A stretch of 64,000 nt of DNA, from assembly GCF_014643455.1 (NCBI RefSeq), contig NZ_BMJM01000001.1:176123-240122 (forward strand), read 5' to 3'. Below are positions 1 through 64,000 of the stretch, one piece after another. Numbering within the stretch: the stretch's first letter is position 1; each line of letters begins with the position of its first letter. The notes under the pieces are model-generated. The model saw only the letters and a list, made by a program, of their open reading frames with translations, ran no database searches and was not told the origin of the DNA. Made by a program: the position numbers and the translations under genes. The DNA comes from Sandarakinorhabdus glacialis (lineage in GTDB: Bacteria > Pseudomonadota > Alphaproteobacteria > Sphingomonadales > Sphingomonadaceae).

Positions 1-1
1 C

Positions 2-70
2 GGGCGGATGCCGGGTAACGGGCGCGGGGCGGCGCGCCCGCAAGGGCATTTGGTCAGCTTGTCGAGCTGA
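2..70 (+). CDS. 3' end of an upstream gene (partial, unidentified)
   Basis: A frame open from the window edge ends at TGA 68-70 and gives a 22-residue tail ending HLVSLSS. The only support for it being real is the strong intrinsic terminator that begins 7 bases after the stop on the same strand. The tail is too short to recognise. Another frame is also open here, so this is a tentative call. Confidence 0.35.
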   Translation, partial: GRMPGNGRGAARPQGHLVSLSS

Positions 71-76
71 GAGTCT

Positions 77-102
77 GGGCGCGGTGGCGCCCTTTGTTTT
101 TT
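77..102 (+). terminator. Rho-independent terminator of the upstream gene
   Basis: GGGCGC (77-82) pairs with GCGCCC (87-92) around a GGTG loop. It is followed directly by TTTGTTTTTT (93-102). This is a textbook intrinsic terminator and isolates the methionine operon downstream from whatever is transcribed before the window. Confidence 0.8.
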
Positions 103-150
103 CGATCGACTCGCGGGTTTGCGAGCGGCGTTTTGCACCCGGCGGGGGGA

Positions 151-210
151 CACCCCCACCCGAGCCGCGCAAGGGCGCGTCTCTCGCCTCCCCCCTCCAG
201 GGGGGAAGAC
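151..210. repeat. Intergenic palindromic repeat, family A
   Basis: The element has a pyrimidine-rich arm (CCCCCACCCG), a GC-rich small hairpin (GCGC AAGG GCGC), then TCTCGCCTCCCCCC followed by an imperfect purine arm. Related copies occur near 12981, 16796, 34078, 34455, 42518, 63254 and 63898, always between genes. It is probably a REP-type element of the kind scattered through sphingomonad genomes. Confidence 0.6.
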
Positions 211-223
211 AGGCATGTGCGCC

Positions 224-251
224 TTGACACATATAAAGATATCTTTATGTC
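224..251 (+). promoter_or_regulatory. Promoter of the methionine operon with a 16-bp palindromic operator
   Basis: TTGACA at 224-229 is a consensus -35. A -10-like TATGTC lies at 246-251. Between and overlapping them is the perfect palindrome ATAAAGATATCTTTAT (233-248). An AT-rich palindrome inside a core promoter in a GC-rich genome, directly before an ArsR-type regulator gene, is best read as that regulator's own operator. Predicted transcription would begin at about 258-261, at or next to the start codon, so the message is probably leaderless. The palindrome is seen; operator function is inferred. Confidence 0.7.
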
Positions 252-260
252 CCTTTGGGG

Positions 261-1229
261 ATGGACGAATTGCTGGTCATTTTGCGGGCGTTGGCGGACC
301 CTAGTCGGGTCCGGATACTGCTGCTTGTCCGGCGCATGGAATTGTCGGTCGGTGAGCTGGCGGCGGTGCTCGGGCAGAGCCAGCCGCGGGTTTCGCGGCA
401 TATAAGGATCTTGGCCGACGCACGGCTGGTGCAGCGTGCCAAGGAAGGCGCGTGGGTGTTCGTGCGGCTCGGGTCCATGGCGATTGCCGGGCCGGTGCTG
501 GCGGCGATGGATGCACTGGCGGCCGACGCGGGTGTCGCCGACAAGGCGCGGCTGGCGGTGGTGCGCGCCGAGCGGGCGGCGGCGGCGGATGCCTGGTTTG
601 CGGTGCATGCCGCGGCCTGGGATCGCGAGCGGTCGCTGAATATTGCCGAGAGCGACGTCGAGGCGGCGATTGTCTCGGCGCTTGGCGATGAGCAGCTGGG
701 CGCGCTGGTCGATGTCGGGACCGGGACCGGACGGATGATCGAATTGCTCGGCGGACAGGCGTCGGCGGCGCTGGGGATCGATCGAAGTCCCGAGATGCTG
801 CGGCTGGCGCGCGGGCGCATCGAGGCGTCTGGCTTGCGTAATGCCGAGGTGCGGCGCGGCGACATGTATGCGCTGCCCGGCGGCGATGGCAGTGCCGATA
901 CGGTGGTGCTCCACCAGGTGCTGCATTTTGCCGATGATCCGGCTTCGGTGATCGGCGAGGCGGCGCGACTTCTGGCGCCGGGCGGGCGATTGCTGGTCGT
1001 CGATTTCATGCCGCACGGGCGTGAGGAATTGCGCGTCCAGCAGCGGCATGTGCGGCTGGGGTTCGGCGACGGGCAGGTGCTTGGCTGGATGAGCGATGTG
1101 GGGCTGTCGGCGGCGGTGGCGGTGAATTTGCCGGCGCCCGACGCGAGCGATCTCCGGTCGCTGGGCGTGACATTGTGGCTGGGGGCGCGCGCGCCGGGCC
1201 AGGTATTGAGCGAGAGGCAGGCGGCATGA
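261..1229 (+). CDS. ArsR-family regulator fused to a SAM-dependent methyltransferase (SahR-like)
   Basis: This 322-residue protein has an N-terminal winged helix of ArsR type (about residues 1-70, including LADPSRVRILLL and SQPRVSRHIRIL). A class I methyltransferase domain follows, with motif I DVGTGTGR near residue 150 and an acidic post-I loop (GIDRSPEML). Proteins of this architecture sit at the head of methionine-cycle operons in alphaproteobacteria. SahR-type ArsR regulators respond to S-adenosylhomocysteine, so SAM/SAH sensing by the fused domain is a reasonable inference. The start is ATG 261, as no Shine-Dalgarno precedes it and the promoter lies immediately upstream. Its stop overlaps the metF start as ATGA, indicating translational coupling. 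Real catalysis by the methyltransferase domain is unproven. Confidence 0.85.
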   Translation: MDELLVILRALADPSRVRILLLVRRMELSVGELAAVLGQSQPRVSRHIRILADARLVQRAKEGAWVFVRLGSMAIAGPVLAAMDALAADAGVADKARLAVVRAERAAAADAWFAVHAAAWDRERSLNIAESDVEAAIVSALGDEQLGALVDVGTGTGRMIELLGGQASAALGIDRSPEMLRLARGRIEASGLRNAEVRRGDMYALPGGDGSADTVVLHQVLHFADDPASVIGEAARLLAPGGRLLVVDFMPHGREELRVQQRHVRLGFGDGQVLGWMSDVGLSAAVAVNLPAPDASDLRSLGVTLWLGARAPGQVLSERQAA

Positions 1230-2176
1230 CGCTTTCAAGGGCACAGATGACCGAGGCGGCGCGGGCGCTGAGTGCGCCGCTGTATGCCGATCTGCCGGGC
1301 GACGTGGCGGTGAGTTTCGAGTTTTTCCCGCCCAAGACCGAAGCGATGGAGAAGACGCTGTGGGAGTCGGTCGAGACGTTGACGCCGCTGGCGCCGCGGT
1401 TCGTCTCGGTGACCTATGGTGCCGGTGGTTCGACGCGCGAGCGGACGCATTCCACGGTGGCGCGGATCGCGCGCGAGACGGCGATTCCAGCGGCGGCGCA
1501 CCTGACCTGCGTCAATGCCAACCGCGACGATATCGATGCGATTGCCGATGCTTATTGGCAGGCGGGGGTTCGGCATATTGTCGCCTTAAGAGGGGACCCG
1601 CCGGAGAAGGGCGGGCGGTTCGAGCCGCGGGCAGATGGTTATGCCTCGGCGGCGGAGCTGGTGGCCGGGTTGAAGCGGCTGCATGATTTCGAGATTTCGG
1701 TGAGTGCGTATCCGGAGGTTCATCCTGAGGCGGGCAATCTGACGACCGATCTGGATGCGTTCAAGGCCAAGCTCGATGCGGGTGCGACGCGGGCGATCAC
1801 ACAGTTTTTCTTCGAGCCGGACACGTTTTTCCGGTTTCGCGACCAGGTTGCGGCGGCGGGCATTGCCGCCGAGGTGGTGCCGGGGATCCTGCCGGTGAGC
1901 AATTTTGCGCAGTTGCAGCGGATGGCAGTGCCGTGCGGGACCGATGTGCCGGGGTGGATGGCGCATCTGTTTGCCGGGCTGGATGACAAGCCTGCCGCGC
2001 GCCAGCTGGTGGCGGCGAGCGTGGCTGCGGAACTGTGCCGACGCTTGTACGCCGGCGGGGTTCGGCATTTTCATTTTTACACGTTGAACCGGGCGGAGCT
2101 GGCTTATGCGATTTGTCATATGCTGGGGGTGCGTCCGACGGTTGCGGCGGCGGTTATTCGGGAGCGGGCGGCGTGA
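1226..2176 (+). CDS. metF: 5,10-methylenetetrahydrofolate reductase
   Basis: This 316-residue flavoprotein reduces 5,10-methylene-THF to 5-methyl-THF in the cytoplasm, supplying the methyl donor for methionine synthase encoded downstream. The family hallmark FEFFPPKT lies near residue 32. Other conserved segments are YGAGGSTRERT, HLTCVNANRDD, LRGDPP, SVSAYPEVHPE and TQFFFEPDTFFRF. ATG 1226 overlaps the regulator's stop (ATGA), and the frame continues from the known N-terminal sequence without an extension. A family-A/B repeat separates it from the next gene by 64 bases, but the operon order regulator-metF-metH is the classical one. Confidence 0.97.
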   Translation: MTLSRAQMTEAARALSAPLYADLPGDVAVSFEFFPPKTEAMEKTLWESVETLTPLAPRFVSVTYGAGGSTRERTHSTVARIARETAIPAAAHLTCVNANRDDIDAIADAYWQAGVRHIVALRGDPPEKGGRFEPRADGYASAAELVAGLKRLHDFEISVSAYPEVHPEAGNLTTDLDAFKAKLDAGATRAITQFFFEPDTFFRFRDQVAAAGIAAEVVPGILPVSNFAQLQRMAVPCGTDVPGWMAHLFAGLDDKPAARQLVAASVAAELCRRLYAGGVRHFHFYTLNRAELAYAICHMLGVRPTVAAAVIRERAA

Positions 2177-2195
2177 GAATTGTGTTGGCGGCAGA

Positions 2196-2236
2196 GTCAC
2201 CCACCCCCGGCCCCTCCCTTGAAGAAGGGAGGGGAG
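2196..2236. repeat. Family B intergenic palindrome that also supplies the ribosome-binding site of the next gene
   Basis: CACCCACCCCCGGCCCCTCCC is followed by TTGAAGAA and then GGGAGGGG, forming a stem of CCCTCCC against GGGAGGG. The right arm at 2227-2236 is a purine-rich Shine-Dalgarno four to eight bases before GTG 2241. Enlarged relatives with an inserted loop occur at 9217-9285 and 27476-27541. Confidence 0.6.
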
Positions 2237-2240
2237 TTAA

Positions 2241-3287
2241 GTGACGATTGCGAACTTGCTGCGCGCTGAGGCGGCCAAGCGGATTTTGATCAAGGATGGT
2301 CCTTATGGGACGGCGATCCAAGACCTGGGGTTCGGCGAGGCCGATTATCGGGGCGATCTGGCACTGCCGATGGACCAGAAGGGCAACAACGACATGTTGA
2401 ACCTGACGCGGCCCGAGGCGATTGCCGGGGTTTGCGATGCGTATATTGCGGCGGGCGCCGATGTGCTGGCGACGAATACGTTCAACGCCAACCGGATCTC
2501 GCAGGCGGATTACGGCGCCGAGCATCTGGTCGAGGAGATCAATTTGGCGGCGGCGCGGATCATTCGCGGATGCGTCGACCGGGCGAAGGCGATCGACGGC
2601 AAGCCGCGCTTTGTTTGCGGGGCGCTGGGGCCGACGAACAAGACCCTTTCGCTGTCGCCGCGGGTGAGCGACCCGGGTTATCGCGAAGTCGATTTCGACG
2701 GGGTGAAGGACGTTTATCGCCAGCAGATCGATGCGTTGGTCGCAGGCGGGGTCGATATCATCTTGATCGAGACGGTGTTCGATACGCTGAATGCCAAGGC
2801 GGCGGCGTTTGCGGCGGCGGAAGCTGCCGAGGCGCTGGGGCGCGAGTTGCCGGTGATGCTGTCGATGACGCTGACGGATTTGTCGGGGCGGAATTTGAGC
2901 GGGCAGACGGTCGAGGCGTTCTGGCACTCGATCCGGCATGTGAAGCCGCTTTCGGTCGGGTTGAATTGCTCGTTCGGGGCGACCGAATTGCGGCCGCATG
3001 TGGTGGCACTGTCGAAGGTCGCGAATACGCTGATCCAGGTTTATCCAAATGCGGGATTGCCGAATGACCTGGGCGAGTATGACGAAGAGCCGGTGACGAC
3101 TGGTGGGCTTGTCGGGGATTGGGCGAGCGAGGGGCTGGTCAATATCGTTGGCGGGTGTTGCGGCACGACGCCGGCGCATATTGCGGCGATGGCGAAGGCG
3201 GTGGGGCAATATCCGCCGCGGATGGTGCCGCGCGAAGGTGCGGCTATGCGGTTGTCGGGCTTGGAGGCGTTTAGTTTTGCAGCGTGA
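2241..3287 (+). CDS. Homocysteine S-methyltransferase domain protein: N-terminal part of split methionine synthase
   Basis: This 348-residue protein corresponds to the zinc and homocysteine binding module of MetH. It starts with the typical [13 protein letters not shown] segment and has [13 protein letters not shown]. It carries the zinc-binding cysteines in GLNCSFGA (near residue 245) and [11 protein letters not shown] (near residue 310). It stops normally and the remaining MetH domains are a separate downstream gene, an arrangement known in several alphaproteobacteria rather than a frameshift. Start GTG 2241 is preceded by GGGAGGGGAG from the repeat. It must act together with the downstream B12 protein to transfer the methyl group to homocysteine. 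Confidence 0.93.
3263..3267 (+). promoter_or_regulatory. Shine-Dalgarno GGAGG deciding the metH start
   Basis: GGAGG lies inside the end of the preceding gene, 9 bases before TTG 3277, the first in-frame initiation codon of the MetH frame in this area. The competing GTG at 3298 has no comparable site. This favours an 11-base overlap between the two methionine synthase genes. Confidence 0.55.
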
Positions 3288-5994
3288 AAATCTGGCGGTG
3301 ACGGAAGTTACCCCTCACCCCGCTCACCAAGAGGTGAGTCACCCTCTCCCGCAGCCGGAGGCGACGCCTTCGCGTCAACGGGAGAGGGTTAACGTTGCGT
3401 CGTTCATCAATGTGGGTGAGCGGACCAATGTGACCGGGTCGGCGGCGTTCAAGAAGCTGATCATGAACGGCGATTATGCGGCGGCGGTGGAAGTGGCGCG
3501 CAACCAGGTCGAGAATGGTGCGCAGATCATCGACATCAACATGGACGAGGGCTTGCTCGACAGCGAATTCGCGATGGTGACGTTCCTGAAGTTGATCCAG
3601 GCCGAGCCCGACATCGCGCGGGTGCCGGTGATGGTTGATTCGTCGAAGTGGAGCGTCATCGAGGCGGGGCTCAAGTGCCTGGCGGGCAAGGGCATCGTCA
3701 ATTCGATCAGCCTGAAGGAAGGCGAGGCGCTGTTTCTGGAAAGCGCGCGCAAGGTCATGCGCTACGGCGCGGCGGCGGTGGTGATGGCGTTCGACGAGAC
3801 CGGGCAGGCCGATACGGCGGCGCGGAAGCTGTCGATCTGCGGGCGGGCGTATGACTTGCTGGTGGGCATCGGGTTCGAGCCGGCGGATATCATTTTCGAT
3901 CCGAACATCTTTGCGGTGGCGACGGGGATCGAGGAGCATAACAACTACGGCAACGACTTCATCGAGGCGTGCGCGGCGATCAAGCTGCGCTGCCCGCACG
4001 CGCATATCTCGGGCGGTGTCTCGAACTTGAGCTTTTCGTTCCGGGGCAATGAGCCGGTGCGGCGGGCGATGCATTCGGTGTTCTTGCTTCATGCGATCCG
4101 CGCGGGGATGGACATGGGCATCGTCAACGCGGGGCAGCTCGATGTTTACGACGCGATTCCCGAGGAGTTGCGCGAGGCGTGCGAGGATGTCGTGCGCAAC
4201 CGGCGCGACGATGCGACGGACAGGCTGCTGGCGATCGCCGACAAGTACAAGGGCGATGGCAAGGTCGCCGAAAAGGCTACCGACGAATGGCGTGGCTGGC
4301 CGGTGACGAAGCGGCTCGAGCATGCGCTGGTCAAGGGGCTCGATGCGTTCGTCGTCGAGGATGCCGAGGAGGCGCGGCTGGTTTCGGTGCGGCCGATCGA
4401 CGTGATCGAGGGGCCGTTGATGGCCGGGATGAACGTCGTTGGCGATTTGTTCGGGCAGGGCAAGATGTTCCTGCCGCAGGTGGTCAAGTCCGCCCGGGTG
4501 ATGAAGAAGGCGGTGGCGCATCTGCTGCCGTATATCGAGGCCGAGAAGACTGTCGGGTCATCGTCGAAGGGCAAGATCGTCATGGCGACGGTCAAGGGCG
4601 ATGTGCACGATATCGGCAAGAATATCGTCGGCGTCGTGCTCCAGTGCAATAATTTCGAGGTGGTCGACCTGGGGGTGATGGTGCCGTTCCAGACGATCCT
4701 CAAGGCGGCGAATGACGAAGGCGCCGACATGATCGGGCTTTCGGGGCTGATCACGCCGTCGCTCGATGAGATGGTGACGGTGGCGGCCGAGATGCAGCGC
4801 GCCGGGATGACGATGCCGCTGCTGATCGGTGGGGCGACCACATCACGCGTGCATACGGCGCTGCGGATTGCGCCGGCGTACAAGGGGCCGGTGATCCATG
4901 TGCTCGATGCGTCGCGTGCGGTTGGCGTCGCGGGGACGATGGTGTCCGATACGCTGAAGGACGAGATGGTCGCGGCGACGGCGCAGGAATATGAGGACAT
5001 TAGGATCAAGCGCGCCGGGGCGAAGCAATCGGCTTTGGTGTCGATCGCCGATGCGCGGGCGAATTCTTACAAGCCGGATTTTGCGGCGAATCCGCCGATG
5101 CGGCCGTTGTGGACGGGGGTGCAGACCGTCGATGATGTGACGGTGGCTGAGTTGATCCCGTATATCGACTGGACGCCGTTTTTCCAGGCCTGGGAGTTGG
5201 CGGGGAATTATCCGGCGATCCTGACCGATGCAGTGGTTGGCGAGAGTGCGAGCAATCTGTTTGCCGATGCGCAGAAGATGCTCGGCGAGATTGTCGAGGA
5301 GAAATGGCTGCGGCCGCGGGGCGTGATGGCGATCTGGCCGGCGCGGCGTGAGGGCGACGATGTTGTGGTGTTCGAAGGCGACAATCGCGCGGAAGAGCTC
5401 GCGCGATTCCCGTTCTTGCGGCAGCAGATTGCCAAGCGTGAGGGGCGGCCGAATTCATGTCTGGCGGATTTTGTTTCGCCGGATGGGGATTGGCTTGGTG
5501 GTTTTGCGGTTACGGCTGGCGACGGGATCGAGCCGCATCTGGCGCGGTTCCGGGCGCAGCATGACGATTACCAGGACATCCTGCTCAAGGCGCTGGCGGA
5601 CCGGTTGGCGGAGGCGTTTGCCGAGTTTCTGCATGAGCGGGTGCGGCGCGAGATCTGGGGGCATGAGACTGGGCCGAAACAGTCGAACGACGATCTGATC
5701 CGCGAGAAGTACAAGGGGATCCGGCCGGCGCCAGGGTACCCGGCTTGCCCTGAGCATAGCCTGAAGACGATCTTGTTCGACCTGATGAAGGCGACCGATC
5801 GGACGGGGATCGTGCTGACCGAGAGCTTTGCGATGTTGCCGACGGCGGCGGTCTCGGGGTTCTATTTCGCGCATCCGGAATCGAGTTATTTCGGGGTGGC
5901 GCGGATTGGGCGGGACCAGATGGAGGAATATGCCGAGCGGCGCGGGATCAGCGTTGAGCAGGCGGAGACCTGGTGCCGGCCTAATCTGGATTAG
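3277..5994 (+). CDS. metH: Cobalamin-dependent methionine synthase, pterin, B12 and activation domains
   Basis: This protein of about 905 residues binds 5-methyl-THF and cobalamin and methylates homocysteine with the upstream partner. The pterin-binding domain opens with [12 protein letters not shown] near residue 45. The B12 module has the DxHxxG motif (DVHDIGKN, near residue 442). The C-terminal AdoMet activation domain is recognisable by [12 protein letters not shown] near residue 815. Start: TTG 3277 has the best Shine-Dalgarno; GTG 3298 is the alternative. With either, the palindromic repeat at 3311-3389 is translated as a 26-residue Pro/His/Arg-rich N-terminal extension before the conserved core. 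No initiation codon exists between the end of the repeat and the conserved motif. Confidence 0.95.
3311..3389. repeat. Intergenic-type palindromic repeat lying inside the metH reading frame
   Basis: It contains CTCACC AAGA GGTGAG, then CCCTCTCCCG (3342-3351) pairing with CGGGAGAGGG (3379-3388). The loop holds a 20-bp module, GGCGACGCCTTCGCGTCAAC at 3360-3379, whose reverse complement recurs in the repeats at 9242-9261 and 27499-27518. All other copies in the window lie between genes; this one is open in frame with metH. Confidence 0.75.
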
Positions 5995-6044
5995 GATTGG
6001 CGGCTCGTGCAGGTTGGTGCGGTGGGGTCTTGGCCTTGCGGCGC

Positions 6045-6075
6045 GATGGATGCTGAAACGAGTTCAGCATGACGA
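6045..6075. repeat. Family E hairpin repeat, copy 1
   Basis: TGCTGAA ACGAG TTCAGCA forms a 7-bp stem flanked by GATGGA and TGACGA. An identical 31-bp copy lies at 61742-61772. This copy sits between the convergent metH and DUF4139 genes, where it could serve as a bidirectional transcription stop or mRNA end. Confidence 0.7.
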
Positions 6076-6078
6076 TCG

Positions 6079-7689
<1,611 letters not shown>

Positions 7690-7697
7690 GGCGCGGA

Positions 7698-9074
7698 TCA
7701 GAACCTTGTGTCGAATGTGGCGGTGACTTCGGACTTGCCGTTGGCGGGGACGGTCACGGTCCATATGGCGCTGTCGGCGTTGGTGCGTTGTGCCGGCTGG
7801 CTCTGGGCAGTGATGCGGGTGTCGCCCCACAGCCCGTTCTGGATGAGCTTGACGCTGACGGGCTTGGGCAGGGCGTTGGTCAGGGTGTAGCGCATCGCGG
7901 TCTTCCAGCGGTCGGAATTGATGCGTTCGCGCTTTTCGGTGGTGGATTTGACCTTTACGTCGAAGGCGTCGCCGGTGTTGAGCGACAGTGTCGAGCCCAT
8001 CGGGGTATGGTCGATGCGGCTTTCGCCGATGAATTGCGGGGAGCCGCGCTTGTCGCGCAGGTAGAAGCGCATGATGCCGGCGGGGAGTTGATCGCCCAGC
8101 CCGCCCTGCGCGCTGTTGCTGAATTCATAGACCGAGGCGGTGCTGATCGGTTGTTCGATGGTCTGCAGCCAGTTGAGCCGGGCTTCGTAGCCGTGGCGGG
8201 CGGGGGCGCCGTGGACATCGAGGAAGCTGACCTGCTTGGTCTGCTGGTTGGCGATCGTTGTGCGCGCCGCGAGCGGGTAGAGGTAATAATCGCCGAGGCG
8301 TTCGCGCGTGCCGCTTTCGGTGCCGGCCTCGACCATGGTGGGGCGGGGGCGTTGCCAGCGCTGGTCGTCGTTGCTGTCGAGCAGCTTGGGGTTGCCGGCC
8401 ACAAGCAGAGTTTCGGCGTCGTCGTAGGTAACGCCGCTGGCGTTGGTGAGGGTGACCCAGCCCTGGACGTCGATCTGGCCGGCGGCTTCGTCGTACAGCG
8501 CGACATAATCGGCGCGCCAGCCGAGGCCGGGGGTGAGGTAGCTGAGCACGGCGGGGCGGTTGCCGGGCTTGGCATCGACCAGGATCGACAGGGTGGGTTT
8601 GGCGCGGAGGTTGTCGGGGACCTTGTCGAAGATGACGCGGACCGGGAGGCCGTCGTCGCGCAGGACCTCGATGCGGTTGCCGATGCGCAGGACGACACCG
8701 CCGTTGACGGCGAGGACTTCGGCCTGCTCGCGGGTCTCGGCGCCGGTGGCGGGGTTGGTGCGGACGATGGTGACGGTCTTGCCGACGGCCTTTTCCATCA
8801 TCTTGCCGGGGGAGAGCAGGTCGAAATCGAAATTCTGCTCGACGATCGCGAGGTCGGCGGCGGTGAGGGAGACGGTTTCGGAGCGGATCTGGGCCGAGAC
8901 GTTTTCGAAGGCGATGGTCTGGCGGCCACCGCGCAGCGCGAGGTCGCGGGTGTCTTGAACGAGCGCCATGTTGTTGGCGTAGATCGTGATGGCGATGCCG
9001 GGTTTTGAGGCGGCGGGGGTGGTCAGGGCGAGGAAGGCCGCTGCGGCGATGGTTTTGCCGAGTTTTCTGGTCAT
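7698..9074 (-). CDS. Secreted DUF4139 protein (first of a tandem pair)
   Basis: This 458-residue protein starts at ATG 9074 with a signal peptide (KTIAAAAFLALTTPAAS). DUF4139 features include AITIYANNMALVQDTRDL near the N-terminus and, after a beta-rich centre, a run through GLGWRADYVALYD, GWVTLTNASG and FLDVHGAPARHGYEARLNW. It shares order of motifs, but little sequence, with the downstream neighbour. The pair may have arisen by ancient duplication. The Shine-Dalgarno (GGGGGA, six bases upstream) lies in the 3' arm of a 7-bp GC hairpin. The longer open frame upstream runs through a repeat and is not credible. Confidence 0.87.
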   Translation of the reverse strand: MTRKLGKTIAAAAFLALTTPAASKPGIAITIYANNMALVQDTRDLALRGGRQTIAFENVSAQIRSETVSLTAADLAIVEQNFDFDLLSPGKMMEKAVGKTVTIVRTNPATGAETREQAEVLAVNGGVVLRIGNRIEVLRDDGLPVRVIFDKVPDNLRAKPTLSILVDAKPGNRPAVLSYLTPGLGWRADYVALYDEAAGQIDVQGWVTLTNASGVTYDDAETLLVAGNPKLLDSNDDQRWQRPRPTMVEAGTESGTRERLGDYYLYPLAARTTIANQQTKQVSFLDVHGAPARHGYEARLNWLQTIEQPISTASVYEFSNSAQGGLGDQLPAGIMRFYLRDKRGSPQFIGESRIDHTPMGSTLSLNTGDAFDVKVKSTTEKRERINSDRWKTAMRYTLTNALPKPVSVKLIQNGLWGDTRITAQSQPAQRTNADSAIWTVTVPANGKSEVTATFDTRF

Positions 9075-9080
9075 TTTTGT

Positions 9081-9097
9081 TCCCCCGTTTCGGGGGA
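9081..9097 (-). promoter_or_regulatory. Hairpin that sequesters the Shine-Dalgarno of the first DUF4139 gene
   Basis: On the minus strand TCCCCCG, an AAA loop and CGGGGGA form a perfect 7-bp stem. The second arm contains the GGGGGA ribosome-binding site, six bases (ACAAAA) before ATG 9074. In the folded message the site would be hidden. Pairing is seen; a control role is inferred. Confidence 0.5.
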
Positions 9098-9157
9098 GTT
9101 TAGCGGGGGTTAGGGGTGGTGTCTGGTTTATTGTGGGCGTGTGGGGAGTGAAGGAAG

Positions 9158-9300
9158 GGACCCGCCCCCGACCCCTCCCTAGAAGTAGGGAGGGGGGAAG
9201 TAAGGGGGGAAGTGACAGAGTCACCCACCCCCAGCCCCTCCGTTGACGCGAAGGCGTCGCCTACGACTGAAGAAGGGAGGGGCGTCCCTCTCCGCCTTCG
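9158..9300. repeat. Two adjacent family B palindromes, one with a nested loop module
   Basis: The first copy has CCCCTCCCT AGAAG TAGGGAGGGG (9172-9195). The second runs from CACCCACCCCCAGCCCCTCC to GAAGGGAGGGG, and its loop carries the 20-bp module at 9242-9261. They fill the gap between the minus-strand DUF4139 pair and the end of mfd. Confidence 0.65.
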
Positions 9301-9307
9301 GCGGCGA

Positions 9308-12300
9308 CTAGCGGGTGCGGACTTTGGATTTGAAGACGTTGGGGCGGGGGGGGAGGGGTTTGGCGGGAGCAGGAGCGGGTTTGGGGGCTGAGGGTTTGAG
9401 GACGGCGCCGCTGGCTAGTTTCGAAAGGGTTGTGGCGAGTTGGAGGGCGCCCTTCAGGCGGGCGCTGTCGTTTGTCCAGTCGGCGGCGATGAAGAGCTTG
9501 TTGTCCGGACGGATCTTGGCGCGGGCACCCAGGCGATCGAGCCAGAGCAGCAGGCCTTCGGGGTTGGCGAACTTGTCATTCTGGAAGGTGATGAGGCCGC
9601 CGCGGATGCCGGCCTCGAGCTTGGCGACGCCGGCGGTGAGGCAGGCGAGCTTGATCTCGATGATGGCGAGGAGGTTGGCGGCTTCGAGCGGCAATGGCCC
9701 GAAGCGGTCGATCATTTCCGCGGCAAAGCCGTCGATATCCTGGCGGCCCTGCATCTCGTTGAGGCGGCGGTAGAGCGCCATTCGGACATTGAGATCTGGG
9801 ACATAGTCCTCGGGGATGAGGATGGGGACTTCGGCGGTGATCTGCGGGCTGAAGGCTTCGGTCGGGGGCTTGACGCCGCGGGCGTAGGCCTGGGCTTCGA
9901 GGATGGCTTCCTCGAGCATCGACTGGTAGAGTTCGAAGCCGATCTCCTTGATATGGCCCGATTGTTCGTCGCCGAGGAGGTTGCCGGCGCCGCGCTGGTC
10001 GAGATCGTGGCTGGCGAGCTGGAAGCCGGCGCCGAGGGTGTCGAGGGCGGAGAGGATCTGCAGGCGTTTTTCGGCGCCTTCGGTGATCGACTGGTCGGCG
10101 GGGGTGGTCAGATAGGCATAGGCGCGGGTTTTGGCGCGGCCGACGCGGCCGCGGATCTGGTAGAGCTGGGCGAGGCCGAAGCGATCGGCGCGGTGGACGA
10201 TGAGGGTGTTGGCCGACGGGATATCGAGGCCCGATTCGATGATCGTTGTCGACAGGAGGACGTCGTAGCGCTTGTCGTAGAAGGCGCTCATGCGCTCCTC
10301 GACCTCGGTCGGCGACATCTGGCCGTGCGCGGTGACGGGTTTGACCTCGGGGATCTGCTCGCGGATGAATTGCTCGATATCGGCGAGATCGGCGATGCGC
10401 GGGACGACGAAGAACGATTGCCCGCCGCGGTAATGTTCGCGGAGGAGGGCCTCGCGGAGGACGACCTCGTCGAAGGGCATGACATAGGTGCGGACGGCGA
10501 GGCGATCGACCGGCGGGGTGGCGATGATCGACATTTCGCGCAAACCCGTGAGCGCCATTTGCAGGGTGCGCGGGATGGGGGTGGCGGTGAGGGTGAGGAC
10601 GTGGACGTCGGCCTTGAGGGCCTTCAGGCGCTCCTTGTGGGTGACGCCGAAACGCTGTTCCTCGTCGACGATGACGAGGCCGAGGTTTTTGAAGTCGATC
10701 GATTTGGCGAGGATGGCGTGGGTGCCGACGACGATATCGACGGTGCCGTCGGTGAGGCCTTCGCGGGTGGCTTTTGCGTCGTTTGCCGTGACCAGCCGGC
10801 TGAGTTGGCGGACGATGATCGGCAGGCCGGCGAAGCGCTCGGTGAAGCCGGCGAAATGCTGGCGGGCGAGGAGTGTTGTCGGGCAGACGATGGCGACCTG
10901 CATGCCGGAAAGCGCGGCGGCATAGGCGGCGCGCAGGGCGACTTCGGTTTTGCCGAAGCCGACGTCGCCGCAGACGAGGCGGTCCATCGGACGGCCCGAG
11001 GCGAGATCGGCAAGGACGTCTTCTATGGCGCGAAGTTGGTCGTCGGTTTCGACATAGGGGAATTTGTCGGCAAAGGCAGCGTAACCGTGCGGGTCGGGGA
11101 TGGCGGGTTCGGCTTCGCGGAGGGCGCGGGCGGCGGCGGTCGACAGGAGTTCGCCCGCGATCTCGCGGATGCGGTCCTTCATCTTGCCGCGGCGGGCGGC
11201 CCAGGCGACGCCGCCGAGCTTGTCGAGGGCGATGCCGTCGGTGGTGCTGCCGTAGCGCGACAGGACATCGATGTTTTCGACGGGGACGTAGAGTTTCGAG
11301 CCGCCGTCGTAGGTCAGCGCGACGCAATCATGCGGGCGGCGGGCGATCTCGATGGCGACCAGGCCCTCGTAGCGGCCGATGCCGTGTTCGCGGTGGACGA
11401 GCAGGTCGCCGGGGGTGAGCATGGCGAGTTCGGCCATGAAGGCGTCGGCCTTGCGGGCACTGCGCTTGCGGCGGATCAGCCGGTCGCCGAGCATGTCCTG
11501 CTCGGTGAGGATGAGCAGGCTCGACTTGGGTTCGGTGAGGGTGAAGCCGTGTTCGAGCGGGACGATCGTGAGCGCGACATTGCCCTTGGCGGTGAGGCCC
11601 AGCGCCGCTTGCCAGGAGGCGGCGTCGGCGAGGGCGGTGATGCCTTCGTCAGCCAGGAGGCCCTTGAGGCGTTCGCGGGCACCGTTCGAATAGCTGGCGA
11701 GGATGATGCGGTCGCCGGCTTTGCGGCGGGCGTCGATGTGGGATTTGATGGCGGTATAGACGGGGGCGCCGCCGGTCCCCTGGGCGATGCGTTCGGGGGC
11801 GAAATCGCGCGCCGGGTCGGCGTTGCAGTCGATGGTGTTGAGCGTGCCGTCAGGGACGGCATAGGGGCTGGCGACATGGACGGTGCGCGATTTGAGGAAG
11901 GCGGTCCATTCGGCGGGGGCGAGGTAGAGGGCGTGGGGCGGGAGGGGGCGGTAGCTGCCCTTCTTGCCCGACAGCGCGGCGGTGCGGTTGTCGTGGTAAT
12001 CTGCGATGGCGGCGAAACGGTCCTCGGCGGCCTTGTCGGCGCCGTGTTCGCGGACGATCAGCGCGGCGTCGCCGATATAATCGAAGATCGTGCCGAGCTC
12101 GGGTTCGAAGAGGGGGAGCCAATGCTCCATGCCGGCGAGGCGGCGAGAGTCGCTGACGGCTTCGTAGAGCGGGTCGCCGGTGGCGGTGGCGCCGAAGCGT
12201 TCGAGATAGCCTGAGCGGAAATTGCGGACGCGGTCCTCGTCGAGAAGGACTTCGCTGACCGGGAGGAGCGTGAAACCGGGGGCGGCGCCGAGACTGCGCT

Positions 12301-12898
12301 GGGTGGCGGGATCGAAACTGCGCAGGGTTTCGACTTCGTCGCCGAAGAAATCGAGGCGCAGGGCGTGGGGCGAACCGGCGGGCATGAGATCGAGGAGGGA
12401 ACCGCGGACGGCGTATTCGCCGGCCTCGATGACGGTGTCGGTGCGGACATAGCCGTTGGCGGAGAGCTTGCGGGCGAGGGCGTCGCGGTCGATGCGGGTG
12501 CCGGGTTTGATTAGCGCTGTGAGAGCTGCGACGCGGGCTGGGGGGAGGGTGCGCTGGGTGACGGCGTTGATGGTGGTGACGAGAAGCTGGGCGGACTTGG
12601 GCTTTTCGGTGAGGGCGGCGAGGGCGGCTAGGCGTTCCGCAGCGATGCGCAGGCCGGGGGAGGCGCGGTCGTAGGGAAGGCAATCCCAGGCGGGGAGGGT
12701 GATGACCTCGAGCTCGGGGGCGAAATAGGTGGCGGCTTCGGCGAGGGCGCGCGCGCTGGAGTCGTCGGCAGCGATGAACACGGCGCGGCCGGATGCGACA
12801 CGCGCGGCGTCGGCCATCAGCCACGGAAGGAAGCCGGCAGCGCAGCGGGCGAGAGTGAGGGGGGCTGTGGCGGCGGCGAACCGGCGGAGGTCGATCAT
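9308..12898 (-). CDS. mfd: Transcription-repair coupling factor Mfd
   Basis: This protein of 1196 residues removes stalled RNA polymerase from damaged DNA and recruits UvrA. Domains in order: UvrB-homology region; RNA-polymerase interaction domain with HREHGIGRYEGL near residue 500; and a RecG-like translocase with Walker A GDVGFGKTE near 643, DEEQRFG near 748 and the motif-V/VI segments ESGLDIP and QIRGRVGR. A C-terminal TRCF domain follows. ATG 12898 begins the conserved MIDLRRF; the upstream extension of the frame is repeat DNA. sdhE lies just upstream on the same strand and recG further on, a familiar alphaproteobacterial cluster. The C-terminal tail is Pro/Lys-rich. Confidence 0.97.
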   Translation of the reverse strand: MIDLRRFAAATAPLTLARCAAGFLPWLMADAARVASGRAVFIAADDSSARALAEAATYFAPELEVITLPAWDCLPYDRASPGLRIAAERLAALAALTEKPKSAQLLVTTINAVTQRTLPPARVAALTALIKPGTRIDRDALARKLSANGYVRTDTVIEAGEYAVRGSLLDLMPAGSPHALRLDFFGDEVETLRSFDPATQRSLGAAPGFTLLPVSEVLLDEDRVRNFRSGYLERFGATATGDPLYEAVSDSRRLAGMEHWLPLFEPELGTIFDYIGDAALIVREHGADKAAEDRFAAIADYHDNRTAALSGKKGSYRPLPPHALYLAPAEWTAFLKSRTVHVASPYAVPDGTLNTIDCNADPARDFAPERIAQGTGGAPVYTAIKSHIDARRKAGDRIILASYSNGARERLKGLLADEGITALADAASWQAALGLTAKGNVALTIVPLEHGFTLTEPKSSLLILTEQDMLGDRLIRRKRSARKADAFMAELAMLTPGDLLVHREHGIGRYEGLVAIEIARRPHDCVALTYDGGSKLYVPVENIDVLSRYGSTTDGIALDKLGGVAWAARRGKMKDRIREIAGELLSTAAARALREAEPAIPDPHGYAAFADKFPYVETDDQLRAIEDVLADLASGRPMDRLVCGDVGFGKTEVALRAAYAAALSGMQVAIVCPTTLLARQHFAGFTERFAGLPIIVRQLSRLVTANDAKATREGLTDGTVDIVVGTHAILAKSIDFKNLGLVIVDEEQRFGVTHKERLKALKADVHVLTLTATPIPRTLQMALTGLREMSIIATPPVDRLAVRTYVMPFDEVVLREALLREHYRGGQSFFVVPRIADLADIEQFIREQIPEVKPVTAHGQMSPTEVEERMSAFYDKRYDVLLSTTIIESGLDIPSANTLIVHRADRFGLAQLYQIRGRVGRAKTRAYAYLTTPADQSITEGAEKRLQILSALDTLGAGFQLASHDLDQRGAGNLLGDEQSGHIKEIGFELYQSMLEEAILEAQAYARGVKPPTEAFSPQITAEVPILIPEDYVPDLNVRMALYRRLNEMQGRQDIDGFAAEMIDRFGPLPLEAANLLAIIEIKLACLTAGVAKLEAGIRGGLITFQNDKFANPEGLLLWLDRLGARAKIRPDNKLFIAADWTNDSARLKGALQLATTLSKLASGAVLKPSAPKPAPAPAKPLPPRPNVFKSKVRTR

Positions 12899-12980
12899 GG
12901 TTGCGCCTTTCCCTTGAAAAGGGAGGCGACTAGCGCATATCGGCGCGGCGGGTGCGGGTGGCGTTCGTGACCACGCGGAG

Positions 12981-13045
12981 ACCACCCCCTCCCGGGCCGC
13001 GCCAAGCATTGCGTCTCTCGCCCGCCCCCTTGAGGGAAAGGAAAG
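12981..13045. repeat. Family A intergenic repeat
   Basis: CCACCCCCTCCCGGGCCGCGC is followed by GCGTCTCTCGCCCGCCCCCTTGAGGG, the same order of modules as at 151-210. It separates sdhE from mfd on the minus strand and is degenerate in its purine arm. Confidence 0.5.
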
Positions 13046-13048
13046 GCG

Positions 13049-13330
13049 TCAGCGCATTGCAACGGCGACATAATCAAGCTTTTTCAACGCGTCCAGCATC
13101 GGGCCTTCGAAAGTTTCGGGTGCCACAATTGTCCCGAATGCCCAGCCCATGACATCGACATCCTGTTCATCGAGCAACGATTCGAACCAGCGGAGTTGGG
13201 CGTCGTCCCAGCCTTGGGCATATCGATCGGCAAAGCCGCCGATCATCAGATCGGCCTCACGAGTTCCGCGATGCCACGCGCGGAACTGCAATCGGCGTAG
13301 GCGGTGATCGAGGCTGACGGGTTCGTCCAT
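13049..13330 (-). CDS. sdhE: FAD assembly factor SdhE (CptB/YgfY family)
   Basis: This 93-residue cytoplasmic protein helps attach FAD covalently to the succinate dehydrogenase flavoprotein. The family signature is visible as FRAWHRGTREADLMIGGF, with the RGxxE motif (RGTRE) near residue 21, followed by an acidic helical region (WDDAQLRWFESLLDEQDVDVMGW). Length and position next to mfd and recG fit the family. Start ATG 13330. Confidence 0.93.
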   Translation of the reverse strand: MDEPVSLDHRLRRLQFRAWHRGTREADLMIGGFADRYAQGWDDAQLRWFESLLDEQDVDVMGWAFGTIVAPETFEGPMLDALKKLDYVAVAMR

Positions 13331-13412
13331 GGCAGCGCCTCTTGCTGAAAATGCAAAATCCGCACTGCAAGAACTGCAGCGCGGCGGAAAGTGAAATAAC
13401 TTTCATAGGCAT

Positions 13413-13467
13413 GTGACAACGTCGGCTCAAGCGCCGTCTTGTCACGTCCGGGATGTTAGCCTATTTT
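13413..13467 (+). promoter_or_regulatory. Promoter and inverted repeat before the Cys-rich protein locus
   Basis: TTGTCA (13439-13444), 17 bases, then TATTTT (13462-13467) is a good promoter pair. GTGACAA (13413-13419) and TTGTCAC (13439-13445) form an inverted repeat reaching into the -35. Transcription would start at about 13474, immediately before GTG 13475, so the first gene may be leaderless. The region is less GC-rich than its surroundings. The sequence is seen; the regulatory role is inferred. Confidence 0.45.
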
Positions 13468-13474
13468 TCGAACC

Positions 13475-13792
13475 GTGAGATGTATTTTCAGCCTTGCACG
13501 TGCCATTGTCGTGGTTTCGTTAATCATCATCGGAACTTCGGGGCCCGCTATGGCTTGTCCTCCTGCCGCAGCGACATCCATGGCCAATATGAAGGGGGTT
13601 GGCCACCACCCGGCGGGTGGGGCGATGGCGTGCAAACAGGTTTGCCTTGCGTGTCTTGTATTGCCCGATCTCATGCCGGTTTCGGTAGTTATCGTTTGGG
13701 CTGCGCCGGCGGCATATTCCGCCCTTGCGCAAGCCTTGCTAAACGGTTCAGTGGCACCGGAATTGCCGCCGCCGCGAATTGCAATGGATTGA
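13475..13792 (+). CDS. Small exported Cys/His-containing protein, unknown function
   Basis: A 105-residue protein has a clear signal peptide or membrane anchor (about residues 8-27, cleavage near AMA-C). A mature N-terminal part is rich in Met, His and Cys (CPPAAATSMANMKGVGHHP, then MACKQVCLACLV). A second hydrophobic segment (PVSVVIVWAAPAAYSALAQ) and a Pro-rich end (ELPPPRIAMD) follow. I do not recognise the family. The His/Met/Cys composition and the PPPR-type tail recall small membrane proteins linked to copper handling, but this is only an impression. Start GTG 13475 lies just after the predicted promoter; an overlapping frame from 13453 lacks a signal peptide and was not chosen. It is probably co-transcribed with the Cys-pair peptide 36 bases downstream. 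Confidence 0.55.
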   Translation: MRCIFSLARAIVVVSLIIIGTSGPAMACPPAAATSMANMKGVGHHPAGGAMACKQVCLACLVLPDLMPVSVVIVWAAPAAYSALAQALLNGSVAPELPPPRIAMD

Positions 13793-13828
13793 ATCTTGTT
13801 CATCTACTCAATTTGCGAGACACTTAAA

Positions 13829-13975
13829 ATGAAAAAGTTGATTATTGCGGCTAGCGTCACGTTGTTCGCCTCGACATCTGCACTTGCGACCAATCCGTCG
13901 GTCGTCGCGAAGGCAGCCAGCGCGTGCTGCACCATTGCAGCGGCGTGCTGTGAAGCGGTGATGGGTTGCTGCTAA
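13829..13975 (+). CDS. 48-residue exported peptide with three Cys-Cys pairs
   Basis: ATG 13829 starts a typical signal peptide (MKKLIIAASVTLFASTSALA). The mature part of about 28 residues begins TNPSVVAKAA and ends in CC-x5-CC-x5-CC, the last pair being the C-terminus. The Cys pairs recur at exactly seven residues, which would line them on one face of a helix. A strong terminator lies 25 bases downstream, and the upstream neighbour is another exported Cys-containing protein. No family is recognised; metal (for example copper) binding or a disulfide-stabilised peptide are possibilities. Its codons are ordinary and the open frame is exactly delimited, which supports a real gene despite its size. 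Confidence 0.7.
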   Translation: MKKLIIAASVTLFASTSALATNPSVVAKAASACCTIAAACCEAVMGCC

Positions 13976-13999
13976 ACGCCTGATTGCGGGATGACAAGG

Positions 14000-14031
14000 A
14001 CGCCGGCGGCCATTTAGTCGCCGGCGTTTTC
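14000..14031 (+). terminator. Rho-independent terminator after the Cys-pair peptide gene
   Basis: ACGCCGGCG (14000-14008) pairs perfectly with CGCCGGCGT (14019-14027), followed by TTTTC. It closes the small two-gene unit and separates it from recG, 35 bases on. Confidence 0.75.
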
Positions 14032-14065
14032 GTATGGGTGGGCTGCGTGCTAAACGCTTTGCGCA

Positions 14066-16129
14066 ATGCGGCCCGCCATCCTCAATTCCCTGTTTGCCGA
14101 GACCGCGACGTTGAAGGGCGTCGGCAGCGCATTGGTGCGACAAATAACGCGACTGAAGCTGACCCGGGTGGTCGATCTGCTGTTCCATCTGCCGATCATG
14201 GCGATCGAACGCGTGCAGGTGGACCATATCGACGAATCGCTGGTTGGGCGGCCGATTATCGCGGTGCTGACCATCGTGCGGCACGATAGCGGCGGCCCGC
14301 GGAGGCCGCTGCGGGTGCGCGCGGTTGATAGCGGCGGGCAATGGGTAGACCTGGTGTTTTTCGGGCAATCGGGGGCCTGGGCGCGGTCGAAACTGCCGAT
14401 CCAGGAAACGCGGCGGATTTCGGGGAAGCTCGATCGTTATGGGCAGACCTTGCAGATTTCGCATCCGGAGATTTCGCTGCCGGGGGAGGCGATGGGGCCG
14501 ATGCTGCGCGAGCCAGTCTATCCGCTGACCGAGGGCGTTACCAACAAGCGGATGGGGCAGATTGTCGGGATGGCGCTCGAGAAGGCGCCGGAATTGCCCG
14601 AGTGGATCGAGCCGAGCGTGCTCGAGCGGCATGGCTGGATCGGCTGGCGCGGGGCGTTGACGGCGGCGCATGAGCTGAACGGCGAGGGCAAGGCAAAAGA
14701 TCGCCTGGCGTATGACGAGCTGCTGGCGAACCAGCTGGCGTTGCTGCTGGTGCGGCGGGATACGCGTGAGCGGCGGGGGCGGCCGCTGGCGGGGGATGGG
14801 CGGCTGACGGAGCCGATGGTGGCGAGCTTGCCTTGGGCGTTGACCGGGGCGCAGCGGCGCGTGCTGGGGGAGATTACCGGCGACATGGCGCAGGCGTCGC
14901 CGATGTTGCGGCTGCTGCAGGGCGATGTCGGATCGGGCAAGACATTGGTGGCGCTGGTGTCGATGCTGGCGGCGGTCGAGGCGGGGGCGCAGGCGGCGTT
15001 GCTGGCGCCGACCGAGATTTTGGCGCGGCAGCATTTTGCGACGATTTCGAAGCTGGTGGCGGGGTTGCCGGTCCGGGTGGCGATCCTGACGGGGCGCGAC
15101 AAGGGCAAGGTGCGGGCGGATTTGCTCGATGATTTGGCGATGGGGCGGATAGATATCCTGATCGGCACGCATGCGATTTTCCAGGAGGCGGTGGAGTATC
15201 ACGACTTGGGCCTCGTGGTGGTCGATGAGCAGCACCGCTTTGGGGTGGCGCAGCGGTTGATGCTGGCGAACAAGGCGAAGGCGCCGCCGCATTTGCTGGC
15301 GATGACGGCGACGCCGATTCCCCGGAGTTTGCAGCTGACGGCGTATGGCGAGATGGACGGGTCGCAGATCGACGAGCTGCCGCCGGGGCGGCAGCCGATC
15401 GAGACGCGGGTGATGGCGGTCGAGCGGTTGGACGAGGTCGTCGAGGGATTGGGTCGGCATCTCGCGGCCGGGGGGCAAGCGTATTGGGTTTGCCCGCTCG
15501 TCGAGGGGTCGGAGACGGGGGACGAGGCGGCGGCGAAATTGCGGGCGGCGATGCTGAAGGCGCGATTCGGTGGGGGTGTCGGCATGGTTCATGGGCGGAT
15601 GAAGCCAGCGGAGAAGGACGCTGTTATGTCGGCGTTTTCGGCGGGGGAGCTGGGCCTGCTGGTGGCGACGACGGTGATCGAGGTCGGGGTCGATGTGCCG
15701 AATGCGACGTTGATGGTGATCGAGGCGGCGGAGCGGTTCGGGCTGGCGCAATTGCACCAGCTGCGCGGGCGGGTCGGGCGCGGCGAGGGGCGGTCGGTGT
15801 GTTTGCTGCTGCGGGGCGGGGAATTGAGCGAGACAGCGCGGGCGCGGTTGAAGCTGATGCGTGAGACGAATGATGGCTTTCGGATTGCCGAGGAGGATCT
15901 GCGGCTGCGCGGGGCGGGGGAGATTTTGGGGGTGAGGCAATCGGGAGAGGCGGCGTTTCGGCTGGCGGACCCCGAGCGGACGGCGAAATTTGTCGGGGTG
16001 GCGCGGGATGATGCGCGGTTGCTGCTGGACCGGGATGGCGGGCTGGCGGGGCCGCGGGGGCAGGCGGCGCGGACGTTGTTGTACCTGTTCGAGCGCGATG
16101 CGGGGGTGGCGTTGCTGCGATCGGGGTGA
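14066..16129 (+). CDS. recG: ATP-dependent DNA helicase RecG
   Basis: This 687-residue helicase remodels stalled replication forks and branched DNA. It has an N-terminal wedge/OB region (VVDLLFHLP near residue 33; ISGKLDRYGQTLQISHPE near 115). Walker A is GDVGSGKT near residue 287, followed by LAPTEILARQHF, DEQHRFGV near 386, TATPIPRSL and, in the C-terminal lobe, VIEVGVDVPNAT and QLRGRVGRGE near 570. Start ATG 14066 fits the usual N-terminus. Its stop overlaps a potential GTG of the next frame (GTGA). Confidence 0.96.
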   Translation: MRPAILNSLFAETATLKGVGSALVRQITRLKLTRVVDLLFHLPIMAIERVQVDHIDESLVGRPIIAVLTIVRHDSGGPRRPLRVRAVDSGGQWVDLVFFGQSGAWARSKLPIQETRRISGKLDRYGQTLQISHPEISLPGEAMGPMLREPVYPLTEGVTNKRMGQIVGMALEKAPELPEWIEPSVLERHGWIGWRGALTAAHELNGEGKAKDRLAYDELLANQLALLLVRRDTRERRGRPLAGDGRLTEPMVASLPWALTGAQRRVLGEITGDMAQASPMLRLLQGDVGSGKTLVALVSMLAAVEAGAQAALLAPTEILARQHFATISKLVAGLPVRVAILTGRDKGKVRADLLDDLAMGRIDILIGTHAIFQEAVEYHDLGLVVVDEQHRFGVAQRLMLANKAKAPPHLLAMTATPIPRSLQLTAYGEMDGSQIDELPPGRQPIETRVMAVERLDEVVEGLGRHLAAGGQAYWVCPLVEGSETGDEAAAKLRAAMLKARFGGGVGMVHGRMKPAEKDAVMSAFSAGELGLLVATTVIEVGVDVPNATLMVIEAAERFGLAQLHQLRGRVGRGEGRSVCLLLRGGELSETARARLKLMRETNDGFRIAEEDLRLRGAGEILGVRQSGEAAFRLADPERTAKFVGVARDDARLLLDRDGGLAGPRGQAARTLLYLFERDAGVALLRSG

Positions 16130-16167
16130 GGGGGTATGGCGGGCGTGATTTTGAATTGGTGCGCTTG

Positions 16168-16656
16168 ATGATGTGGTTTCGCGGGTTTTTACTGGCGGTA
16201 TTGGTGGCTGGGCCGGCGGTGGCGGCGAGCAATGCCGAGGCGCTGGCGGCGGGGGTGGATGCCTTTGGCCGGCAGGATTATGCCACCGCGCGGGCGGAGT
16301 TGCGGCCGATGGCGGACAATGGATCGGCGATTGCCGAGACGCTGATGGGGGTGATGGCGGCGAAGGGGTGGGGCGGACGGGCCGATCCGGCGGCGGCAGC
16401 GGCGTGGTGGATGCGGGCGGCGAACCGGGGGTATGCGCCGGCGCAGCTGGCATTGGCGAAGGCGCTGGCGAAGGGGAGCGGGGTGACCGCGAATCCGGGT
16501 GCGGCATGGGTTTGGGCGCAGCTGGCGGCGGCTTCGGGGAGCGGGATTTCGGCCGAGGCGGGAGCTTTGGCGCGGGAGTTGGCGGAAGGTTTTTCGGCTG
16601 AGCGGCTGGGGGTGCTTGAGGGGGAACGGGCGGCTTGGCGGCCTTGGGCTGGCTAG
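16168..16656 (+). CDS. Exported Sel1-repeat protein
   Basis: A 162-residue protein has a signal peptide (MMWFRGFLLAVLVAGPAVAAS) followed by tetratricopeptide-like Sel1 repeats. Two to three repeats are visible (GSAIAETLMGVMAAKGWGG, DPAAAAAWWMRAANRGYAPAQLALAKAL, then NPGAAWVWAQLAAASG). Such repeats mediate protein-protein contacts in the periplasm or envelope. ATG 16168 is preferred to GTG 16126, which overlaps the recG stop, because it places the signal peptide at the N-terminus. The specific role is unknown; linkage to recG probably reflects transcriptional read-through. Confidence 0.75.
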   Translation: MMWFRGFLLAVLVAGPAVAASNAEALAAGVDAFGRQDYATARAELRPMADNGSAIAETLMGVMAAKGWGGRADPAAAAAWWMRAANRGYAPAQLALAKALAKGSGVTANPGAAWVWAQLAAASGSGISAEAGALARELAEGFSAERLGVLEGERAAWRPWAG

Positions 16657-16976
16657 GCGACGCGCGGCCGGCGGGCAGCGTAGCGCGGGACAGGCGCCGG
16701 CCCGGACGGCGGGGCGGCGCGAGCGAAGCGCGGCGGATTTGTGTGATGGTGGGGGCTTTGCCCGCGCCCTTCTTGCTTTTGTGGGGGAGGGAGGGACCCC
16801 TCACCCCGCTCGGCTGAAGGGCCGAGTCGCCCTCTCCCGCAGGGGGAGAGGGTAGAATAGCAAGGGCACGGGCGAAGCCCGTGCTGACGTCAGACGAGTT
16901 CGGTCGGGGAGTCCGACCGCCTCGCTGGCCGCGCTGGCGCCTGTCGGCGCGCGGCTCGCGCGCTCGCGGCGCTGCG
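16657..16976. other. Gene-free stretch with repeats and hairpins downstream of rnpB
   Basis: After the Sel1 gene come about 140 bases of very GC-rich DNA without a credible frame. Then there is a family A repeat (16796-16852), a perfect hairpin GCACGGGC GAA GCCCGTGC (16865-16883), and a GC-rich tract running into the 3' end of the RNase P RNA. On the minus strand the 16865-16883 hairpin lies downstream of rnpB and could act in its termination or 3' processing. Confidence 0.5.
16796..16852. repeat. Family A intergenic repeat
   Basis: CCCCTCACCCCGCTCGGC, AGGGCCGAG, then CCCTCTCCCGCAGGGGGAGAGGG. It has the two-hairpin layout of the family and is the closest relative of the outer parts of the copy inside metH. 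Confidence 0.65.
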
Positions 16977-17362
16977 CGGTCAGAGGATCTATAAGCCGGG
17001 TTCTGTCTGGAGCTTTCACTCCTGGACGATCATTCCTCTAGGACTGCCGTTGCCGACAGCCTCAAGCAACCAACCCGGACGACGGGGCCGGTTCCTGCCC
17101 TGTGGTTGCCCACGTGCCGTCCCTATTCGGTCTTGCTCCCGGTGGGGTTTGCCATGCCGCTTTGGTTGCCCATCGCGCGGTGCGCTTTTACCGCACCCTT
17201 TCACCCTTGCCTGTAACTCCCGGGGGAGCCCATCGGCGGTCTGCTCTCTGTGGCACTTTCCCTGGGGTCGCCCCCGCCGGGCGTTACCCGGCACCGCGTT
17301 CCGTGGAGCCCGGACTTTCCTCCCCCATTTGCATGGCGGCGATCGCCCGATCCTCTGACCGC
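16977..17362 (-). ncRNA. rnpB: RNase P RNA (bacterial class A)
   Basis: The minus strand contains the hallmark 3' segment ACAGAACCCGGCTTAT, complementary to 16990-17005 on the plus strand. The 5' end GCGGTCAGAGGATC pairs without mismatch over 14 bases with GATCCTCTGACCGC at the 3' end (helix P1). Internal conserved regions include the complement of GGAAAGTCCGGGCTCC (near 17305-17325) and the P4-forming pieces. The length of about 386 bases is normal. It is the catalytic RNA that matures tRNA 5' ends. The open reading frames across it are accidental. Confidence 0.95.
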
Positions 17363-17414
17363 GTGCGGGGCTTAACAGCTTGCGTGGCGCTCTGCCAGCG
17401 ACCATGCGCAGGCG

Positions 17415-17705
17415 ATGATCGAGATCGAACAGGACGGCGGTTTCACCGTGCCGGCGGAAGTCATCGGCGAGGGGCTGAAGATCGACGCCGCCGATGTGCA
17501 AGCGTTGTTGAAGGCCGGCGCGATCGCGACGTCGAGCGAGGCCGGTGTCGGTGATGATTTCGGCACGTTTCGGCTGACGTTTTCGACGCGGCACCGGCGG
17601 TTGCGACTGGTTGTCGATGCCCTCGGTGATGTGGTGTCGCGGTCGGTGCTCGATTTCGGCAGCGAGCCGTTGCCGCCGGGGACCCGCCGCCCCGGCGCGG
17701 TTTGA
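17415..17705 (+). CDS. DUF6522-like small protein
   Basis: This 96-residue protein begins MIEIEQDGGFTVPAEVIGEGL and has DVQALLKAGAI, a GVGDDFGTFRLTF segment and RHRRLRLVVDALGDVVSRSVLDFG. This order matches small cytoplasmic proteins annotated as DUF6522 in alphaproteobacteria. The function is unknown. It starts at ATG 17415, 52 bases from the 5' end of the divergent RNase P gene, so promoters of both must lie in this short gap. It is convergent with the HdeD-like gene, with stops one base apart. Confidence 0.65.
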   Translation: MIEIEQDGGFTVPAEVIGEGLKIDAADVQALLKAGAIATSSEAGVGDDFGTFRLTFSTRHRRLRLVVDALGDVVSRSVLDFGSEPLPPGTRRPGAV

Positions 17706-17706
17706 A

Positions 17707-18348
17707 TCAGGCTTTTACCGCTTTGTAGCGGCTGCGCAGGACGAAGCTGAGGATCAGGAAAAAGATCCCGAAAACCAGCGTGTAGATGCCGAACCAGATG
17801 GTCAGCACCAGCGCGCCGAGCAGTGGCTGGGTGAGCAGCAGGGCGCCCCAGACGATCGACAGCGCGCCGGCGGCGGCGAGCCACCAGCGGCCGTGATCGA
17901 GTTGCAGCTTGAGGGCGGCGATGATCAGCGAGATGCCGCCGAGGATGGCCCAGAATGCCATGACGTAGAGGAACACCCGGACCGCGAATTGCGGCATGCC
18001 GAGGATGACGCCGGCGGCGACGAGGCTGACGACGGCCTGGATGAGCAGCCAGCCCCAGGGCTTGCCCTTACCGGCGGCGCGGATGGCCGAGATGACGCCG
18101 GCGAGGCCGTCGGCGATGGCATAGACGACGAACAGCAGCAGGAGCGCGCCCAGGGTGGCGATCGGGTTAACAAGCGCGAAGATGCCGATGCAGACGCCGA
18201 GGATGCCGCGGATGGCGACATAGCCCCAGTCGCGTGCGAGCGCAGGACTGAGGTCGTCGACCAAGGTGTTGGGCGTTGATGGGACGATGCTCGGGGAGTC
18301 GGGCAAAGGTGCGTTTACCGTAGTTGCCGGCACTGGCTCGATAGTCAT
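17707..18348 (-). CDS. HdeD family membrane protein
   Basis: A 213-residue integral membrane protein with about six transmembrane segments in three hairpins, starting after a 40-residue soluble N-terminus. Typical HdeD features are RGILGVCIGIFALVNP, the ADGLAGVISAIRA segment and the WGALLLTQPLLGALVL hairpin. HdeD is linked to acid resistance in E. coli, but most relatives have no tested function. Start ATG 18348 (MTIEPVPATT). Confidence 0.85.
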   Translation of the reverse strand: MTIEPVPATTVNAPLPDSPSIVPSTPNTLVDDLSPALARDWGYVAIRGILGVCIGIFALVNPIATLGALLLLFVVYAIADGLAGVISAIRAAGKGKPWGWLLIQAVVSLVAAGVILGMPQFAVRVFLYVMAFWAILGGISLIIAALKLQLDHGRWWLAAAGALSIVWGALLLTQPLLGALVLTIWFGIYTLVFGIFFLILSFVLRSRYKAVKA

Positions 18349-18428
18349 GGTCTGTATCCCCCGATGAGTTCGGACCCGTAATAACTTAATAGCGGGTGAT
18401 GGGAAAGCGGCAACTATGAGGGGTGAAT

Positions 18429-18857
18429 CTAGGGCTTGTCCCAGCGCGCGGCGGCCTCGTCGTCGCTCGACTTGGCGGCGACCCAGCCGGCGCCGGCCTC
18501 GTGTTTCCAGAAGGGCGCGCGGGTTTTGAGCCAGTCCATGAGGAATTCGGCGGCCTCGAAGGCGGCGGCGCGGTGGGCTGAGGCGATCGCAACGAGGACG
18601 ATGGGGTCGCCGGGGGCGAGCGTGCCGAAGCGGTGGATGACGGTGCCGGCGATGCCGGGCCAGCGGGTAAGGGCCTCGGCGGCGATCGCGGCGAGCTGGC
18701 GATTCGTCATGGTGGGATAATGTTCGAGGGTGAGGGCGACATCGCGGACGAGGCCGGTGAAGGTGACGATGGCGCCGATGTCGGTGCGGCCGGTGGTAAG
18801 GGCGGCGGTCTCGGCGGCGGCGTCGAAGGGGTGCGGTTGGGTGCGAGTGGTGATCAT
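18429..18857 (-). CDS. moaE: Molybdopterin synthase catalytic subunit
   Basis: This 142-residue protein transfers sulfur, with MoaD, to precursor Z to make molybdopterin. Conserved elements: GAIVTFTGLVRD near residue 28, LEHYPTM, VIHRFGTLAPGDPIVLV, ASAHRAAAFEAAEFLMDWLKTRAP (in parts) and FWKHE with the catalytic Lys. Start ATG 18857. It follows moaD on the minus strand, with a hairpin repeat in the 63-base gap. Confidence 0.95.
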   Translation of the reverse strand: MITTRTQPHPFDAAAETAALTTGRTDIGAIVTFTGLVRDVALTLEHYPTMTNRQLAAIAAEALTRWPGIAGTVIHRFGTLAPGDPIVLVAIASAHRAAAFEAAEFLMDWLKTRAPFWKHEAGAGWVAAKSSDDEAAARWDKP

Positions 18858-18872
18858 TCGGCGGCGATCGAC

Positions 18873-18912
18873 AAGAAGAAACTGGGTCCCGGGTCAAGCC
18901 CGGGATGACAGG
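18873..18912. repeat. Family D hairpin repeat, copy 1
   Basis: The 40-bp element has TCCCGGGTCAAGCCCGGGA as its core stem. It is identical over all 40 bases to 28789-28828. It separates moaD from moaE in their operon and might tune relative expression by mRNA folding. Confidence 0.75.
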
Positions 18913-18920
18913 TGGGGGAG

Positions 18921-19172
18921 TCAGCCACCGGTGACGGGCGGGAAGATGGCTATTTCGCGGGCGCCCGCGATGGGGGCATCGAGGGCGACGAAGTCTTCGT
19001 CGAGGGCGACGCGGATGGTGGCGCGGTCGGCGAGGGCGGCGGCGTGGCCGGGGCTTTGCTGGGCGAGCCAGTCGAGCAGGTCGGCGATGGTGACGGCGGT
19101 TGCCGGCAGGGCGAGGGTCTCGGCGCCGGTGCCGATGCGCTCGCGGACCCAGGCGAAGTAGAGGAAATCCAC
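18921..19172 (-). CDS. moaD: Molybdopterin synthase sulfur carrier subunit
   Basis: This 83-residue ubiquitin-fold protein begins at GTG 19172 (VDFLYFAWVRERIG) and ends in the required Gly-Gly (IFPPVTGG). The C-terminal glycine is thiocarboxylated and donates sulfur to molybdopterin synthase. The start is one base after the pgsA stop region, so the order pgsA-moaD-moaE is a single minus-strand operon. The longer upstream frame overlaps pgsA and is rejected. Confidence 0.93.
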   Translation of the reverse strand: MDFLYFAWVRERIGTGAETLALPATAVTIADLLDWLAQQSPGHAAALADRATIRVALDEDFVALDAPIAGAREIAIFPPVTGG

Positions 19173-19173
19173 G

Positions 19174-19734
19174 TTACGCCATGTGCTTGAGGCCGACGCG
19201 GAGATAGTCGTAGCCGGTGACGAGGGTGAGGGCGGCGGCGATCCACAGGCTGGCGATGCCGATTTCGAGCGCCGGCAGCCATGGCAGCAGCACTGGCGCC
19301 GAGCCGGCGAGGACGAGGGCGCCCAGCGCAATCATTTGGAAGGCGGTTTTCCATTTGGCGAGGCGCGAGACCGGCAGCGAGACCTGGAGGCTGGCGAGAT
19401 ATTCACGCAGGCCCGAGACGATGATCTCACGCAGCAGGATGATCAGCGCGGCGATGACGGCGAGGCCGTGGACGAGGCCCGAATGGATAAGCATGACGAT
19501 CGTTGCCGCGACCATGATCTTGTCGGCGATGGGATCGAGGAAGACGCCGATCTTCGACACCGTGCCCTGGGCGCGGGCGAGATAGCCATCGAGGTAGTCG
19601 GTAAGGCCGGCGATGCTGAAAACGACGAAGGCGGTGAACCATTGCCAATGGCCGGTGCCCCACATCAGGGCCACCAGCAGCGGCACGGCGAGGATCCGGC
19701 TGAGGGTCAGCAGATTGGGGAGGCTGGACAACAC
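19174..19734 (-). CDS. pgsA: CDP-diacylglycerol-glycerol-3-phosphate 3-phosphatidyltransferase
   Basis: A 186-residue integral membrane enzyme makes phosphatidylglycerol phosphate from CDP-DAG. The CDP-alcohol phosphotransferase signature D-x2-DG-x2-AR-x8-G-x3-D-x3-D is complete (DYLDGYLAR through GVFLDPIAD, residues about 46-71). Several transmembrane helices follow. N-terminus LPNLLTLSRI is typical. Start ATG 19734. Grouping with moaD and moaE is commonly seen in sphingomonads. Confidence 0.95.
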   Translation of the reverse strand: MLSSLPNLLTLSRILAVPLLVALMWGTGHWQWFTAFVVFSIAGLTDYLDGYLARAQGTVSKIGVFLDPIADKIMVAATIVMLIHSGLVHGLAVIAALIILLREIIVSGLREYLASLQVSLPVSRLAKWKTAFQMIALGALVLAGSAPVLLPWLPALEIGIASLWIAAALTLVTGYDYLRVGLKHMA

Positions 19735-19783
19735 CGCCTATCCCTAGGCAATTCGGGCCTGCGATGAAAGTAGGGGAAATGAG

Positions 19784-20455
19784 ATGAGAGTCAGTGAGGC
19801 GATCGGGTCGCGGCGGTCGGTGCGCGGCTTCCTCGAGACACCGGTCGATCCGGCGGTGATCCGGCGGGTGGTCGAGACGGCGGCGCGGGCGCCTTCGGGG
19901 GGCAATGTCCAGCCATGGCATATCGACGTGGTCGCGGGCGCGCCGCTGGCCGAGCTGAAGACCATCATGCAGGCGAAGATCCGCGAACTGCCGCAGGGCG
20001 AGCCGACCGAATACGACATTTATCCCAAGGTCCTGCCGACGCCGTACAAGGACTACCGCTTTGCCGTGGGCGAGGAATTGTACCGGGCGCTGGGGATTCC
20101 GCGCGAGGACAAGATGAAGCGGATGATGTGGTTCGCGCGCAATTTCCAGTTCTTCGATGCCCCCGTCGCACTGTTCTGTTCGGTGGCAAAAACGATGGGA
20201 CCGCCGCAGTGGAGCGATCTTGGCATGTATCTCCAGTCGGTGATGCTGCTGCTGCGTGAAGAAGGCCTCGATTCATGCCCGCAGGAGTGCTGGGCGATCT
20301 ATCCTGCGACGATCCGTGGTTTTCTCGGGATACCCGAGGACCGGATGCTGTTCACCGGCATGGCGATCGGGTTTAAGAACGAAGCTGATCCTGCCAATGC
20401 GGCGCGTGCCGTGCGGGCACCCTTGGCGGACTTCGCGACGTTTCGCGGTATTTGA
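19784..20455 (+). CDS. Nitroreductase family protein
   Basis: This 223-residue FMN-dependent oxidoreductase starts with EAIGSRRSVRGFLETPVD and has APSGGNVQPWH for FMN binding. It also has WSDLGMYLQSVMLLLREEGLDSCPQE (in parts) typical of the family, and IPEDRMLFTGMAIGF near the end. The physiological substrate is unknown. It lies divergent from pgsA with a 49-base gap; the L,D-transpeptidase gene follows 15 bases after its stop. Confidence 0.92.
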   Translation: MRVSEAIGSRRSVRGFLETPVDPAVIRRVVETAARAPSGGNVQPWHIDVVAGAPLAELKTIMQAKIRELPQGEPTEYDIYPKVLPTPYKDYRFAVGEELYRALGIPREDKMKRMMWFARNFQFFDAPVALFCSVAKTMGPPQWSDLGMYLQSVMLLLREEGLDSCPQECWAIYPATIRGFLGIPEDRMLFTGMAIGFKNEADPANAARAVRAPLADFATFRGI

Positions 20456-20470
20456 ACGACAGGACCTTGA

Positions 20471-21064
20471 TTGCTCGATCGCAGGGGCTTTTTCGCGAGT
20501 GTGATGGCGGGCGCGGCCCTGGCAGCGGTGCCGGCCGCGGCTGTGGTCGCAACTCCGATCGATGCGCGGCTGCGCGAACGGGCGATGAGCGCGTTTGCCA
20601 GGCATCGCGGGCGGGTGCGTTTTACCGATGTGATCGGCGTGGCGGACTATAGCCAGCCGTCGCGCGAGAAGCGCTTTCACCTCGTCAATGTCGGCAGCGG
20701 CGCGGTGACATCGCTGCTGGTGGCGCACGGGCGTGGGTCGGATCCGCAGCATACCGGGTGGCTGACGCGGTTTTCCAACGACGACGGCAGCAATGCCTCG
20801 TGCGCCGGGGCGTTCGTGACCGATAATGAATATGTCGGCAAACATGGCCGGTCGATGCGGCTGACCGGGCTGGAGCCGAGCAATTGCAATGCGATGGAAC
20901 GCGCGATCGTCGTCCATGCGGCGCCGTATGTGAATGCGGCGATGGCGCGGGACCTGGGCAAGGTCGGGCGAAGTCTGGGGTGCTTTACGGTGACCGAGGC
21001 CGACCTGGACCAGGTGCTGACGCGGCTGGGGCCGGGGCATTTCCTGTATTCGGACAAGGTCTAG
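20471..21064 (+). CDS. Murein L,D-transpeptidase catalytic domain protein
   Basis: This 197-residue exported protein starts at TTG 20471, preceded by AGGA at 20461-20464. The signal region has a twin-arginine-like DRRGFF followed by a hydrophobic stretch. The YkuD-like family marker is GRSLGCFTV near residue 175 with the catalytic Cys, together with VAHGRGSD and NDDGSNASCAGAF upstream. Such proteins cross-link or anchor peptidoglycan stems in the periplasm. Confidence 0.85.
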   Translation: MLDRRGFFASVMAGAALAAVPAAAVVATPIDARLRERAMSAFARHRGRVRFTDVIGVADYSQPSREKRFHLVNVGSGAVTSLLVAHGRGSDPQHTGWLTRFSNDDGSNASCAGAFVTDNEYVGKHGRSMRLTGLEPSNCNAMERAIVVHAAPYVNAAMARDLGKVGRSLGCFTVTEADLDQVLTRLGPGHFLYSDKV

Positions 21065-21066
21065 GG

Positions 21067-21158
21067 CTTCCGGCGGCTGGGGCCTTGGCCCCAGACCCCA
21101 CTCGATCTGTCCCTGATGAATGGGGTCTGGGGCCTGAGGCCCCAGCCGCCGGAGGCTC
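21067..21158. repeat. Family C long inverted repeat, copy 1
   Basis: TCCGGCGGCTGGGGCC and TTGGCCCCAGACCCC are mirrored by GGGGTCTGGGGCC and GGCCCCAGCCGCCGGA, so the two halves pair with each other as well as each forming a small hairpin. Relatives are at 37817-37938 and, as one half, 61630-61668. Confidence 0.75.
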
Positions 21159-21220
21159 GCTTAAATGCGCATTGCGGGGCGGCACCGCGGGGCACAGTCT
21201 GGCGGCGAAGGAGAGCTGCC

Positions 21221-21790
21221 ATGGACATGCCGCATCGGATCGACAGCCCACGCATTGCGCCGCTCGAGCCAAGCGAGTGGGCCCCGAAATTGCACGAGCA
21301 ACTGCTTGGCAATCGCCCGGCCGAGATGGGCGGTGCGGCGGCGCCGGTGTTTAATATCTTCAAGACATTGGCAAATCATCCAAGGCTGGCGGGGCAGTTC
21401 GGGCGGTGGGGCAACCAGATCCTGTTTCGCTCGTCGCTGTCGGCGCGGGACCGCGAGCTGGCGATCCTGCGGGTGGGGTGGCTGTGCCGCGCGACCTATG
21501 AATGGCATCATCACGTGGCGATCGCGCGCGATCATGCCGGGATGAGCGAGGCGGATATCGAGTTGGCGCGGGTAGGGCCGACGGACGGCGGGTCGGCCGA
21601 TGACGTGCTGCTGCGCGCGGTCGACGAGCTGGTCGGCGATCATTTCGTGTCGGCGGCGACATGGGCACTGCTGGCGGAGCGTTATCAGCAGGTGCAGTTG
21701 ATCGACCTGGTGTTCGTCGTCGGGCAATATGTGATGGTCAGCATGGCGCTGAACAGCTTTGGCGTGCAACTCGAGCCTGAATATCGTTGA
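21221..21790 (+). CDS. Carboxymuconolactone decarboxylase family protein
   Basis: This 189-residue cytoplasmic protein of the CMD/AhpD-like fold has a LANHPRLAGQFGRWGNQILF helix, SARDRELAILRVGWLCRATYEWHHH (in parts) and VQLIDLVFVVGQYVMVS near the C-terminus. A Cys and a His-rich EWHHH sit where AhpD enzymes carry CxxC, so peroxidase chemistry of the AhpD kind is unlikely. ATG 21221 has AAGGAG at 21208-21213 and was chosen over an upstream frame that reads through the repeat. The substrate is unknown. Confidence 0.85.
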   Translation: MDMPHRIDSPRIAPLEPSEWAPKLHEQLLGNRPAEMGGAAAPVFNIFKTLANHPRLAGQFGRWGNQILFRSSLSARDRELAILRVGWLCRATYEWHHHVAIARDHAGMSEADIELARVGPTDGGSADDVLLRAVDELVGDHFVSAATWALLAERYQQVQLIDLVFVVGQYVMVSMALNSFGVQLEPEYR

Positions 21791-22483
21791 TCAGGCTTCG
21801 CGGCGGCCCATCTCGAGAAAAGGCCGGGCGCGTTCGGCGATCTTGCGCAGGTCTTCCTCGTCTTCGCTCTTGACCTTGGCGGGCTCGGGGACGGTGATGC
21901 CGCGCTGGACGGCGGGACGCTCGGCGATGGCGGCTTTCCAGCGTTGGAGGTTGGGCAGGCCATCGGTTTCGACGCCCGACCATTTGGCGGTGCGGACCCA
22001 GCACCAGTTCGCCATGTCGGCGATGCTGTAGTCGCCGGCGAGATATTCGTGGCGGGCGAGCTGGCCGTCGAGGACGGCGAACAAGCGGCGGACCTCGCCC
22101 TGGAAGCGGGCAATCGCGGCGGGGATTTTTTCGGGGAAATAGCGGTAGAAGACGTTGGCCTGGCCCATCATCGGGCCGATGCCGCCCATCTGGAACATCA
22201 GCCACTGGACAACGCGACTGCGGCCGTGTGGGTCGGACGGCATGAACAGGCCGGTCTTTTCGGCGAGGTGGAGGAGGATGGCGCCCGATTCGAAGATCGG
22301 GAAACCGTCGTCGACGAGGGCGGGGACGCGGCCGTTGGGACTGAGCGCGAGAAATTTCGGGAGCTTTTGTTCGCCAGCGGTGAGGTCGATTTTCACCACG
22401 TCATAGGCAAGCGCCATTTCCTCCAGCGCAACCGAGACCTTGTAACCATTGGGAGTGGCGGCGGTGTAGAGAGTCAGGGTCAT
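21791..22483 (-). CDS. Glutathione S-transferase family protein (YfcG-like)
   Basis: This 230-residue protein has a thioredoxin-like N-domain with [18 protein letters not shown], the TPNGxK motif of the Nu/YfcG type, and [13 protein letters not shown] with the cis-Pro. [16 protein letters not shown] gives the Glu-Ser of the GSH site. The helical C-domain includes [14 protein letters not shown]. It probably acts as a glutathione-dependent disulfide reductase or transferase. Start ATG 22483; convergent with the preceding gene (its stop adjoins). Confidence 0.92.
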
Positions 22484-22583
22484 CCGAGGCGCTCCGGCGC
22501 GGTGTGCACGGCCGGGTAATAGCAGAATTTTGCGGAATGCAGGGGTGGATTGCTAGCCGCGCGCGAACCATTACTGTGGGGCG

Positions 22584-23606
22584 ATGGCAGCGGACAGGAA
22601 CTGGCTTCGGCTGCAGCGACCAGATGCGCTGGGACCGGGTGCGTCGCTGGGGCTGCGCGCGCTGCTGGTGTTCGGATTGATCGGTGTTGCGCTGGCGGGG
22701 CACTGGTTCGACCGGACCGGGTTGAAGGACAACGCCGATAACGTCGTGAGCTTCAGCGACGTGGTCTATTTCACCGCAATAACGGTCGCGTCGGTGGGCT
22801 ATGGCGATATTGTGCCGGTTACCGACCAGGCGCGGATGTTCGATACGTTCGTGGTGACGCCGATTCGCCTGTTCATCTGGCTGATTTTCCTCGGAACGGC
22901 GTATGATTTCGTTTTCAAGCGACTTTGGGACCGGTGGCACATGCAGAGAATCCAGGGCGAATTGCACGGGCACTGCGTCGTCTGCGGCTATGGCGCGACC
23001 GGGGCGGCGACGGTTGCCGAACTGTGCCGCGGCGAGACCGAACCGTTGCAGATCGTCGTCATCGATCCCGACCCGGACCGTGTGGCGTTGGCGGTGGCGT
23101 GCGGGGCAACGGGCCTCGTCGGCGACGCCAGCCATAACGAAGTCCTGTCGGCGGCGCGGGTCGAGACGGCGTGCGCCGTGCTGGTCAGTACCGGGCGCGA
23201 CGATACGGCGGCGCTGGTGGTTCTGAGCGCGCGGCAGCTTTCCCCGCAGGCGCATATCTCGGCGCTGGTGAAATCGGGTGAGAATGCCGGGCTGATGCGC
23301 CAGGCCGGGGCCAATGCGGTGGTCAATCCGGTCGACCTGGGCGGGCAGCTGCTGGCGCGGGCAACGAGCAGCGCGCGGGTGGTCGATTATGTTAGCGACC
23401 TGGTGACCAGTTCGGGGGAAGTGTGTTTGCAGGAGCGGCCGGTGACGGCGGGCGAGATCGGCACGCCGTTGACGGGGATCAAGACCGGCCTTGGCGTGCG
23501 GATCGATCGCGGCGGGTCGATCATGGGATTCTGGGAAACGGCGGCGGTAAAGCTGGCGGCGGGGGACGTGATCGTCGAGATCGTCGGGCGTCCGGCCGGG
23601 ACGTAA
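22584..23606 (+). CDS. Two-helix potassium channel with RCK (TrkA-N) domain
   Basis: This 340-residue membrane protein has TM1 (about residues 26-42), a pore loop with the K+ selectivity filter VGYGD near residue 72, and TM2 (about 95-110). A cytoplasmic Rossmann RCK domain begins GHCVVCGYGATG near 131, followed by a second ligand-binding lobe. It is the MthK-like layout of ligand-gated K+ channels. Start ATG 22584 (MAADRNWLRL). The flanking genes (GST and a lipoprotein) do not indicate its gating ligand. Confidence 0.88.
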   Translation: MAADRNWLRLQRPDALGPGASLGLRALLVFGLIGVALAGHWFDRTGLKDNADNVVSFSDVVYFTAITVASVGYGDIVPVTDQARMFDTFVVTPIRLFIWLIFLGTAYDFVFKRLWDRWHMQRIQGELHGHCVVCGYGATGAATVAELCRGETEPLQIVVIDPDPDRVALAVACGATGLVGDASHNEVLSAARVETACAVLVSTGRDDTAALVVLSARQLSPQAHISALVKSGENAGLMRQAGANAVVNPVDLGGQLLARATSSARVVDYVSDLVTSSGEVCLQERPVTAGEIGTPLTGIKTGLGVRIDRGGSIMGFWETAAVKLAAGDVIVEIVGRPAGT

Positions 23607-23630
23607 CCCGCGCCGCCGGGCGGCGCGGGT
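23606..23630. terminator. Perfect GC hairpin between convergent genes
   Basis: ACCCGCGCCGCC pairs with GGCGGCGCGGGT around a single base, starting at the last base of the channel gene's stop codon. There is no T run, so it may stop transcription with Rho or protect 3' ends from either side. Confidence 0.5.
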
Positions 23631-23637
23631 GAAAGGG

Positions 23638-24012
23638 TCAGTTGGTCGGGGGCGTGCCGGTCGTTGGCGTGGCGACCCCTGGAGGGGCGGTGGTGCCGGT
23701 GGTGTTGGTGCCGGTGCCGGTGGTGCCGCCGGTCATGCCGGTGTCGCCGGTCGTTCCAGTGCCGGTCGTGCCGGCAGGGGCCATCGGGTCTGTAGCCATT
23801 GGATCGGCAGGGGCGGTGCCGTCGGTCGGGGTGGTCATGGTGCCGGTGTCGCCGGCCATGCCGGTGCCCGAATCGGTGGGGGCCGGTGTCATCGTGCCGT
23901 CGGTGGTTGTCGTGGTGCTGGTGGTGTCGGAGGTCTTGGCGGATTCGCCGCATGCGGCTAGCGCCAGCGTGGCGGGAATTGCGAGCATCAGGACCAGATT
24001 GGGACTTCGCAT
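23638..24012 (-). CDS. Thr/Gly/Pro-rich low-complexity lipoprotein
   Basis: This 124-residue protein has a lipoprotein signal (LMLAIPATLALAAC, lipobox LAAC near residue 21). Its mature chain is composed almost entirely of Thr, Gly, Pro, Ala, Asp and Met in irregular short repeats (for example DGTMTPAPTDSGTG). There is no folded domain. Tandem repeats of GGTGCCGGT-like units in the DNA suggest that the length varies between strains. Possibly a flexible surface or spacer lipoprotein; function unknown. Confidence 0.75.
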   Translation of the reverse strand: MRSPNLVLMLAIPATLALAACGESAKTSDTTSTTTTTDGTMTPAPTDSGTGMAGDTGTMTTPTDGTAPADPMATDPMAPAGTTGTGTTGDTGMTGGTTGTGTNTTGTTAPPGVATPTTGTPPTN

Positions 24013-24120
24013 CGGTCGGTTCCTTATGTGGCGGTTGGATAAGGAACGAACGTTTGCGCTGCGTCGCGGCTCCGTCAGGTGCGGCGAGCCGCCGCAGTCC
24101 CGGGCGGCGATTTTGCGATG

Positions 24121-26043
24121 TCAGCCGTGCTGGTGGAAATGGCCGTGAATGGCCTCGGCCATGGCCTTGCTGATGCCGGGTGCGCGTTCGAGATCCTGGA
24201 GCGTGGCGCCGCGGACGGCGCGGCTGGTGCCGAAGTGCATGAGCAATGCTTTCTTGCGCGCCGGGCCGATGCCGGGGACGTCGTCGAGCGGGTTGGCGGC
24301 GATCGACTTGGAGCGCTTGGCGCGGTGGGCGCCGATGGCGAAGCGATGGGCTTCGTCGCGCAGGCGCTGGAGGAAGAACAACACGGGGGCGTTGGGGGGC
24401 AGGTGAAGTTCCTTACCTGACGGCAAATGGAAGGTTTCGCGGCCGGCGTCGCGGTCGAAGCCCTTGGAAACGCCGATGACGCAGACATTGTCGACGCCGA
24501 GTTCGGCGAGGGCTTCGTTGACTGAGGACAGCTGGCCGCGGCCGCCGTCGATGAGGACGAGGTCGGGCCATTCGCCGGCGCTGCGGTCGGGGTCTTCCTT
24601 TTCGAGGCGGGCGAAACGGCGGCCTAGCATGGCCTTCATCATGGCGAAATCGTCGCCGGGGGTGATGCTCGGGTCGTTCATGTTGAACTTGCGGTACTGA
24701 TTCTTGATGAAGCCTTCGGGGCCGGCGACGATCATCGCGCCGAGTGCGTTGGTGCCCATTATGTGACTGTTGTCATAGACTTCGATGCGTTTGGGCGGCT
24801 CGCCGAGATCGAAGAGGTCGGCGAGTTCGATGAGCAATTTGTGCTGGGTCGTCGATTCGGCCTGGCGGCGATCAAGGGCTTCGACGGCGTTGCGGGCGGC
24901 CTGTTCGATGAGTTGCTTGTTGGGTCCGCGCTGGGGGTTGCGGACGCCAACCCTGTGCCCGGCTTTCTCGGACAGGGCTTCGGCGAGGAGCGCGGCTTCG
25001 TCGAGGGCGCGGTCGAGGAGGAGTTCGCGGGGGGGCGGCAGCTCGTCGTAGAGCTGGGCGAGGAAGCTGGTGAGGACTTCGTCTTCGGCGACGCCTTCGG
25101 TGTGGGCGGGGAAAAAGGCGCGGTGGCCCCAGTTCTGGCCGCCGCGGATGAAGAAGACCTGGATGCACATGACGCCGGACTTGGCGGCCATGGCGACGAT
25201 GTCGGCGTCGCTGGCCGAGCCTTCGGCGTTGATGGCCTGGCTGCCCTGGATGAAAGTGAGGGCGCGGAGGCGATCGCGGAGGACCGCGGCGAGTTCGAAA
25301 TCGCGTGCTTCGGCAGCGGCTTGCATCGCGGTGCCGAGTTTCTTCTGGGCTTCCTGGGTGCGGCCGGAGAGGAAGGATTTGGCGTCGCCGACGAGCTCGG
25401 CATAGCTGGCGTCGTCGATGCGGGCGGTGCAGGGGGCCGAGCAGCGCTTGATCTGGTGGAGCAGGCAGGGCCGCGTGCGGTTGGCGAAAAAGCTGTCGGT
25501 GCAGGACCTTAGCAGGAAGACCTTTTGCAGCGCATTGAGGGTGGTGTTGACGGCGCCGGCGCTGGCGAAGGGGCCGTAGTAGCTGCCCTTGCCGATGCGG
25601 GCCCCGCGATGCTTGGAAATGCGAGGGAATTCATGGTCTTCGCGCAGGAAGATGAAGGGGAAACTCTTGTCGTCGCGGAGCAGGACATTGTACGGCGGAC
25701 GGTAGCGCTTGATGAGTTGAGCCTCGAGCAGGAGCGCTTCGGACTCGCTGTTGGTGGTGACGATGGTCATGTCGCGGGTCTGCGAGATCATGCGTTGCAG
25801 ACGGCGCGACAGGCGGGCGACCTGGGTGTAGTTCGTCACCCGGCTTTTCAAGGACCTGGCCTTGCCGATGTAGAGGACGGCGCCTTCCGAATCGGTCATG
25901 CGATAGACGCCGGGGCGGGTCGGCAGGGTGCGCAGGACGTTGCGGATGGCGGCGACGCCGCGATCGATATCGGGCGTGTCCTTGCCCTGGACGGTGAAGG
26001 TTGCGGTTTCCTCGGAGAAACGGTCGGTGGGCGGGACGGTCAT
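24121..26043 (-). CDS. uvrC: UvrABC system protein C
   Basis: This 640-residue nuclease makes both incisions in nucleotide excision repair. It has the GIY-YIG domain (PGVYRM, YIGKARSLKSRVTNY near residue 45) and a Cys cluster C-LLHQIKRC-APC. A UVR motif sits near FELAAVLRDRLRAL, the RNase H-like domain carries EVYDNSHIMG and LVLIDGGRGQL, and tandem helix-hairpin-helix motifs are at the C-terminus (DDVPGIGPARKKALL, LERAPGISKAMAEAI). ATG 26043 (MTVPPTDRF) is taken as start; a Met 13 codons upstream is less convincing. Confidence 0.96.
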   Translation of the reverse strand: MTVPPTDRFSEETATFTVQGKDTPDIDRGVAAIRNVLRTLPTRPGVYRMTDSEGAVLYIGKARSLKSRVTNYTQVARLSRRLQRMISQTRDMTIVTTNSESEALLLEAQLIKRYRPPYNVLLRDDKSFPFIFLREDHEFPRISKHRGARIGKGSYYGPFASAGAVNTTLNALQKVFLLRSCTDSFFANRTRPCLLHQIKRCSAPCTARIDDASYAELVGDAKSFLSGRTQEAQKKLGTAMQAAAEARDFELAAVLRDRLRALTFIQGSQAINAEGSASDADIVAMAAKSGVMCIQVFFIRGGQNWGHRAFFPAHTEGVAEDEVLTSFLAQLYDELPPPRELLLDRALDEAALLAEALSEKAGHRVGVRNPQRGPNKQLIEQAARNAVEALDRRQAESTTQHKLLIELADLFDLGEPPKRIEVYDNSHIMGTNALGAMIVAGPEGFIKNQYRKFNMNDPSITPGDDFAMMKAMLGRRFARLEKEDPDRSAGEWPDLVLIDGGRGQLSSVNEALAELGVDNVCVIGVSKGFDRDAGRETFHLPSGKELHLPPNAPVLFFLQRLRDEAHRFAIGAHRAKRSKSIAANPLDDVPGIGPARKKALLMHFGTSRAVRGATLQDLERAPGISKAMAEAIHGHFHQHG

Positions 26044-26235
26044 CTGTGCGGGAGATTTAGGGTCGCGGCGGGCGAAGGGCAATCATGTCCGGGGTATTCG
26101 GCGGGATTGTTGCGAGGTGGTTCGGGGGCGGGAACGGGACGCGGCGGGGTTGTTTCGACCTTGTTTCGGGAATCGGGTGCTTTCAGCCTGTCATGAAGCC
26201 GGGTTAAGCGGGGGCCGAATGGATCGGCGAGGTTG

Positions 26236-27456
26236 ATGATGCGGTTTTGGTGGATGGTTCTGGCGCTGGTGCTGGCGGGGTGCGCGACGCCGCGCGCCGA
26301 GGTTGCGAGGCCGGTGGTGCGGCCGCCGCTGATCCTGGTTTCGATCGACGGGATGCGGGCGGATTATCTGGCGCGGGGGGTGACGCCGAACCTGAAGGCG
26401 CTGGCGGCGCGCGGGGTCACCACCACGGCGATGCGGCCGAGCTTTCCGTCGGTGACGTTTCCCAACCATTACACGATCGTCACCGGCAAGCGGCCCGATC
26501 GCAACGGCATCGTCAACAACAGCATGGAGGACCCGGCGATTCCGGGGGTGCGGTTTTCGATGGGCAATCGCGATGCGGTGACCGACCGGCGCTGGTGGGA
26601 CCAGGCGGAACCGGTGTGGGTGACGGCGGAGAAGGCGGGTATCCGGACGGCGCCGATGTTCTGGCCGGGGTCGGAGGCGGCGGTGCACGGTGTCCGGCCG
26701 AGCGAATGGGCGGTGTTCGACAGCAAGCTGTCGGGGGATGCGCGGGTCGACAGATTGCTCGCCTCGATCGATGCGCCGATGCGGCCGGGGTTTTTGACGC
26801 TGTATCTCGAGACGGTCGACCATGAGGGGCATATGTTTGGGCCGGATGCGCCGGAGACGGTGCGCGCGGTGGCGGGAGTCGATGCCGAAATCGGGCGGTT
26901 GCTGGCGGGGCTGAAGGGGCGCGGCATCGAGGCGAACATCATCGTGCTGGCCGATCATGGCATGGCGGCGACGGGGCCGGAGCGGGTGATATTGCTCGAT
27001 GCGGTGGCGCCGGCGGCGAGTTTCCGGCTGGTGACCGGCGGCGCGGTGGCGGGGATCGCCGAGGTGCCGGGGCAGGAGGCGGCGCTGGCGGCGGGATTGT
27101 TGCGGCCGCATCCGCATATGCAGTGCTGGCGCAAGGGGGCGATTCCGGCGCGGCTGCACTACGGGGCAAATTCGCGGGTGCCGGCGATCGTCTGCATGGC
27201 CGAGGCGGGATGGTTGATCCTGGGGACCACGCCGAAGACGCCGGTGACGGTGGGCGGGATGCATGGCTATGACCCGGCGGCGCCCGAGATGGCGGCGATG
27301 TTCGTGGCGGCGGGGCCGGGGTTTCGCGAGGGGGTGACGGTGGGGGCATTCGATAATGTCGATGTTTATCCGGTGATGATGAAATTGCTGGGGGTTAAGG
27401 CTGTTGATGGGGATGGGGATGGGGGTGAGGAATTGGTGAAGGGGGCTTTGCGGTAG
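26236..27456 (+). CDS. Nucleotide pyrophosphatase/phosphodiesterase-type lipoprotein
   Basis: This 406-residue alkaline-phosphatase-superfamily enzyme of the NPP group has a lipoprotein signal (MVLALVLAGC). Metal site and nucleophile are visible: SIDGMRADYL near residue 37, PSFPSVTFPNHYTIVTG with the nucleophilic Thr near 74, TVDHEGHMFGP, LADHGM and GGMHGYDP. It probably cleaves phosphodiester or pyrophosphate bonds outside the cytoplasm. ATG 26236 or 26239 is the start; TTG 26233 is unnecessary. Confidence 0.9.
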   Translation: MMRFWWMVLALVLAGCATPRAEVARPVVRPPLILVSIDGMRADYLARGVTPNLKALAARGVTTTAMRPSFPSVTFPNHYTIVTGKRPDRNGIVNNSMEDPAIPGVRFSMGNRDAVTDRRWWDQAEPVWVTAEKAGIRTAPMFWPGSEAAVHGVRPSEWAVFDSKLSGDARVDRLLASIDAPMRPGFLTLYLETVDHEGHMFGPDAPETVRAVAGVDAEIGRLLAGLKGRGIEANIIVLADHGMAATGPERVILLDAVAPAASFRLVTGGAVAGIAEVPGQEAALAAGLLRPHPHMQCWRKGAIPARLHYGANSRVPAIVCMAEAGWLILGTTPKTPVTVGGMHGYDPAAPEMAAMFVAAGPGFREGVTVGAFDNVDVYPVMMKLLGVKAVDGDGDGGEELVKGALR

Positions 27457-27475
27457 CCAGGTCGTGGTGGGGCAG

Positions 27476-27541
27476 GGTCACCCACCCCCGGCCCCTCCGT
27501 TGACGCGAAGGCGTCGCCTGCGGCTGAAGAAGGGAGGGGGG
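27476..27541. repeat. Family B palindrome with nested loop module
   Basis: CACCCACCCCCGGCCCCTCC, then the 20-bp module GTTGACGCGAAGGCGTCGCC (27499-27518), TGCGGCTGAAG and AAGGGAGGGGGG. Compared with the simple copy at 2196-2236 the loop has been enlarged by the module. Confidence 0.7.
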
Positions 27542-27584
27542 AAGACAGGGAGACAGTAGCCGGGAACTTGGCTAGGGGCGGGGG

Positions 27585-28343
27585 ATGGAGATGCGGAACC
27601 AGACGGCGATCGTGACCGGGGGCGCCCGGCGGATCGGGGCGGCGATCGTGCGGGGGCTGGCGGCGGATGGCTGGCATGTGCTGATCCACTGCAACACGTC
27701 GCGCGAGGCGGCTGAGGCGTTGGCGGGCGAGATCGGCGGAGCGCGGGCGCGGGTGGTTGCGGCCGATCTTGTCGACGCCGATGCCGGCAGCCGAATCGTT
27801 GCGGCCGCGGCAGGAATGCCGCCGCTGCGGTTGCTGGTGAATTCGGCGTCGCGATTCGAATACGACCGGCTCGAGGATTTCGCGGTGGCGGATTTCGACC
27901 TGCACATGGCGGTCAATCTGCGGGCGCCGGCGCTGGTGACGCGGGCGTTTGCCGCGGCCGTGCCGGCGGATGAGACGTCCCTGGTGGTCAATCTGCTCGA
28001 CGCCAAGCTGGAGGGGCTCAATCCCGACTATTTCACCTATACGCTGAGCAAGATCGGGCTCGAGGGGCTGACCGAGCTGGTGGCACGGACCTATGCGCCG
28101 CGGTTGCGCTGTGTCGGCATCGCGCCGGCAGTGACGCTGGTCAGCGGGCCGCAGTCGCGTGACAATTTCGAGGCGGTGCACACGCTCAATCCGCTGCGGC
28201 GCGGGGTCGAGGTCGGCGAGATCGTCGCGGCCTTGCGCTTCATCATCGCGGCACCGACTTTCAATGCCCAGACGATCGTTCTGGATGGCGGGCAGCGGCT
28301 GTTGGGGCTGGCTCGCGACGTGGCTTTCATGGTGGAAAAATGA
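27585..28343 (+). CDS. SDR oxidoreductase, pteridine reductase-like (FolM type)
   Basis: This 252-residue short-chain dehydrogenase has the NADP(H) motif VTGGARRIGAA, where the Arg after the glycine motif is typical of pteridine reductases. It also has NSASRFEYDRLEDF and a YTLSKIGLEGLT active site with Tyr and Lys. The usual catalytic Ser position reads NLLDAKLEG. Its stop overlaps the folB start (ATGA), so a role in dihydrofolate or dihydromonapterin reduction is likely. The substrate is inferred from context. Confidence 0.82.
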   Translation: MEMRNQTAIVTGGARRIGAAIVRGLAADGWHVLIHCNTSREAAEALAGEIGGARARVVAADLVDADAGSRIVAAAAGMPPLRLLVNSASRFEYDRLEDFAVADFDLHMAVNLRAPALVTRAFAAAVPADETSLVVNLLDAKLEGLNPDYFTYTLSKIGLEGLTELVARTYAPRLRCVGIAPAVTLVSGPQSRDNFEAVHTLNPLRRGVEVGEIVAALRFIIAAPTFNAQTIVLDGGQRLLGLARDVAFMVEK

Positions 28344-28774
28344 CCGACGTTTCAGTGCCAGCTGTCGATTCACTCGTGCGTGAGCCCGTCCTGACCGGCA
28401 TGGTGCCAGCCGCGCTAACGCCGAAGACGCGCAAGATCATGCTCGAGGATTTCGACGTGCCGGTCGATATCGGCTTTCACGCCTTCGAGATCGGCACGCC
28501 GCAGCGGCTGCGGCTGAATATCGAAGTCTGGCTGTCGGCGGCGGCGTTTCCCGACACCGATACGGTGGCGCAGGCGTGGGATTATGACGTGCTGCGGACC
28601 TCGGTGCTCGTGCTGCTGGCCGGGCGCCGGTTCAATTTGCAGGAGACTGTCGCGCACGAGGTTTATGCGATGGTGGCGGCGCGGCACGGGGTGACCGGGG
28701 TGCGGGTATCGACGCGCAAGCCCGATATCTATGCCGATTGCGCTGCGGTGGGAGTCGAGATCAGCAGCTTTTGA
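28340..28774 (+). CDS. folB: Dihydroneopterin aldolase
   Basis: A 144-residue protein catalyses cleavage of dihydroneopterin in folate synthesis. The core starts at IMLEDFDVPVDIGFHAFE, and has the conserved DYDVLR, NLQETVAHEVYAMV and VRVSTRKPDIYADCAAVGVEI. About 30 residues precede the core. ATGA overlap with the reductase gene indicates coupling. In sphingomonads folB copies commonly carry such an N-terminal extension; ATG 28340 is the best start. Confidence 0.93.
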   Translation: MTDVSVPAVDSLVREPVLTGMVPAALTPKTRKIMLEDFDVPVDIGFHAFEIGTPQRLRLNIEVWLSAAAFPDTDTVAQAWDYDVLRTSVLVLLAGRRFNLQETVAHEVYAMVAARHGVTGVRVSTRKPDIYADCAAVGVEISSF

Positions 28775-28788
28775 GGTCTTTCGCCGCG

Positions 28789-28828
28789 AAGAAGAAACTG
28801 GGTCCCGGGTCAAGCCCGGGATGACAGG
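28789..28828. repeat. Family D hairpin repeat, copy 2
   Basis: This is a 40-base identical copy of 18873-18912 with stem TCCCGGG/CCCGGGA. It lies between the convergent folB and the hypothetical secreted protein gene, where it could mark both 3' ends. Confidence 0.75.
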
Positions 28829-28834
28829 ATAGGG

Positions 28835-29674
28835 TTAGCGCGTCCTTCCGCATGGCCCCAGGCTGGCGATGGCGGCGGCCCAGTCGGCGGCGAGGGCCGG
28901 ATCGCCGCCGCCGGCCTTGGCGGGCAGGGCATCGGGCAGGGTGCAGGCGAGGCGATAGCGCAGCAGCGTGTCGGGGCGGACGCTGGTCGCCGATTCGTCG
29001 ATGACATCGCCGCGGGCGACGGCGATGCGGCGGGGCTGGCCGGGGGCGGCGGTGACGACGAGCGTCAACGGGTTGCCATCGGCGGCGGAGAGGAAGAACT
29101 GGCTTTCGCTTTCGCCGGGGATAGTGCCGTCGGCGCGGAAGCCGTTGGAAACGCCGGTGATGACCGGGACGGCGCCGGAGCGCGCCTCGACCGCGATGGC
29201 GCGGACGCGGTCCTCGAGCGGCTGGCTCCAGTCCTGCTGGGCAATGGTGGACACGAGGCGGGTCTTGCCGTCGGCAGCCGGCGAAGCGACCCAGGCGAGG
29301 ATGCGGCGGCCTTTTGGCTTGGGGGCCTTGCCGCGGGCATCGAGGGGGGTGTCCCAGAGCCAGGTCAGCGCCGGCGGGACGCTGCCGGGGGCGACCAGCG
29401 CGGCATCGACGGCGGCGGTGACCAGCAATCGCGCGCGGCCGGGGGCGATTCCGGGGCTTTGCGAATCCGGGATTCGCTCGGCACGGGTGATGTTAGCGCG
29501 AACAATGACCGGTGCGGCGAGAGTGAGATCAGCGAGGTCGGTATAGCCGAGCGGAGCGGGGATCGGGGCCGGCGCGGTGGCCGGGGCGGCGGCGAACGGG
29601 GCTGCGAGCGCTATCAGGGCTGAAACGACCAATGCGGGGCTGATCGGGGATGAAGGACGCGGAAATCTGGCCAT
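28835..29674 (-). CDS. Hypothetical exported protein
   Basis: This 279-residue protein has an N-terminal hydrophobic segment (ALVVSALIALAAPFAAAP). An Ala/Pro linker is followed by a predicted beta-rich globular part with YTDLADLTLAAPVIVRANITRAERI, RILAWVASPAADGKTRLVSTI and DVIDESATSVRPDTLLRYRLAC. I do not recognise a named domain. It looks like a conserved periplasmic protein of sphingomonads. Start ATG 29674. It is divergent from tonB across a 315-base gap. Confidence 0.7.
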   Translation of the reverse strand: MARFPRPSSPISPALVVSALIALAAPFAAAPATAPAPIPAPLGYTDLADLTLAAPVIVRANITRAERIPDSQSPGIAPGRARLLVTAAVDAALVAPGSVPPALTWLWDTPLDARGKAPKPKGRRILAWVASPAADGKTRLVSTIAQQDWSQPLEDRVRAIAVEARSGAVPVITGVSNGFRADGTIPGESESQFFLSAADGNPLTLVVTAAPGQPRRIAVARGDVIDESATSVRPDTLLRYRLACTLPDALPAKAGGGDPALAADWAAAIASLGPCGRTR

Positions 29675-29989
29675 CGCAGTGGTTTACGCCAGCACGGCGC
29701 AGCCTGCAACGCCGGGTCCGGATGGCGAAAAGACAGCGAAAACCGGGAATTTTCTTTTCGTCACAACCACGTAACAATCTCGTCCTGGGATTGACGACAC
29801 GCAGACTGCAACAAAATCTTAATTGTCAAGTGGAGGCTATACCGCCCTTTTGATGCCACAAAGCGGTTGCGGCGCCGCCCGCGATGCGTTTAAGACGATT
29901 CACGGAGGGAGCGCCGACGGGTCATAGGGTAGGATTGGCCCCCGGCGTTCCGCACGAAAATTGCAATGTTTGGGAGTAATGCAGCGCTC
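29675..29989. other. Gene-free stretch upstream of tonB
   Basis: This 315-base gap is less GC-rich around 29750-29845. TTGACG at 29791-29796 and TATACC at 29838-29843 are promoter-like hexamers but not at standard spacing to one another, so I do not call a promoter. It must hold the divergent promoters for the hypothetical gene and the tonB operon. I see no clear iron-box palindrome. Confidence 0.5.
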
Positions 29990-30643
29990 ATGGCTTACGC
30001 TGATCAGGGGATGAGCAAAAACCGCATGGTTGCATTGGGCCTCGTTGGCCTTTTGCATGTCGGCCTCGGTTACGCTTTCATCACCGGCCTCGCACTAAAG
30101 GCCGTCAAGGCCATAGTGCAGCCGCTCGAAACGGTTAACGTCAAGGAAGAGGCTCCGCCGCCTGACGAACCGCCGCCGCCGCCGCCGGAAGAGATCGAGA
30201 TTCCGCCGTTCGTGCCGCCTCCGGAGGTTTCGGTCGCGCAGGAATCGGCACCGACGATCACCGTGCAGCAGCAAGTCCCGCAAGTCGCGCCGCCGGTGTT
30301 CACGCCGCCGGCACCGCCTGCTCCGCCTGCGCCTGTCGCCCTCGCCGCGCCGACGCCATCGACTCCAAAGGGTCGCGGCAACAGCATCAGCGAAGACGAT
30401 TATCCCGATGCTTCGCGGCGTGCCGAGGAGCAGGGCGTGACGCGGGTTTCCTATACGGTGACCGCCGATGGTCGCGCATCGGCCTGCCGGGTGACCGCCA
30501 CCAGCGGTTCGGCTCGCCTCGATGACGCAACGTGCAAGATCATCGAGCGGCGCTTCCGCTTCAACCCGGCCACCCGCGAGGGCAAGCCGGTCGAAGAAAC
30601 CAAGTCGCAGCCGGTTCGCTGGCAGTTGAAGGACGCACGTTGA
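29990..30643 (+). CDS. tonB: Energy transducer TonB
   Basis: This 217-residue inner-membrane-anchored protein passes proton-motive energy to outer-membrane receptors. It has one N-terminal transmembrane helix (MVALGLVGLLHVGLGYAFITG), then a long Pro-rich periplasmic spacer (KEEAPPPDEPPPPPPEE and later PPVFTPPAPPAPP). The C-terminal TonB domain includes GVTRVSYTVTADGRASACRV and LDDATCKIIERRFRFNPA. Start ATG 29990 (MAYADQGMS) matches sphingomonad TonBs; ATG 29966 is possible. exbB and two exbD genes follow. Codons here are the frequently used C-ending ones. Confidence 0.95.
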   Translation: MAYADQGMSKNRMVALGLVGLLHVGLGYAFITGLALKAVKAIVQPLETVNVKEEAPPPDEPPPPPPEEIEIPPFVPPPEVSVAQESAPTITVQQQVPQVAPPVFTPPAPPAPPAPVALAAPTPSTPKGRGNSISEDDYPDASRRAEEQGVTRVSYTVTADGRASACRVTATSGSARLDDATCKIIERRFRFNPATREGKPVEETKSQPVRWQLKDAR

Positions 30644-30740
30644 TACGGCCGACGGCGGGGTAATCGCGCCCCGTCACCGGACCATCGCCGCAATTACCAG
30701 CTACTCAACCGAACCGAACGAAAATCGAGGGAATACAACA

Positions 30741-31469
30741 ATGGAAACCGTCGCAGTCGAAAACCCCTATGGCCTGGCAGCCGCGCTCGAACAGGGCGGT
30801 ATCATCGCCCAGTCGGTGTTCGGTATCCTGGTCTTCATGTCGCTGGCTTCGTGGTACATCATCATCACCAAGTACATCGACCAGCGTAAGGTGCTGAACG
30901 AAGCCAAGGAACTCGAGAAGAAGTTCTGGACCGCACCGGACCTGAAGTCGGGTGCCGCCAAGCTCGACAAGAATTCGCCGTTCAAGCAGATCGTCGACGA
31001 CGGCCTGCGCGCTTCGGACCATCATGAAGGTCGCCTGACCGACAAGATCGACCAGCACGAATGGGTTTCGATGGCCCTCAACCGCTCGACCACGACGGTT
31101 TCGTCGAAGCTGCAGAGCGGCCTGTCGTTCCTGGCCTCGGTCGGTTCGACCTCGCCGTTCATCGGTCTGTTCGGTACCGTCGTCGGTATCTATCGCGCCC
31201 TGATCAACATCGGCCTTGCCGGCCAGGCATCGATCGATAAGGTCGCCGGCCCGGTTGGTGAAGCGCTCATCATGACCGCGCTCGGTCTCGCCGTCGCCGT
31301 TCCTGCCGTGCTCGGCTATAACTGGCTGATCCGCCGCAACAAGGACGTCACCGAGAAGCTCAACAACTTCTCGTCCGATGTTCATGGCGCGCTGGTTTCG
31401 GGTGCACGTGTTGCGGTTCCGACGGCCACGACCGCCGGTGTCGTCGCTCCGAAGCCTGTCGTTCGCTGA
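30741..31469 (+). CDS. exbB: MotA/TolQ/ExbB proton channel protein
   Basis: This 242-residue protein has three transmembrane helices: the first at LVFMSLASWYIIITKYI (near residue 30), then the conserved FLASVGSTSPFIGLFGTVVGIYRAL (in parts) with its pore-lining residues near 140. The last is MTALGLAVAVPAVLGYNWL near 180. With ExbD and TonB it forms the proton-driven motor. Codon use is strongly biased (CGC, CTG, GGT, AAG), pointing to high expression. ATG 30741 follows tonB by 97 bases. Confidence 0.97.
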   Translation: METVAVENPYGLAAALEQGGIIAQSVFGILVFMSLASWYIIITKYIDQRKVLNEAKELEKKFWTAPDLKSGAAKLDKNSPFKQIVDDGLRASDHHEGRLTDKIDQHEWVSMALNRSTTTVSSKLQSGLSFLASVGSTSPFIGLFGTVVGIYRALINIGLAGQASIDKVAGPVGEALIMTALGLAVAVPAVLGYNWLIRRNKDVTEKLNNFSSDVHGALVSGARVAVPTATTAGVVAPKPVVR

Positions 31470-31501
31470 GCGCTTTGAAGCTTAAAAGGGGCTTTTGACC
31501 C

Positions 31502-31975
31502 ATGTCGATGAACATCGGATCGCCGGAAGAAGACGGCAGCGAAAGCCCGATGACCGAGATCAACACGACGCCGCTCGTCGACGTCATGTTGGTTCTGCTC
31601 ATCATCTTTCTGATCACTGTCCCGGTCGTTATCCAGACGGTGGCGCTGAAGTTGCCCGAAGTCACCAACCTGCCGACGACGACCAAGCCCGAGAACGTGC
31701 TGATCTCGGTCGATGCCAATTGCGATACATACTGGGGGCAGACCCTGGTGGCGTCGAAATCGGAATTGCTCGATCGCAGCGTCGCGGCGCTGAAGGCCGA
31801 GATTGCCCGCCAAGAGGCGCTTGGCGGCAAGATCGAACTTCCCGAGGCGCATATCCGCGGCGACCGGAACATGGAGTACCGGTGTGTCGGCGGGGTGATC
31901 TATACCTTGCAGCGCGCCGGGTTCCTCAAGATCGGTTTCATCTCGAACCCGATCGCTGGTGAAGTGCAACGCTGA
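31502..31975 (+). CDS. exbD: Biopolymer transport protein ExbD, first copy
   Basis: A 157-residue single-span protein starting SMNIGSPEEDGSESPMTEINTTPLVDVMLVLL (in parts), with the essential membrane Asp in PLVDVML near residue 27. The periplasmic domain is longer than in the second copy and includes two Cys (NCDTYWG and YRCVGG) that could form a disulfide. It is 32 bases downstream of exbB and shares its codon bias. Confidence 0.96.
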   Translation: MSMNIGSPEEDGSESPMTEINTTPLVDVMLVLLIIFLITVPVVIQTVALKLPEVTNLPTTTKPENVLISVDANCDTYWGQTLVASKSELLDRSVAALKAEIARQEALGGKIELPEAHIRGDRNMEYRCVGGVIYTLQRAGFLKIGFISNPIAGEVQR

Positions 31976-31980
31976 TCATT

Positions 31981-32062
31981 GGGGCGGCGTTCGCGCCGCC
32001 CCAGCAGAATTTCGGCGGCGTTCGCGCCGCGCAGCAGGTTTAACGGCGGCGTTCGCGCCGCC
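31981..32062 (+). repeat. Three tandem GC hairpins between the exbD genes
   Basis: Three units spaced about 32 bases carry GGCGGCG TTCG CGCCGCC or a close variant: 31981-32002 (9-bp stem), 32014-32030 (6-bp stem) and 32045-32062 (7-bp stem). All share the TTCG loop. They fill the intercistronic gap and could stabilise or stagger the mRNA between the two exbD genes. Confidence 0.75.
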
Positions 32063-32115
32063 CCGGCAGGTTCAAGGGTGGCTAGCGCGCCGCCTGAATT
32101 TCAGGAGTAGTTGAT

Positions 32116-32535
32116 ATGTCGATGGCAGTGGGCGGCGGCGGCGACGATGCCCCGATGAACGACATGAACACGACGCCGCTGATCGACGTCATGCTCGTGT
32201 TGCTGATCATGTTCATCATCACCATTCCCCCGCAGACGCACGCGGTGAAGCTCGATCTTCCGGTCAATGCGAATACGCCGAGCAATGTCGATCCCGTCTT
32301 CAATCAGGTCGATATCGACTTTTTGTCGAACATCTACTGGAACAAGACCGAGGTCGACCTGCCGACGCTGCGTTCGTACATGAAGCAGGCTGCGGCCTTG
32401 CCGAGCGAGCCGGAACTTCGCCTGCGCCCCGAGGGCCTGGCCAAGTATGAAGTCGTCGACAAGGTGATGGCCGAGGCCCAGAAGGCCGGCATTACCAAGA
32501 TGGGTTTCGTCGGTAACGAAGCCTACGCGAACTAG
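32116..32535 (+). CDS. exbD: Biopolymer transport protein ExbD, second copy
   Basis: This 139-residue ExbD paralogue has APMNDMNTTPLIDVMLVLLIMFIIT (in parts), with the membrane Asp near residue 25 and a shorter periplasmic domain ending KAGITKMGFVGNEAYAN. Two ExbDs with one ExbB is common in this order. It has strong codon bias like its neighbours and is closed by an intrinsic terminator 16 bases after the stop. Confidence 0.96.
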   Translation: MSMAVGGGGDDAPMNDMNTTPLIDVMLVLLIMFIITIPPQTHAVKLDLPVNANTPSNVDPVFNQVDIDFLSNIYWNKTEVDLPTLRSYMKQAAALPSEPELRLRPEGLAKYEVVDKVMAEAQKAGITKMGFVGNEAYAN

Positions 32536-32551
32536 AGTTCGGATTTTCGAG

Positions 32552-32587
32552 ATCCGCGGTGGGGCATTGCTCCGCCGCGGATTTTTT
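32552..32587 (+). terminator. Rho-independent terminator of the tonB-exbBDD operon
   Basis: ATCCGCGGTGGGGC pairs with GCTCCGCCGCGGAT (two G-T pairs) around a short loop, followed by a run of T to 32587. Strong and correctly placed. Confidence 0.85.
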
Positions 32588-32688
32588 GCGTCTGGGGTTG
32601 GTGGCTTGATCGTATGCGGAGGCGTGTCGCCTGACTTGGAATGAGCAGGGAGTTCGGTGTTGATCGGCCGGTTGAGGTGTCGCCAGGG

Positions 32689-33204
32689 ATGACCGGCTAC
32701 GTGGCTCTTGTGCGGGCGGTGAATGTCGGGGGGACCGGCAAGCTGCCGATGGCGGTGTTGGCGGCGATGGGCGCAGCCGCCGGGTTCGCCGGGGTGCGGA
32801 CCTATATCGCCAGCGGTAACTTGGTGTTTTCGAGCGACCTCGATGCGGCGGCAGTGCAGGCGGCGCTTGCCGATCGACTGGCGGCTTATGCCGGGAGGCC
32901 GGTCGGGGTGCTGGTGCGGACGGCGGCGGAGATGGCTGCGGTCGTCGCGGGCAATCCTTTTCCCGACGTGGCGGGCAACCGGCTGATTATGGTGTTTGTC
33001 GACGGGCCGCTGGACGATGTGCTCGTCGGGGTGAGCGGGCAGGGGGGTGAGAGGATCGTGGTCGGGGAGCGCGCGATCTATGTCGCGTATGACGCGGGCA
33101 TGGGCAGTTCTAAGCTGAAGATACCCGGCGCCGGCGCGGGGACGGGGCGGAACATGAATAGTGTGCGCAAGCTGGCCGAGATGGCGGGAGCTGAAGTGGG
33201 GTGA
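32689..33204 (+). CDS. DUF1697 protein
   Basis: This 171-residue protein opens YVALVRAVNVGGTGKLPM and has VRTYIASGNLVFSS and SSKLKIPGAGAGTGRNMNSVRKLAEM (in parts). This is the standard DUF1697 pattern. Function is unknown. ATG 32689 matches the family N-terminus; ATG 32641 would add 16 unrelated residues. It is monocistronic, with a change to the GGG/CGG-rich codon use of most of the window. Confidence 0.9.
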   Translation: MTGYVALVRAVNVGGTGKLPMAVLAAMGAAAGFAGVRTYIASGNLVFSSDLDAAAVQAALADRLAAYAGRPVGVLVRTAAEMAAVVAGNPFPDVAGNRLIMVFVDGPLDDVLVGVSGQGGERIVVGERAIYVAYDAGMGSSKLKIPGAGAGTGRNMNSVRKLAEMAGAEVG

Positions 33205-33299
33205 GCTGGTGCGGGGTGGGCGGTGGACGCTGCCCTGAAGGTCAGGTGTTTTCCGGGGCGTTTCGGGTCTAGCCTGTGACCTTGTTTGGGGGACAGGTC

Positions 33300-34076
33300 A
33301 TGGCGGATCGGCAGGGACGCGTTGAGGGCAAGGTTGCGCTGGTGACCGGGGCGGCGATGGGGCTGGGGGCGGCGACGGCGCGGGCGCTGGCGGCGGAGGG
33401 GGCGGCGGTGCTGCTGACCGACTTGGATCCGGCGGTGGAGACGGTGGCGCTCGAGATTTCGGCAGAGGGGGGCCGGGCGGCGTTCGTGCTGCATGATGTG
33501 ACGGTCGAGGCGGAATGGGCGGCGGCGGTTGCGGCGGCGACGGCGCATTTCGGCGGGATCGATATTCTGGTGAACAATGCCGGGGTGTCGGGCGGGATGG
33601 GCGAATTGATGACGCAGAGCCTTGAGGACTGGCGGCGGATCATGGCGGTCAACCTGGATGGGGTGTTCCTGGGGATGCGTCACTGTGGGCCGGTGATGGC
33701 GGCCGGCGGGGGCGGGTCGGTGATCAACCTGTCGTCGATATTGGGGAAAGTGGGATTGGCTGGGGCGGCGGCTTATTGTGCGTCCAAAGGGGGCGTGTTG
33801 TTGTTGACCAAGGCGGCGGCGCTGGAGTGGGCCCCGCTGGGGATCCGGGTCAATTCGGTGCATCCGGGGTTTATCGAGACGCCGATGGTGGCGAATGCGA
33901 TTGCGGCTTCGGAGAATGGCAACGAGATGCGCGATGGGCTGGTGGCGGCGCATCCGCTGGGGCGGTTCGGGGTGCCGGGGGAGATTGCCGGGGCGGTGGT
34001 GTTCCTGGCTTCGGATGCGGCGAGTTTCATGACCGGGGCTGAGATGGTTGTGGATGGGGGGTATTTGGCGCGGTGA
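33300..34076 (+). CDS. SDR family oxidoreductase
   Basis: This 258-residue classical short-chain dehydrogenase has the cofactor motif VTGAAMGLGAATA near residue 13 and acidic LLTDLD, suggesting NAD(H). It also has NNAGVSGG, catalytic Ser in NLSSILG, YCASKGG with Tyr and Lys, and HPGFIETPM. Substrate unknown. ATG 33300 (MADRQGRVEG) is preferred to TTG 33276. Confidence 0.92.
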   Translation: MADRQGRVEGKVALVTGAAMGLGAATARALAAEGAAVLLTDLDPAVETVALEISAEGGRAAFVLHDVTVEAEWAAAVAAATAHFGGIDILVNNAGVSGGMGELMTQSLEDWRRIMAVNLDGVFLGMRHCGPVMAAGGGGSVINLSSILGKVGLAGAAAYCASKGGVLLLTKAAALEWAPLGIRVNSVHPGFIETPMVANAIAASENGNEMRDGLVAAHPLGRFGVPGEIAGAVVFLASDAASFMTGAEMVVDGGYLAR

Positions 34077-34077
34077 G

Positions 34078-34170
34078 GCCCCCTCACCCGGGCCGCGCAA
34101 GGGCGCGTCTCTCGACCTCTCCCGCGAGGGGAGAGGTGAAGCGATGCCCCATCCCGCGAGGGGAGAGGGT
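34078..34170. repeat. Family A repeat with duplicated right arm
   Basis: CCCCTCACCCGGGCCGCGC AAGG GCGC, then GACCTCTCCCGCGAGGGGAGAGG, and a second CATCCCGCGAGGGGAGAGGG at 34150-34169. It lies between the convergent SDR and DUF3072 genes. Confidence 0.65.
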
Positions 34171-34177
34171 TTACAGA

Positions 34178-34387
34178 TCAGTGGTTGATGCCGCGGCCGG
34201 TGGATTTCTGGAGTTCGTCGATGCGTTGGCTGGCTTCGGCCTTGGTGAGGGTTTCGTCGAATTCTTCGCCGGCTTCGTCCGAAAGGGTCTTGAGGTAGGA
34301 GGCCTGGGCACCGGTCATTTCCTCGTCACCGGTGGTCCAGGTGGAGGGGTCTTTTTCGGCGTTGGTGGGGGTGTCTTTGGTGGACAT
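34178..34387 (-). CDS. DUF3072 small protein
   Basis: This 69-residue hydrophilic protein contains the family block MTGAQASYLKTLSDEAGEEF then TLTKAEASQRIDELQ and ends in TGRGINH. Function unknown. Start ATG 34387. It is flanked on both sides by family A repeats. The repeat at 34455-34513 separates it from the ABC exporter gene, whose stop lies just beyond. Confidence 0.9.
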   Translation of the reverse strand: MSTKDTPTNAEKDPSTWTTGDEEMTGAQASYLKTLSDEAGEEFDETLTKAEASQRIDELQKSTGRGINH

Positions 34388-34454
34388 TTGCTTGGCTCCT
34401 GATGGGGTTGCGGAGGTAACGCGGGTGTTTTGGGTTTGTTCCCGGTGAAAGCAA

Positions 34455-34513
34455 ACCCCCTCACCCGGGCCGCGAAGGCGCGCCTCTCGACCTCTCCCGC
34501 GAGGGGAGAGGTG
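34455..34513. repeat. Family A intergenic repeat
   Basis: CCCCCTCACCCGGGCCGCG, AAGGCGCG, then GACCTCTCCCGCGAGGGGAGAGG. It is very close to the copy at 34078-34140, about 375 bases away in the same orientation, suggesting local spread. Confidence 0.65.
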
Positions 34514-34515
34514 AT

Positions 34516-36324
34516 TTATGCGACCTGGGGGCGGACTTCGTCGAACTGGAGTCTTGCGAGCTTGGCGTAGAGGCCGCCGCCGGCGATGAGTTTGTCGTGA
34601 GTACCCTCTGCAACGATACGGCCGGCGTCCATGACGATGATGCGGTCGGCGTTGCGGACTGTCGCCAGGCGGTGGGCGATGACGAGGGTGGTGCGGCCTT
34701 GCATCAGGCCCTCGAGGGCCGACTGAACCAGGCGTTCGCTTTCACTGTCGAGAGCGCTGGTGGCTTCGTCGAGGAGGAGGATGGGCGCGTCGCGCAGGAT
34801 GGCGCGGGCGATGGCGAGGCGTTGCCGCTGGCCGCCCGACAGGCGGGTGCCGGCTTCGCCGAGATAGCTGTGGATGCCGTTGGGGAGCTCGCGCAGGAAG
34901 ATGTCGGCGTGGGCGGCTTCGGCAGCGGCCCAGACTTCGGCTTCGGTTGCCGAGGGGCGCCCGTAGCGGATGTTTTCGAGGGCGCTGGCGGCGAAGACGA
35001 TGGTTTCCTGCGGGACCACAGCCATGCGGCCGCGGATTTCGCTGGGGTCGGCGCGGGTCAGCGGCACGCCGTCGAGGCGAATTTCGCCGGATTGGGGGTC
35101 GTAGAAGCGCTGGACGAGCTGGAAGAGCGTCGACTTGCCGGCGCCCGAGGGGCCGACGACGGCGACGGTTTCGCCGGCGGCGATATCGAGGCTGAAGTCC
35201 TCGAGCGCGGCGCCTTCGGGCTTCGACGGATAGTGGAAGCCGACATGGTCGAGGCAGAGCGCGCCGCGCGCCGGGACGGGCAGAGGGACGGCGTTGTCGG
35301 GGCGGCGGATGCCGGGGCGGGCGGCGAGGAGTTCTTCCATGCGGGCGCTGGCGCCGGCGGCGCGCATGAAGTCGCCATAGACTTCGGTGAGCGTGCCGAA
35401 GGCGCCGGCGACGATGGCGGCGGTGATGACGAAGGCGGCGATGGTGCCGCCGCTGAGTTGCCCGGCGATGACATCGAGCGCGCCCTGCCAGAGGACGAGG
35501 GTGATGGCGCCGAAGATCAGCATGATGACGACGGCGGTCATGCCGGCGCGCAGGCGGATGCGGCTTTTGGCGGTGTCGAACGTGGCCTCGACAGCGCCGG
35601 CGAAGCGGTCGGCCTCGCGGCGTTCCTGGGTGAAGGCCTGGACGATCTTGATGGCGCCGAGGACCTCGGCGACCATGGTGCCGACGTTGGCGATACGGTC
35701 CTGGCTGGTTTTCGACATGGCGCGGACGCGGCGGCCGAGAAAGACGATCGGCAAAATGGTGATCGGGATTACGAGCAGCATGAGCAGGGTCAATTTGGGC
35801 GACAGGACCGCCATATAGGCGATGCCGCCGATGCCCATGACGGCGTTGCGCAGCGCCATCGACGCGCCCGACGAGACGACCTGCTCGATGATGGCGGTGT
35901 CGCTGGTCAGACGCGAGGCGATCTCGGCGGGGCGGTTTTCCTCGAAGAAGACCGGGTCGAGGGTGACCAGGTGCGACTGGACGGCCTTGCGCAGGTCGGC
36001 GACGACGCGCTCGCCGATCCACGAGACGAAGTAGAAGCGGAAGGCCGTCGCGATGCCCATGACGACGACGATGCCGAGCATGCCCCAGAAATAGGGGGCA
36101 ATGGCGGCAGGGTCCGAACCGGCCGCGAAACCGTTGTCGACGATGAGCTTGAGCCCGCGCGGAATGGCGAGGGTGCTGAGCGCGGCGACGACGAGCGCGG
36201 TGAGGGCCGCGGTGAGCTGGGCGGGATAGGTGCGGGCGAACCGCCATAGGAGGGCGAGATTCGACAGCTTGCGCTGTTCGACTTTCGCCAGCGGCGCGGT
36301 CGGCAGATCGGATGTTGTGGCCAT
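34516..36324 (-). CDS. ABC exporter, fused membrane and ATPase domains (MsbA-like)
   Basis: A 602-residue half-transporter has six membrane helices (residues about 35-310) and a C-terminal nucleotide-binding domain. It carries Walker A GPSGAGKST near 392, signature LSGGQRQRLAIARA near 492 and Walker B ILLLDEATSALD. It will act as a homodimer. Sequence relatives export lipids or hydrophobic compounds; the substrate here is unknown. Start ATG 36324. Confidence 0.92.
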   Translation of the reverse strand: MATTSDLPTAPLAKVEQRKLSNLALLWRFARTYPAQLTAALTALVVAALSTLAIPRGLKLIVDNGFAAGSDPAAIAPYFWGMLGIVVVMGIATAFRFYFVSWIGERVVADLRKAVQSHLVTLDPVFFEENRPAEIASRLTSDTAIIEQVVSSGASMALRNAVMGIGGIAYMAVLSPKLTLLMLLVIPITILPIVFLGRRVRAMSKTSQDRIANVGTMVAEVLGAIKIVQAFTQERREADRFAGAVEATFDTAKSRIRLRAGMTAVVIMLIFGAITLVLWQGALDVIAGQLSGGTIAAFVITAAIVAGAFGTLTEVYGDFMRAAGASARMEELLAARPGIRRPDNAVPLPVPARGALCLDHVGFHYPSKPEGAALEDFSLDIAAGETVAVVGPSGAGKSTLFQLVQRFYDPQSGEIRLDGVPLTRADPSEIRGRMAVVPQETIVFAASALENIRYGRPSATEAEVWAAAEAAHADIFLRELPNGIHSYLGEAGTRLSGGQRQRLAIARAILRDAPILLLDEATSALDSESERLVQSALEGLMQGRTTLVIAHRLATVRNADRIIVMDAGRIVAEGTHDKLIAGGGLYAKLARLQFDEVRPQVA

Positions 36325-36484
36325 GGGCGCTAATAGCAGGCGTTCGAGTGCGGCTCAATGTCCGGAAGCGCGCGGGCGGGGAACCGAAACATACCTGTCA
36401 TCATAAACATGGTGTCGAGCACGCCGATGATGCTAATGCTGCACCTGCGAACAGGCGCCTGGAGTGCCGGGAAAAGGGATTTCG

Positions 36485-37789
36485 ATGCTTTATACGGCTC
36501 ATGAGATGCAGCGTGCTTGGATGACCGGCATGGGAACAATCGCCCAATCGACGTCGGAATGGCTGCTCAGCCCGGCAAATCCGATGTCTTATGTTGCCAG
36601 CGGGCCAGTCATGGCACGGGCGCTCGAGGTGTTCGCGCACGCCGCCGCGCCGCGCGGCAAGCCGGATTTCGGGCTTGGTGCGACGATCATCGATGGCGTC
36701 AGTGTCGCGGTCAGCGAGGAAATCCTGCTCCGCAAGCCGTTTGGCCAGTTGAAGCATTTCAATCGTGCCGTGTCGGGCCGCAAGGATCCGCGTGTGCTGG
36801 TGGTGACGCCGATGTCGGGCCATTATGCGACGCTGCTGCGCGGGACGGTGGAGCGGCTGCTGCCCGATCATGAGGTCTATATGACCGACTGGCGTGACGC
36901 CAAGCTGGTGCCGGTGTCCGACGGCAAGTTCGATCTCAACGATTACATCGACTATGTGATCGAATTTCTCGCCGAGATGGGTCCGGGCAGCCATGTGCTC
37001 GCGGTTTGCCAGCCGGCGGTGCCGGTCTATGCAGCGGTCGCGTACATGTCGGCGAACAACGATCCGGCGACGCCGTTGACGCTGACCATGATGGGTGGGC
37101 CGGTCGACACGCGCAAGGCACCGACTTCGGTCGATGACCTGGCGACCGAGCGGCCGTATTCCTGGTTCGAACAGAACGTTGTTGCCAAGGTACCGGCTAT
37201 GTATCCGGGCGCCGGGCGCAAGGTCTATCCAGGGTTTCTCCAGCTCGCCGGGTTCATGTCGATGAACCTTGCCAACCATATGACGTCGCACTGGGAAATG
37301 TTCCGGCATCTCGTCGAGGGCGACAATGACAGCGCTGCCGCGACCAAGGCATTCTATGAGGAATATCGCTCGGTTTGCGACATGACGGCGGAATTCTATC
37401 TGCAGACGATCGACGTGGTCTTCCAGCGCCAGGCGATCGCCAAGGGCGAGTTCGTTCACCGCGGCCAACTGGTCAACCCGGCGTCGATCGACCGGACGGC
37501 GATGCTGGCGATCGAAGGCGAGCGCGACGATATCTCGGGGCTGGGGCAGACCAAGGCGGCGCTCGATCTGGCGACCAAGCTGGGCGACGACAAGAAGCAA
37601 TATTACATGGCCGAGGGCGCCGGGCATTTCGGCATCTTCAACGGCAGCAAATGGCGTGAGAATGTCGCACCGGTCGTGGAGCGGTTCATCCGAAAGCATG
37701 ATCCGGCGGCACTGACGCCGTTGCCGGCGCGGGTTGTTGTGCCGTTGCATGTGGAGTTGGATGTCGTTCCGGGGGTTGAGGTCGCTTGA
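36485..37789 (+). CDS. phaZ: Intracellular polyhydroxyalkanoate depolymerase
   Basis: This 434-residue alpha/beta hydrolase degrades stored polyhydroxybutyrate granules. Family marks: ATG 36485 with MLYTAHEMQR, TPMSGHYATLLRGTV, MTDWRDAKLVP, the nucleophile elbow VCQPAVPVYAA with catalytic Cys near residue 184, and GERDDISGLGQT with the Asp. A His lies in EGAGHFGIFNGSKW near the C-terminus. It implies that the organism stores PHB. It is divergent from the ABC exporter. Confidence 0.94.
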   Translation: MLYTAHEMQRAWMTGMGTIAQSTSEWLLSPANPMSYVASGPVMARALEVFAHAAAPRGKPDFGLGATIIDGVSVAVSEEILLRKPFGQLKHFNRAVSGRKDPRVLVVTPMSGHYATLLRGTVERLLPDHEVYMTDWRDAKLVPVSDGKFDLNDYIDYVIEFLAEMGPGSHVLAVCQPAVPVYAAVAYMSANNDPATPLTLTMMGGPVDTRKAPTSVDDLATERPYSWFEQNVVAKVPAMYPGAGRKVYPGFLQLAGFMSMNLANHMTSHWEMFRHLVEGDNDSAAATKAFYEEYRSVCDMTAEFYLQTIDVVFQRQAIAKGEFVHRGQLVNPASIDRTAMLAIEGERDDISGLGQTKAALDLATKLGDDKKQYYMAEGAGHFGIFNGSKWRENVAPVVERFIRKHDPAALTPLPARVVVPLHVELDVVPGVEVA

Positions 37790-37816
37790 TTTAAGGGGGC
37801 CTCCGACGGCACTGTA

Positions 37817-37938
37817 GGGCCTCCGGCGGTGGGCCTTGGCCCCAGACCCCATTTCATGTGCGCTTTGAAATGCGGTTGTTCCCCGTAGGGGCGCAAGTTT
37901 GGGGTCTGGGGCCTAAGGCCCCAGCAGCCGGAGGCCCT
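37817..37938. repeat. Family C long inverted repeat, copy 2
   Basis: GGCCTCCGGCGG, GGGCCTTGGCCCCAGACCCC and, after about 50 bases of unrelated DNA, GGGGTCTGGGGCC, AAGGCCCCAG and GCCGGAGGCCC. The arms match those at 21067-21158, but the centre differs completely in sequence and length. Confidence 0.75.
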
Positions 37939-38057
37939 TGATCGTCACGGCACTGCAGCTTGGCGCTTCAGGCGCTGCTTGCCTCGGTTCTTGGCGGCTT
38001 TGCGGGATGGCTGGAAGCCAGCCTTCGCTGGCATGACAGGTTGGGTGTGAGGTCAGG

Positions 38058-39860
<1,803 letters not shown>

Positions 39861-40033
39861 GGTCGGTCTTTTCGGCAATCGGCATGATGCGGCACGGTGG
39901 GGGCGGCCGGCGTCAAGCAATGATGGATGGGGTTATTTGGTTTTCGTTAGTGTTGTTTTTTAGAGGGTGCAGAGTGTTTTAAACATGCTGCTTGATATGT
40001 TTCATTGCCGCATCTATCGGCATTGTTACTGAC

Positions 40034-40071
40034 ATTCACCGGTTATTCACCGCCGTGCGACCAGTTATACC
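40034..40071 (+). promoter_or_regulatory. Direct-repeat operator and promoter of the PepSY/two-component operon
   Basis: ATTCACCG occurs at 40034-40041 and again at 40045-40052, an 11-bp period typical of OmpR/PhoP-family binding. TATACC at 40066-40071 is a good -10. The position of the -35 is covered by the repeats, as expected of an activated promoter. Transcription would begin near 40078, 21 bases before the first ATG. Autoregulation by the encoded response regulator is inferred. Confidence 0.5.
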
Positions 40072-40098
40072 TGCCAAAGAGGTGCCGTGTAGCGTCCG

Positions 40099-40386
40099 AT
40101 GATGAATCGTCTTCCCTTGATCATGTTAGCGGCGCTGATTGTCGCCGCACCGGTTTCGGCCGGGGTGGAAAACCAGGTTCGCGAACTGGTCCTGGCGGGC
40201 GAGATATTGCCCTTCGAAGCCATTCGCGATCGCGTCGTATCACAGGTTCGCGGCGATTACATCGGGGTCGAGTTCGATGCCGGAACCCGGACCTACCGTT
40301 TTCGTTTTCTGGCAAGCGGAACAGTCATTAATGTCGACGTGGACGCCCGAACAGGGCTAAGGACCCGTAAGACCAACAATTATTAA
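40099..40386 (+). CDS. Exported PepSY-like protein
   Basis: A 95-residue protein has a signal peptide (PLIMLAALIVAAPVSAG). A single PepSY-like fold is suggested by EILPFEAIRDRVVSQVRGDYIGVEFDAG (in parts) and YRFRFLASGTVINVDVDARTG. Such small PepSY proteins precede PhoP/PhoQ-like systems in many proteobacteria, where they may modulate the sensor kinase in the periplasm. Its stop is 9 bases before the response-regulator start. Confidence 0.8.
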   Translation: MMNRLPLIMLAALIVAAPVSAGVENQVRELVLAGEILPFEAIRDRVVSQVRGDYIGVEFDAGTRTYRFRFLASGTVINVDVDARTGLRTRKTNNY

Positions 40387-40395
40387 GGTTTCTTG

Positions 40396-41058
40396 ATGCG
40401 CGTGCTGGTTGTCGAAGACGAACCTAACCTGTTGCGCCAGCTCAAGGCGGCCCTCGAGGGCGCGGGTTATGCGGTCGATACGGCGGCGGACGGGGAAGAT
40501 GGCCAGTATCTCGGCAGCACGGAAAATTACGATGCGGTGGTGCTCGATCTCGGCTTGCCCGAAGTCGACGGGCTAACGGTGCTCGACCGCTGGCGCAAGG
40601 CTGGCAAGATCATGCCGGTGCTGGTGCTGACGGCGCGCGACAGCTGGTCCGACAAGGTGGCGGGGCTCGATGCGGGCGCCGACGACTATCTCGCCAAGCC
40701 GTTCCAGACCGAGGAACTGATCGCGCGGTTGCGGGCGCTGATTCGGCGGGCAGCGGGGCAGGCGACGTCGGAGCTGGTGGCGGGCGGGGTGCGGCTCGAT
40801 TCGCGGTCGGGGCGGGTGACGCTCGACGGCGAGCCGGTGAAGCTGACGGCGCAGGAGTTCAAGCTGCTCAGTTACCTGATGCATCACAAGGGCAAGGTCG
40901 TCAGCCGGACCGAGTTGATCGAGCATATCTATGACCAGGATTTCGATCGCGATTCGAATACCATCGAGGTGTTTATCACGCGGATCCGCAAGAAGCTGGG
41001 GCCTGACCTGATCAGCACGACGCGCGGCCTTGGCTACAGTCTCAACGATATCAGCTGA
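40396..41058 (+). CDS. OmpR-family response regulator
   Basis: This 220-residue protein has a receiver domain with acidic EDE near residue 8, phosphoacceptor Asp in VVLDLGLP near 51, Thr in LTARD and Lys in YLAKPFQ. A winged-helix domain follows (VKLTAQEFKLLSYLMHH; IEVFITRIRKKLG). It resembles PhoP-type regulators. ATG 40396 is the start. Its 3' end overlaps the kinase frame by 29 bases. Confidence 0.93.
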   Translation: MRVLVVEDEPNLLRQLKAALEGAGYAVDTAADGEDGQYLGSTENYDAVVLDLGLPEVDGLTVLDRWRKAGKIMPVLVLTARDSWSDKVAGLDAGADDYLAKPFQTEELIARLRALIRRAAGQATSELVAGGVRLDSRSGRVTLDGEPVKLTAQEFKLLSYLMHHKGKVVSRTELIEHIYDQDFDRDSNTIEVFITRIRKKLGPDLISTTRGLGYSLNDIS

Positions 41059-42493
41059 ACCGGCCGCAAGGTCGGGAGCGGCGGGCCCCGCCGCGGGGCC
41101 GGCGGCTGCGGGAGTAAATCTCGTCGCGCCGCCGCGTCGGCGGTCGCGGTTGTCGGGGTCGCTGCGGCTGCGAATGATCGCACTGGCGGCGGCTTGGATC
41201 ATTCCGCTGCTGGTGCTGGGCGGGCTGGCGCTCGACCGGGTGCTGGTGGGGACTCTTACGCGAAATTTCGACAGCCAGCTCGATTTCGTGCTTACGGCGA
41301 TGGTGAGCACTGCCGATCTGGATGAGGTCGGCGAGGTGCGTTTTTTGCGACCTTTGGGCGACCAGCGGTTTTTCGAGCCATATTCGGGGCTGTACTGGCA
41401 GGTTTCCGCCAGCGGACAGGACTTTTTCCGGTCGCGGTCGTTGTGGGACCGGGTGCTCGGGCCGGCGCCGCAGGGTGAGTGCCTCGAGCCGTGCCGCTAT
41501 GCCGCGACGCAGTTCACCGGGGAGCCGCTCAGGGTGGTCGGCCGCGATGTGCAGTTGCCGGGGGCAACGACGCGGTTTTATTTCCAGGTGGCGCAGTCGA
41601 CGCGTGATCTCGATGCGCAGGTGCGGTTGCTGCGGGCGATATTGCTGTGGTCGCTGGGGGTGCTGGGGCTCGGGCTGCTGGCGCTGGCGGCGCTGCAATC
41701 GACCTATGGCCTGTCGCCGTTGGCGCGGGTGAGCCGGGGGATTGCCGACATCAGGTCGGGCGAGGCCAGGCGGGTCGACGACAATTTCCCGATCGAGATT
41801 GCGCCTTTGGTCGGCGAGATCAACGAGTTGCTCGAGCATAACGAAAAACAGGGGGAGGCGGCGCGGCGTCATGCCGGCAACCTGGCGCATGCGCTGAAGA
41901 CGCCGATGAGCGTGCTGATCGGCGAGAGCGAGGGGCGCGACGATCCGCTGGCGCAGACGGTGATGGCGCAGGTGCAGGTGATGCGGCGGCATGTCGACCA
42001 CCAGCTGGCGCGAGCGCGGGCGACCGGGCAGCGCGGTGGTGCCTCGACGGCGCGCGCCGATGTATGGCCGACGCTGGAGGCGATCATCCGCACGGTGGGG
42101 CGGATTCATTCGGACCGCGGGGTGACGATCGATCTTGCCGGCGACAGGCGGAAGGTGTTTCGCGGCGAGCGCCAGGATCTCGATGAAATGGTCGGCAACT
42201 TGATCGACAATGCGGCGCTGCATGGCGGCGGACGGGTGTTCGTCAGCATCGGCGGCGGGCCGGGGCAGGTCGAGATCATGATCGAGGATGACGGGCGGGG
42301 GATTGCGCCGGTCGACCGCGCGCGGTTGTTTGCGCGGGGGGAACGGCTCGATACCGACAAGCCGGGGACCGGGTTGGGGCTGGCGATCGCGCGGGATGTT
42401 GCGGAGATTTATGGGGGGTGGGTGGTGCTTGATGAGTCGGACGATCTGGGGGGGTTACTGGTAAGGTTGATCTTGCCAGCTGTGGATGGGTGA
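41030..42493 (+). CDS. Sensor histidine kinase (PhoQ-like layout)
   Basis: A 487-residue membrane kinase has TM1 near residues 46-66, a periplasmic domain of about 130 residues with two Cys (GECLEPCRY), and TM2 near 204-223. Next come HAMP-like ARVSRGIADIRSGEA, the His box HAGNLAHALKTPMSVL near 285 and the ATPase domain with N-box NLIDNAALHG, DDGRGIAP and GTGLGLAIA. There is no ATG before TM1; TTG 41030 is the likely start, although TTG 41149 is possible. It partners the overlapping response regulator. Confidence 0.9.
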   Translation: MATVSTISAEPAARSGAAGPAAGPAAAGVNLVAPPRRRSRLSGSLRLRMIALAAAWIIPLLVLGGLALDRVLVGTLTRNFDSQLDFVLTAMVSTADLDEVGEVRFLRPLGDQRFFEPYSGLYWQVSASGQDFFRSRSLWDRVLGPAPQGECLEPCRYAATQFTGEPLRVVGRDVQLPGATTRFYFQVAQSTRDLDAQVRLLRAILLWSLGVLGLGLLALAALQSTYGLSPLARVSRGIADIRSGEARRVDDNFPIEIAPLVGEINELLEHNEKQGEAARRHAGNLAHALKTPMSVLIGESEGRDDPLAQTVMAQVQVMRRHVDHQLARARATGQRGGASTARADVWPTLEAIIRTVGRIHSDRGVTIDLAGDRRKVFRGERQDLDEMVGNLIDNAALHGGGRVFVSIGGGPGQVEIMIEDDGRGIAPVDRARLFARGERLDTDKPGTGLGLAIARDVAEIYGGWVVLDESDDLGGLLVRLILPAVDG

Positions 42494-42517
42494 GGATCTA
42501 GCTGGCGAGATTTCGCG

Positions 42518-42572
42518 ACCCCCACCCGCTCGCCTTAGGGTCGAGTCGCCTCCCCCCTGAGGGGGAGGTAAA
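42518..42572. repeat. Family A intergenic repeat
   Basis: GACCCCCACCCGCTCGCC, AGGGTCGAG, then CGCCTCCCCCCTGAGGGGGAGG. It is nearly identical to the copy at 63898-63951. It lies between the convergent kinase and chorismate mutase genes. Confidence 0.7.
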
Positions 42573-42577
42573 GAACA

Positions 42578-42859
42578 TCAGGTGTTTGCGGCGACTTGGT
42601 GGTGGCGGATGACTTCGTCGATGATGAAGCGGAGGAACTTTTCGCTGAATTCGGGGTCGAGCTTGGCGGTGGCGGCGAGGGCGCGGAGGCGGGCGACCTG
42701 TTCGGTCTCGCGGCCGGGGTCGGCTGGCGGCAGCCCCGCGGTGGCCTTGTAGCGGCCGACGGCCTGGGTGACCTTGAAGCGTTCGGCGAGCAGGAAGACC
42801 AGCGCCGCGTCGATATTGTCGATGCTGTCGCGGTAGCCGGCTAGAATCTCGTCGGACAC
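42578..42859 (-). CDS. Chorismate mutase (AroQ type)
   Basis: This 93-residue all-helical enzyme converts chorismate to prephenate for Phe and Tyr synthesis. Start GTG 42859 has GGAGC upstream. Conserved: YRDSIDNIDAALVFLLAERFKVTQAVGRYKA (in parts), with the Arg, Asp and Lys positions of the AroQ active site, then DPGRETEQVARL and EVIRHHQ. The pattern is the short monofunctional class. It is divergent from the polyprenyl synthase gene with about 108 bases between. Confidence 0.92.
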   Translation of the reverse strand: MSDEILAGYRDSIDNIDAALVFLLAERFKVTQAVGRYKATAGLPPADPGRETEQVARLRALAATAKLDPEFSEKFLRFIIDEVIRHHQVAANT

Positions 42860-42967
42860 ATGCTGCTCCCAAGATGTGTTGTGATCATTCGGCCACCTTT
42901 GCGGCTGAATCGCGCGGTGGCAAGCTGCGGGGTTGCGCGGGGCCCAACAGCGGTTAAGGACTGTCGC

Positions 42968-43981
42968 GTGTCCTCGAACGTCCATCCCCTGCGGCCGCGT
43001 GCCCAGCCATCGATCGCCGGACTGCTGGCGTTGACGGCGCCGGGGCTGACCGCGGTCAACCATGTCATTATCGACCGGATGCAATCGCGGGTGGCGCTGA
43101 TCCCCGAACTGGCGGGGCATTTGATTGCCGGCGGCGGCAAAAGGCTGCGGCCGATGCTGACTTTGGGGTGTGCGGCGTTGCTCGAATATGCGGGTACGCG
43201 GCATCATAAATTGGCGGCGGCGGTGGAGTTTATTCACACAGCGACCCTGCTGCACGACGATGTCGTCGATGCTTCAGGGTTGCGGCGCGGCAAGGCGACG
43301 GCCAATCGGTTGTGGGGCAATCCGGCAAGCGTGCTGGTCGGCGATTTCCTGTTCAGCCGGTCGTTCGAGCTGATGGTCGAGGATGGCTCGCTCAAGGTCC
43401 TGAAGATATTGAGCCATGCGTCGGCGGTGATTGCCGAGGGAGAGGTGGCGCAGTTGACGGCGCAGCGCGATGTCGAGACGACCGAGGACCGGTACCTCGA
43501 GATCATCACGGCCAAGACCGCTGCATTGTTTTCGGCAGCGTGCCAGATTGCGGCGATCGTGGCGGAGCGCGATGCCGCGGTCGAGGCGGCGCTCGAGGCC
43601 TATGGGCGAAACCTGGGGATTGCGTTCCAGCTTGTGGACGACGCGATCGATTATGTTTCGGACGCCGATACGATGGGCAAGGATGCGGGGGATGATTTCC
43701 GCGATGGCAAGATCACGCTGCCGGTGATTTTGGCGTATGCGCGCGGCAGTGATGAGGAACGCGAGTTCTGGCAGCAGGCGATGAGCGGGCGGGCGGCGGG
43801 CGAGGCCGAATTGGCGCGGGCCGGCGGGCTGCTACGGACGACGAATGCGGTGGCGGATACGCTGGCGCGGGCGCGGCATTATGGGGCGCGGGCGATCGAT
43901 GCGCTGGCGGGGTTCCCGAATGGGCCGGCGAAGACGGCGCTGACGGAGACGGTCGAGTTTGCGATTGCGCGGGCTTACTGA
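42968..43981 (+). CDS. ispB: Polyprenyl diphosphate synthase (octaprenyl type)
   Basis: This 337-residue prenyltransferase extends farnesyl diphosphate for the ubiquinone side chain. It has GGGKRLRPML near residue 57, the first Asp-rich motif LLHDDVVD near 95, and the second motif QLVDDAIDY near 222, followed by GKDAGDDFRDGKITLP. Start GTG 42968 (VSSNVHPLRP) avoids the upstream in-frame extension that enters the divergent promoter region. Chain length is inferred from resemblance to IspB. Confidence 0.93.
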   Translation: MSSNVHPLRPRAQPSIAGLLALTAPGLTAVNHVIIDRMQSRVALIPELAGHLIAGGGKRLRPMLTLGCAALLEYAGTRHHKLAAAVEFIHTATLLHDDVVDASGLRRGKATANRLWGNPASVLVGDFLFSRSFELMVEDGSLKVLKILSHASAVIAEGEVAQLTAQRDVETTEDRYLEIITAKTAALFSAACQIAAIVAERDAAVEAALEAYGRNLGIAFQLVDDAIDYVSDADTMGKDAGDDFRDGKITLPVILAYARGSDEEREFWQQAMSGRAAGEAELARAGGLLRTTNAVADTLARARHYGARAIDALAGFPNGPAKTALTETVEFAIARAY

Positions 43982-44058
43982 CGCTGCAGAGCAAGTAATT
44001 TCGGTTGTGGTTTGATCTTTGTCGGCTATCCCTCGCGTGAAGCGTGGGGGTCCTTTTG

Positions 44059-44541
44059 ATGTCTGATCTGATTTTTCCGACGATTGTCGTTGTCGTCGTC
44101 CTGGTGATCTTGTCGGCAGCGGTTGGAAAAAACCGTGACTGGATGAAGACCATCCGCGCCAAGCCGATGATGACGCCGCGGGAAGTCGCGTTCTTCAATT
44201 TGCTCAAGGGCGTGGCAGCGCCGTTGCACGTTTGTCCGCAGGTTGCGATGGGTGCGATCCTAGCGGTTGCCAAGGGCGGTGAAGGCAAGCAGCGGCACGC
44301 GACGCGCAACCGCTTTGCCCAGAAGATGATCGATTTCGTGCTGATCGACGATAGCGGCGCGGTGCGGTTGATCATCGAGCTTGATGACCGGACACATGGC
44401 GCGGCGAAGGATGCGAGCCGCGATGCGATGACGGCGCGCGGAGGATATCAGACGCTGCGGGTGCGCGGCGGCGATGCACGCACCGCGCAGGCCTTGCGGG
44501 CGAGAATATCCGAGAGTGTTACCTTCGCTGTCGCAGGCTGA
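44059..44541 (+). CDS. Membrane-anchored DUF2726 protein
   Basis: This 160-residue protein has one N-terminal transmembrane helix (IFPTIVVVVVLVILSAAVG). A cytoplasmic DUF2726 domain follows, with KPMMTPREVAFFNLL, the VCPQVAMGAIL strand, NRFAQKMIDFVLID and LIIELDDRTHG. The last resembles a PD-(D/E)xK nuclease-like core. Function is unknown; a nuclease or nucleic acid binding role is possible. Start ATG 44059. Confidence 0.88.
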   Translation: MSDLIFPTIVVVVVLVILSAAVGKNRDWMKTIRAKPMMTPREVAFFNLLKGVAAPLHVCPQVAMGAILAVAKGGEGKQRHATRNRFAQKMIDFVLIDDSGAVRLIIELDDRTHGAAKDASRDAMTARGGYQTLRVRGGDARTAQALRARISESVTFAVAG

Positions 44542-44575
44542 CGCAGAACGGACGGACAATCTTCGGGTCAAGTGT

Positions 44576-44875
44576 TCAGGTGGGTTGGGGGTCGCTGGTT
44601 TCGTAGAGTTGCAGGTGTCGGTCGGTGATTTGGAGGTCGGTCCAGTTGGCGCGCCAGGCGGCGATGTGGTCGGAGCGGAAATGGGCGTCGAGGTGGTCGC
44701 GGCTTTCCCATAGCTCGTTGATGCGGATGAGGCCGGGATCGAGCACGTCCTGGGCGTAGCTGTATTCGCGGCAGCCGGGTTCGGCGCGGCTGGCTTCGAT
44801 CATGGTGCGCATGACCGCAAGGGCATTGGCAACGCGATGGGCGGGTAGGCGGATGGTGCCGGTGATGAGCAGCAT
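44576..44875 (-). CDS. Antibiotic biosynthesis monooxygenase (ABM) domain protein
   Basis: This 99-residue ferredoxin-like fold protein has MLLITGTIRLPAHRVANAL, a CREYSYAQDVLDPGLIRINELWES segment (in parts) and HFRSDHIAAWRANW. It is typical of small ABM-family quinol monooxygenases or heme-degrading relatives. The substrate is unknown. ATG 44875 is preferred because further upstream residues overlap repetitive Pro-rich frame. It is divergent from the NDUFS4-like gene. Confidence 0.87.
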   Translation of the reverse strand: MLLITGTIRLPAHRVANALAVMRTMIEASRAEPGCREYSYAQDVLDPGLIRINELWESRDHLDAHFRSDHIAAWRANWTDLQITDRHLQLYETSDPQPT

Positions 44876-44963
44876 GGGATCTGGACCTGTCGGGGGCGGG
44901 GAACGCAATGGGGGAGACTCGATCGGACTTGAACATCGCGGCGCGATGGGCGATGGACGCACC

Positions 44964-45242
44964 ATGCTAGCCCGTCTTTACCAGCGTACCAAAAGTTCGA
45001 TGCAGTCCGGCCGGGCGCGGACCGGGCAATGGCTGCTCGAAGTCGAGCGGGACGAGCCGCAGCGCGCCGATCCGTTGACCGGATGGTCGGGTTCGGGCGC
45101 GACGCAGACCCAGGTGCAATTGCAGTTTTCGACGCGCGAGGCGGCGCTGGAATATGCCGCCGGGCACGGATTGACCGTCGAGATCGTGCCGCTGGGGACG
45201 CGGACGCTCAAGCTGCAGGCTTATGCGGACAATTTCCGGTAA
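44964..45242 (+). CDS. NDUFS4-like complex I accessory subunit
   Basis: A 92-residue protein beginning MLARLYQRTKSSMQSGRA, with WLLEVERDEPQRADPLTGWSG, then TQVQLQFSTREAALEYAAGHG and LKLQAYADNFR. This is the pattern of the ETC complex I 18-kDa subunit (NDUFS4 family), an accessory subunit found in alphaproteobacteria and mitochondria. It presumably binds the peripheral arm of NADH dehydrogenase. The core nuo genes are not in the window. Confidence 0.9.
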   Translation: MLARLYQRTKSSMQSGRARTGQWLLEVERDEPQRADPLTGWSGSGATQTQVQLQFSTREAALEYAAGHGLTVEIVPLGTRTLKLQAYADNFR

Positions 45243-45347
45243 AAGCTGTTTCGGCGAGGTCGCGGCGCCGGGCGTTATGGACGTCGTGATAGCAAGCGTG
45301 CCGCGAATCCCGTGTCGTCGTGCCGGGAAAGTCGAGAAGGATTGGCG

Positions 45348-46649
45348 ATGAGTAACGGGTCTGGGACGAACGGATCTGCACGCACGAACCTGCCGCCGCT
45401 GACCCTGCATGTGCCCGAGCCCAAGTTTCGGCCGGGCGACGCCGTCGATTTTGCCGAAGTCGATGTGCCGGCGGCGGGATCGGTGCGGCGGCCCGATACA
45501 GCGGAAGCGGCGTCGGGATTCACCGATCTTGTCTATACGCTGATCCGGGTCCTGGATGACGATGGCAAGGCGGTCGGGCCGTGGAACCCGCGCCTGTCGC
45601 CCGATGTGGTGCGCCGGATGCTGCGCAGCATGGCGTTGCTGCGGGCCTTCGATGACCGGATGTTTCGCGCGCAGCGGCAGGGCAAGACCAGTTTTTACAT
45701 GAAGGCGCTGGGCGAGGAAGCGGTCGCGGTGGCGGCGGCGTATGCGCTCGACCATGACGACATGTGTTTCCCGTCTTACCGCCAGCAGGGGCTGCTCATT
45801 GCGCGGGGCTGGAGCCTTGTCGACATGATGAACCAGATTTATTCGAACCGCGGCGACCGGCTGCAGGGCAAGCAATTGCCGATCATGTATTCGGTCAAGG
45901 ATGCGGGGTTTTTCTCGATCTCGGGCAATCTGACGACGCAATATCCGCAGGCGGTGGGCTGGGCGATGGCGTCGGCGGCGAAGGGCGACACGCGCATCGC
46001 GGCGGCGTGGTGCGGTGAGGGATCGACGGCGGAGGGCGACTTCCATGCGGCGTGCACCTTTGCCAGCGTCTATCGGGCGCCGGTGATCCTCAACATCGTC
46101 AACAATCAATGGGCGATCAGCAGTTTTTCGGGATTTGCCGGGGCCGAGGCGACGACGTTTGCGGCGCGGGCGGTGGGCTATGGCATCGCTGGGCTGCGGG
46201 TCGATGGCAATGACGCGCTGGCGGTTTATGCGGCGACGGAATGGGCGGCGGAACGCGCGCGGACCAACCAGGGATCGACGCTGATAGAGCATTTCACCTA
46301 TCGCGCCGAGGGCCATTCGACGTCGGATGATCCGGGGCAGTATCGGTCTGAGGGCGAGCCCAATGCCTGGCCGCTGGGGGATCCGATCCGGCGGTTGAAG
46401 GAGCATCTGATCGCCATCGGCGAATGGGACGAGGAGCGGCACGCGGCGCAGGACAAGGAAGTCGCCGAGGAGGTCAAGGCGGCACAGAAGGAAGCCGAAA
46501 AGAACGGCATCCTGGGGCATGGCCTGCACCAGCCGCTCGATACCTTGTTCGACGGGGTGTTCGAGGAGATGCCGTGGCATTTGCGCGAGCAGCAGGCGCA
46601 GATGCTGGCGGAAGAGACAGCGTCCGGGCGACCATGGGACAAGAAATGA
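45348..46649 (+). CDS. bkdA: Branched-chain 2-oxoacid dehydrogenase E1 alpha subunit
   Basis: This 433-residue thiamine-diphosphate enzyme subunit decarboxylates keto acids of Leu, Ile and Val. It has FYMKALGEEAVAVAAAYAL, PSYRQQGLLIARGW, and the ThDP/Mg motif CGEGSTAEGDFH then NIVNNQWAIS near residues 223-260. The phosphorylation-loop-like YRAEGHSTSDDP lies near 323. The N-terminal 60 residues are characteristic of the bacterial Bkd type rather than pyruvate E1. ATG 45348; ATGA overlap with the beta subunit. Confidence 0.93.
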   Translation: MSNGSGTNGSARTNLPPLTLHVPEPKFRPGDAVDFAEVDVPAAGSVRRPDTAEAASGFTDLVYTLIRVLDDDGKAVGPWNPRLSPDVVRRMLRSMALLRAFDDRMFRAQRQGKTSFYMKALGEEAVAVAAAYALDHDDMCFPSYRQQGLLIARGWSLVDMMNQIYSNRGDRLQGKQLPIMYSVKDAGFFSISGNLTTQYPQAVGWAMASAAKGDTRIAAAWCGEGSTAEGDFHAACTFASVYRAPVILNIVNNQWAISSFSGFAGAEATTFAARAVGYGIAGLRVDGNDALAVYAATEWAAERARTNQGSTLIEHFTYRAEGHSTSDDPGQYRSEGEPNAWPLGDPIRRLKEHLIAIGEWDEERHAAQDKEVAEEVKAAQKEAEKNGILGHGLHQPLDTLFDGVFEEMPWHLREQQAQMLAEETASGRPWDKK

Positions 46650-47710
46650 GCGAGATTTTGCCAGAGACTGCAGAGGCTGGCGCAGAAGCCACCTCGTCGC
46701 GGATGAACATGATCCAGGCGATCAATTCGGCGCTCGATATCATGATGGATCGTGACCCCAACGTCATCGTCATGGGCGAGGACGTGGGATATTTTGGCGG
46801 GGTGTTCCGCGCCACCGCGGGCCTGCAGGCCAAGCACGGCAAGACGCGGGTGTTCGACACGCCGATCACCGAATGCGGGATCATCGGGGTCGCGGTCGGC
46901 ATGGGGGCGTATGGCTTGCGGCCGGTGCCCGAGATCCAGTTTGCCGATTACATCTATCCGGCGCTCGACCAGTTGGTGTCGGAGGCGGCGCGGCTGCGGT
47001 ATCGGTCGGCGGGCGAGTTCACCTCGCCGATCACGGTGCGGTCGCCGTTCGGCGGCGGGATTTTCGGCGGGCAGACGCACAGCCAGTCGCCAGAGGGCAT
47101 CTTTACCCATGTGTCGGGCATCAAGACGGTGATTCCGTCGACGCCTTACGACGCCAAGGGCCTGTTGATCGCGGCGATCGAGGACAATGACCCGGTGCTG
47201 TTTTTCGAGCCCAAGCGGATTTATAACGGGCCGTTCGATGGCTATTGGGACCGGCCGACGCAGAATTGGTCGAAGCATCCGGCGGGTGACGTCCCGACCG
47301 GCTATTACCGGATCGAGCTCGGCAAGGCGAAGGTCGTGCGGGCTGGCGGGGCGCTGACGATCCTGGCCTATGGCACGATGGTGCATGTCTGCACGGCAGT
47401 CGTCGCGGCGGCGGGGGTCGATGCCGAGATCATCGATTTGCGGACGCTGATCCCGCTCGATATCGAGACGATCGAGGCTTCGGTGAAAAAGACCGGGCGC
47501 TGCATGATCGTCCATGAGGCGACGCGGACCGGCGGGTTCGGCGCGGAGCTGTCGGCGCTGGTGCAGGAACGGTGTTTCTATCACCTGGAAGCGCCGATCG
47601 AGCGGGTGACGGGGTTCGACACGCCGTATCCGCACAGCCTGGAATGGGCATATTTTCCGGGACCGGTGCGGATTACCGAGGCCCTCAAGAAGATCATGAA
47701 GGACGCATAA
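46646..47710 (+). CDS. bkdB: Branched-chain 2-oxoacid dehydrogenase E1 beta subunit
   Basis: This 354-residue partner of the alpha subunit has MIQAINSALDIMM, VMGEDVGYFGGVFRAT, DTPITECGIIGVAVGMG, and EIQFADYIYPALDQ. It also has RSPFGGGIFGGQTHSQSPE and, at the C-terminus, THE transketolase-type fold with VTGFDTPYPHSLEWAYFP. Together they form the alpha2-beta2 E1. It starts in the stop of bkdA and its stop overlaps the E2 start (TAATG), so the three are tightly coupled. Confidence 0.94.
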   Translation: MSEILPETAEAGAEATSSRMNMIQAINSALDIMMDRDPNVIVMGEDVGYFGGVFRATAGLQAKHGKTRVFDTPITECGIIGVAVGMGAYGLRPVPEIQFADYIYPALDQLVSEAARLRYRSAGEFTSPITVRSPFGGGIFGGQTHSQSPEGIFTHVSGIKTVIPSTPYDAKGLLIAAIEDNDPVLFFEPKRIYNGPFDGYWDRPTQNWSKHPAGDVPTGYYRIELGKAKVVRAGGALTILAYGTMVHVCTAVVAAAGVDAEIIDLRTLIPLDIETIEASVKKTGRCMIVHEATRTGGFGAELSALVQERCFYHLEAPIERVTGFDTPYPHSLEWAYFPGPVRITEALKKIMKDA

Positions 47711-49014
47711 TGGCCCGCTTTACCTTCAAGCTACCCGATATCGGCGAAGGCATCTCCGAGGCCGAGGTGGCGGCGTGGCATGTCGCGGTGGGGGACCGGG
47801 TCGAGGAGGACCAGCCGATTGCCGACATGATGACCGACAAGGCGACGGTGGTGATGGAATCGCCGGTTTCGGGGGTTGTCGTCGAACTGGCGGGAGTGGT
47901 TGGGGACCAGGTTTCGATCGGTGCGGCGCTGGTGGTGTTCGAGACCGATGCTGTTGTCACCGAGGACGAGGTGACGGCGGCAGCGCTTGAGGTGGTGGCG
48001 CAGCCACTGTCGGCGGCGCAGGTCGAGACGGCCGAGCAGTATGAGGCGGAGAATCCGGGGGTCGAGCAGGTTGTGATGTCTGCGGAGCCGGAGCCGGTGG
48101 CGGCGGTTGCGCCGGTTGAGGTGGCTCCGGTGGCCAAGGCCGCGCATGCGTTGGCGTCGCCGGCGGTGCGGGCGCGGGCGCGGGATCTGGGGATCGACCT
48201 GTCGCTGGTGAAGTCCGAGACCGACCTGGTGCGGCATGCCGATCTCGATGCGTATCTGCGATACGGGTCGGGGCAGGGGTATGGCGCCGGGCCGAAGCGG
48301 GCGCGGGCCGACGAGGCGATCAGGGTCATCGGCATGCGGCGGCGAATCGCCGAGAACATGGCGGCGTCGAAGCGGTCGATTCCGCATTTTACCTATGTCG
48401 ACGAGATCGACGTGACGGCTCTGGAGGCGATGCGCGCCGATCTGAACGACAATCGCGGCGAGCGGCCCAAGCTGACGATGTTGCCATTGCTGATCGCGGC
48501 GATCTGCAAGACGATCCCGGATTTTCCGATGCTCAACGCGCGGTATGACGACCAGGCCGGGGTGGTGACGCGGTTCGGCGCCATTCATTTGGGCATGGCG
48601 ACGCAAACCGATGCGGGGTTGATGGTGCCGGTCATTCGCGATGCGCAGGACCGCAATGTCTGGCAGCTGGCGACCGAAATCGGCCGGTTGGCGGAAGCGG
48701 CGCGGACCGGGACAGCGACTTCGGCGGAGCTGTCGGGATCGACGCTGACGGTGACGTCGCTGGGGCCTTTGGGCGGAATCGCGACGACGCCGGTGATCAA
48801 TCGGCCGGAAGTGGCGATCATCGGGCCGAACAAGATCGTCGAGCGGCCGGTGTTTGCGAAGAATGCGCACGGTGTAAAGGAAATCCGCAAGGCGAAGTTG
48901 ATGAACCTGTCGATCAGCTGCGATCACCGAGTTGTCGACGGCTGGGATGCGGCGAGCTTCGTGCAGGGGCTGAAGCGGTATCTCGAGACGCCGGTGCTGC
49001 TGTTCGCCGGATGA
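47710..49014 (+). CDS. bkdC: Branched-chain 2-oxoacid dehydrogenase E2 (dihydrolipoyl acyltransferase)
   Basis: This 434-residue core protein has one lipoyl domain (residues 1-80, lipoylated Lys 44 in MTDKAT). A Glu/Val/Pro-rich linker follows, then a peripheral-subunit-binding domain (LASPAVRARARDLGID near 155). The acyltransferase domain has the active site SCDHRVVDGWD near 405. It transfers the acyl group to CoA. The E3 dihydrolipoyl dehydrogenase is not encoded next to it; the next gene is glmS on the other strand. Confidence 0.94.
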   Translation: MARFTFKLPDIGEGISEAEVAAWHVAVGDRVEEDQPIADMMTDKATVVMESPVSGVVVELAGVVGDQVSIGAALVVFETDAVVTEDEVTAAALEVVAQPLSAAQVETAEQYEAENPGVEQVVMSAEPEPVAAVAPVEVAPVAKAAHALASPAVRARARDLGIDLSLVKSETDLVRHADLDAYLRYGSGQGYGAGPKRARADEAIRVIGMRRRIAENMAASKRSIPHFTYVDEIDVTALEAMRADLNDNRGERPKLTMLPLLIAAICKTIPDFPMLNARYDDQAGVVTRFGAIHLGMATQTDAGLMVPVIRDAQDRNVWQLATEIGRLAEAARTGTATSAELSGSTLTVTSLGPLGGIATTPVINRPEVAIIGPNKIVERPVFAKNAHGVKEIRKAKLMNLSISCDHRVVDGWDAASFVQGLKRYLETPVLLFAG

Positions 49015-49089
49015 CTGCCGCCGGGGCAGTTCGGTAATAACGGTCTTCCGTCGCGATTGTCCTGCTTGTGGGCCGCGGCCGGAACCCGG

Positions 49090-50913
49090 CTATTCGACCG
49101 TGACGCTTTTGGCGAGATTGCGGGGTTGGTCGACATCGGTGCCCTTGGCGAGGGCGACGTGATAGGCGAGCAACTGGACCGGGATCGCCGTTATCAACGG
49201 GCTGATGAACGGGTCGACGCTTGGCATCTCGATGGTGGCGGCGGTGCCGGCGCCGTGTTCGGCAAGGCCGGCGGCGTCTGACAGGAGATAGACCAGCCCG
49301 CCGCGGGCCATGACTTCCTGCATGTTCGAGACGGTCTTTTCGAAGCGCGGTCCGGACGGGGCGATGACGATGACGGGGACGTTCTCGTCGATCAGCGCGA
49401 TGGGGCCGTGCTTGAGTTCGCCGGCGGCATAGCCTTCGGCGTGGATGTAGCTGATTTCCTTGAGCTTGAGCGCGCCTTCGAGCGCCATCGGATAGTCGGG
49501 GCCGCGGCCGATGTAGAGGATGTCGCGGGCCTTGCTGAGCGGCAGCGCGAGGGCGTGGATGGATTCCTCGGTCTTGAGGGCCTCGTTCATCGCGGCAGGA
49601 ATTTCGGTGAGCAGGTGGACGAGACGGGCTTCCTCGACGGGCGTAACGCGGCCCTTGGCCTTGCCGAGGGCGATGGCAAAGGCGGCGAGGACGGCCAGCT
49701 GGCAGGTGAAGGCCTTGGTGCTGGCGACGCCGATTTCGGGGCCGGCGTGGGTGGGGAGGAGCAGGTCGGCTTCGCGCGCCATGGTCGATGACGCGACGTT
49801 GACGACGGCGGCGATGTGCTGGCCGCCGGCCTTGGCGTGGCGTAGCGCGGCGAGAGTGTCGGCGGTCTCGCCCGATTGCGAGATGAACAGGGCAAGGCCG
49901 CCGGGTTCATAGACCGGGTCGCGGTAGCGGAATTCGGAGGCGTTTTCGATCTGGACGGGGATACGGGCAAGGCTTTCGAGCCAGTAGGTGGCGACCTGGC
50001 CGGCGAGCAGCGCGGTGCCGCAGGCGACGATCTGGACGCGCTTGACGCCGGCGAGGTCGAAGGGGAGCGGCGGCAGGCTGATGGTTTCGGCGAGCGGATC
50101 GACATAGGCGCCAAGCGTCTGGGCGACGACGATCGGTTGCTCGTAGATCTCCTTTTCCATGAAGTGGCGGTGGTTGCCCTTTTCGATGACCGCGGCGGAC
50201 GCCGACGAGGTGATGACCTGGCGGGCGACGGGGGCGTCGTTTTCGTCGAAGACCTGCGCGCTGTCGCGAGTCATCCGGACCCAGTCGCCTTCCTCAAGAT
50301 AGGCGATGCGATTGGTGAACGGCGCAAGGCCGAGGGCGTCGGAGCCGAGGAACATCTCGCCGTCGCCGTAGCCGAGGACAAGGGGCGAGCCGCGGCGGGC
50401 GCCGTACATGAGGTCGGGGTGTTCGCGAAAGATGATGGCAAAGCTGAAGGCGCCGTTGAGGCGTTTCAGCGTGCTCGATACGGCGTCGTCGGGGGAAGCG
50501 CCTGCGGCAAGTGCCATGGTGATGAGGTGGGCGACGACTTCGCTGTCGGTGTCGGAAGTCAGCGTGCGGCCGGCGGCGAGGACTTCGGCGCGCAGCGGCT
50601 TGAAGTTTTCGATGATGCCGTTGTGGACGAGGGCGACTGCCTCGGTGGCATGGGGATGGGCGTTGTCGGTGGTGGGGGCGCCGTGGGTGGCCCAGCGCGT
50701 GTGGGCGATGCCGGAGGTGCCGGGCAGCGGATCGGCGGCGAGGACGGCGAGGAGATTGTCGAGCTTGCCGGCGGCGCGGCGGCGTTCGATGTGGCCGCGG
50801 TGGATGGTGGCGATGCCCGACGAGTCATATCCGCGATATTCGAGACGGCGCAGGCCCTCGACGAGGCGGCCGGTTACGGGGTTGGCGGAAAGGATGCCGA
50901 TGATGCCGCACAT
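49090..50913 (-). CDS. glmS: Glutamine-fructose-6-phosphate aminotransferase
   Basis: A 607-residue enzyme making glucosamine-6-phosphate, the first step to UDP-GlcNAc. The N-terminal Ntn amidotransferase begins MCGIIGIL with Cys 2 as nucleophile. Two SIS isomerase domains follow (SQSGETADT, STKAFTCQL), and the family ends PRNLAKSVTVE. ATG 50913 places the essential Cys at position 2. It lies 5 bases after the glmU stop, forming a minus-strand operon glmU-glmS. Confidence 0.97.
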   Translation of the reverse strand: MCGIIGILSANPVTGRLVEGLRRLEYRGYDSSGIATIHRGHIERRRAAGKLDNLLAVLAADPLPGTSGIAHTRWATHGAPTTDNAHPHATEAVALVHNGIIENFKPLRAEVLAAGRTLTSDTDSEVVAHLITMALAAGASPDDAVSSTLKRLNGAFSFAIIFREHPDLMYGARRGSPLVLGYGDGEMFLGSDALGLAPFTNRIAYLEEGDWVRMTRDSAQVFDENDAPVARQVITSSASAAVIEKGNHRHFMEKEIYEQPIVVAQTLGAYVDPLAETISLPPLPFDLAGVKRVQIVACGTALLAGQVATYWLESLARIPVQIENASEFRYRDPVYEPGGLALFISQSGETADTLAALRHAKAGGQHIAAVVNVASSTMAREADLLLPTHAGPEIGVASTKAFTCQLAVLAAFAIALGKAKGRVTPVEEARLVHLLTEIPAAMNEALKTEESIHALALPLSKARDILYIGRGPDYPMALEGALKLKEISYIHAEGYAAGELKHGPIALIDENVPVIVIAPSGPRFEKTVSNMQEVMARGGLVYLLSDAAGLAEHGAGTAATIEMPSVDPFISPLITAIPVQLLAYHVALAKGTDVDQPRNLAKSVTVE

Positions 50914-50918
50914 TGGGG

Positions 50919-52289
50919 TCAGGCTTTCTTGCGGGCGAGTGAGGCGGCGCGGAAGCGCGTGGCCCAACCGGATTTGCTGGTTTGGGGCGGGCGAACGAGG
51001 GCGAGGGCGTCGGGTTCGACGTCGGCGGTGATGGTGCTGCCGGCGGCGACGATGGCGCCGGCACCGATGCTGACAGGGGCGACGAGGGCCGAGTTGGAGC
51101 CGATGAAGGCGCCGTCGCCGATGACGGTCCGGTATTTGAAGAAGCCGTCGTAATTGCAGGTGATGGTGCCGGCGCCGATGTTGGCGCGGGCACCGACGCT
51201 GGCATCGCCGATATAGGAGAGGTGGTTGGCCTTGGCGCCCGGGCCGAAGACGGCCTTCTTGGTTTCGACGAAATTGCCGATCTTGGCGCCGGCGCCGAGG
51301 ATTGTGCCGGGGCGAAGGCGGGCGAAGGGGCCCACGTCGCAGTTTTCGCCGATGATGGCGCCTTCGATATGGCTGTGGGCGCGGATGGTCGTGCCGCTGG
51401 CGATGGTGACGCCGGGGCCGAAGACGGTGAAAGGCTCGATGGTGACGTCCTGGGCGATTTCCGTGTCATGGGCGAAGAAGACGCTGGACGGATCGATGAG
51501 GGTGACGCCGGCGGCCATGGCGGCGGTGCGGCGGTGCGATTGCCATTGGGCCTCGAGGGCGGCGAGTTCGGCGCGGCTGTTGACGCCTGCTACCTCGTCG
51601 GCGGCGGTTTCGATGATGCGGGCGGTGCGGCCGTCGGCGATGAGCAGCCCGATGATGTCGGGGAGGTAGTATTCGCCGGCGGCGTTGGCGTTGCCGACAC
51701 GCGCGAGCAGCGGCCAGAGATCGGCGGCGCGGACCGCCATCAGCCCCGAATTGCACAGGGTTTCGGCGCGCTCGGCGGGGGTGGTGTCCTTGAATTCGAC
51801 CATTTTCACGATGGTGTCGCCGGCCGCGATGATGCGGCCATAGGCGCCGGGATCGGCCGGGCGGAAGCCGAGGACGACTGCTGCAGGGGCGGCTGCGGTG
51901 TCGCCGGTCAGGGCGGACTGGAGGCGCTTCATGGTGGCGGCGGTGACCAGCGGCGCGTCGCCGTAGAGGATGAGGATGTCGCCGTCGAAGCCGGCGAGGG
52001 CGTCCTTGGCCTGGAGGACGGCGTGGCCGGTGCCGAGTTGCGGCGACTGCACGGCGACGGCGACGCCATGGGAAGCGACGGCAGCTTCGACCTGTTCGCG
52101 CGCCGATCCGACGACGACGACCTGTTGCTGCGGCGACAGCGATGCGAGGCTGTCCAATAAATGCAACACCATTGGTTTACCTGCGATCGGATGCAGAACC
52201 TTGTGCAGCGCCGATTTCATTCTTGTGCCTTGCCCGGCGGCGAGGATGATGGCGGCCAGAGGGCGGGTTTTGGGGCGGGGGCTGGTCAC
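50919..52289 (-). CDS. glmU: Bifunctional UDP-GlcNAc pyrophosphorylase / GlcN-1-P acetyltransferase
   Basis: This protein of about 456 residues has an N-terminal nucleotidyltransferase (AAIILAAGQGTRMKSALHKVLHP in parts, LYGDAPLV near residue 102). A left-handed beta-helix acetyltransferase with hexapeptide repeats follows, including FARLRPGT, GNFVETKKA and SYIGDASVG. It makes UDP-GlcNAc for peptidoglycan and LPS. GTG 52289 (VTSPRPKTRP) is taken as start; ATG 52328 is in frame and would add 13 residues. Neither has a strong Shine-Dalgarno. Confidence 0.95.
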   Translation of the reverse strand: MTSPRPKTRPLAAIILAAGQGTRMKSALHKVLHPIAGKPMVLHLLDSLASLSPQQQVVVVGSAREQVEAAVASHGVAVAVQSPQLGTGHAVLQAKDALAGFDGDILILYGDAPLVTAATMKRLQSALTGDTAAAPAAVVLGFRPADPGAYGRIIAAGDTIVKMVEFKDTTPAERAETLCNSGLMAVRAADLWPLLARVGNANAAGEYYLPDIIGLLIADGRTARIIETAADEVAGVNSRAELAALEAQWQSHRRTAAMAAGVTLIDPSSVFFAHDTEIAQDVTIEPFTVFGPGVTIASGTTIRAHSHIEGAIIGENCDVGPFARLRPGTILGAGAKIGNFVETKKAVFGPGAKANHLSYIGDASVGARANIGAGTITCNYDGFFKYRTVIGDGAFIGSNSALVAPVSIGAGAIVAAGSTITADVEPDALALVRPPQTSKSGWATRFRAASLARKKA

Positions 52290-52340
52290 CGGATGCTGCT
52301 GCCATATCGGGCTTGCCTTGGGAAGCATTGCAAACGCATG

Positions 52341-52346
52341 GGGGAG
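52341..52346 (+). promoter_or_regulatory. Shine-Dalgarno GGGGAG for gph
   Basis: GGGGAG ends 8 bases before TTG 52355, a good distance, but only 2 bases before GTG 52349. This supports TTG 52355 as the gph start, so that the protein begins just ahead of its conserved VVFDLDGTL. Confidence 0.5.
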
Positions 52347-52354
52347 TCGTGAAT

Positions 52355-53023
52355 TTGTTGCCAGCCACTGTCGTCTTCGATCTCGATGGGACGCTTGTCG
52401 ATACGGCGCCCGATCTTTGCGCGGCGCTCAACCATGCGCTCGGGGTGCTGGGGCGGCGCGGCGTGCCGGCCGAGGACGTCCGGCACATGGTCGGGCATGG
52501 CGCGCGCAAGTTGCTCGAGCGCGGGCTGGCGGCGACCGGCGAGATGACGCCCGAGCTGGTCGAGGCCGGGGTGGCGCCGTTCCTCGCGTTTTATGCGGCG
52601 AATATCGCGGTGGAGTCGCGGCCGTATGACGGGGTCGAGGCGGCCATGGACGCGCTGGCGGCGGCGGGGGTGAGGCTGGCGATCTGCACCAACAAGCCGG
52701 CGGCGTTGTCGGCGAAGCTGGTCGAGGCGCTGGGCTGGACCGGGCGTTTTGCCGCCAATCTGGGGTATGATTCGGTGCCGAGCCCGAAGCCGGATGCAGA
52801 GCATCTGTTCGCGACGATCGCGGCGGCGGGCGGCGACCGGGCGACGACGATGTTCGTCGGCGATTCGATCACCGATACGACGACGGCGCGGGCGGCGGGG
52901 ATCCCGGTGGTGGCGGTCAGTTTCGGCTTTTCCGACCGGCCGGTCGAACAGCTGGGCGCCGATGCGATCATCGATCATTATGATGCGCTGGTTCCGGCGC
53001 TACGACGTTTGGGCGCGCGATGA
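52355..53023 (+). CDS. gph: HAD hydrolase, phosphoglycolate phosphatase type
   Basis: This 222-residue protein has HAD motif I DLDGTLVDTAPDL near residue 9, motif II CTNKP, a motif III Lys in SPKPDAEHL and motif IV FVGDSITDT. The cap domain is of Gph type. It removes 2-phosphoglycolate formed during DNA repair or oxygenase activity. Its stop overlaps the phoR start (ATGA), which ties a phosphatase gene to the phosphate-sensing genes, probably by shared transcription only. Confidence 0.9.
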   Translation: MLPATVVFDLDGTLVDTAPDLCAALNHALGVLGRRGVPAEDVRHMVGHGARKLLERGLAATGEMTPELVEAGVAPFLAFYAANIAVESRPYDGVEAAMDALAAAGVRLAICTNKPAALSAKLVEALGWTGRFAANLGYDSVPSPKPDAEHLFATIAAAGGDRATTMFVGDSITDTTTARAAGIPVVAVSFGFSDRPVEQLGADAIIDHYDALVPALRRLGAR

Positions 53024-54207
53024 CCTTCGCCGCGATGCCGCTGGTGTTGCTGGCGACGGCCTTGCTGGCGGCTTTCATCGGTTATGCCCTGGGGCATCGC
53101 AAGGTGATTGCCGAGACGGCGCTGCCCGAGCCGATGCCGGCCGACGCGCCGCTGCCGACCGAGCCGGCGGCGGACCGGATCAGCGTCGAGGCGCTGGCCG
53201 ATCCGGCGTTGATCGTTGCGGGTGATGTCGCGGTGGCGGCCAATGCGGCGGCGCGGCGGCTGTTCGGCGACCGGGTGGCGGGCAGCGACATGCGGATGAC
53301 GGTGCGGCATCCGGTGGTGCTCGATGCGCTCGGCGAGGTGCGCAGCCATGGGCTGAGCCTCGAGCGCGAGATTACCGGGCTGGGCAGCGGCAACAGCATC
53401 TGGCGGATGCGTGCCGGCCATGGCGGCGTCGAAGGGGGCGACGCCGCACCGATGCTGGTGGTGTTCGACGACATCACGCAGACCCGGCTGACCGAGCGGA
53501 TGCGGGTCGATTTTGTCGCCAATGCCAGTCACGAACTGCGCACGCCGCTGGCGACGCTGACCGGCTTCATCGAGACGCTGCAGGGCCCGGCGGCGGAGGA
53601 CGAGCCGGCGCGGCGGCGCTTCCTCGATATCATGGCGCGCGAGGCGAGCCGGATGTCGCGGTTGATCGACGATTTGCTGTCGCTGTCGCGGATCGAACTC
53701 GACAAGCATGTGCGGCCGGTGGCGGTGCTCGATCTGAACGGGGTGATCGGCGATGTCGGCAAGACGCTGGCGATGCGGCTGGAGGCCGATGAGCGGATGC
53801 TGATCATCGAGGAGGCGACACCGTTGCCGCCGGTGATCGGCGACCGCGACCAGGTCCTGCAGGTGCTCCACAACCTGATTTCGAATGCGCTGAAATACGG
53901 GCGTAGCGGGACGCCGATCACCGTGACGGCGAAGGGTGAACCGGCTGGGGGAGGGGCGCTGGCGGTGGTGCGGCTCTGCGTCAGCGATGTCAGCGAGGGC
54001 ATTCCCGTCGAGCATCTGCCGCGGTTGACCGAGCGGTTTTACCGGGTCGATTCGCTGCGCTCGCGGCGGATGGGGGGGACGGGGCTGGGGCTGGCGATCG
54101 TCAAGCATATCGTCGAGCGTCATCGCGGCCGGCTCGAGATCGAAAGCCGGCCCGGCGAGGGGACGAAAGTGTCGTTCACGCTGCCCCAGGCAAAAAGTGC
54201 GGCTTGA
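53020..54207 (+). CDS. phoR: Phosphate regulon sensor histidine kinase
   Basis: This 395-residue kinase has a single N-terminal membrane helix (PLVLLATALLAAFIGYALG), a short linker and a PAS-like domain (ALIVAGDVAVAANAAARRLFG; LVVFDDITQT). The His box FVANASHELRTPLATL is near residue 172. The ATPase domain has N-box NLISNALKYG and GGTGLGLAIVKHIVERHRG (in parts). One membrane helix plus PAS and location before pstS identify it as PhoR. It should phosphorylate PhoB encoded at 59755 when phosphate is low. Confidence 0.94.
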   Translation: MTFAAMPLVLLATALLAAFIGYALGHRKVIAETALPEPMPADAPLPTEPAADRISVEALADPALIVAGDVAVAANAAARRLFGDRVAGSDMRMTVRHPVVLDALGEVRSHGLSLEREITGLGSGNSIWRMRAGHGGVEGGDAAPMLVVFDDITQTRLTERMRVDFVANASHELRTPLATLTGFIETLQGPAAEDEPARRRFLDIMAREASRMSRLIDDLLSLSRIELDKHVRPVAVLDLNGVIGDVGKTLAMRLEADERMLIIEEATPLPPVIGDRDQVLQVLHNLISNALKYGRSGTPITVTAKGEPAGGGALAVVRLCVSDVSEGIPVEHLPRLTERFYRVDSLRSRRMGGTGLGLAIVKHIVERHRGRLEIESRPGEGTKVSFTLPQAKSAA

Positions 54208-54226
54208 AGATGGCCTTTGGCAGCCG

Positions 54227-54258
54227 CTGTCATCGATCTGTAACAACGTTGTCATAAA
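54227..54258 (+). promoter_or_regulatory. Pho box and promoter of the pst operon
   Basis: Three half-sites recur every 11 bases: CTGTCAT (54227-54233), CTGTAAC (54238-54244) and TTGTCAT (54249-54255). The first two form a near-consensus PhoB box that takes the place of the -35. CATAAA (54253-54258) is a fair -10. It lies directly after phoR, so pstSCAB-phoU-phoB can be induced separately from gph-phoR. Confidence 0.8.
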
Positions 54259-54381
54259 GGCCACATCAGGCGGCGCTACCGCAAGGCATGCGTTCATCTT
54301 TTTTCAACCGTCGGCCGCGAACATGTCGCGAGCCTGGCGCGAACGCTTTGGCGGCTCGGTGAGCGGTCCTGGGCGGCAATC

Positions 54382-54387
54382 GGAGGG
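54382..54387 (+). promoter_or_regulatory. Shine-Dalgarno GGAGGG deciding the pstS start
   Basis: GGAGGG ends 7 bases before TTG 54395. No similar site precedes ATG 54323. Starting at 54395 gives a lipoprotein signal of normal length (Cys at residue 22), whereas 54323 would give an over-long N-region. Confidence 0.6.
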
Positions 54388-54394
54388 ACGGGGC

Positions 54395-55441
54395 TTGGCA
54401 GGCAGGGCGTGTTGGGCGGGCACGCTGATGTTGCTCGGCACAGGCTTGCTCGCCGGGTGCAGCGGCGGCGGCGCGCGGACGCAGATCCGCATCGTCGGGT
54501 CGTCGACGGTCTATCCGTTTACCACCGCGGTCGCCGAGCAATTCAAGCGGGCGTATCCGCAGTTTTCTGCGCCGATCGTTGAATCGACCGGGACCGGCGG
54601 CGGTATCAAGCTGTTGTGCGCCGGCGTCGGGCAGCAGTTTCCCGATATCGCCAATGCGTCGCGGCGGATCAAGAAGGGCGAAATCGAGGATTGCGCCAAG
54701 CATGGCGTCGACGGGATCATCGAGATCCAGGTCGGGCTCGATGGGCTGGTGGTGGCGCAATCGCGCAAGGGGGCGTTCACGGGCGTGTCGGAGCGCGACA
54801 TCTATCGGGCGCTGGCCGCCGATCCGTTCGGACGCGGGGCGAACACGGCACGGCTGTGGTCAGATGTGAATCCGGCGCTCCCGGCGACGCGGATCGAAGT
54901 CATCGGGCCGCCGCCCACGTCGGGGACGCGCGACAGTTTCAACGAGCTTTACATGACCAAGGGCTGCGAGACCGAGCCTAGCATGGCGGCGCTGAAGAAG
55001 AGCGACGAAGACAAGTTCAAGTCGATCTGCACCAAGGTGCGCGAGGACGGGCCGTTCGTCGAAGGCGGCGAGAACGATAATCTGATCGTGCAGAAGATTT
55101 CGGCCAATCCCAATGCGATCGGGGTGTTCGGGTTTTCGTTCCTCGAGGAGAACCTCGACAAGATCAGGGATGTGCCGCTGAACGGCGTCGAGGCGACGTA
55201 CGAGAATATCTCGTCGTTCAAATATCCGGCGTCGCGGGCGATGTATATCTATGTGAAGGCGCAGCATGTGAAGGCGGTGCGCGGGATGCACGAATTCCTG
55301 ATCGAATATAGCAAGGAATCGACCTGGGGGCGGGGCGGATATCTGTCGCGGCGCGGGCTGGTGGCGTCGCCCGATGCCGACCGGGCACGGTATGCGGCGG
55401 TGGCGCGCGACCTGACCCTGCTTGATCCGGCCGTGCTGTGA
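54395..55441 (+). CDS. pstS: Phosphate ABC transporter substrate-binding lipoprotein
   Basis: This protein of 348 residues has signal TLMLLGTGLLAGC with the lipidated Cys near 22. The mature part begins with phosphate-binding SSTVYPFT and has ESTGTGGGIKLLC, ANASRRIKKGE and PPTSGTRDSF, all typical of PstS/SphX proteins. It captures phosphate in the periplasm for PstCAB. TTG 54395 is preferred over ATG 54323 (see the Shine-Dalgarno entry). The Pho box lies about 140 bases upstream, implying a leader of roughly 130 bases. Confidence 0.94.
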   Translation: MAGRACWAGTLMLLGTGLLAGCSGGGARTQIRIVGSSTVYPFTTAVAEQFKRAYPQFSAPIVESTGTGGGIKLLCAGVGQQFPDIANASRRIKKGEIEDCAKHGVDGIIEIQVGLDGLVVAQSRKGAFTGVSERDIYRALAADPFGRGANTARLWSDVNPALPATRIEVIGPPPTSGTRDSFNELYMTKGCETEPSMAALKKSDEDKFKSICTKVREDGPFVEGGENDNLIVQKISANPNAIGVFGFSFLEENLDKIRDVPLNGVEATYENISSFKYPASRAMYIYVKAQHVKAVRGMHEFLIEYSKESTWGRGGYLSRRGLVASPDADRARYAAVARDLTLLDPAVL

Positions 55442-56832
55442 GCCTGTCGTTGATCCTGGTCGTCGTGCTGGCGCTCGGCGCGATGGCGTATTGGCTGGGC
55501 CGGTCGCGCGGCGCGGCGATGGTCGTGGCCGGCGGGCATCGCATCGGCGCGGTGCATTCGTTGCCGGGCTATCACGGCGCCTGGGTGGCGTTGCTGGCGC
55601 TGGCGCCGGCGCTGGTGGTGCTGGCGGGCTGGGCAATCGTTGGCGAGGGCGTGGTGACAGGGCAGGTGCTTGCCGCCGTTCCGCAAGATGTGCGGCCGGT
55701 GACGCCGCTCGACACGTCGGCGTTCATGAACGAAGTGCGCGGGCTGGCGGCGGGTGACATCGCCGCGGCGTTCAACCCGGCGGCGGAGGCGGTCGCGCCG
55801 CAGTACCGGGCCATTCGCGGCAATTATAATTTGATGGTCGGGGCACTGGCGCTGGCGTTGTTCGCGATCGGCGGGCTGTGGGCGTTCTCGCAGGTGCGGC
55901 CCGATTTCAGGGCGCGTAACCGGGTCGAGCGGGTGGTCAAATGGGGGCTGGTGCTGGCATCGGTGGTGGCGATCCTGACGACCTTCGGCATCGTCATGTC
56001 GCTGATCTTCGAATCGATCCGCTTCTTCCAGATGGTGTCGCCGGTGGAATTCCTGTTCGGCACCAAATGGTCGCCGCAGACTGCCATTCGTGCCGACCAG
56101 GTCGGGTCTTCGGGGGCGTTCGGCGCCGTGCCGCTGTTCTGGGGGACGATCTTTATCGGCGCGATCATTGCGATGATCGTGGCGATTCCGCTGGGGCTGA
56201 TGGCGGCGATCTACATGACGCAGTACGCCGATGCGCGCGTTCGTAGGGTGGTCAAGCCGATGCTCGAGCTGCTCGCCGGGGTGCCGACGGTGGTGTATGG
56301 CTTCTTCGCTGCGCTGACGGTGGCGCCGGCGGTGCGTAATTTCGCCGTGTCGATCGGGATTGCCGACGCTTCGGCCGAGAGTGCGCTGGCGGCCGGGCTG
56401 GTGATGGGCATCATGATCATCCCATTCGTGTCGTCGATGGCCGATGACGCGTTGACGGCGGTGCCGCAGGCGATGCGCGACGGCAGCCTGGCGATGGGGG
56501 CGACCAAGTCCGAGACGGTCAAGAAGGTGCTGGTGCCGGCGGCGTTGCCGGGGATCGTCGGTGGCGTGCTGCTGGCGGTAAGCCGGGCGATCGGCGAGAC
56601 GATGATCGTCGTCATGGCGGCGGGGCTGGCGGCGAACCTGACGCTCAACCCGTTCAGCAGCGTGACAACGGTGACGGCGCAGATCGTCGCGCTGCTGACC
56701 GGCGACCAGGAATTCGACAGTCCCAAGACCTTGTCCGCATTCGCGCTCGGGCTGGTGCTGTTTGTCATCACGCTGCTGCTCAACATCTATGCGTTGGCGG
56801 TGGTGAAGAAATACCGCGAGGCCTATGAGTGA
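55438..56832 (+). CDS. pstC: Phosphate ABC transporter permease PstC
   Basis: This 464-residue membrane protein forms half of the channel. The C-terminal 300 residues are a standard permease domain with the EAA-like loop SMADDALTAVPQAMRDGSLAMGATKSET (in parts). The N-terminal 150 residues, with two further membrane segments and an intervening soluble loop, are absent from E. coli PstC (about 319 residues) but usual in alphaproteobacteria. GTG 55438 overlaps the pstS stop (GTGA). Confidence 0.93.
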   Translation: MSLSLILVVVLALGAMAYWLGRSRGAAMVVAGGHRIGAVHSLPGYHGAWVALLALAPALVVLAGWAIVGEGVVTGQVLAAVPQDVRPVTPLDTSAFMNEVRGLAAGDIAAAFNPAAEAVAPQYRAIRGNYNLMVGALALALFAIGGLWAFSQVRPDFRARNRVERVVKWGLVLASVVAILTTFGIVMSLIFESIRFFQMVSPVEFLFGTKWSPQTAIRADQVGSSGAFGAVPLFWGTIFIGAIIAMIVAIPLGLMAAIYMTQYADARVRRVVKPMLELLAGVPTVVYGFFAALTVAPAVRNFAVSIGIADASAESALAAGLVMGIMIIPFVSSMADDALTAVPQAMRDGSLAMGATKSETVKKVLVPAALPGIVGGVLLAVSRAIGETMIVVMAAGLAANLTLNPFSSVTTVTAQIVALLTGDQEFDSPKTLSAFALGLVLFVITLLLNIYALAVVKKYREAYE

Positions 56833-58145
56833 TGGCGAGCGTGATTATTCCCGAGAACGAGGCGGTGGCGGTGAAACTGCCGACCGATTGGGCTTCGCCG
56901 CTGATGCGCGGGCGCGTCGCGGCGCGGTACCGGGCGGAGCGGCTGTTCAAGCTGCTTGGGCTGGCGGCGCTGTCGCTGGCGGGGCTGTTCCTGGCGTTCC
57001 TGCTGTTCACCATCGTGCGGGATGGCTGGACGGGTTTCAAGCACACAGAAGTGCGGATTTCGGTCAGTTACGACCCGGCGTTGCTGGGAGTCGATCCGGC
57101 GGCGGCGACGGGGCCGGGCGGGCTCGAGGCGATCCGGCGCGGTGATTATATCGGGTTGATGCAGCGCGCGGCGGCACAACTTGGACCCGCGGCGAACGTG
57201 GTCAGCGATGGTGCGTGGCTCGATTTGCGGCAGATGGTCGAGGCGAACCCGGCCGTGCTGGGGACGACGCAGACGGTGTGGGTGCCGGTGCGGAGCAGCA
57301 TCGACCTGCTGGCGAAGGGCAAGTTCGACCTGAAGGAGCCCGAGATTTCGCGCGGTGTCAGCAATGATGACGTGGCGTCGTACAATCTGCTCGAGACGCG
57401 CGGGCTGCTGAAGACCAGCTTCAACACCATTTTCACGGGGGCGGCGGATTCGACCGACCCCGAGCTTGCCGGGGTCTGGGGCGCGGCGCTGGGGACGTTC
57501 ATGACGTTGCTGGTGACGATCGCCCTGGCGTTTCCAGTCGGCGTGCTGGCGGCGATCTGGCTCGAGGAGTTCGCCGCCAAGAACCGCTGGACCGACCTGA
57601 TCGAGGTCAGCATCAACAATCTCGCGGCGGTGCCGTCGATCATCTTCGGCCTGCTTGGGCTGGCGGTGTTCCTGAATTTCTTCAACATGCCGCGCTCGGC
57701 GCCGCTGGTCGGTGGGCTGACCTTGGCGTTGATGACGCTGCCGGTGGTGGTGATCACGGCGCGAGTGGCGATCAAGTCGGTACCGCCGTCGATCCGCGAT
57801 GCGGCGCTGGGCATCGGGGCCTCGCCGATGCAGGTGGTGTTCCAGCATGTGCTGCCGCTGGCGATGCCGGGTATCATGACGGGGACGATCATCGGCATGG
57901 CGCGCGCGCTTGGCGAGACGGCGCCGCTGCTGCTGATCGGCATGCGGGCGTTCGTGACCGATACGCCGCAGGGCTTTGCCTCGCCGGCGACGGTGTTGCC
58001 GGTGCAGGTGTTCCTGTGGTCCGACGACGTCCAGCGCGGGTTCATCGAAAAGACGTCGGCGGCGATCATCGTGCTGCTGGTCATGCTGTTGTTGATGAAC
58101 AGCGCGGCGATCTATCTTCGCAACAAGTTCGAGAGGCGCTGGTGA
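56832..58145 (+). CDS. pstA: Phosphate ABC transporter permease PstA
   Basis: A 437-residue permease starting at ATG 56832 inside the pstC stop region (GTG 56829 is possible). After TM1 ([18 protein letters not shown]) there is a long periplasmic domain of about 150 residues of the DUF3333 type. The permease core follows with [22 protein letters not shown] (in parts) and the EAA loop [23 protein letters not shown]. coli PstA lacks the inserted domain. It pairs with PstC. Confidence 0.93.
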
Positions 58146-58990
58146 CCGACATTCCTGCACGTCAAGCCGACGGCAATTCGGCCCCGATGGCGCACAATGT
58201 GCCCGTCGCCGCCGGCCGCGCTGCCGAGGCCGTCACCACCAAGATGACGGCGCGCGACGTCAACGTGTTCTATGGCGCCAAGCAGGCGCTGAAGAACGTG
58301 TCGATCGACGTTAGCCGCGAGAATGTTACGGCTTTCATCGGGCCGTCGGGGTGCGGGAAATCGACGTTCCTGCGCTGCTTCAACCGGATGAACGATACCG
58401 TCGATTCGGCGCAGGTCAGCGGGCGCATCCAGCTCGATGGCAAGGACATCTACAGCCCCGACATGGACGTGGTGCAGCTGCGCGCGCGGGTCGGCATGGT
58501 GTTCCAGAAACCCAACCCGTTTCCCAAGTCGATCTATGAGAACATCGCCTACGGGCCGCGCATTCATGGCTTGGCGCGCGCCAAGCCCGATCTCGACATC
58601 ATCGTCGAGAGCAGCCTGCGCCGTGCCGGCCTTTGGGACGAGGCCAAGGACCGGTTGAACGAGAGCGGCACCGCGATGTCGGGCGGCCAGCAGCAGCGGC
58701 TGTGCATCGCGCGGGCGATCGCGGTCGATCCCGAAGTGATCCTGATGGACGAGCCGTGTTCGGCGCTCGATCCGATCGCGACGGCGAAGATCGAGGAGCT
58801 GATCGACGAGCTGCGCGGCAAATATGCCATCGTCATCGTGACGCACAATATGCAGCAGGCGGCGCGGGTGAGCCAGAAGACGGCGTTCTTCCACCTTGGC
58901 TCGATGGTCGAATATGGCGACACCTCGATGATTTTCACCAATCCCGTCCAGACCCGGACCAAGGATTACATCACCGGCCGCTACGGCTGA
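58142..58990 (+). CDS. pstB: Phosphate ABC transporter ATP-binding protein
   Basis: This 282-residue ATPase has Walker [10 protein letters not shown] near residue 66, Q-loop [15 protein letters not shown], signature [14 protein letters not shown] near 180, Walker [14 protein letters not shown] and the H-loop IVTHNMQQ. Start GTG 58142 overlaps the pstA stop (GTGA) and adds about 30 residues before the conserved domain. It powers phosphate import through PstCA. Confidence 0.97.
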
Positions 58991-59001
58991 GGACACCAGA
59001 T

Positions 59002-59730
59002 ATGGCAGACACCACCGCTCACACCGTCAAGTCCTTCGACGAGGATATCGCCCAGCTGCGGTCGATTATCACGCGCATGGGCGGGCTTTGCGAAGTGCAG
59101 ATCGCCGGCGCCGTCGATGCGCTGGTCAGCCGGAATGTCGATGCGGCGATGCGGGTGGTCGAGGCCGATGCGCGGATCGACCTGCTCGAGGCCGAGGCCG
59201 AGGCGCTGGCGGTGCGGATCATCGCGCTGCGGGCACCATTGGCGGGGGACCTGCGCGAGATTGTCGCCGCGCTGAAGATCGCCGGCGTGCTCGAGCGGAT
59301 CGGCGACTATGCCAAGAATATCGCCAAGCGCGCCTCGGCGCTGGCGATGGCACCGCCGATCGAGCCGGTGATCATCGTGCCGGAGATGGCGCGGGCGGTG
59401 ATCGGCATGATCAAGGACGTGCTCGATGCATTCGTCGACCGCGATGTCCAACTGGCCAAGGCGGTTTGCGATCGCGACCAGCGGGTCGATGATCTGTACA
59501 ACAGCCTGTTCCGGTCGTTGCTGACCTTCATGATGGAAAACCCGCACTACATCACGCCGTCGACGCATTTGTTGTTCGTTGCCAAGAATTTGGAGCGGAT
59601 TGGCGATCATGCGACCTCGGTTGGCGAGATGGTGCATTTCGCGGTGACGGGCATCCATATCGTCGACCGGCCCAAGACCGACGACACTTCGACCTATTCG
59701 AATACGCCGCTGGTTCCGCCAGTCGCCTGA
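59002..59730 (+). CDS. phoU: Phosphate transport regulator PhoU
   Basis: This 242-residue helical protein has two PhoU repeats, each with a metal-binding E/D-rich motif (LKIAGVLERIGDYAKNIAKRA near residue 93 and FVAKNLERIGDHATSVGEM near 195, quoted in parts). It links PstB activity to PhoR and restrains signalling when phosphate is ample. ATG 59002 is 11 bases after the pstB stop. Confidence 0.96.
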   Translation: MADTTAHTVKSFDEDIAQLRSIITRMGGLCEVQIAGAVDALVSRNVDAAMRVVEADARIDLLEAEAEALAVRIIALRAPLAGDLREIVAALKIAGVLERIGDYAKNIAKRASALAMAPPIEPVIIVPEMARAVIGMIKDVLDAFVDRDVQLAKAVCDRDQRVDDLYNSLFRSLLTFMMENPHYITPSTHLLFVAKNLERIGDHATSVGEMVHFAVTGIHIVDRPKTDDTSTYSNTPLVPPVA

Positions 59731-59754
59731 GTTTTTGCCGACGGAGACTTATCG

Positions 59755-60459
59755 ATGCGTCCCAAGATCCTGCTTGTCGAAGACGACGCCAATCTGGTCG
59801 AACTGGTCAGCTATAACCTCGAGAAAGAGGGCTTCGACGTCATCCGCACCGATGATGGCGAGGAGGCGCTGGTGCTGGCGCTCGAGGAAAAGCCCGACCT
59901 GGTGATCCTCGACTGGATGATCGCCAATCTGTCGGGGATCGAGGTCTGCCGGCGGCTGCGGCGGGCACCGGCGACGGCGAATTTGCCGATCGTCATGCTG
60001 ACGGCGCGCGCCGAGGAAGCCGACCGGATCCGCGGGCTCGAGACCGGTGCCGATGACTATGTGACCAAGCCGTTTTCGCCGCGTGAGCTGATCGCCCGGG
60101 TGCGCGCCGTGCTGCGCCGCCTGCGGCCGGCGCTGTCGGGGGGCAACCTCGACTATGCCGGGATCATGATGGACACGTCGGCGCACAAGGTCACCCGCGA
60201 GGGCAAGTCGGTCCAGCTCGGGCCGACGGAGTTCCGGCTGCTGCGGCATTTCCTCGAGCATCCGGGCCGGGTGTTCAGCCGCGAGCAACTGCTCGATGCG
60301 GTTTGGGGGCGCGACGTCTATGTCGAGCAGCGGACGGTCGACGTGCATATCCGGCGGCTGCGCAAGGCGGTCAATGCATCGACGGGCACTGCCGAGCTGC
60401 CCGACGTGATCCGGACGGTGCGGTCGGCGGGCTATGCGCTCGATGTCGAGCTGGTTTGA
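59755..60459 (+). CDS. phoB: Phosphate regulon response regulator
   Basis: This 234-residue OmpR-family regulator has a receiver with acidic EDD near residue 9, phospho-Asp in VILDWMI near 53, LTARAEE and VTKPFSPREL. The C-terminal winged helix has VQLGPTEFRLLRHFLEHPGRVFSREQLLD (in parts) and RTVDVHIRRLRKAV. Location at the end of pstSCAB-phoU and the WM after the Asp identify PhoB. It should bind the box at 54227-54258. Confidence 0.95.
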   Translation: MRPKILLVEDDANLVELVSYNLEKEGFDVIRTDDGEEALVLALEEKPDLVILDWMIANLSGIEVCRRLRRAPATANLPIVMLTARAEEADRIRGLETGADDYVTKPFSPRELIARVRAVLRRLRPALSGGNLDYAGIMMDTSAHKVTREGKSVQLGPTEFRLLRHFLEHPGRVFSREQLLDAVWGRDVYVEQRTVDVHIRRLRKAVNASTGTAELPDVIRTVRSAGYALDVELV

Positions 60460-60543
60460 CAGCACCTCGGCTGATTCAGGGTCTTTGCGTTTGGCCTCCG
60501 CTCGGTTAGAGGGCTCCGACAGTATCTGGGGCAGGCTTTTACC

Positions 60544-61440
60544 ATGACTCTTCGTTTCGATGATCGCGTTGCAATCGTTACCGGTGCCGGCGGCGGCCTG
60601 GGCCGGGCCTATGCGCTCGACCTGGCGTCGCGCGGTGCCAAGGTGGTGGTCAACGACCTTGGCGGTGCGCGTGACGGCAGCGGCAGCTCGCTGTCGGCGG
60701 CGCAGTCGGTCGTCGACGAGATCATCGCCGCGGGCGGCGAGGCGATGGCCAATGGCGCCAGCGTCACCGACGAGGCCGCGGTCGCCAAGATGGTGGCGTT
60801 CGTCAAGGAGCGTTGGGGCCGGATCGACATTTTGATCAACAATGCCGGCATCTTGCGCGACAAGACCTTCGTCAAGATGACGCATGACGACTTCCGCCAA
60901 GTAGTCGATGTGCATCTGATGGGCAGCGTCATCTGTACCAAGGCAGTGTGGGAGATCATGCGCCAGCAGGCCTATGGCCGGGTGCTGATGACAACGTCGT
61001 CGACGGGGCTTTACGGCAATTTCGGGCAGGCGAACTATGGCGCTGCCAAGATGGGTCTGGTCGGCTTGATGAAGACGCTGTCGATCGAGGGGGCGAAATA
61101 CAACATCAAGGTCAACACCATCGCGCCATTGGCGGCGACGCGGATGACCGAGGATCTGATGCCGCCCGAGCTGCTGTCGCGGATGGGGCCGGAGACGGTG
61201 GTGCCGGCTGCGGTGTTCCTGGTTTCGGACGATGCGCCGAGCAATGCCTGCATCAATGCCGGCGGCGGTGGTTTCGAGCGGTCGTATGTGACGCTGACGC
61301 AGGGCATCCATGTGGCGCCTGAGGACATGACCGCCGAGACGATCGCGGCGCGGTTCGAGGAAATCAGCGACCGGACGGGCGAGCTGGTGCCGGATACCGG
61401 TGGGGCACAGGGCGCGGTCGCGTTGAGCGGCGCCAAATAA
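60544..61440 (+). CDS. SDR family dehydrogenase (multifunctional-enzyme-2-like)
   Basis: This 298-residue protein has VTGAGGGLGRAYALDLASRGAKVVVNDLGG (in parts), where NDLGG is characteristic of 3-hydroxyacyl-CoA dehydrogenases of the HSD17B4 type. NNAGILRDKTFVKM, the catalytic TSSTGLYGNFGQANYGAAK and NTIAPLAATRMTE follow. It probably acts in fatty-acyl-CoA oxidation or on similar CoA thioesters. Start ATG 60544; it lies 84 bases after phoB and is closed by a terminator. Confidence 0.9.
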   Translation: MTLRFDDRVAIVTGAGGGLGRAYALDLASRGAKVVVNDLGGARDGSGSSLSAAQSVVDEIIAAGGEAMANGASVTDEAAVAKMVAFVKERWGRIDILINNAGILRDKTFVKMTHDDFRQVVDVHLMGSVICTKAVWEIMRQQAYGRVLMTTSSTGLYGNFGQANYGAAKMGLVGLMKTLSIEGAKYNIKVNTIAPLAATRMTEDLMPPELLSRMGPETVVPAAVFLVSDDAPSNACINAGGGGFERSYVTLTQGIHVAPEDMTAETIAARFEEISDRTGELVPDTGGAQGAVALSGAK

Positions 61441-61464
61441 GCACGGATTTCGGGTTTGAATTGA

Positions 61465-61495
61465 GGGGCTTGCGGGGAACCGTGGGCCCCTTTTT
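61465..61495 (+). terminator. Rho-independent terminator of the SDR gene
   Basis: GGGGC and its inner extension (61465-61475) pair with 61480-61490 (GCCCC outermost, some G-T pairs) around a GGAA loop. TTTTT follows at 61491-61495. Confidence 0.7.
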
Positions 61496-61629
61496 CGCGC
61501 GAATAAAATGGCGTCGTGGGGTTCTTGATATTTGCGTCGGATTTGAATGGGTTGACCCCGAGAAGTTCACTGGGACGCGAATTTTGTAGGGTTTCAAGGG
61601 CCTCCATCGCCTGTGGGAGAATCCATTGG

Positions 61630-61668
61630 ATGGGGTTCGGGGCCTGCGGCCCCGGCCGCCGGAGGCTC
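61630..61668. repeat. Family C element, half copy
   Basis: ATGGGGTTCGGGGCC, TGCGGCCCCGGCCGCCGGAGGC matches the right arm of the copies at 21067-21158 and 37817-37938 with a few changes. The left arm is missing. Confidence 0.6.
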
Positions 61669-61741
61669 TTTGTATGCGTGGTTCTAACACTAACCTATCT
61701 GGTGTGTTTTGTCAAGTTCTGGAAATTCGGGCATGCGGCGG

Positions 61742-61772
61742 GATGGATGCTGAAACGAGTTCAGCATGACGA
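61742..61772. repeat. Family E hairpin repeat, copy 2
   Basis: Identical over 31 bases to 6045-6075, with stem TGCTGAA/TTCAGCA. It lies just after the end of the minus-strand DUF2794 gene. Confidence 0.7.
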
Positions 61773-61789
61773 AGGGCATATTTTTTGGG

Positions 61790-62128
61790 TCAGGCCTGGA
61801 CGAGTTTGACGAGGCGGCGTTCGACGGGGGCGAGGACGCCGGCGAGGTCGTGGCCGCGTTTGAGGATGATGCCGCCTTCGCCGTAGAGGAGCCATTCGCC
61901 TTGCTTGAGGCGGAGGGCGGGGTCCTTGACGATGCGGACCTCGGGATTCTCGGCGGCGCGGCGGAAGGCCGAGAAGCTGGCGGTCCGGGCGCCGAGGTCG
62001 AGGGCGTAGTCGCGCCAATGGCCGGCGGCGACCATGCGGCCGTAGAGCGACAGGATGCGATCGAGCTCCAGACGGGTGAACGCCACCTGGGTCGGGGGCG
62101 TCAGCGGCAGGTTTGCGACGTTATCCAA
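61790..62128 (-). CDS. DUF2794 protein
   Basis: This 112-residue protein has VAFTRLELDRILSLYGRMVAAGHWRDYALDLG (in parts), TASFSAFRRAAENPEVRIVKDP and GGIILKRGHDLAGVLAPVERRL, the diagnostic DUF2794 pattern of alphaproteobacteria. Function unknown. TTG 62128 is the only suitable start; no Shine-Dalgarno is evident. It follows the serine acetyltransferase gene by 42 bases on the same strand. Confidence 0.88.
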   Translation of the reverse strand: MDNVANLPLTPPTQVAFTRLELDRILSLYGRMVAAGHWRDYALDLGARTASFSAFRRAAENPEVRIVKDPALRLKQGEWLLYGEGGIILKRGHDLAGVLAPVERRLVKLVQA

Positions 62129-62170
62129 CGGCGGGAGCGGCCATTGTCAGCGCTGCGAAGGCAGCCATAG

Positions 62171-62854
62171 TCAGCGCTGCGCGGCCTTGGGGAGGTCAGG
62201 ACGCACTTCGGCGGTGAGGGCGTCGAGGCGGGTGCGCAGGGCCTCGATCTCGCAGCGCAGGATTTCGAGTTTTTGCGTCTCGGGATCGAATTTCTGCGCG
62301 CACGGCGTGCCGTAGGGCATGAACGGCTTGGCATAGTCGCCGGCGTCGACGAGCACGGGCTTGGCGGGGATGCCGACCATGGTGGCGCCCTCGGTGACGT
62401 CGCGGGTGACGACGGCGTTGGCGCCGACGCGGGCGCGCTTGCCGACGGTGATCGGGCCGAGGACCTGGGCACCGGAGCCGATGATGACGCCGTCTTCGAG
62501 CGTCGGGTGGCGCTTGCCGGCGACGCCGTTGGCGGGATCTGTGCCGCCGAGCGTAACGCATTGATAGATTGTGACATTGTCGCCGATGACCGCGGTTTCG
62601 CCGATAACGACGAAGCCGTGATCGATGAAGAAATTGCGGCCGATGGTGGCGCCGGGATGGATGTCGATGGCGGTCAGGAAGCGCGACAGATGGTTGACGA
62701 CGCGGGCGACGAAGAACAGCCGGGCGTTTAACAGCGCGTGCGCGACGCGGTGAAGGCCGAGCGCGAGGACGCCAGGATAGGTCAGGATCTCCCAGCGTGA
62801 CCGGGGCGCCGGATCACGGGACTTGATCGAATCGAGATAGGCGATAAGCGCCAT
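62171..62854 (-). CDS. Serine O-acetyltransferase (EpsC/short CysE type)
   Basis: This 227-residue hexapeptide acetyltransferase makes O-acetylserine for cysteine synthesis. It has [31 protein letters not shown] (in parts), YQCVTLGGT and [20 protein letters not shown], the left-handed beta-helix repeats with catalytic His. A C-terminal helix extends beyond the core. ATG 62854 has GGAG upstream; the longer frame adds 13 unrelated residues. It supplies the sulfur pathway that also feeds methionine. Confidence 0.92.
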
Positions 62855-62997
62855 GGTGATCTCCGCGCGCCGGCCTGGGGGGCCGGGCTTCATTTAGAAC
62901 CAGTTTATCGCGCTTTGGTTGCGGGCGCTAGTCGGGGGCGATCGGGGGAACAGCGGGGCGTGGGGGGCGTTTTTGGTCGTGTTAAGGGAGAAACGAC

Positions 62998-63234
62998 ATG
63001 CCCGAGAAGAACAAGGCTGAGAGGAACAAGCGCGGCGAGGCGGCTCCGGGGCAGGGGGAGGCCGTGCGGGAAGCGCTGGATGGGGGCCAGGCGCGCGAGG
63101 TCGATCGGTGGGAGGGGTTTTCCGAAGAAGAGGCGAAGCGGCGGGGGGCTGAGCCGGCGGCGCCCGAGGGGGCGGAGAAGCCGTTGGCGGGGTTGGCGCG
63201 GAAGGGGAAGGTGCTGGAGGGGGGCGAGGAGTAG
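62998..63234 (+). CDS. Small highly charged hypothetical protein
   Basis: A 78-residue protein is rich in Glu, Lys, Arg, Gly and Ala (for example MPEKNKAERNKRGEAAPGQG and FSEEEAKRRGAEP). It has no hydrophobic segment and is probably disordered. GGAG-like purines (GGGAGAAACGAC, 62985-62996) precede ATG 62998, supporting translation. It is not recognised; possibly a small stress-related or nucleic-acid-associated protein. Confidence 0.55.
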   Translation: MPEKNKAERNKRGEAAPGQGEAVREALDGGQAREVDRWEGFSEEEAKRRGAEPAAPEGAEKPLAGLARKGKVLEGGEE

Positions 63235-63253
63235 GGCGTTATTCGGGGAAGGG

Positions 63254-63314
63254 GACCACCCCCACCCGGGCCGGTCAAGTGGCCGTCTCTCGCCTCCCCC
63301 CTCTAGGGGGAGGA
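63254..63314. repeat. Family A intergenic repeat
   Basis: CCACCCCCACCCGGGCCGG, TCAAGTGGCC, then GTCTCTCGCCTCCCCCCTCTAGGGGGAGG. It sits between the convergent charged-protein and ahpD genes. Confidence 0.65.
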
Positions 63315-63321
63315 CAAGATT

Positions 63322-63840
63322 TTAGATTGCTTGGAGGGTTCTGGCGACGGCGTGGACCACCGAGGCGATGCGGACGCTGGCCTGGATCTTTTCGGCGGAT
63401 ATGTTGTGGGCGGCGAGGACCTTGTCATGGGCGTCGATGCACATGCCGCAGCCGTTGATGGCCGAGACGGCGAGGCTGAACAGCTCGAAATCGGCCTTGT
63501 CGATGCCGGGGGCGCCGATGACGTTCATGCGCAGCTTGGCCGGCATGGTCTTGTATTCGGGGCGTGAAGCCAGGTGGACGAAGCGGTAGTAGATGTTGTT
63601 CATTGCCATTACCGAGGCAGCAGCCTTGGCGGCGTTGAGCGCTTCGGGGGATAGTTTGCCTTCGGCTTCGGCTTCGATGGCTTCGATCACCGGCTTGTAG
63701 GCGCAGGCGTGCGCGACGGCGACGAGGGTGCCCCATTTCTGCTGGTCGGTGAGGAGTTGCTCGGAGAGCAGGCTCGAGACGTTGAGGCGCTGGTCCTTGG
63801 CGTATTCGGGGAGGGTCTTGGCGAGTTCGGAAAAGAGCAT
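63322..63840 (-). CDS. ahpD: Alkyl hydroperoxidase D
   Basis: This 172-residue protein has the AhpD active site CGMCIDAHD with its CxxC and His near residue 133, preceded by LAVSAINGCG. The N-terminus is MLFSELAKTLPEYAKDQRLN. It reduces AhpC in a lipoyl-dependent peroxide detoxification pathway. ATG 63840 has AAGGAA upstream. What is probably ahpC ends 120 bases upstream on the same strand. Confidence 0.95.
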   Translation of the reverse strand: MLFSELAKTLPEYAKDQRLNVSSLLSEQLLTDQQKWGTLVAVAHACAYKPVIEAIEAEAEGKLSPEALNAAKAAASVMAMNNIYYRFVHLASRPEYKTMPAKLRMNVIGAPGIDKADFELFSLAVSAINGCGMCIDAHDKVLAAHNISAEKIQASVRIASVVHAVARTLQAI

Positions 63841-63897
63841 GGGGGTTCCTTTGCCCGGTAAAGGGGCCGGGCGAGCATCGTTCTGAAAGGGCGGGCG

Positions 63898-63951
63898 ACC
63901 CCCACCCGCTCGCCTCAGGGGCGAGTCGCCTCCCCCCTGAGGGGGAGGGGA
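63898..63951. repeat. Family A intergenic repeat
   Basis: ACCCCCACCCGCTCGCC, AGGGGCGAG, then CGCCTCCCCCCTGAGGGGGAGGGG. Nearly the same as 42518-42572. It lies between ahpD and the truncated gene at the right end. Confidence 0.7.
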
Positions 63952-63960
63952 CGTGGCAGC

Positions 63961-64000
63961 TTATGCGGCCGGCTTCAGGACTTCCTGGCCTTCCGACCAG
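63961..64000 (-). CDS. C-terminus of a peroxiredoxin, probably AhpC (partial)
   Basis: The last 12 codons read WSEGQEVLKPAA then TAA (stop at 63963-63961). The W-x-EG-x2-V/T-L-x-P pattern matches the C-terminal tail of AhpC-type peroxiredoxins, and the position before ahpD on the same strand is the standard one. The gene continues beyond the window. Confidence 0.65.
   Translation of the reverse strand, partial: WSEGQEVLKPAA

Follow-up and report, generated by a model that had tools for sequence, protein, structure and literature searches.

Results

A two-gene unit between sdhE and recG

Between sdhE and recG, the window (the whole 64,000-nucleotide stretch of Sandarakinorhabdus glacialis DNA analysed here) carries two small open reading frames (ORFs) in the same orientation. 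The downstream ORF, at 13829-13975 on the + strand, encodes a 48-residue peptide, MKKLIIAASVTLFASTSALATNPSVVAKAASACCTIAAACCEAVMGCC, whose N terminus was judged by eye to be a signal peptide ending in ALA and is followed by a short stretch and a C-terminal CC-x5-CC-x5-CC. This pattern occurred once in the six-frame translation of the window and in none of 20 mononucleotide shuffles. The upstream ORF, at 13475-13792 (+), starts with GTG and ends 36 nt before the peptide start. It encodes a companion protein of 105 residues with a hydrophobic N terminus ending in GPAMA-C that resembles a signal peptide by eye, a CKQVCLAC motif (CxxxC plus CxxC, at 13631-13654, with CKQVC as residues 53-57), a linker of 37 residues and then PPPR (13766-13777) within the C terminus ELPPPRIAMD. 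The PPP begins eight residues from the end and 38 residues after the last Cys. An earlier note on this DNA had described an exported six-Cys peptide together with a second exported Cys/His/Met protein, and both are found here as described, with the signal peptides judged by eye. In another frame, a 124-codon ORF at 13453-13827 (+) overlaps the companion and stops 1 nt short of the peptide start; it shows no sign of export and is unlikely to be a gene.

The site itself was compared across the genus. A recG match was obtained in 20 of 24 genomes, that of the window included, and sdhE adjoins recG in all 20. The gap between the two genes is 735 nt in the window versus 64-112 nt in the 19 other genomes (11 gaps derived from coordinates and eight computed by script, of which that of L215 was corrected from 581 to 97, its locus beginning at the end of a contig), and none of these 19 relatives has an insert at this position. 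The stretch 13386-14040 has a GC content of 55.3%, compared to 65.6% for the window. Given the length of the gap and the low GC content, the two-gene unit is best read as an acquired low-GC insert between sdhE and recG, which agrees with the insertion that the earlier note had proposed.

The same note had placed a dedicated promoter before the unit and a terminator of its own behind it, and each of these was only partly borne out. A consensus scan gave one sigma-70-like match, TTGTCA-17-TATTTT at 13439-13467, where 0.4 would be expected in shuffles, but it leaves almost no leader before the GTG and is therefore weak evidence for a dedicated promoter. Its -35 hexamer is overlapped by an imperfect dyad read from the sequence, GTGACAA...TTGTCAC at 13413-13445 (+), which is a possible operator. 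Upstream of the window unit there was no perfect dyad with arms of at least 7 and a gap of at most 9, and no operator common to the upstream regions of the units was found. Perfect dyads of the form CTTGCAC-G/C-GTGCAAG, which we take to be possible MerR-family operators, occur at L193:965-979 and 1772-1786, on both sides of the unit, and at L194:1023-1037; this dyad is not present in the window. Behind the peptide gene, folding revealed a GC-rich hairpin followed by TTTT at 14000-14030 (+), which looks like a terminator and closes the two-gene unit before recG, but its run of T is only four long and the consensus scan did not report it. The 90 nt from the peptide stop codon on fold at -38.1 kcal/mol.

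A family of small cysteine peptides

The earlier note had suggested searching related genomes for the peptide. In the window's family, a single-peptide search followed by an alignment search gave accepted peptides in 13 of 397 genomes. Eleven of these matched at E 1.6e-6 or better, and two, G297 and G361, are shorter or degenerate forms added on inspection. The 13 were accepted out of 28 genomes matched at E 0.01, with 15 dropped before counting; the two dropped matches that were inspected, L044 and L046, lie inside another gene. Within the genus, three of 24 genomes were accepted out of seven matched. The class sample gave two of 385 genomes (three matched), namely that of the window and G554 of a third family, and the phylum sample gave three of 398 (10 matched); the dropped class and phylum matches cover only model positions 1-35. 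A second alphaproteobacterial family had accepted peptides in 28 of 214 genomes, with 30 of 31 places inspected. When the genome collection was scanned with a DNA pattern, at least one clear member (L163) was found among the 118 stretches listed. On plasmids, three of 72,556 records carried the peptide, one from Sphingopyxis sp. FD7 and two from Blastomonas sp. RAC04, and further plasmid searches gave no match. One of the three records lists no gene at the peptide, its gene table being incomplete, and two-gene units of this kind are easily overlooked.

The three CC pairs are largely conserved in the alignments across the family, while the spacing between them varies and the third pair is lost or extended in some members. 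One variant group has CCCC and a His-rich tail, and the members of another contain a total of eleven Cys and terminate in HGGH. The exact seven-residue spacing between Cys pairs, emphasised in the earlier note, thus holds for the window peptide but not for the family, and it is the CC pairs rather than the heptad that are constrained. That note had also named a lack of the Cys pattern at the same locus in related genomes as evidence against its claim. Read literally, that lack is what we see, since the site is empty in the relatives, but only because the unit was inserted at this place and occupies different sites in the other genomes that carry it, where the CC pairs are largely kept. In most close pairs of peptide genes, synonymous changes outnumbered non-synonymous ones: 13:5 for L061/L062, 13:6 for L061/L201, 8:2 for L063/L163, 16:8 for L193/L194 and 21:6 for L064/L065. 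The exceptions were L061/L202 at 12:11, the weakest case, and L062/L201 at 1:1. The retention of the CC pairs in homologues and the predominance of synonymous codon changes together indicate that the peptide is more than a chance ORF.

A second short exported Cys peptide was seen near the six-Cys peptide at L063:7947-8150 (+), at L067:9078-9266 (-) and in L163 from 6709 on the reverse strand. It is of the type CCCCKK...MACCKDK...GHDMGGMDHK or CCKDCCKDK...HQDHK and is similar to the CCCC-His variants seen in the second bacterial family.

Neither Pfam nor NCBIfam gave an accepted match to the peptide family, and the PDB gave none either, in line with the earlier note, which knew of no family with this signature. 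Pfam gave nothing for the peptide, NCBIfam gave only matches far below the cut-off that were confined to the signal-peptide region, and a profile built from 25 family members found nothing in the PDB at E 0.1. The metallothionein families were likewise without a match to the peptide in Pfam, in NCBIfam (far below the cut-off) and in the PDB by profile. The predicted structure has helices at 3-18 and 23-45, but with a mean pLDDT of 61 it was too weak to support an arrangement of all Cys on one face and was set aside for that purpose.

The companion and its spacing

A companion lies directly upstream of the peptide in 41 of 51 distinct loci, a total in which the degenerate short forms L069 and L073 are counted, and is lacking in the other 10. 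By group, it accompanies 12 of 19 peptides in the window's family, 28 of 30 in the second family and the single one in the third (G554), and is absent from L163 (0 of 1). Companions were chosen by position and by a PP motif, never by Cys spacing, with a script for the second-family loci and by eye for the earlier ones, for some of which at least two Cys were also asked. In L063, L066 and L163, which have no companion, a DUF411-like gene (MHRDPGCGCC, named by eye) lies directly upstream of the peptide instead.

A terminal PP motif is present in 40 of the 41 companions (L074 ends in PTP) and PPPR in 35. In 35 of the 40 PP-ending companions, including that of the window, the terminal PP lies at a distance of 36-39 residues from the last Cys, with a mode of 38 (20 cases). 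As a control, 25 of 622 mechanically called ORFs of 60-170 residues with a terminal PP and a Cys showed a distance of 36-39. The five outliers are L062 and L201 (both 46), L317 (31), L305 (51) and L264 (43). In L062 and L201 the later Cys residues of the motif, one of them at 38, are replaced by Phe while PPPP stays and the register is held, and L317 has a CxxxC at 38 although its last Cys is at 31. L305 has an apparent frameshift: just before position 1501 its companion end seems to have lost one base in the proline codons relative to its relatives, and with it the in-frame PPPR end. The linkers of the 35 companions within the range, with the five outliers left out, fell into 22 groups whose representatives share a mean identity of 11.7%, compared to 8.2% after shuffling. 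By these measures, the linker is constrained in length and hardly in sequence.

The window companion had no match in Pfam or NCBIfam, and the DUF2946 profile (PF11162) in particular did not match it. Against seven other companions this profile gave two matches at E 0.018 and 0.036, below the cut-off, and when the first 12 companions were compared with 21 DUF2946 proteins by hhalign, the probability was 1.7. In the same 21 fetched proteins, the distance from the last Cys to PP is 46-50 in 16 and 52, 43 and 23 in three others, with two giving no value, so that the DUF2946 spacing is longer than the 38 residues of the window companion. Membership of DUF2946 by sequence was rejected on the absence of a profile match, the hhalign probability and the shorter distance.

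We also examined whether the Shine-Dalgarno sequence of the peptide gene is hidden by folding. At 12 companion loci, hiding did not exceed that of 90 other gene starts (median paired 0.47 versus 0.66, p 0.91). Across all 41 loci, compared to dinucleotide-shuffled upstream sequences (60 shuffles each), the mean percentile of hiding was 0.70 with a KS p of 8e-7, a value that is optimistic since the loci are related to one another. The region upstream of the peptide start folds more stably than its shuffles (mean z -1.22). For folding as for hiding, the second family gave the most extreme values. In the window, the Shine-Dalgarno of the peptide is weak and not hidden (percentile 0.22).

Metal resistance genes near the peptide loci

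Metal resistance genes, named by profile or by record annotation, were found within 10 kb of nine peptide loci. The multicopper oxidase TIGR01480 (NCBIfam) is near L063, L064, L065 and L327, the last of which also has CopC, CopD and a copper ATPase. A CusA/CzcA is found at L066, and the plasmid annotations name CusA/CzcA pumps, DUF411 and a multicopper oxidase at L202 and an RND pump with a copper-binding protein at L201. Two of the nine loci belong to the window's own genus: L266, with CueR, CopD, a copper ATPase and a CusA/CzcA-like pump below the cut-off, and L265, with an arsenite pump and a CueR-like regulator below the cut-off. No metal gene was noticed by eye beside the unit in the window, where the nearest genes are sdhE, recG and an mfd-like gene, or in the neighbourhoods of L264 and L326. 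Among 16 features around L200, none bears the name of a metal gene, and two neighbour proteins of L062 gave no match when searched with profiles. The neighbourhoods of L067-L074 were judged from N termini only. These surroundings suggest that the metal served by the unit would be copper or similar.

Discussion

One system that the companion resembles is CutF of Rhodobacter capsulatus, encoded in cutFOG. CutF, too, is a small exported leader that contains CxxxC, has a C terminus rich in proline and is followed immediately by a regulated copper gene. It acts in cis on this gene when copper is present and requires both its CxxxC and its proline motif, and a stem-loop hides the Shine-Dalgarno of the downstream gene (PMC9973294). 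The CutF protein itself is reported not to be detectable. The rules for CutF-like proteins given there are a length below 150 residues, PP within the 15 C-terminal residues, a signal peptide and a downstream gene on the same strand within 1000 nt (PMC9973294). CxxxC was a rule of the earlier CutF-like list and is also present in CutF. With 105 residues, PPP eight residues from the end, a gap of 36 nt and CxxxC in the form of CKQVC, the window companion is in keeping with these rules, and its N terminus resembles a signal peptide by eye. It differs in spacing, as 45 residues lie between the motifs of CutF (PMC9973294) compared to 38 from the last Cys to PP in the companion. The downstream gene is also different, a multicopper oxidase for CutF and a 48-residue Cys peptide here. 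A stem-loop of the CutF type is not established in the window, since the 12 loci were not more hidden than the 90 other gene starts.

CruR of Bordetella pertussis, a DUF2946 protein, also keeps a constant distance between its Cys motif and a proline arrest motif at the C terminus and heads an operon, but the next gene there encodes a TonB-dependent transporter. In more than 2000 sequences, the length of 45 residues between CXXC and RAPP varies by no more than one or two, and the copper effect is much weaker when five residues are added (PMC9426467). Since the companion has the features of a CutF-like protein, is not a DUF2946 protein by sequence and has a shorter distance between its motifs, we regard it as a CutF/CruR-like leader with a spacing class of its own. 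The earlier note was right that the second exported protein forms one unit with the peptide, but the protein is better read as such a leader than as a second effector.

The downstream peptide can be compared with two known kinds of small Cys-rich proteins. The bufferins Buf1 and Buf2 are Sec-exported Cys peptides that protect against copper; they differ from the window peptide in being encoded in operons with an MNIO enzyme and a partner protein. Bacterial metallothioneins are small, Cys-rich and generally cytosolic. The window peptide shares the first two properties and probably soft-metal binding with them, and differs by its signal peptide (judged by eye) and its three CC pairs. We noticed no description of a downstream peptide of this kind in the CutF study (PMC9973294), and the terms 'metallothionein', 'small cysteine' and 'hypothetical' are absent from its main text, although some companions may figure in its supplementary list. 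The titles and abstracts found in literature searches showed nothing on such a peptide.

What is seen directly are the two ORFs and the order that they keep across loci, the fixed spacing, the insertion and the metal resistance neighbourhoods in relatives. The reading that we prefer and consider fairly probable is that the unit would be a metal-stress device of two genes, brought into this site from elsewhere, in which a metal-sensing leader of the CutF/CruR kind controls a peptide that chelates copper in the periplasm. On this proposal, the first gene (13475-13792) would be translated into a short exported leader, and copper or a similar soft metal would bind its Cys motif in the nascent chain, 38 residues before PPPR. 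Binding would alter ribosome pausing at PPPR, as in CutF and CruR, and the altered pausing would adjust the expression of the peptide gene 36 nt downstream. The product of that gene would be a periplasmic peptide of about 28 residues whose three vicinal Cys pairs may bind and buffer Cu(I) or another soft metal. Among the functions suggested in the earlier note, a metal-chelating role appears the most plausible, given the metal resistance genes at the nine homologue loci and the extra Cys/His tails of some variants.

A different division of labour, in which the companion and the peptide are both periplasmic metal binders from an ordinary metal-induced operon and the companion is an effector or chaperone, strikes us as rather unlikely. 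Both proteins look exported and are Cys-rich, the homologues have metal resistance genes around them, and the CTTGCAC-G-GTGCAAG dyads that precede two units of the same genus might reflect an ordinary control of transcription. However, a linker that keeps its length and hardly its sequence would be odd in a folded effector. PPPR near the end of 35 of 41 companions argues in the same direction, as do L062 and L201, where later Cys residues of the motif are replaced and PPPP and the register are nevertheless kept.

The other two readings concern the peptide. Vicinal Cys pairs would suit a thiol-redox or disulfide peptide guarding against oxidants instead of metals, and genes that fit such a role lie beside some of the loci: methionine sulfoxide reductase-like genes (by eye) at L068, and glutaredoxin-like fusions (by eye) at L063, L064 and L065, that of L063 without an NCBIfam match at 1e-20. 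We nonetheless consider this quite improbable in view of the metal resistance context of nine loci and the His-rich extensions of several peptide variants. The earlier note had also raised a precursor of a modified peptide, and the Sec signal peptide and six Cys do bring to mind the Buf2 bufferins, 90% of which have six conserved Cys (PMC12452194). A search of the window genome for PF05114 (DUF692) at E 0.001 was negative, and nine of 15 peptide-bearing genomes have a match. Modification by an MNIO enzyme is thus unlikely, as no gene for a DUF692 enzyme was found in this genome. The peptide itself lacks a Pfam match, and in the window it is followed by a terminator-like hairpin and not by a third gene. 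We have rejected an MNIO-type RiPP for the window, and a bufferin-like modified metallophore is the least credible of the explanations discussed here, with only a very slight chance of being correct.

In conclusion, we favour the reading of a metal-sensing leader with a copper-chelating peptide. The unit is best called a known sensor logic in which the length of the spacing and the minimal effector family are new. A broader claim may hold or fail with about equal probability, namely that the companions form a new class of metal-sensing arrest leaders with a fixed 38-residue ruler of their own and serve specifically, and often solely, to control minimal copper-binding peptides of the periplasm, a new family with three CC pairs, the two genes moving together among Alphaproteobacteria as a mobile cassette. 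A length that is conserved with hardly any conservation of sequence makes the geometry of the sensor directly testable, at 38 residues compared to about 48 in DUF2946 by the same measure. Our findings link a tiny unclassified peptide family to what would be a metal sensor acting at the level of translation, and the peptide could be among the smallest exported copper buffers. Since the peptide gene in most cases directly follows that of a small protein resembling a metal-sensing switch of translation, the pair is probably a self-regulated device with which these bacteria mop up excess copper.
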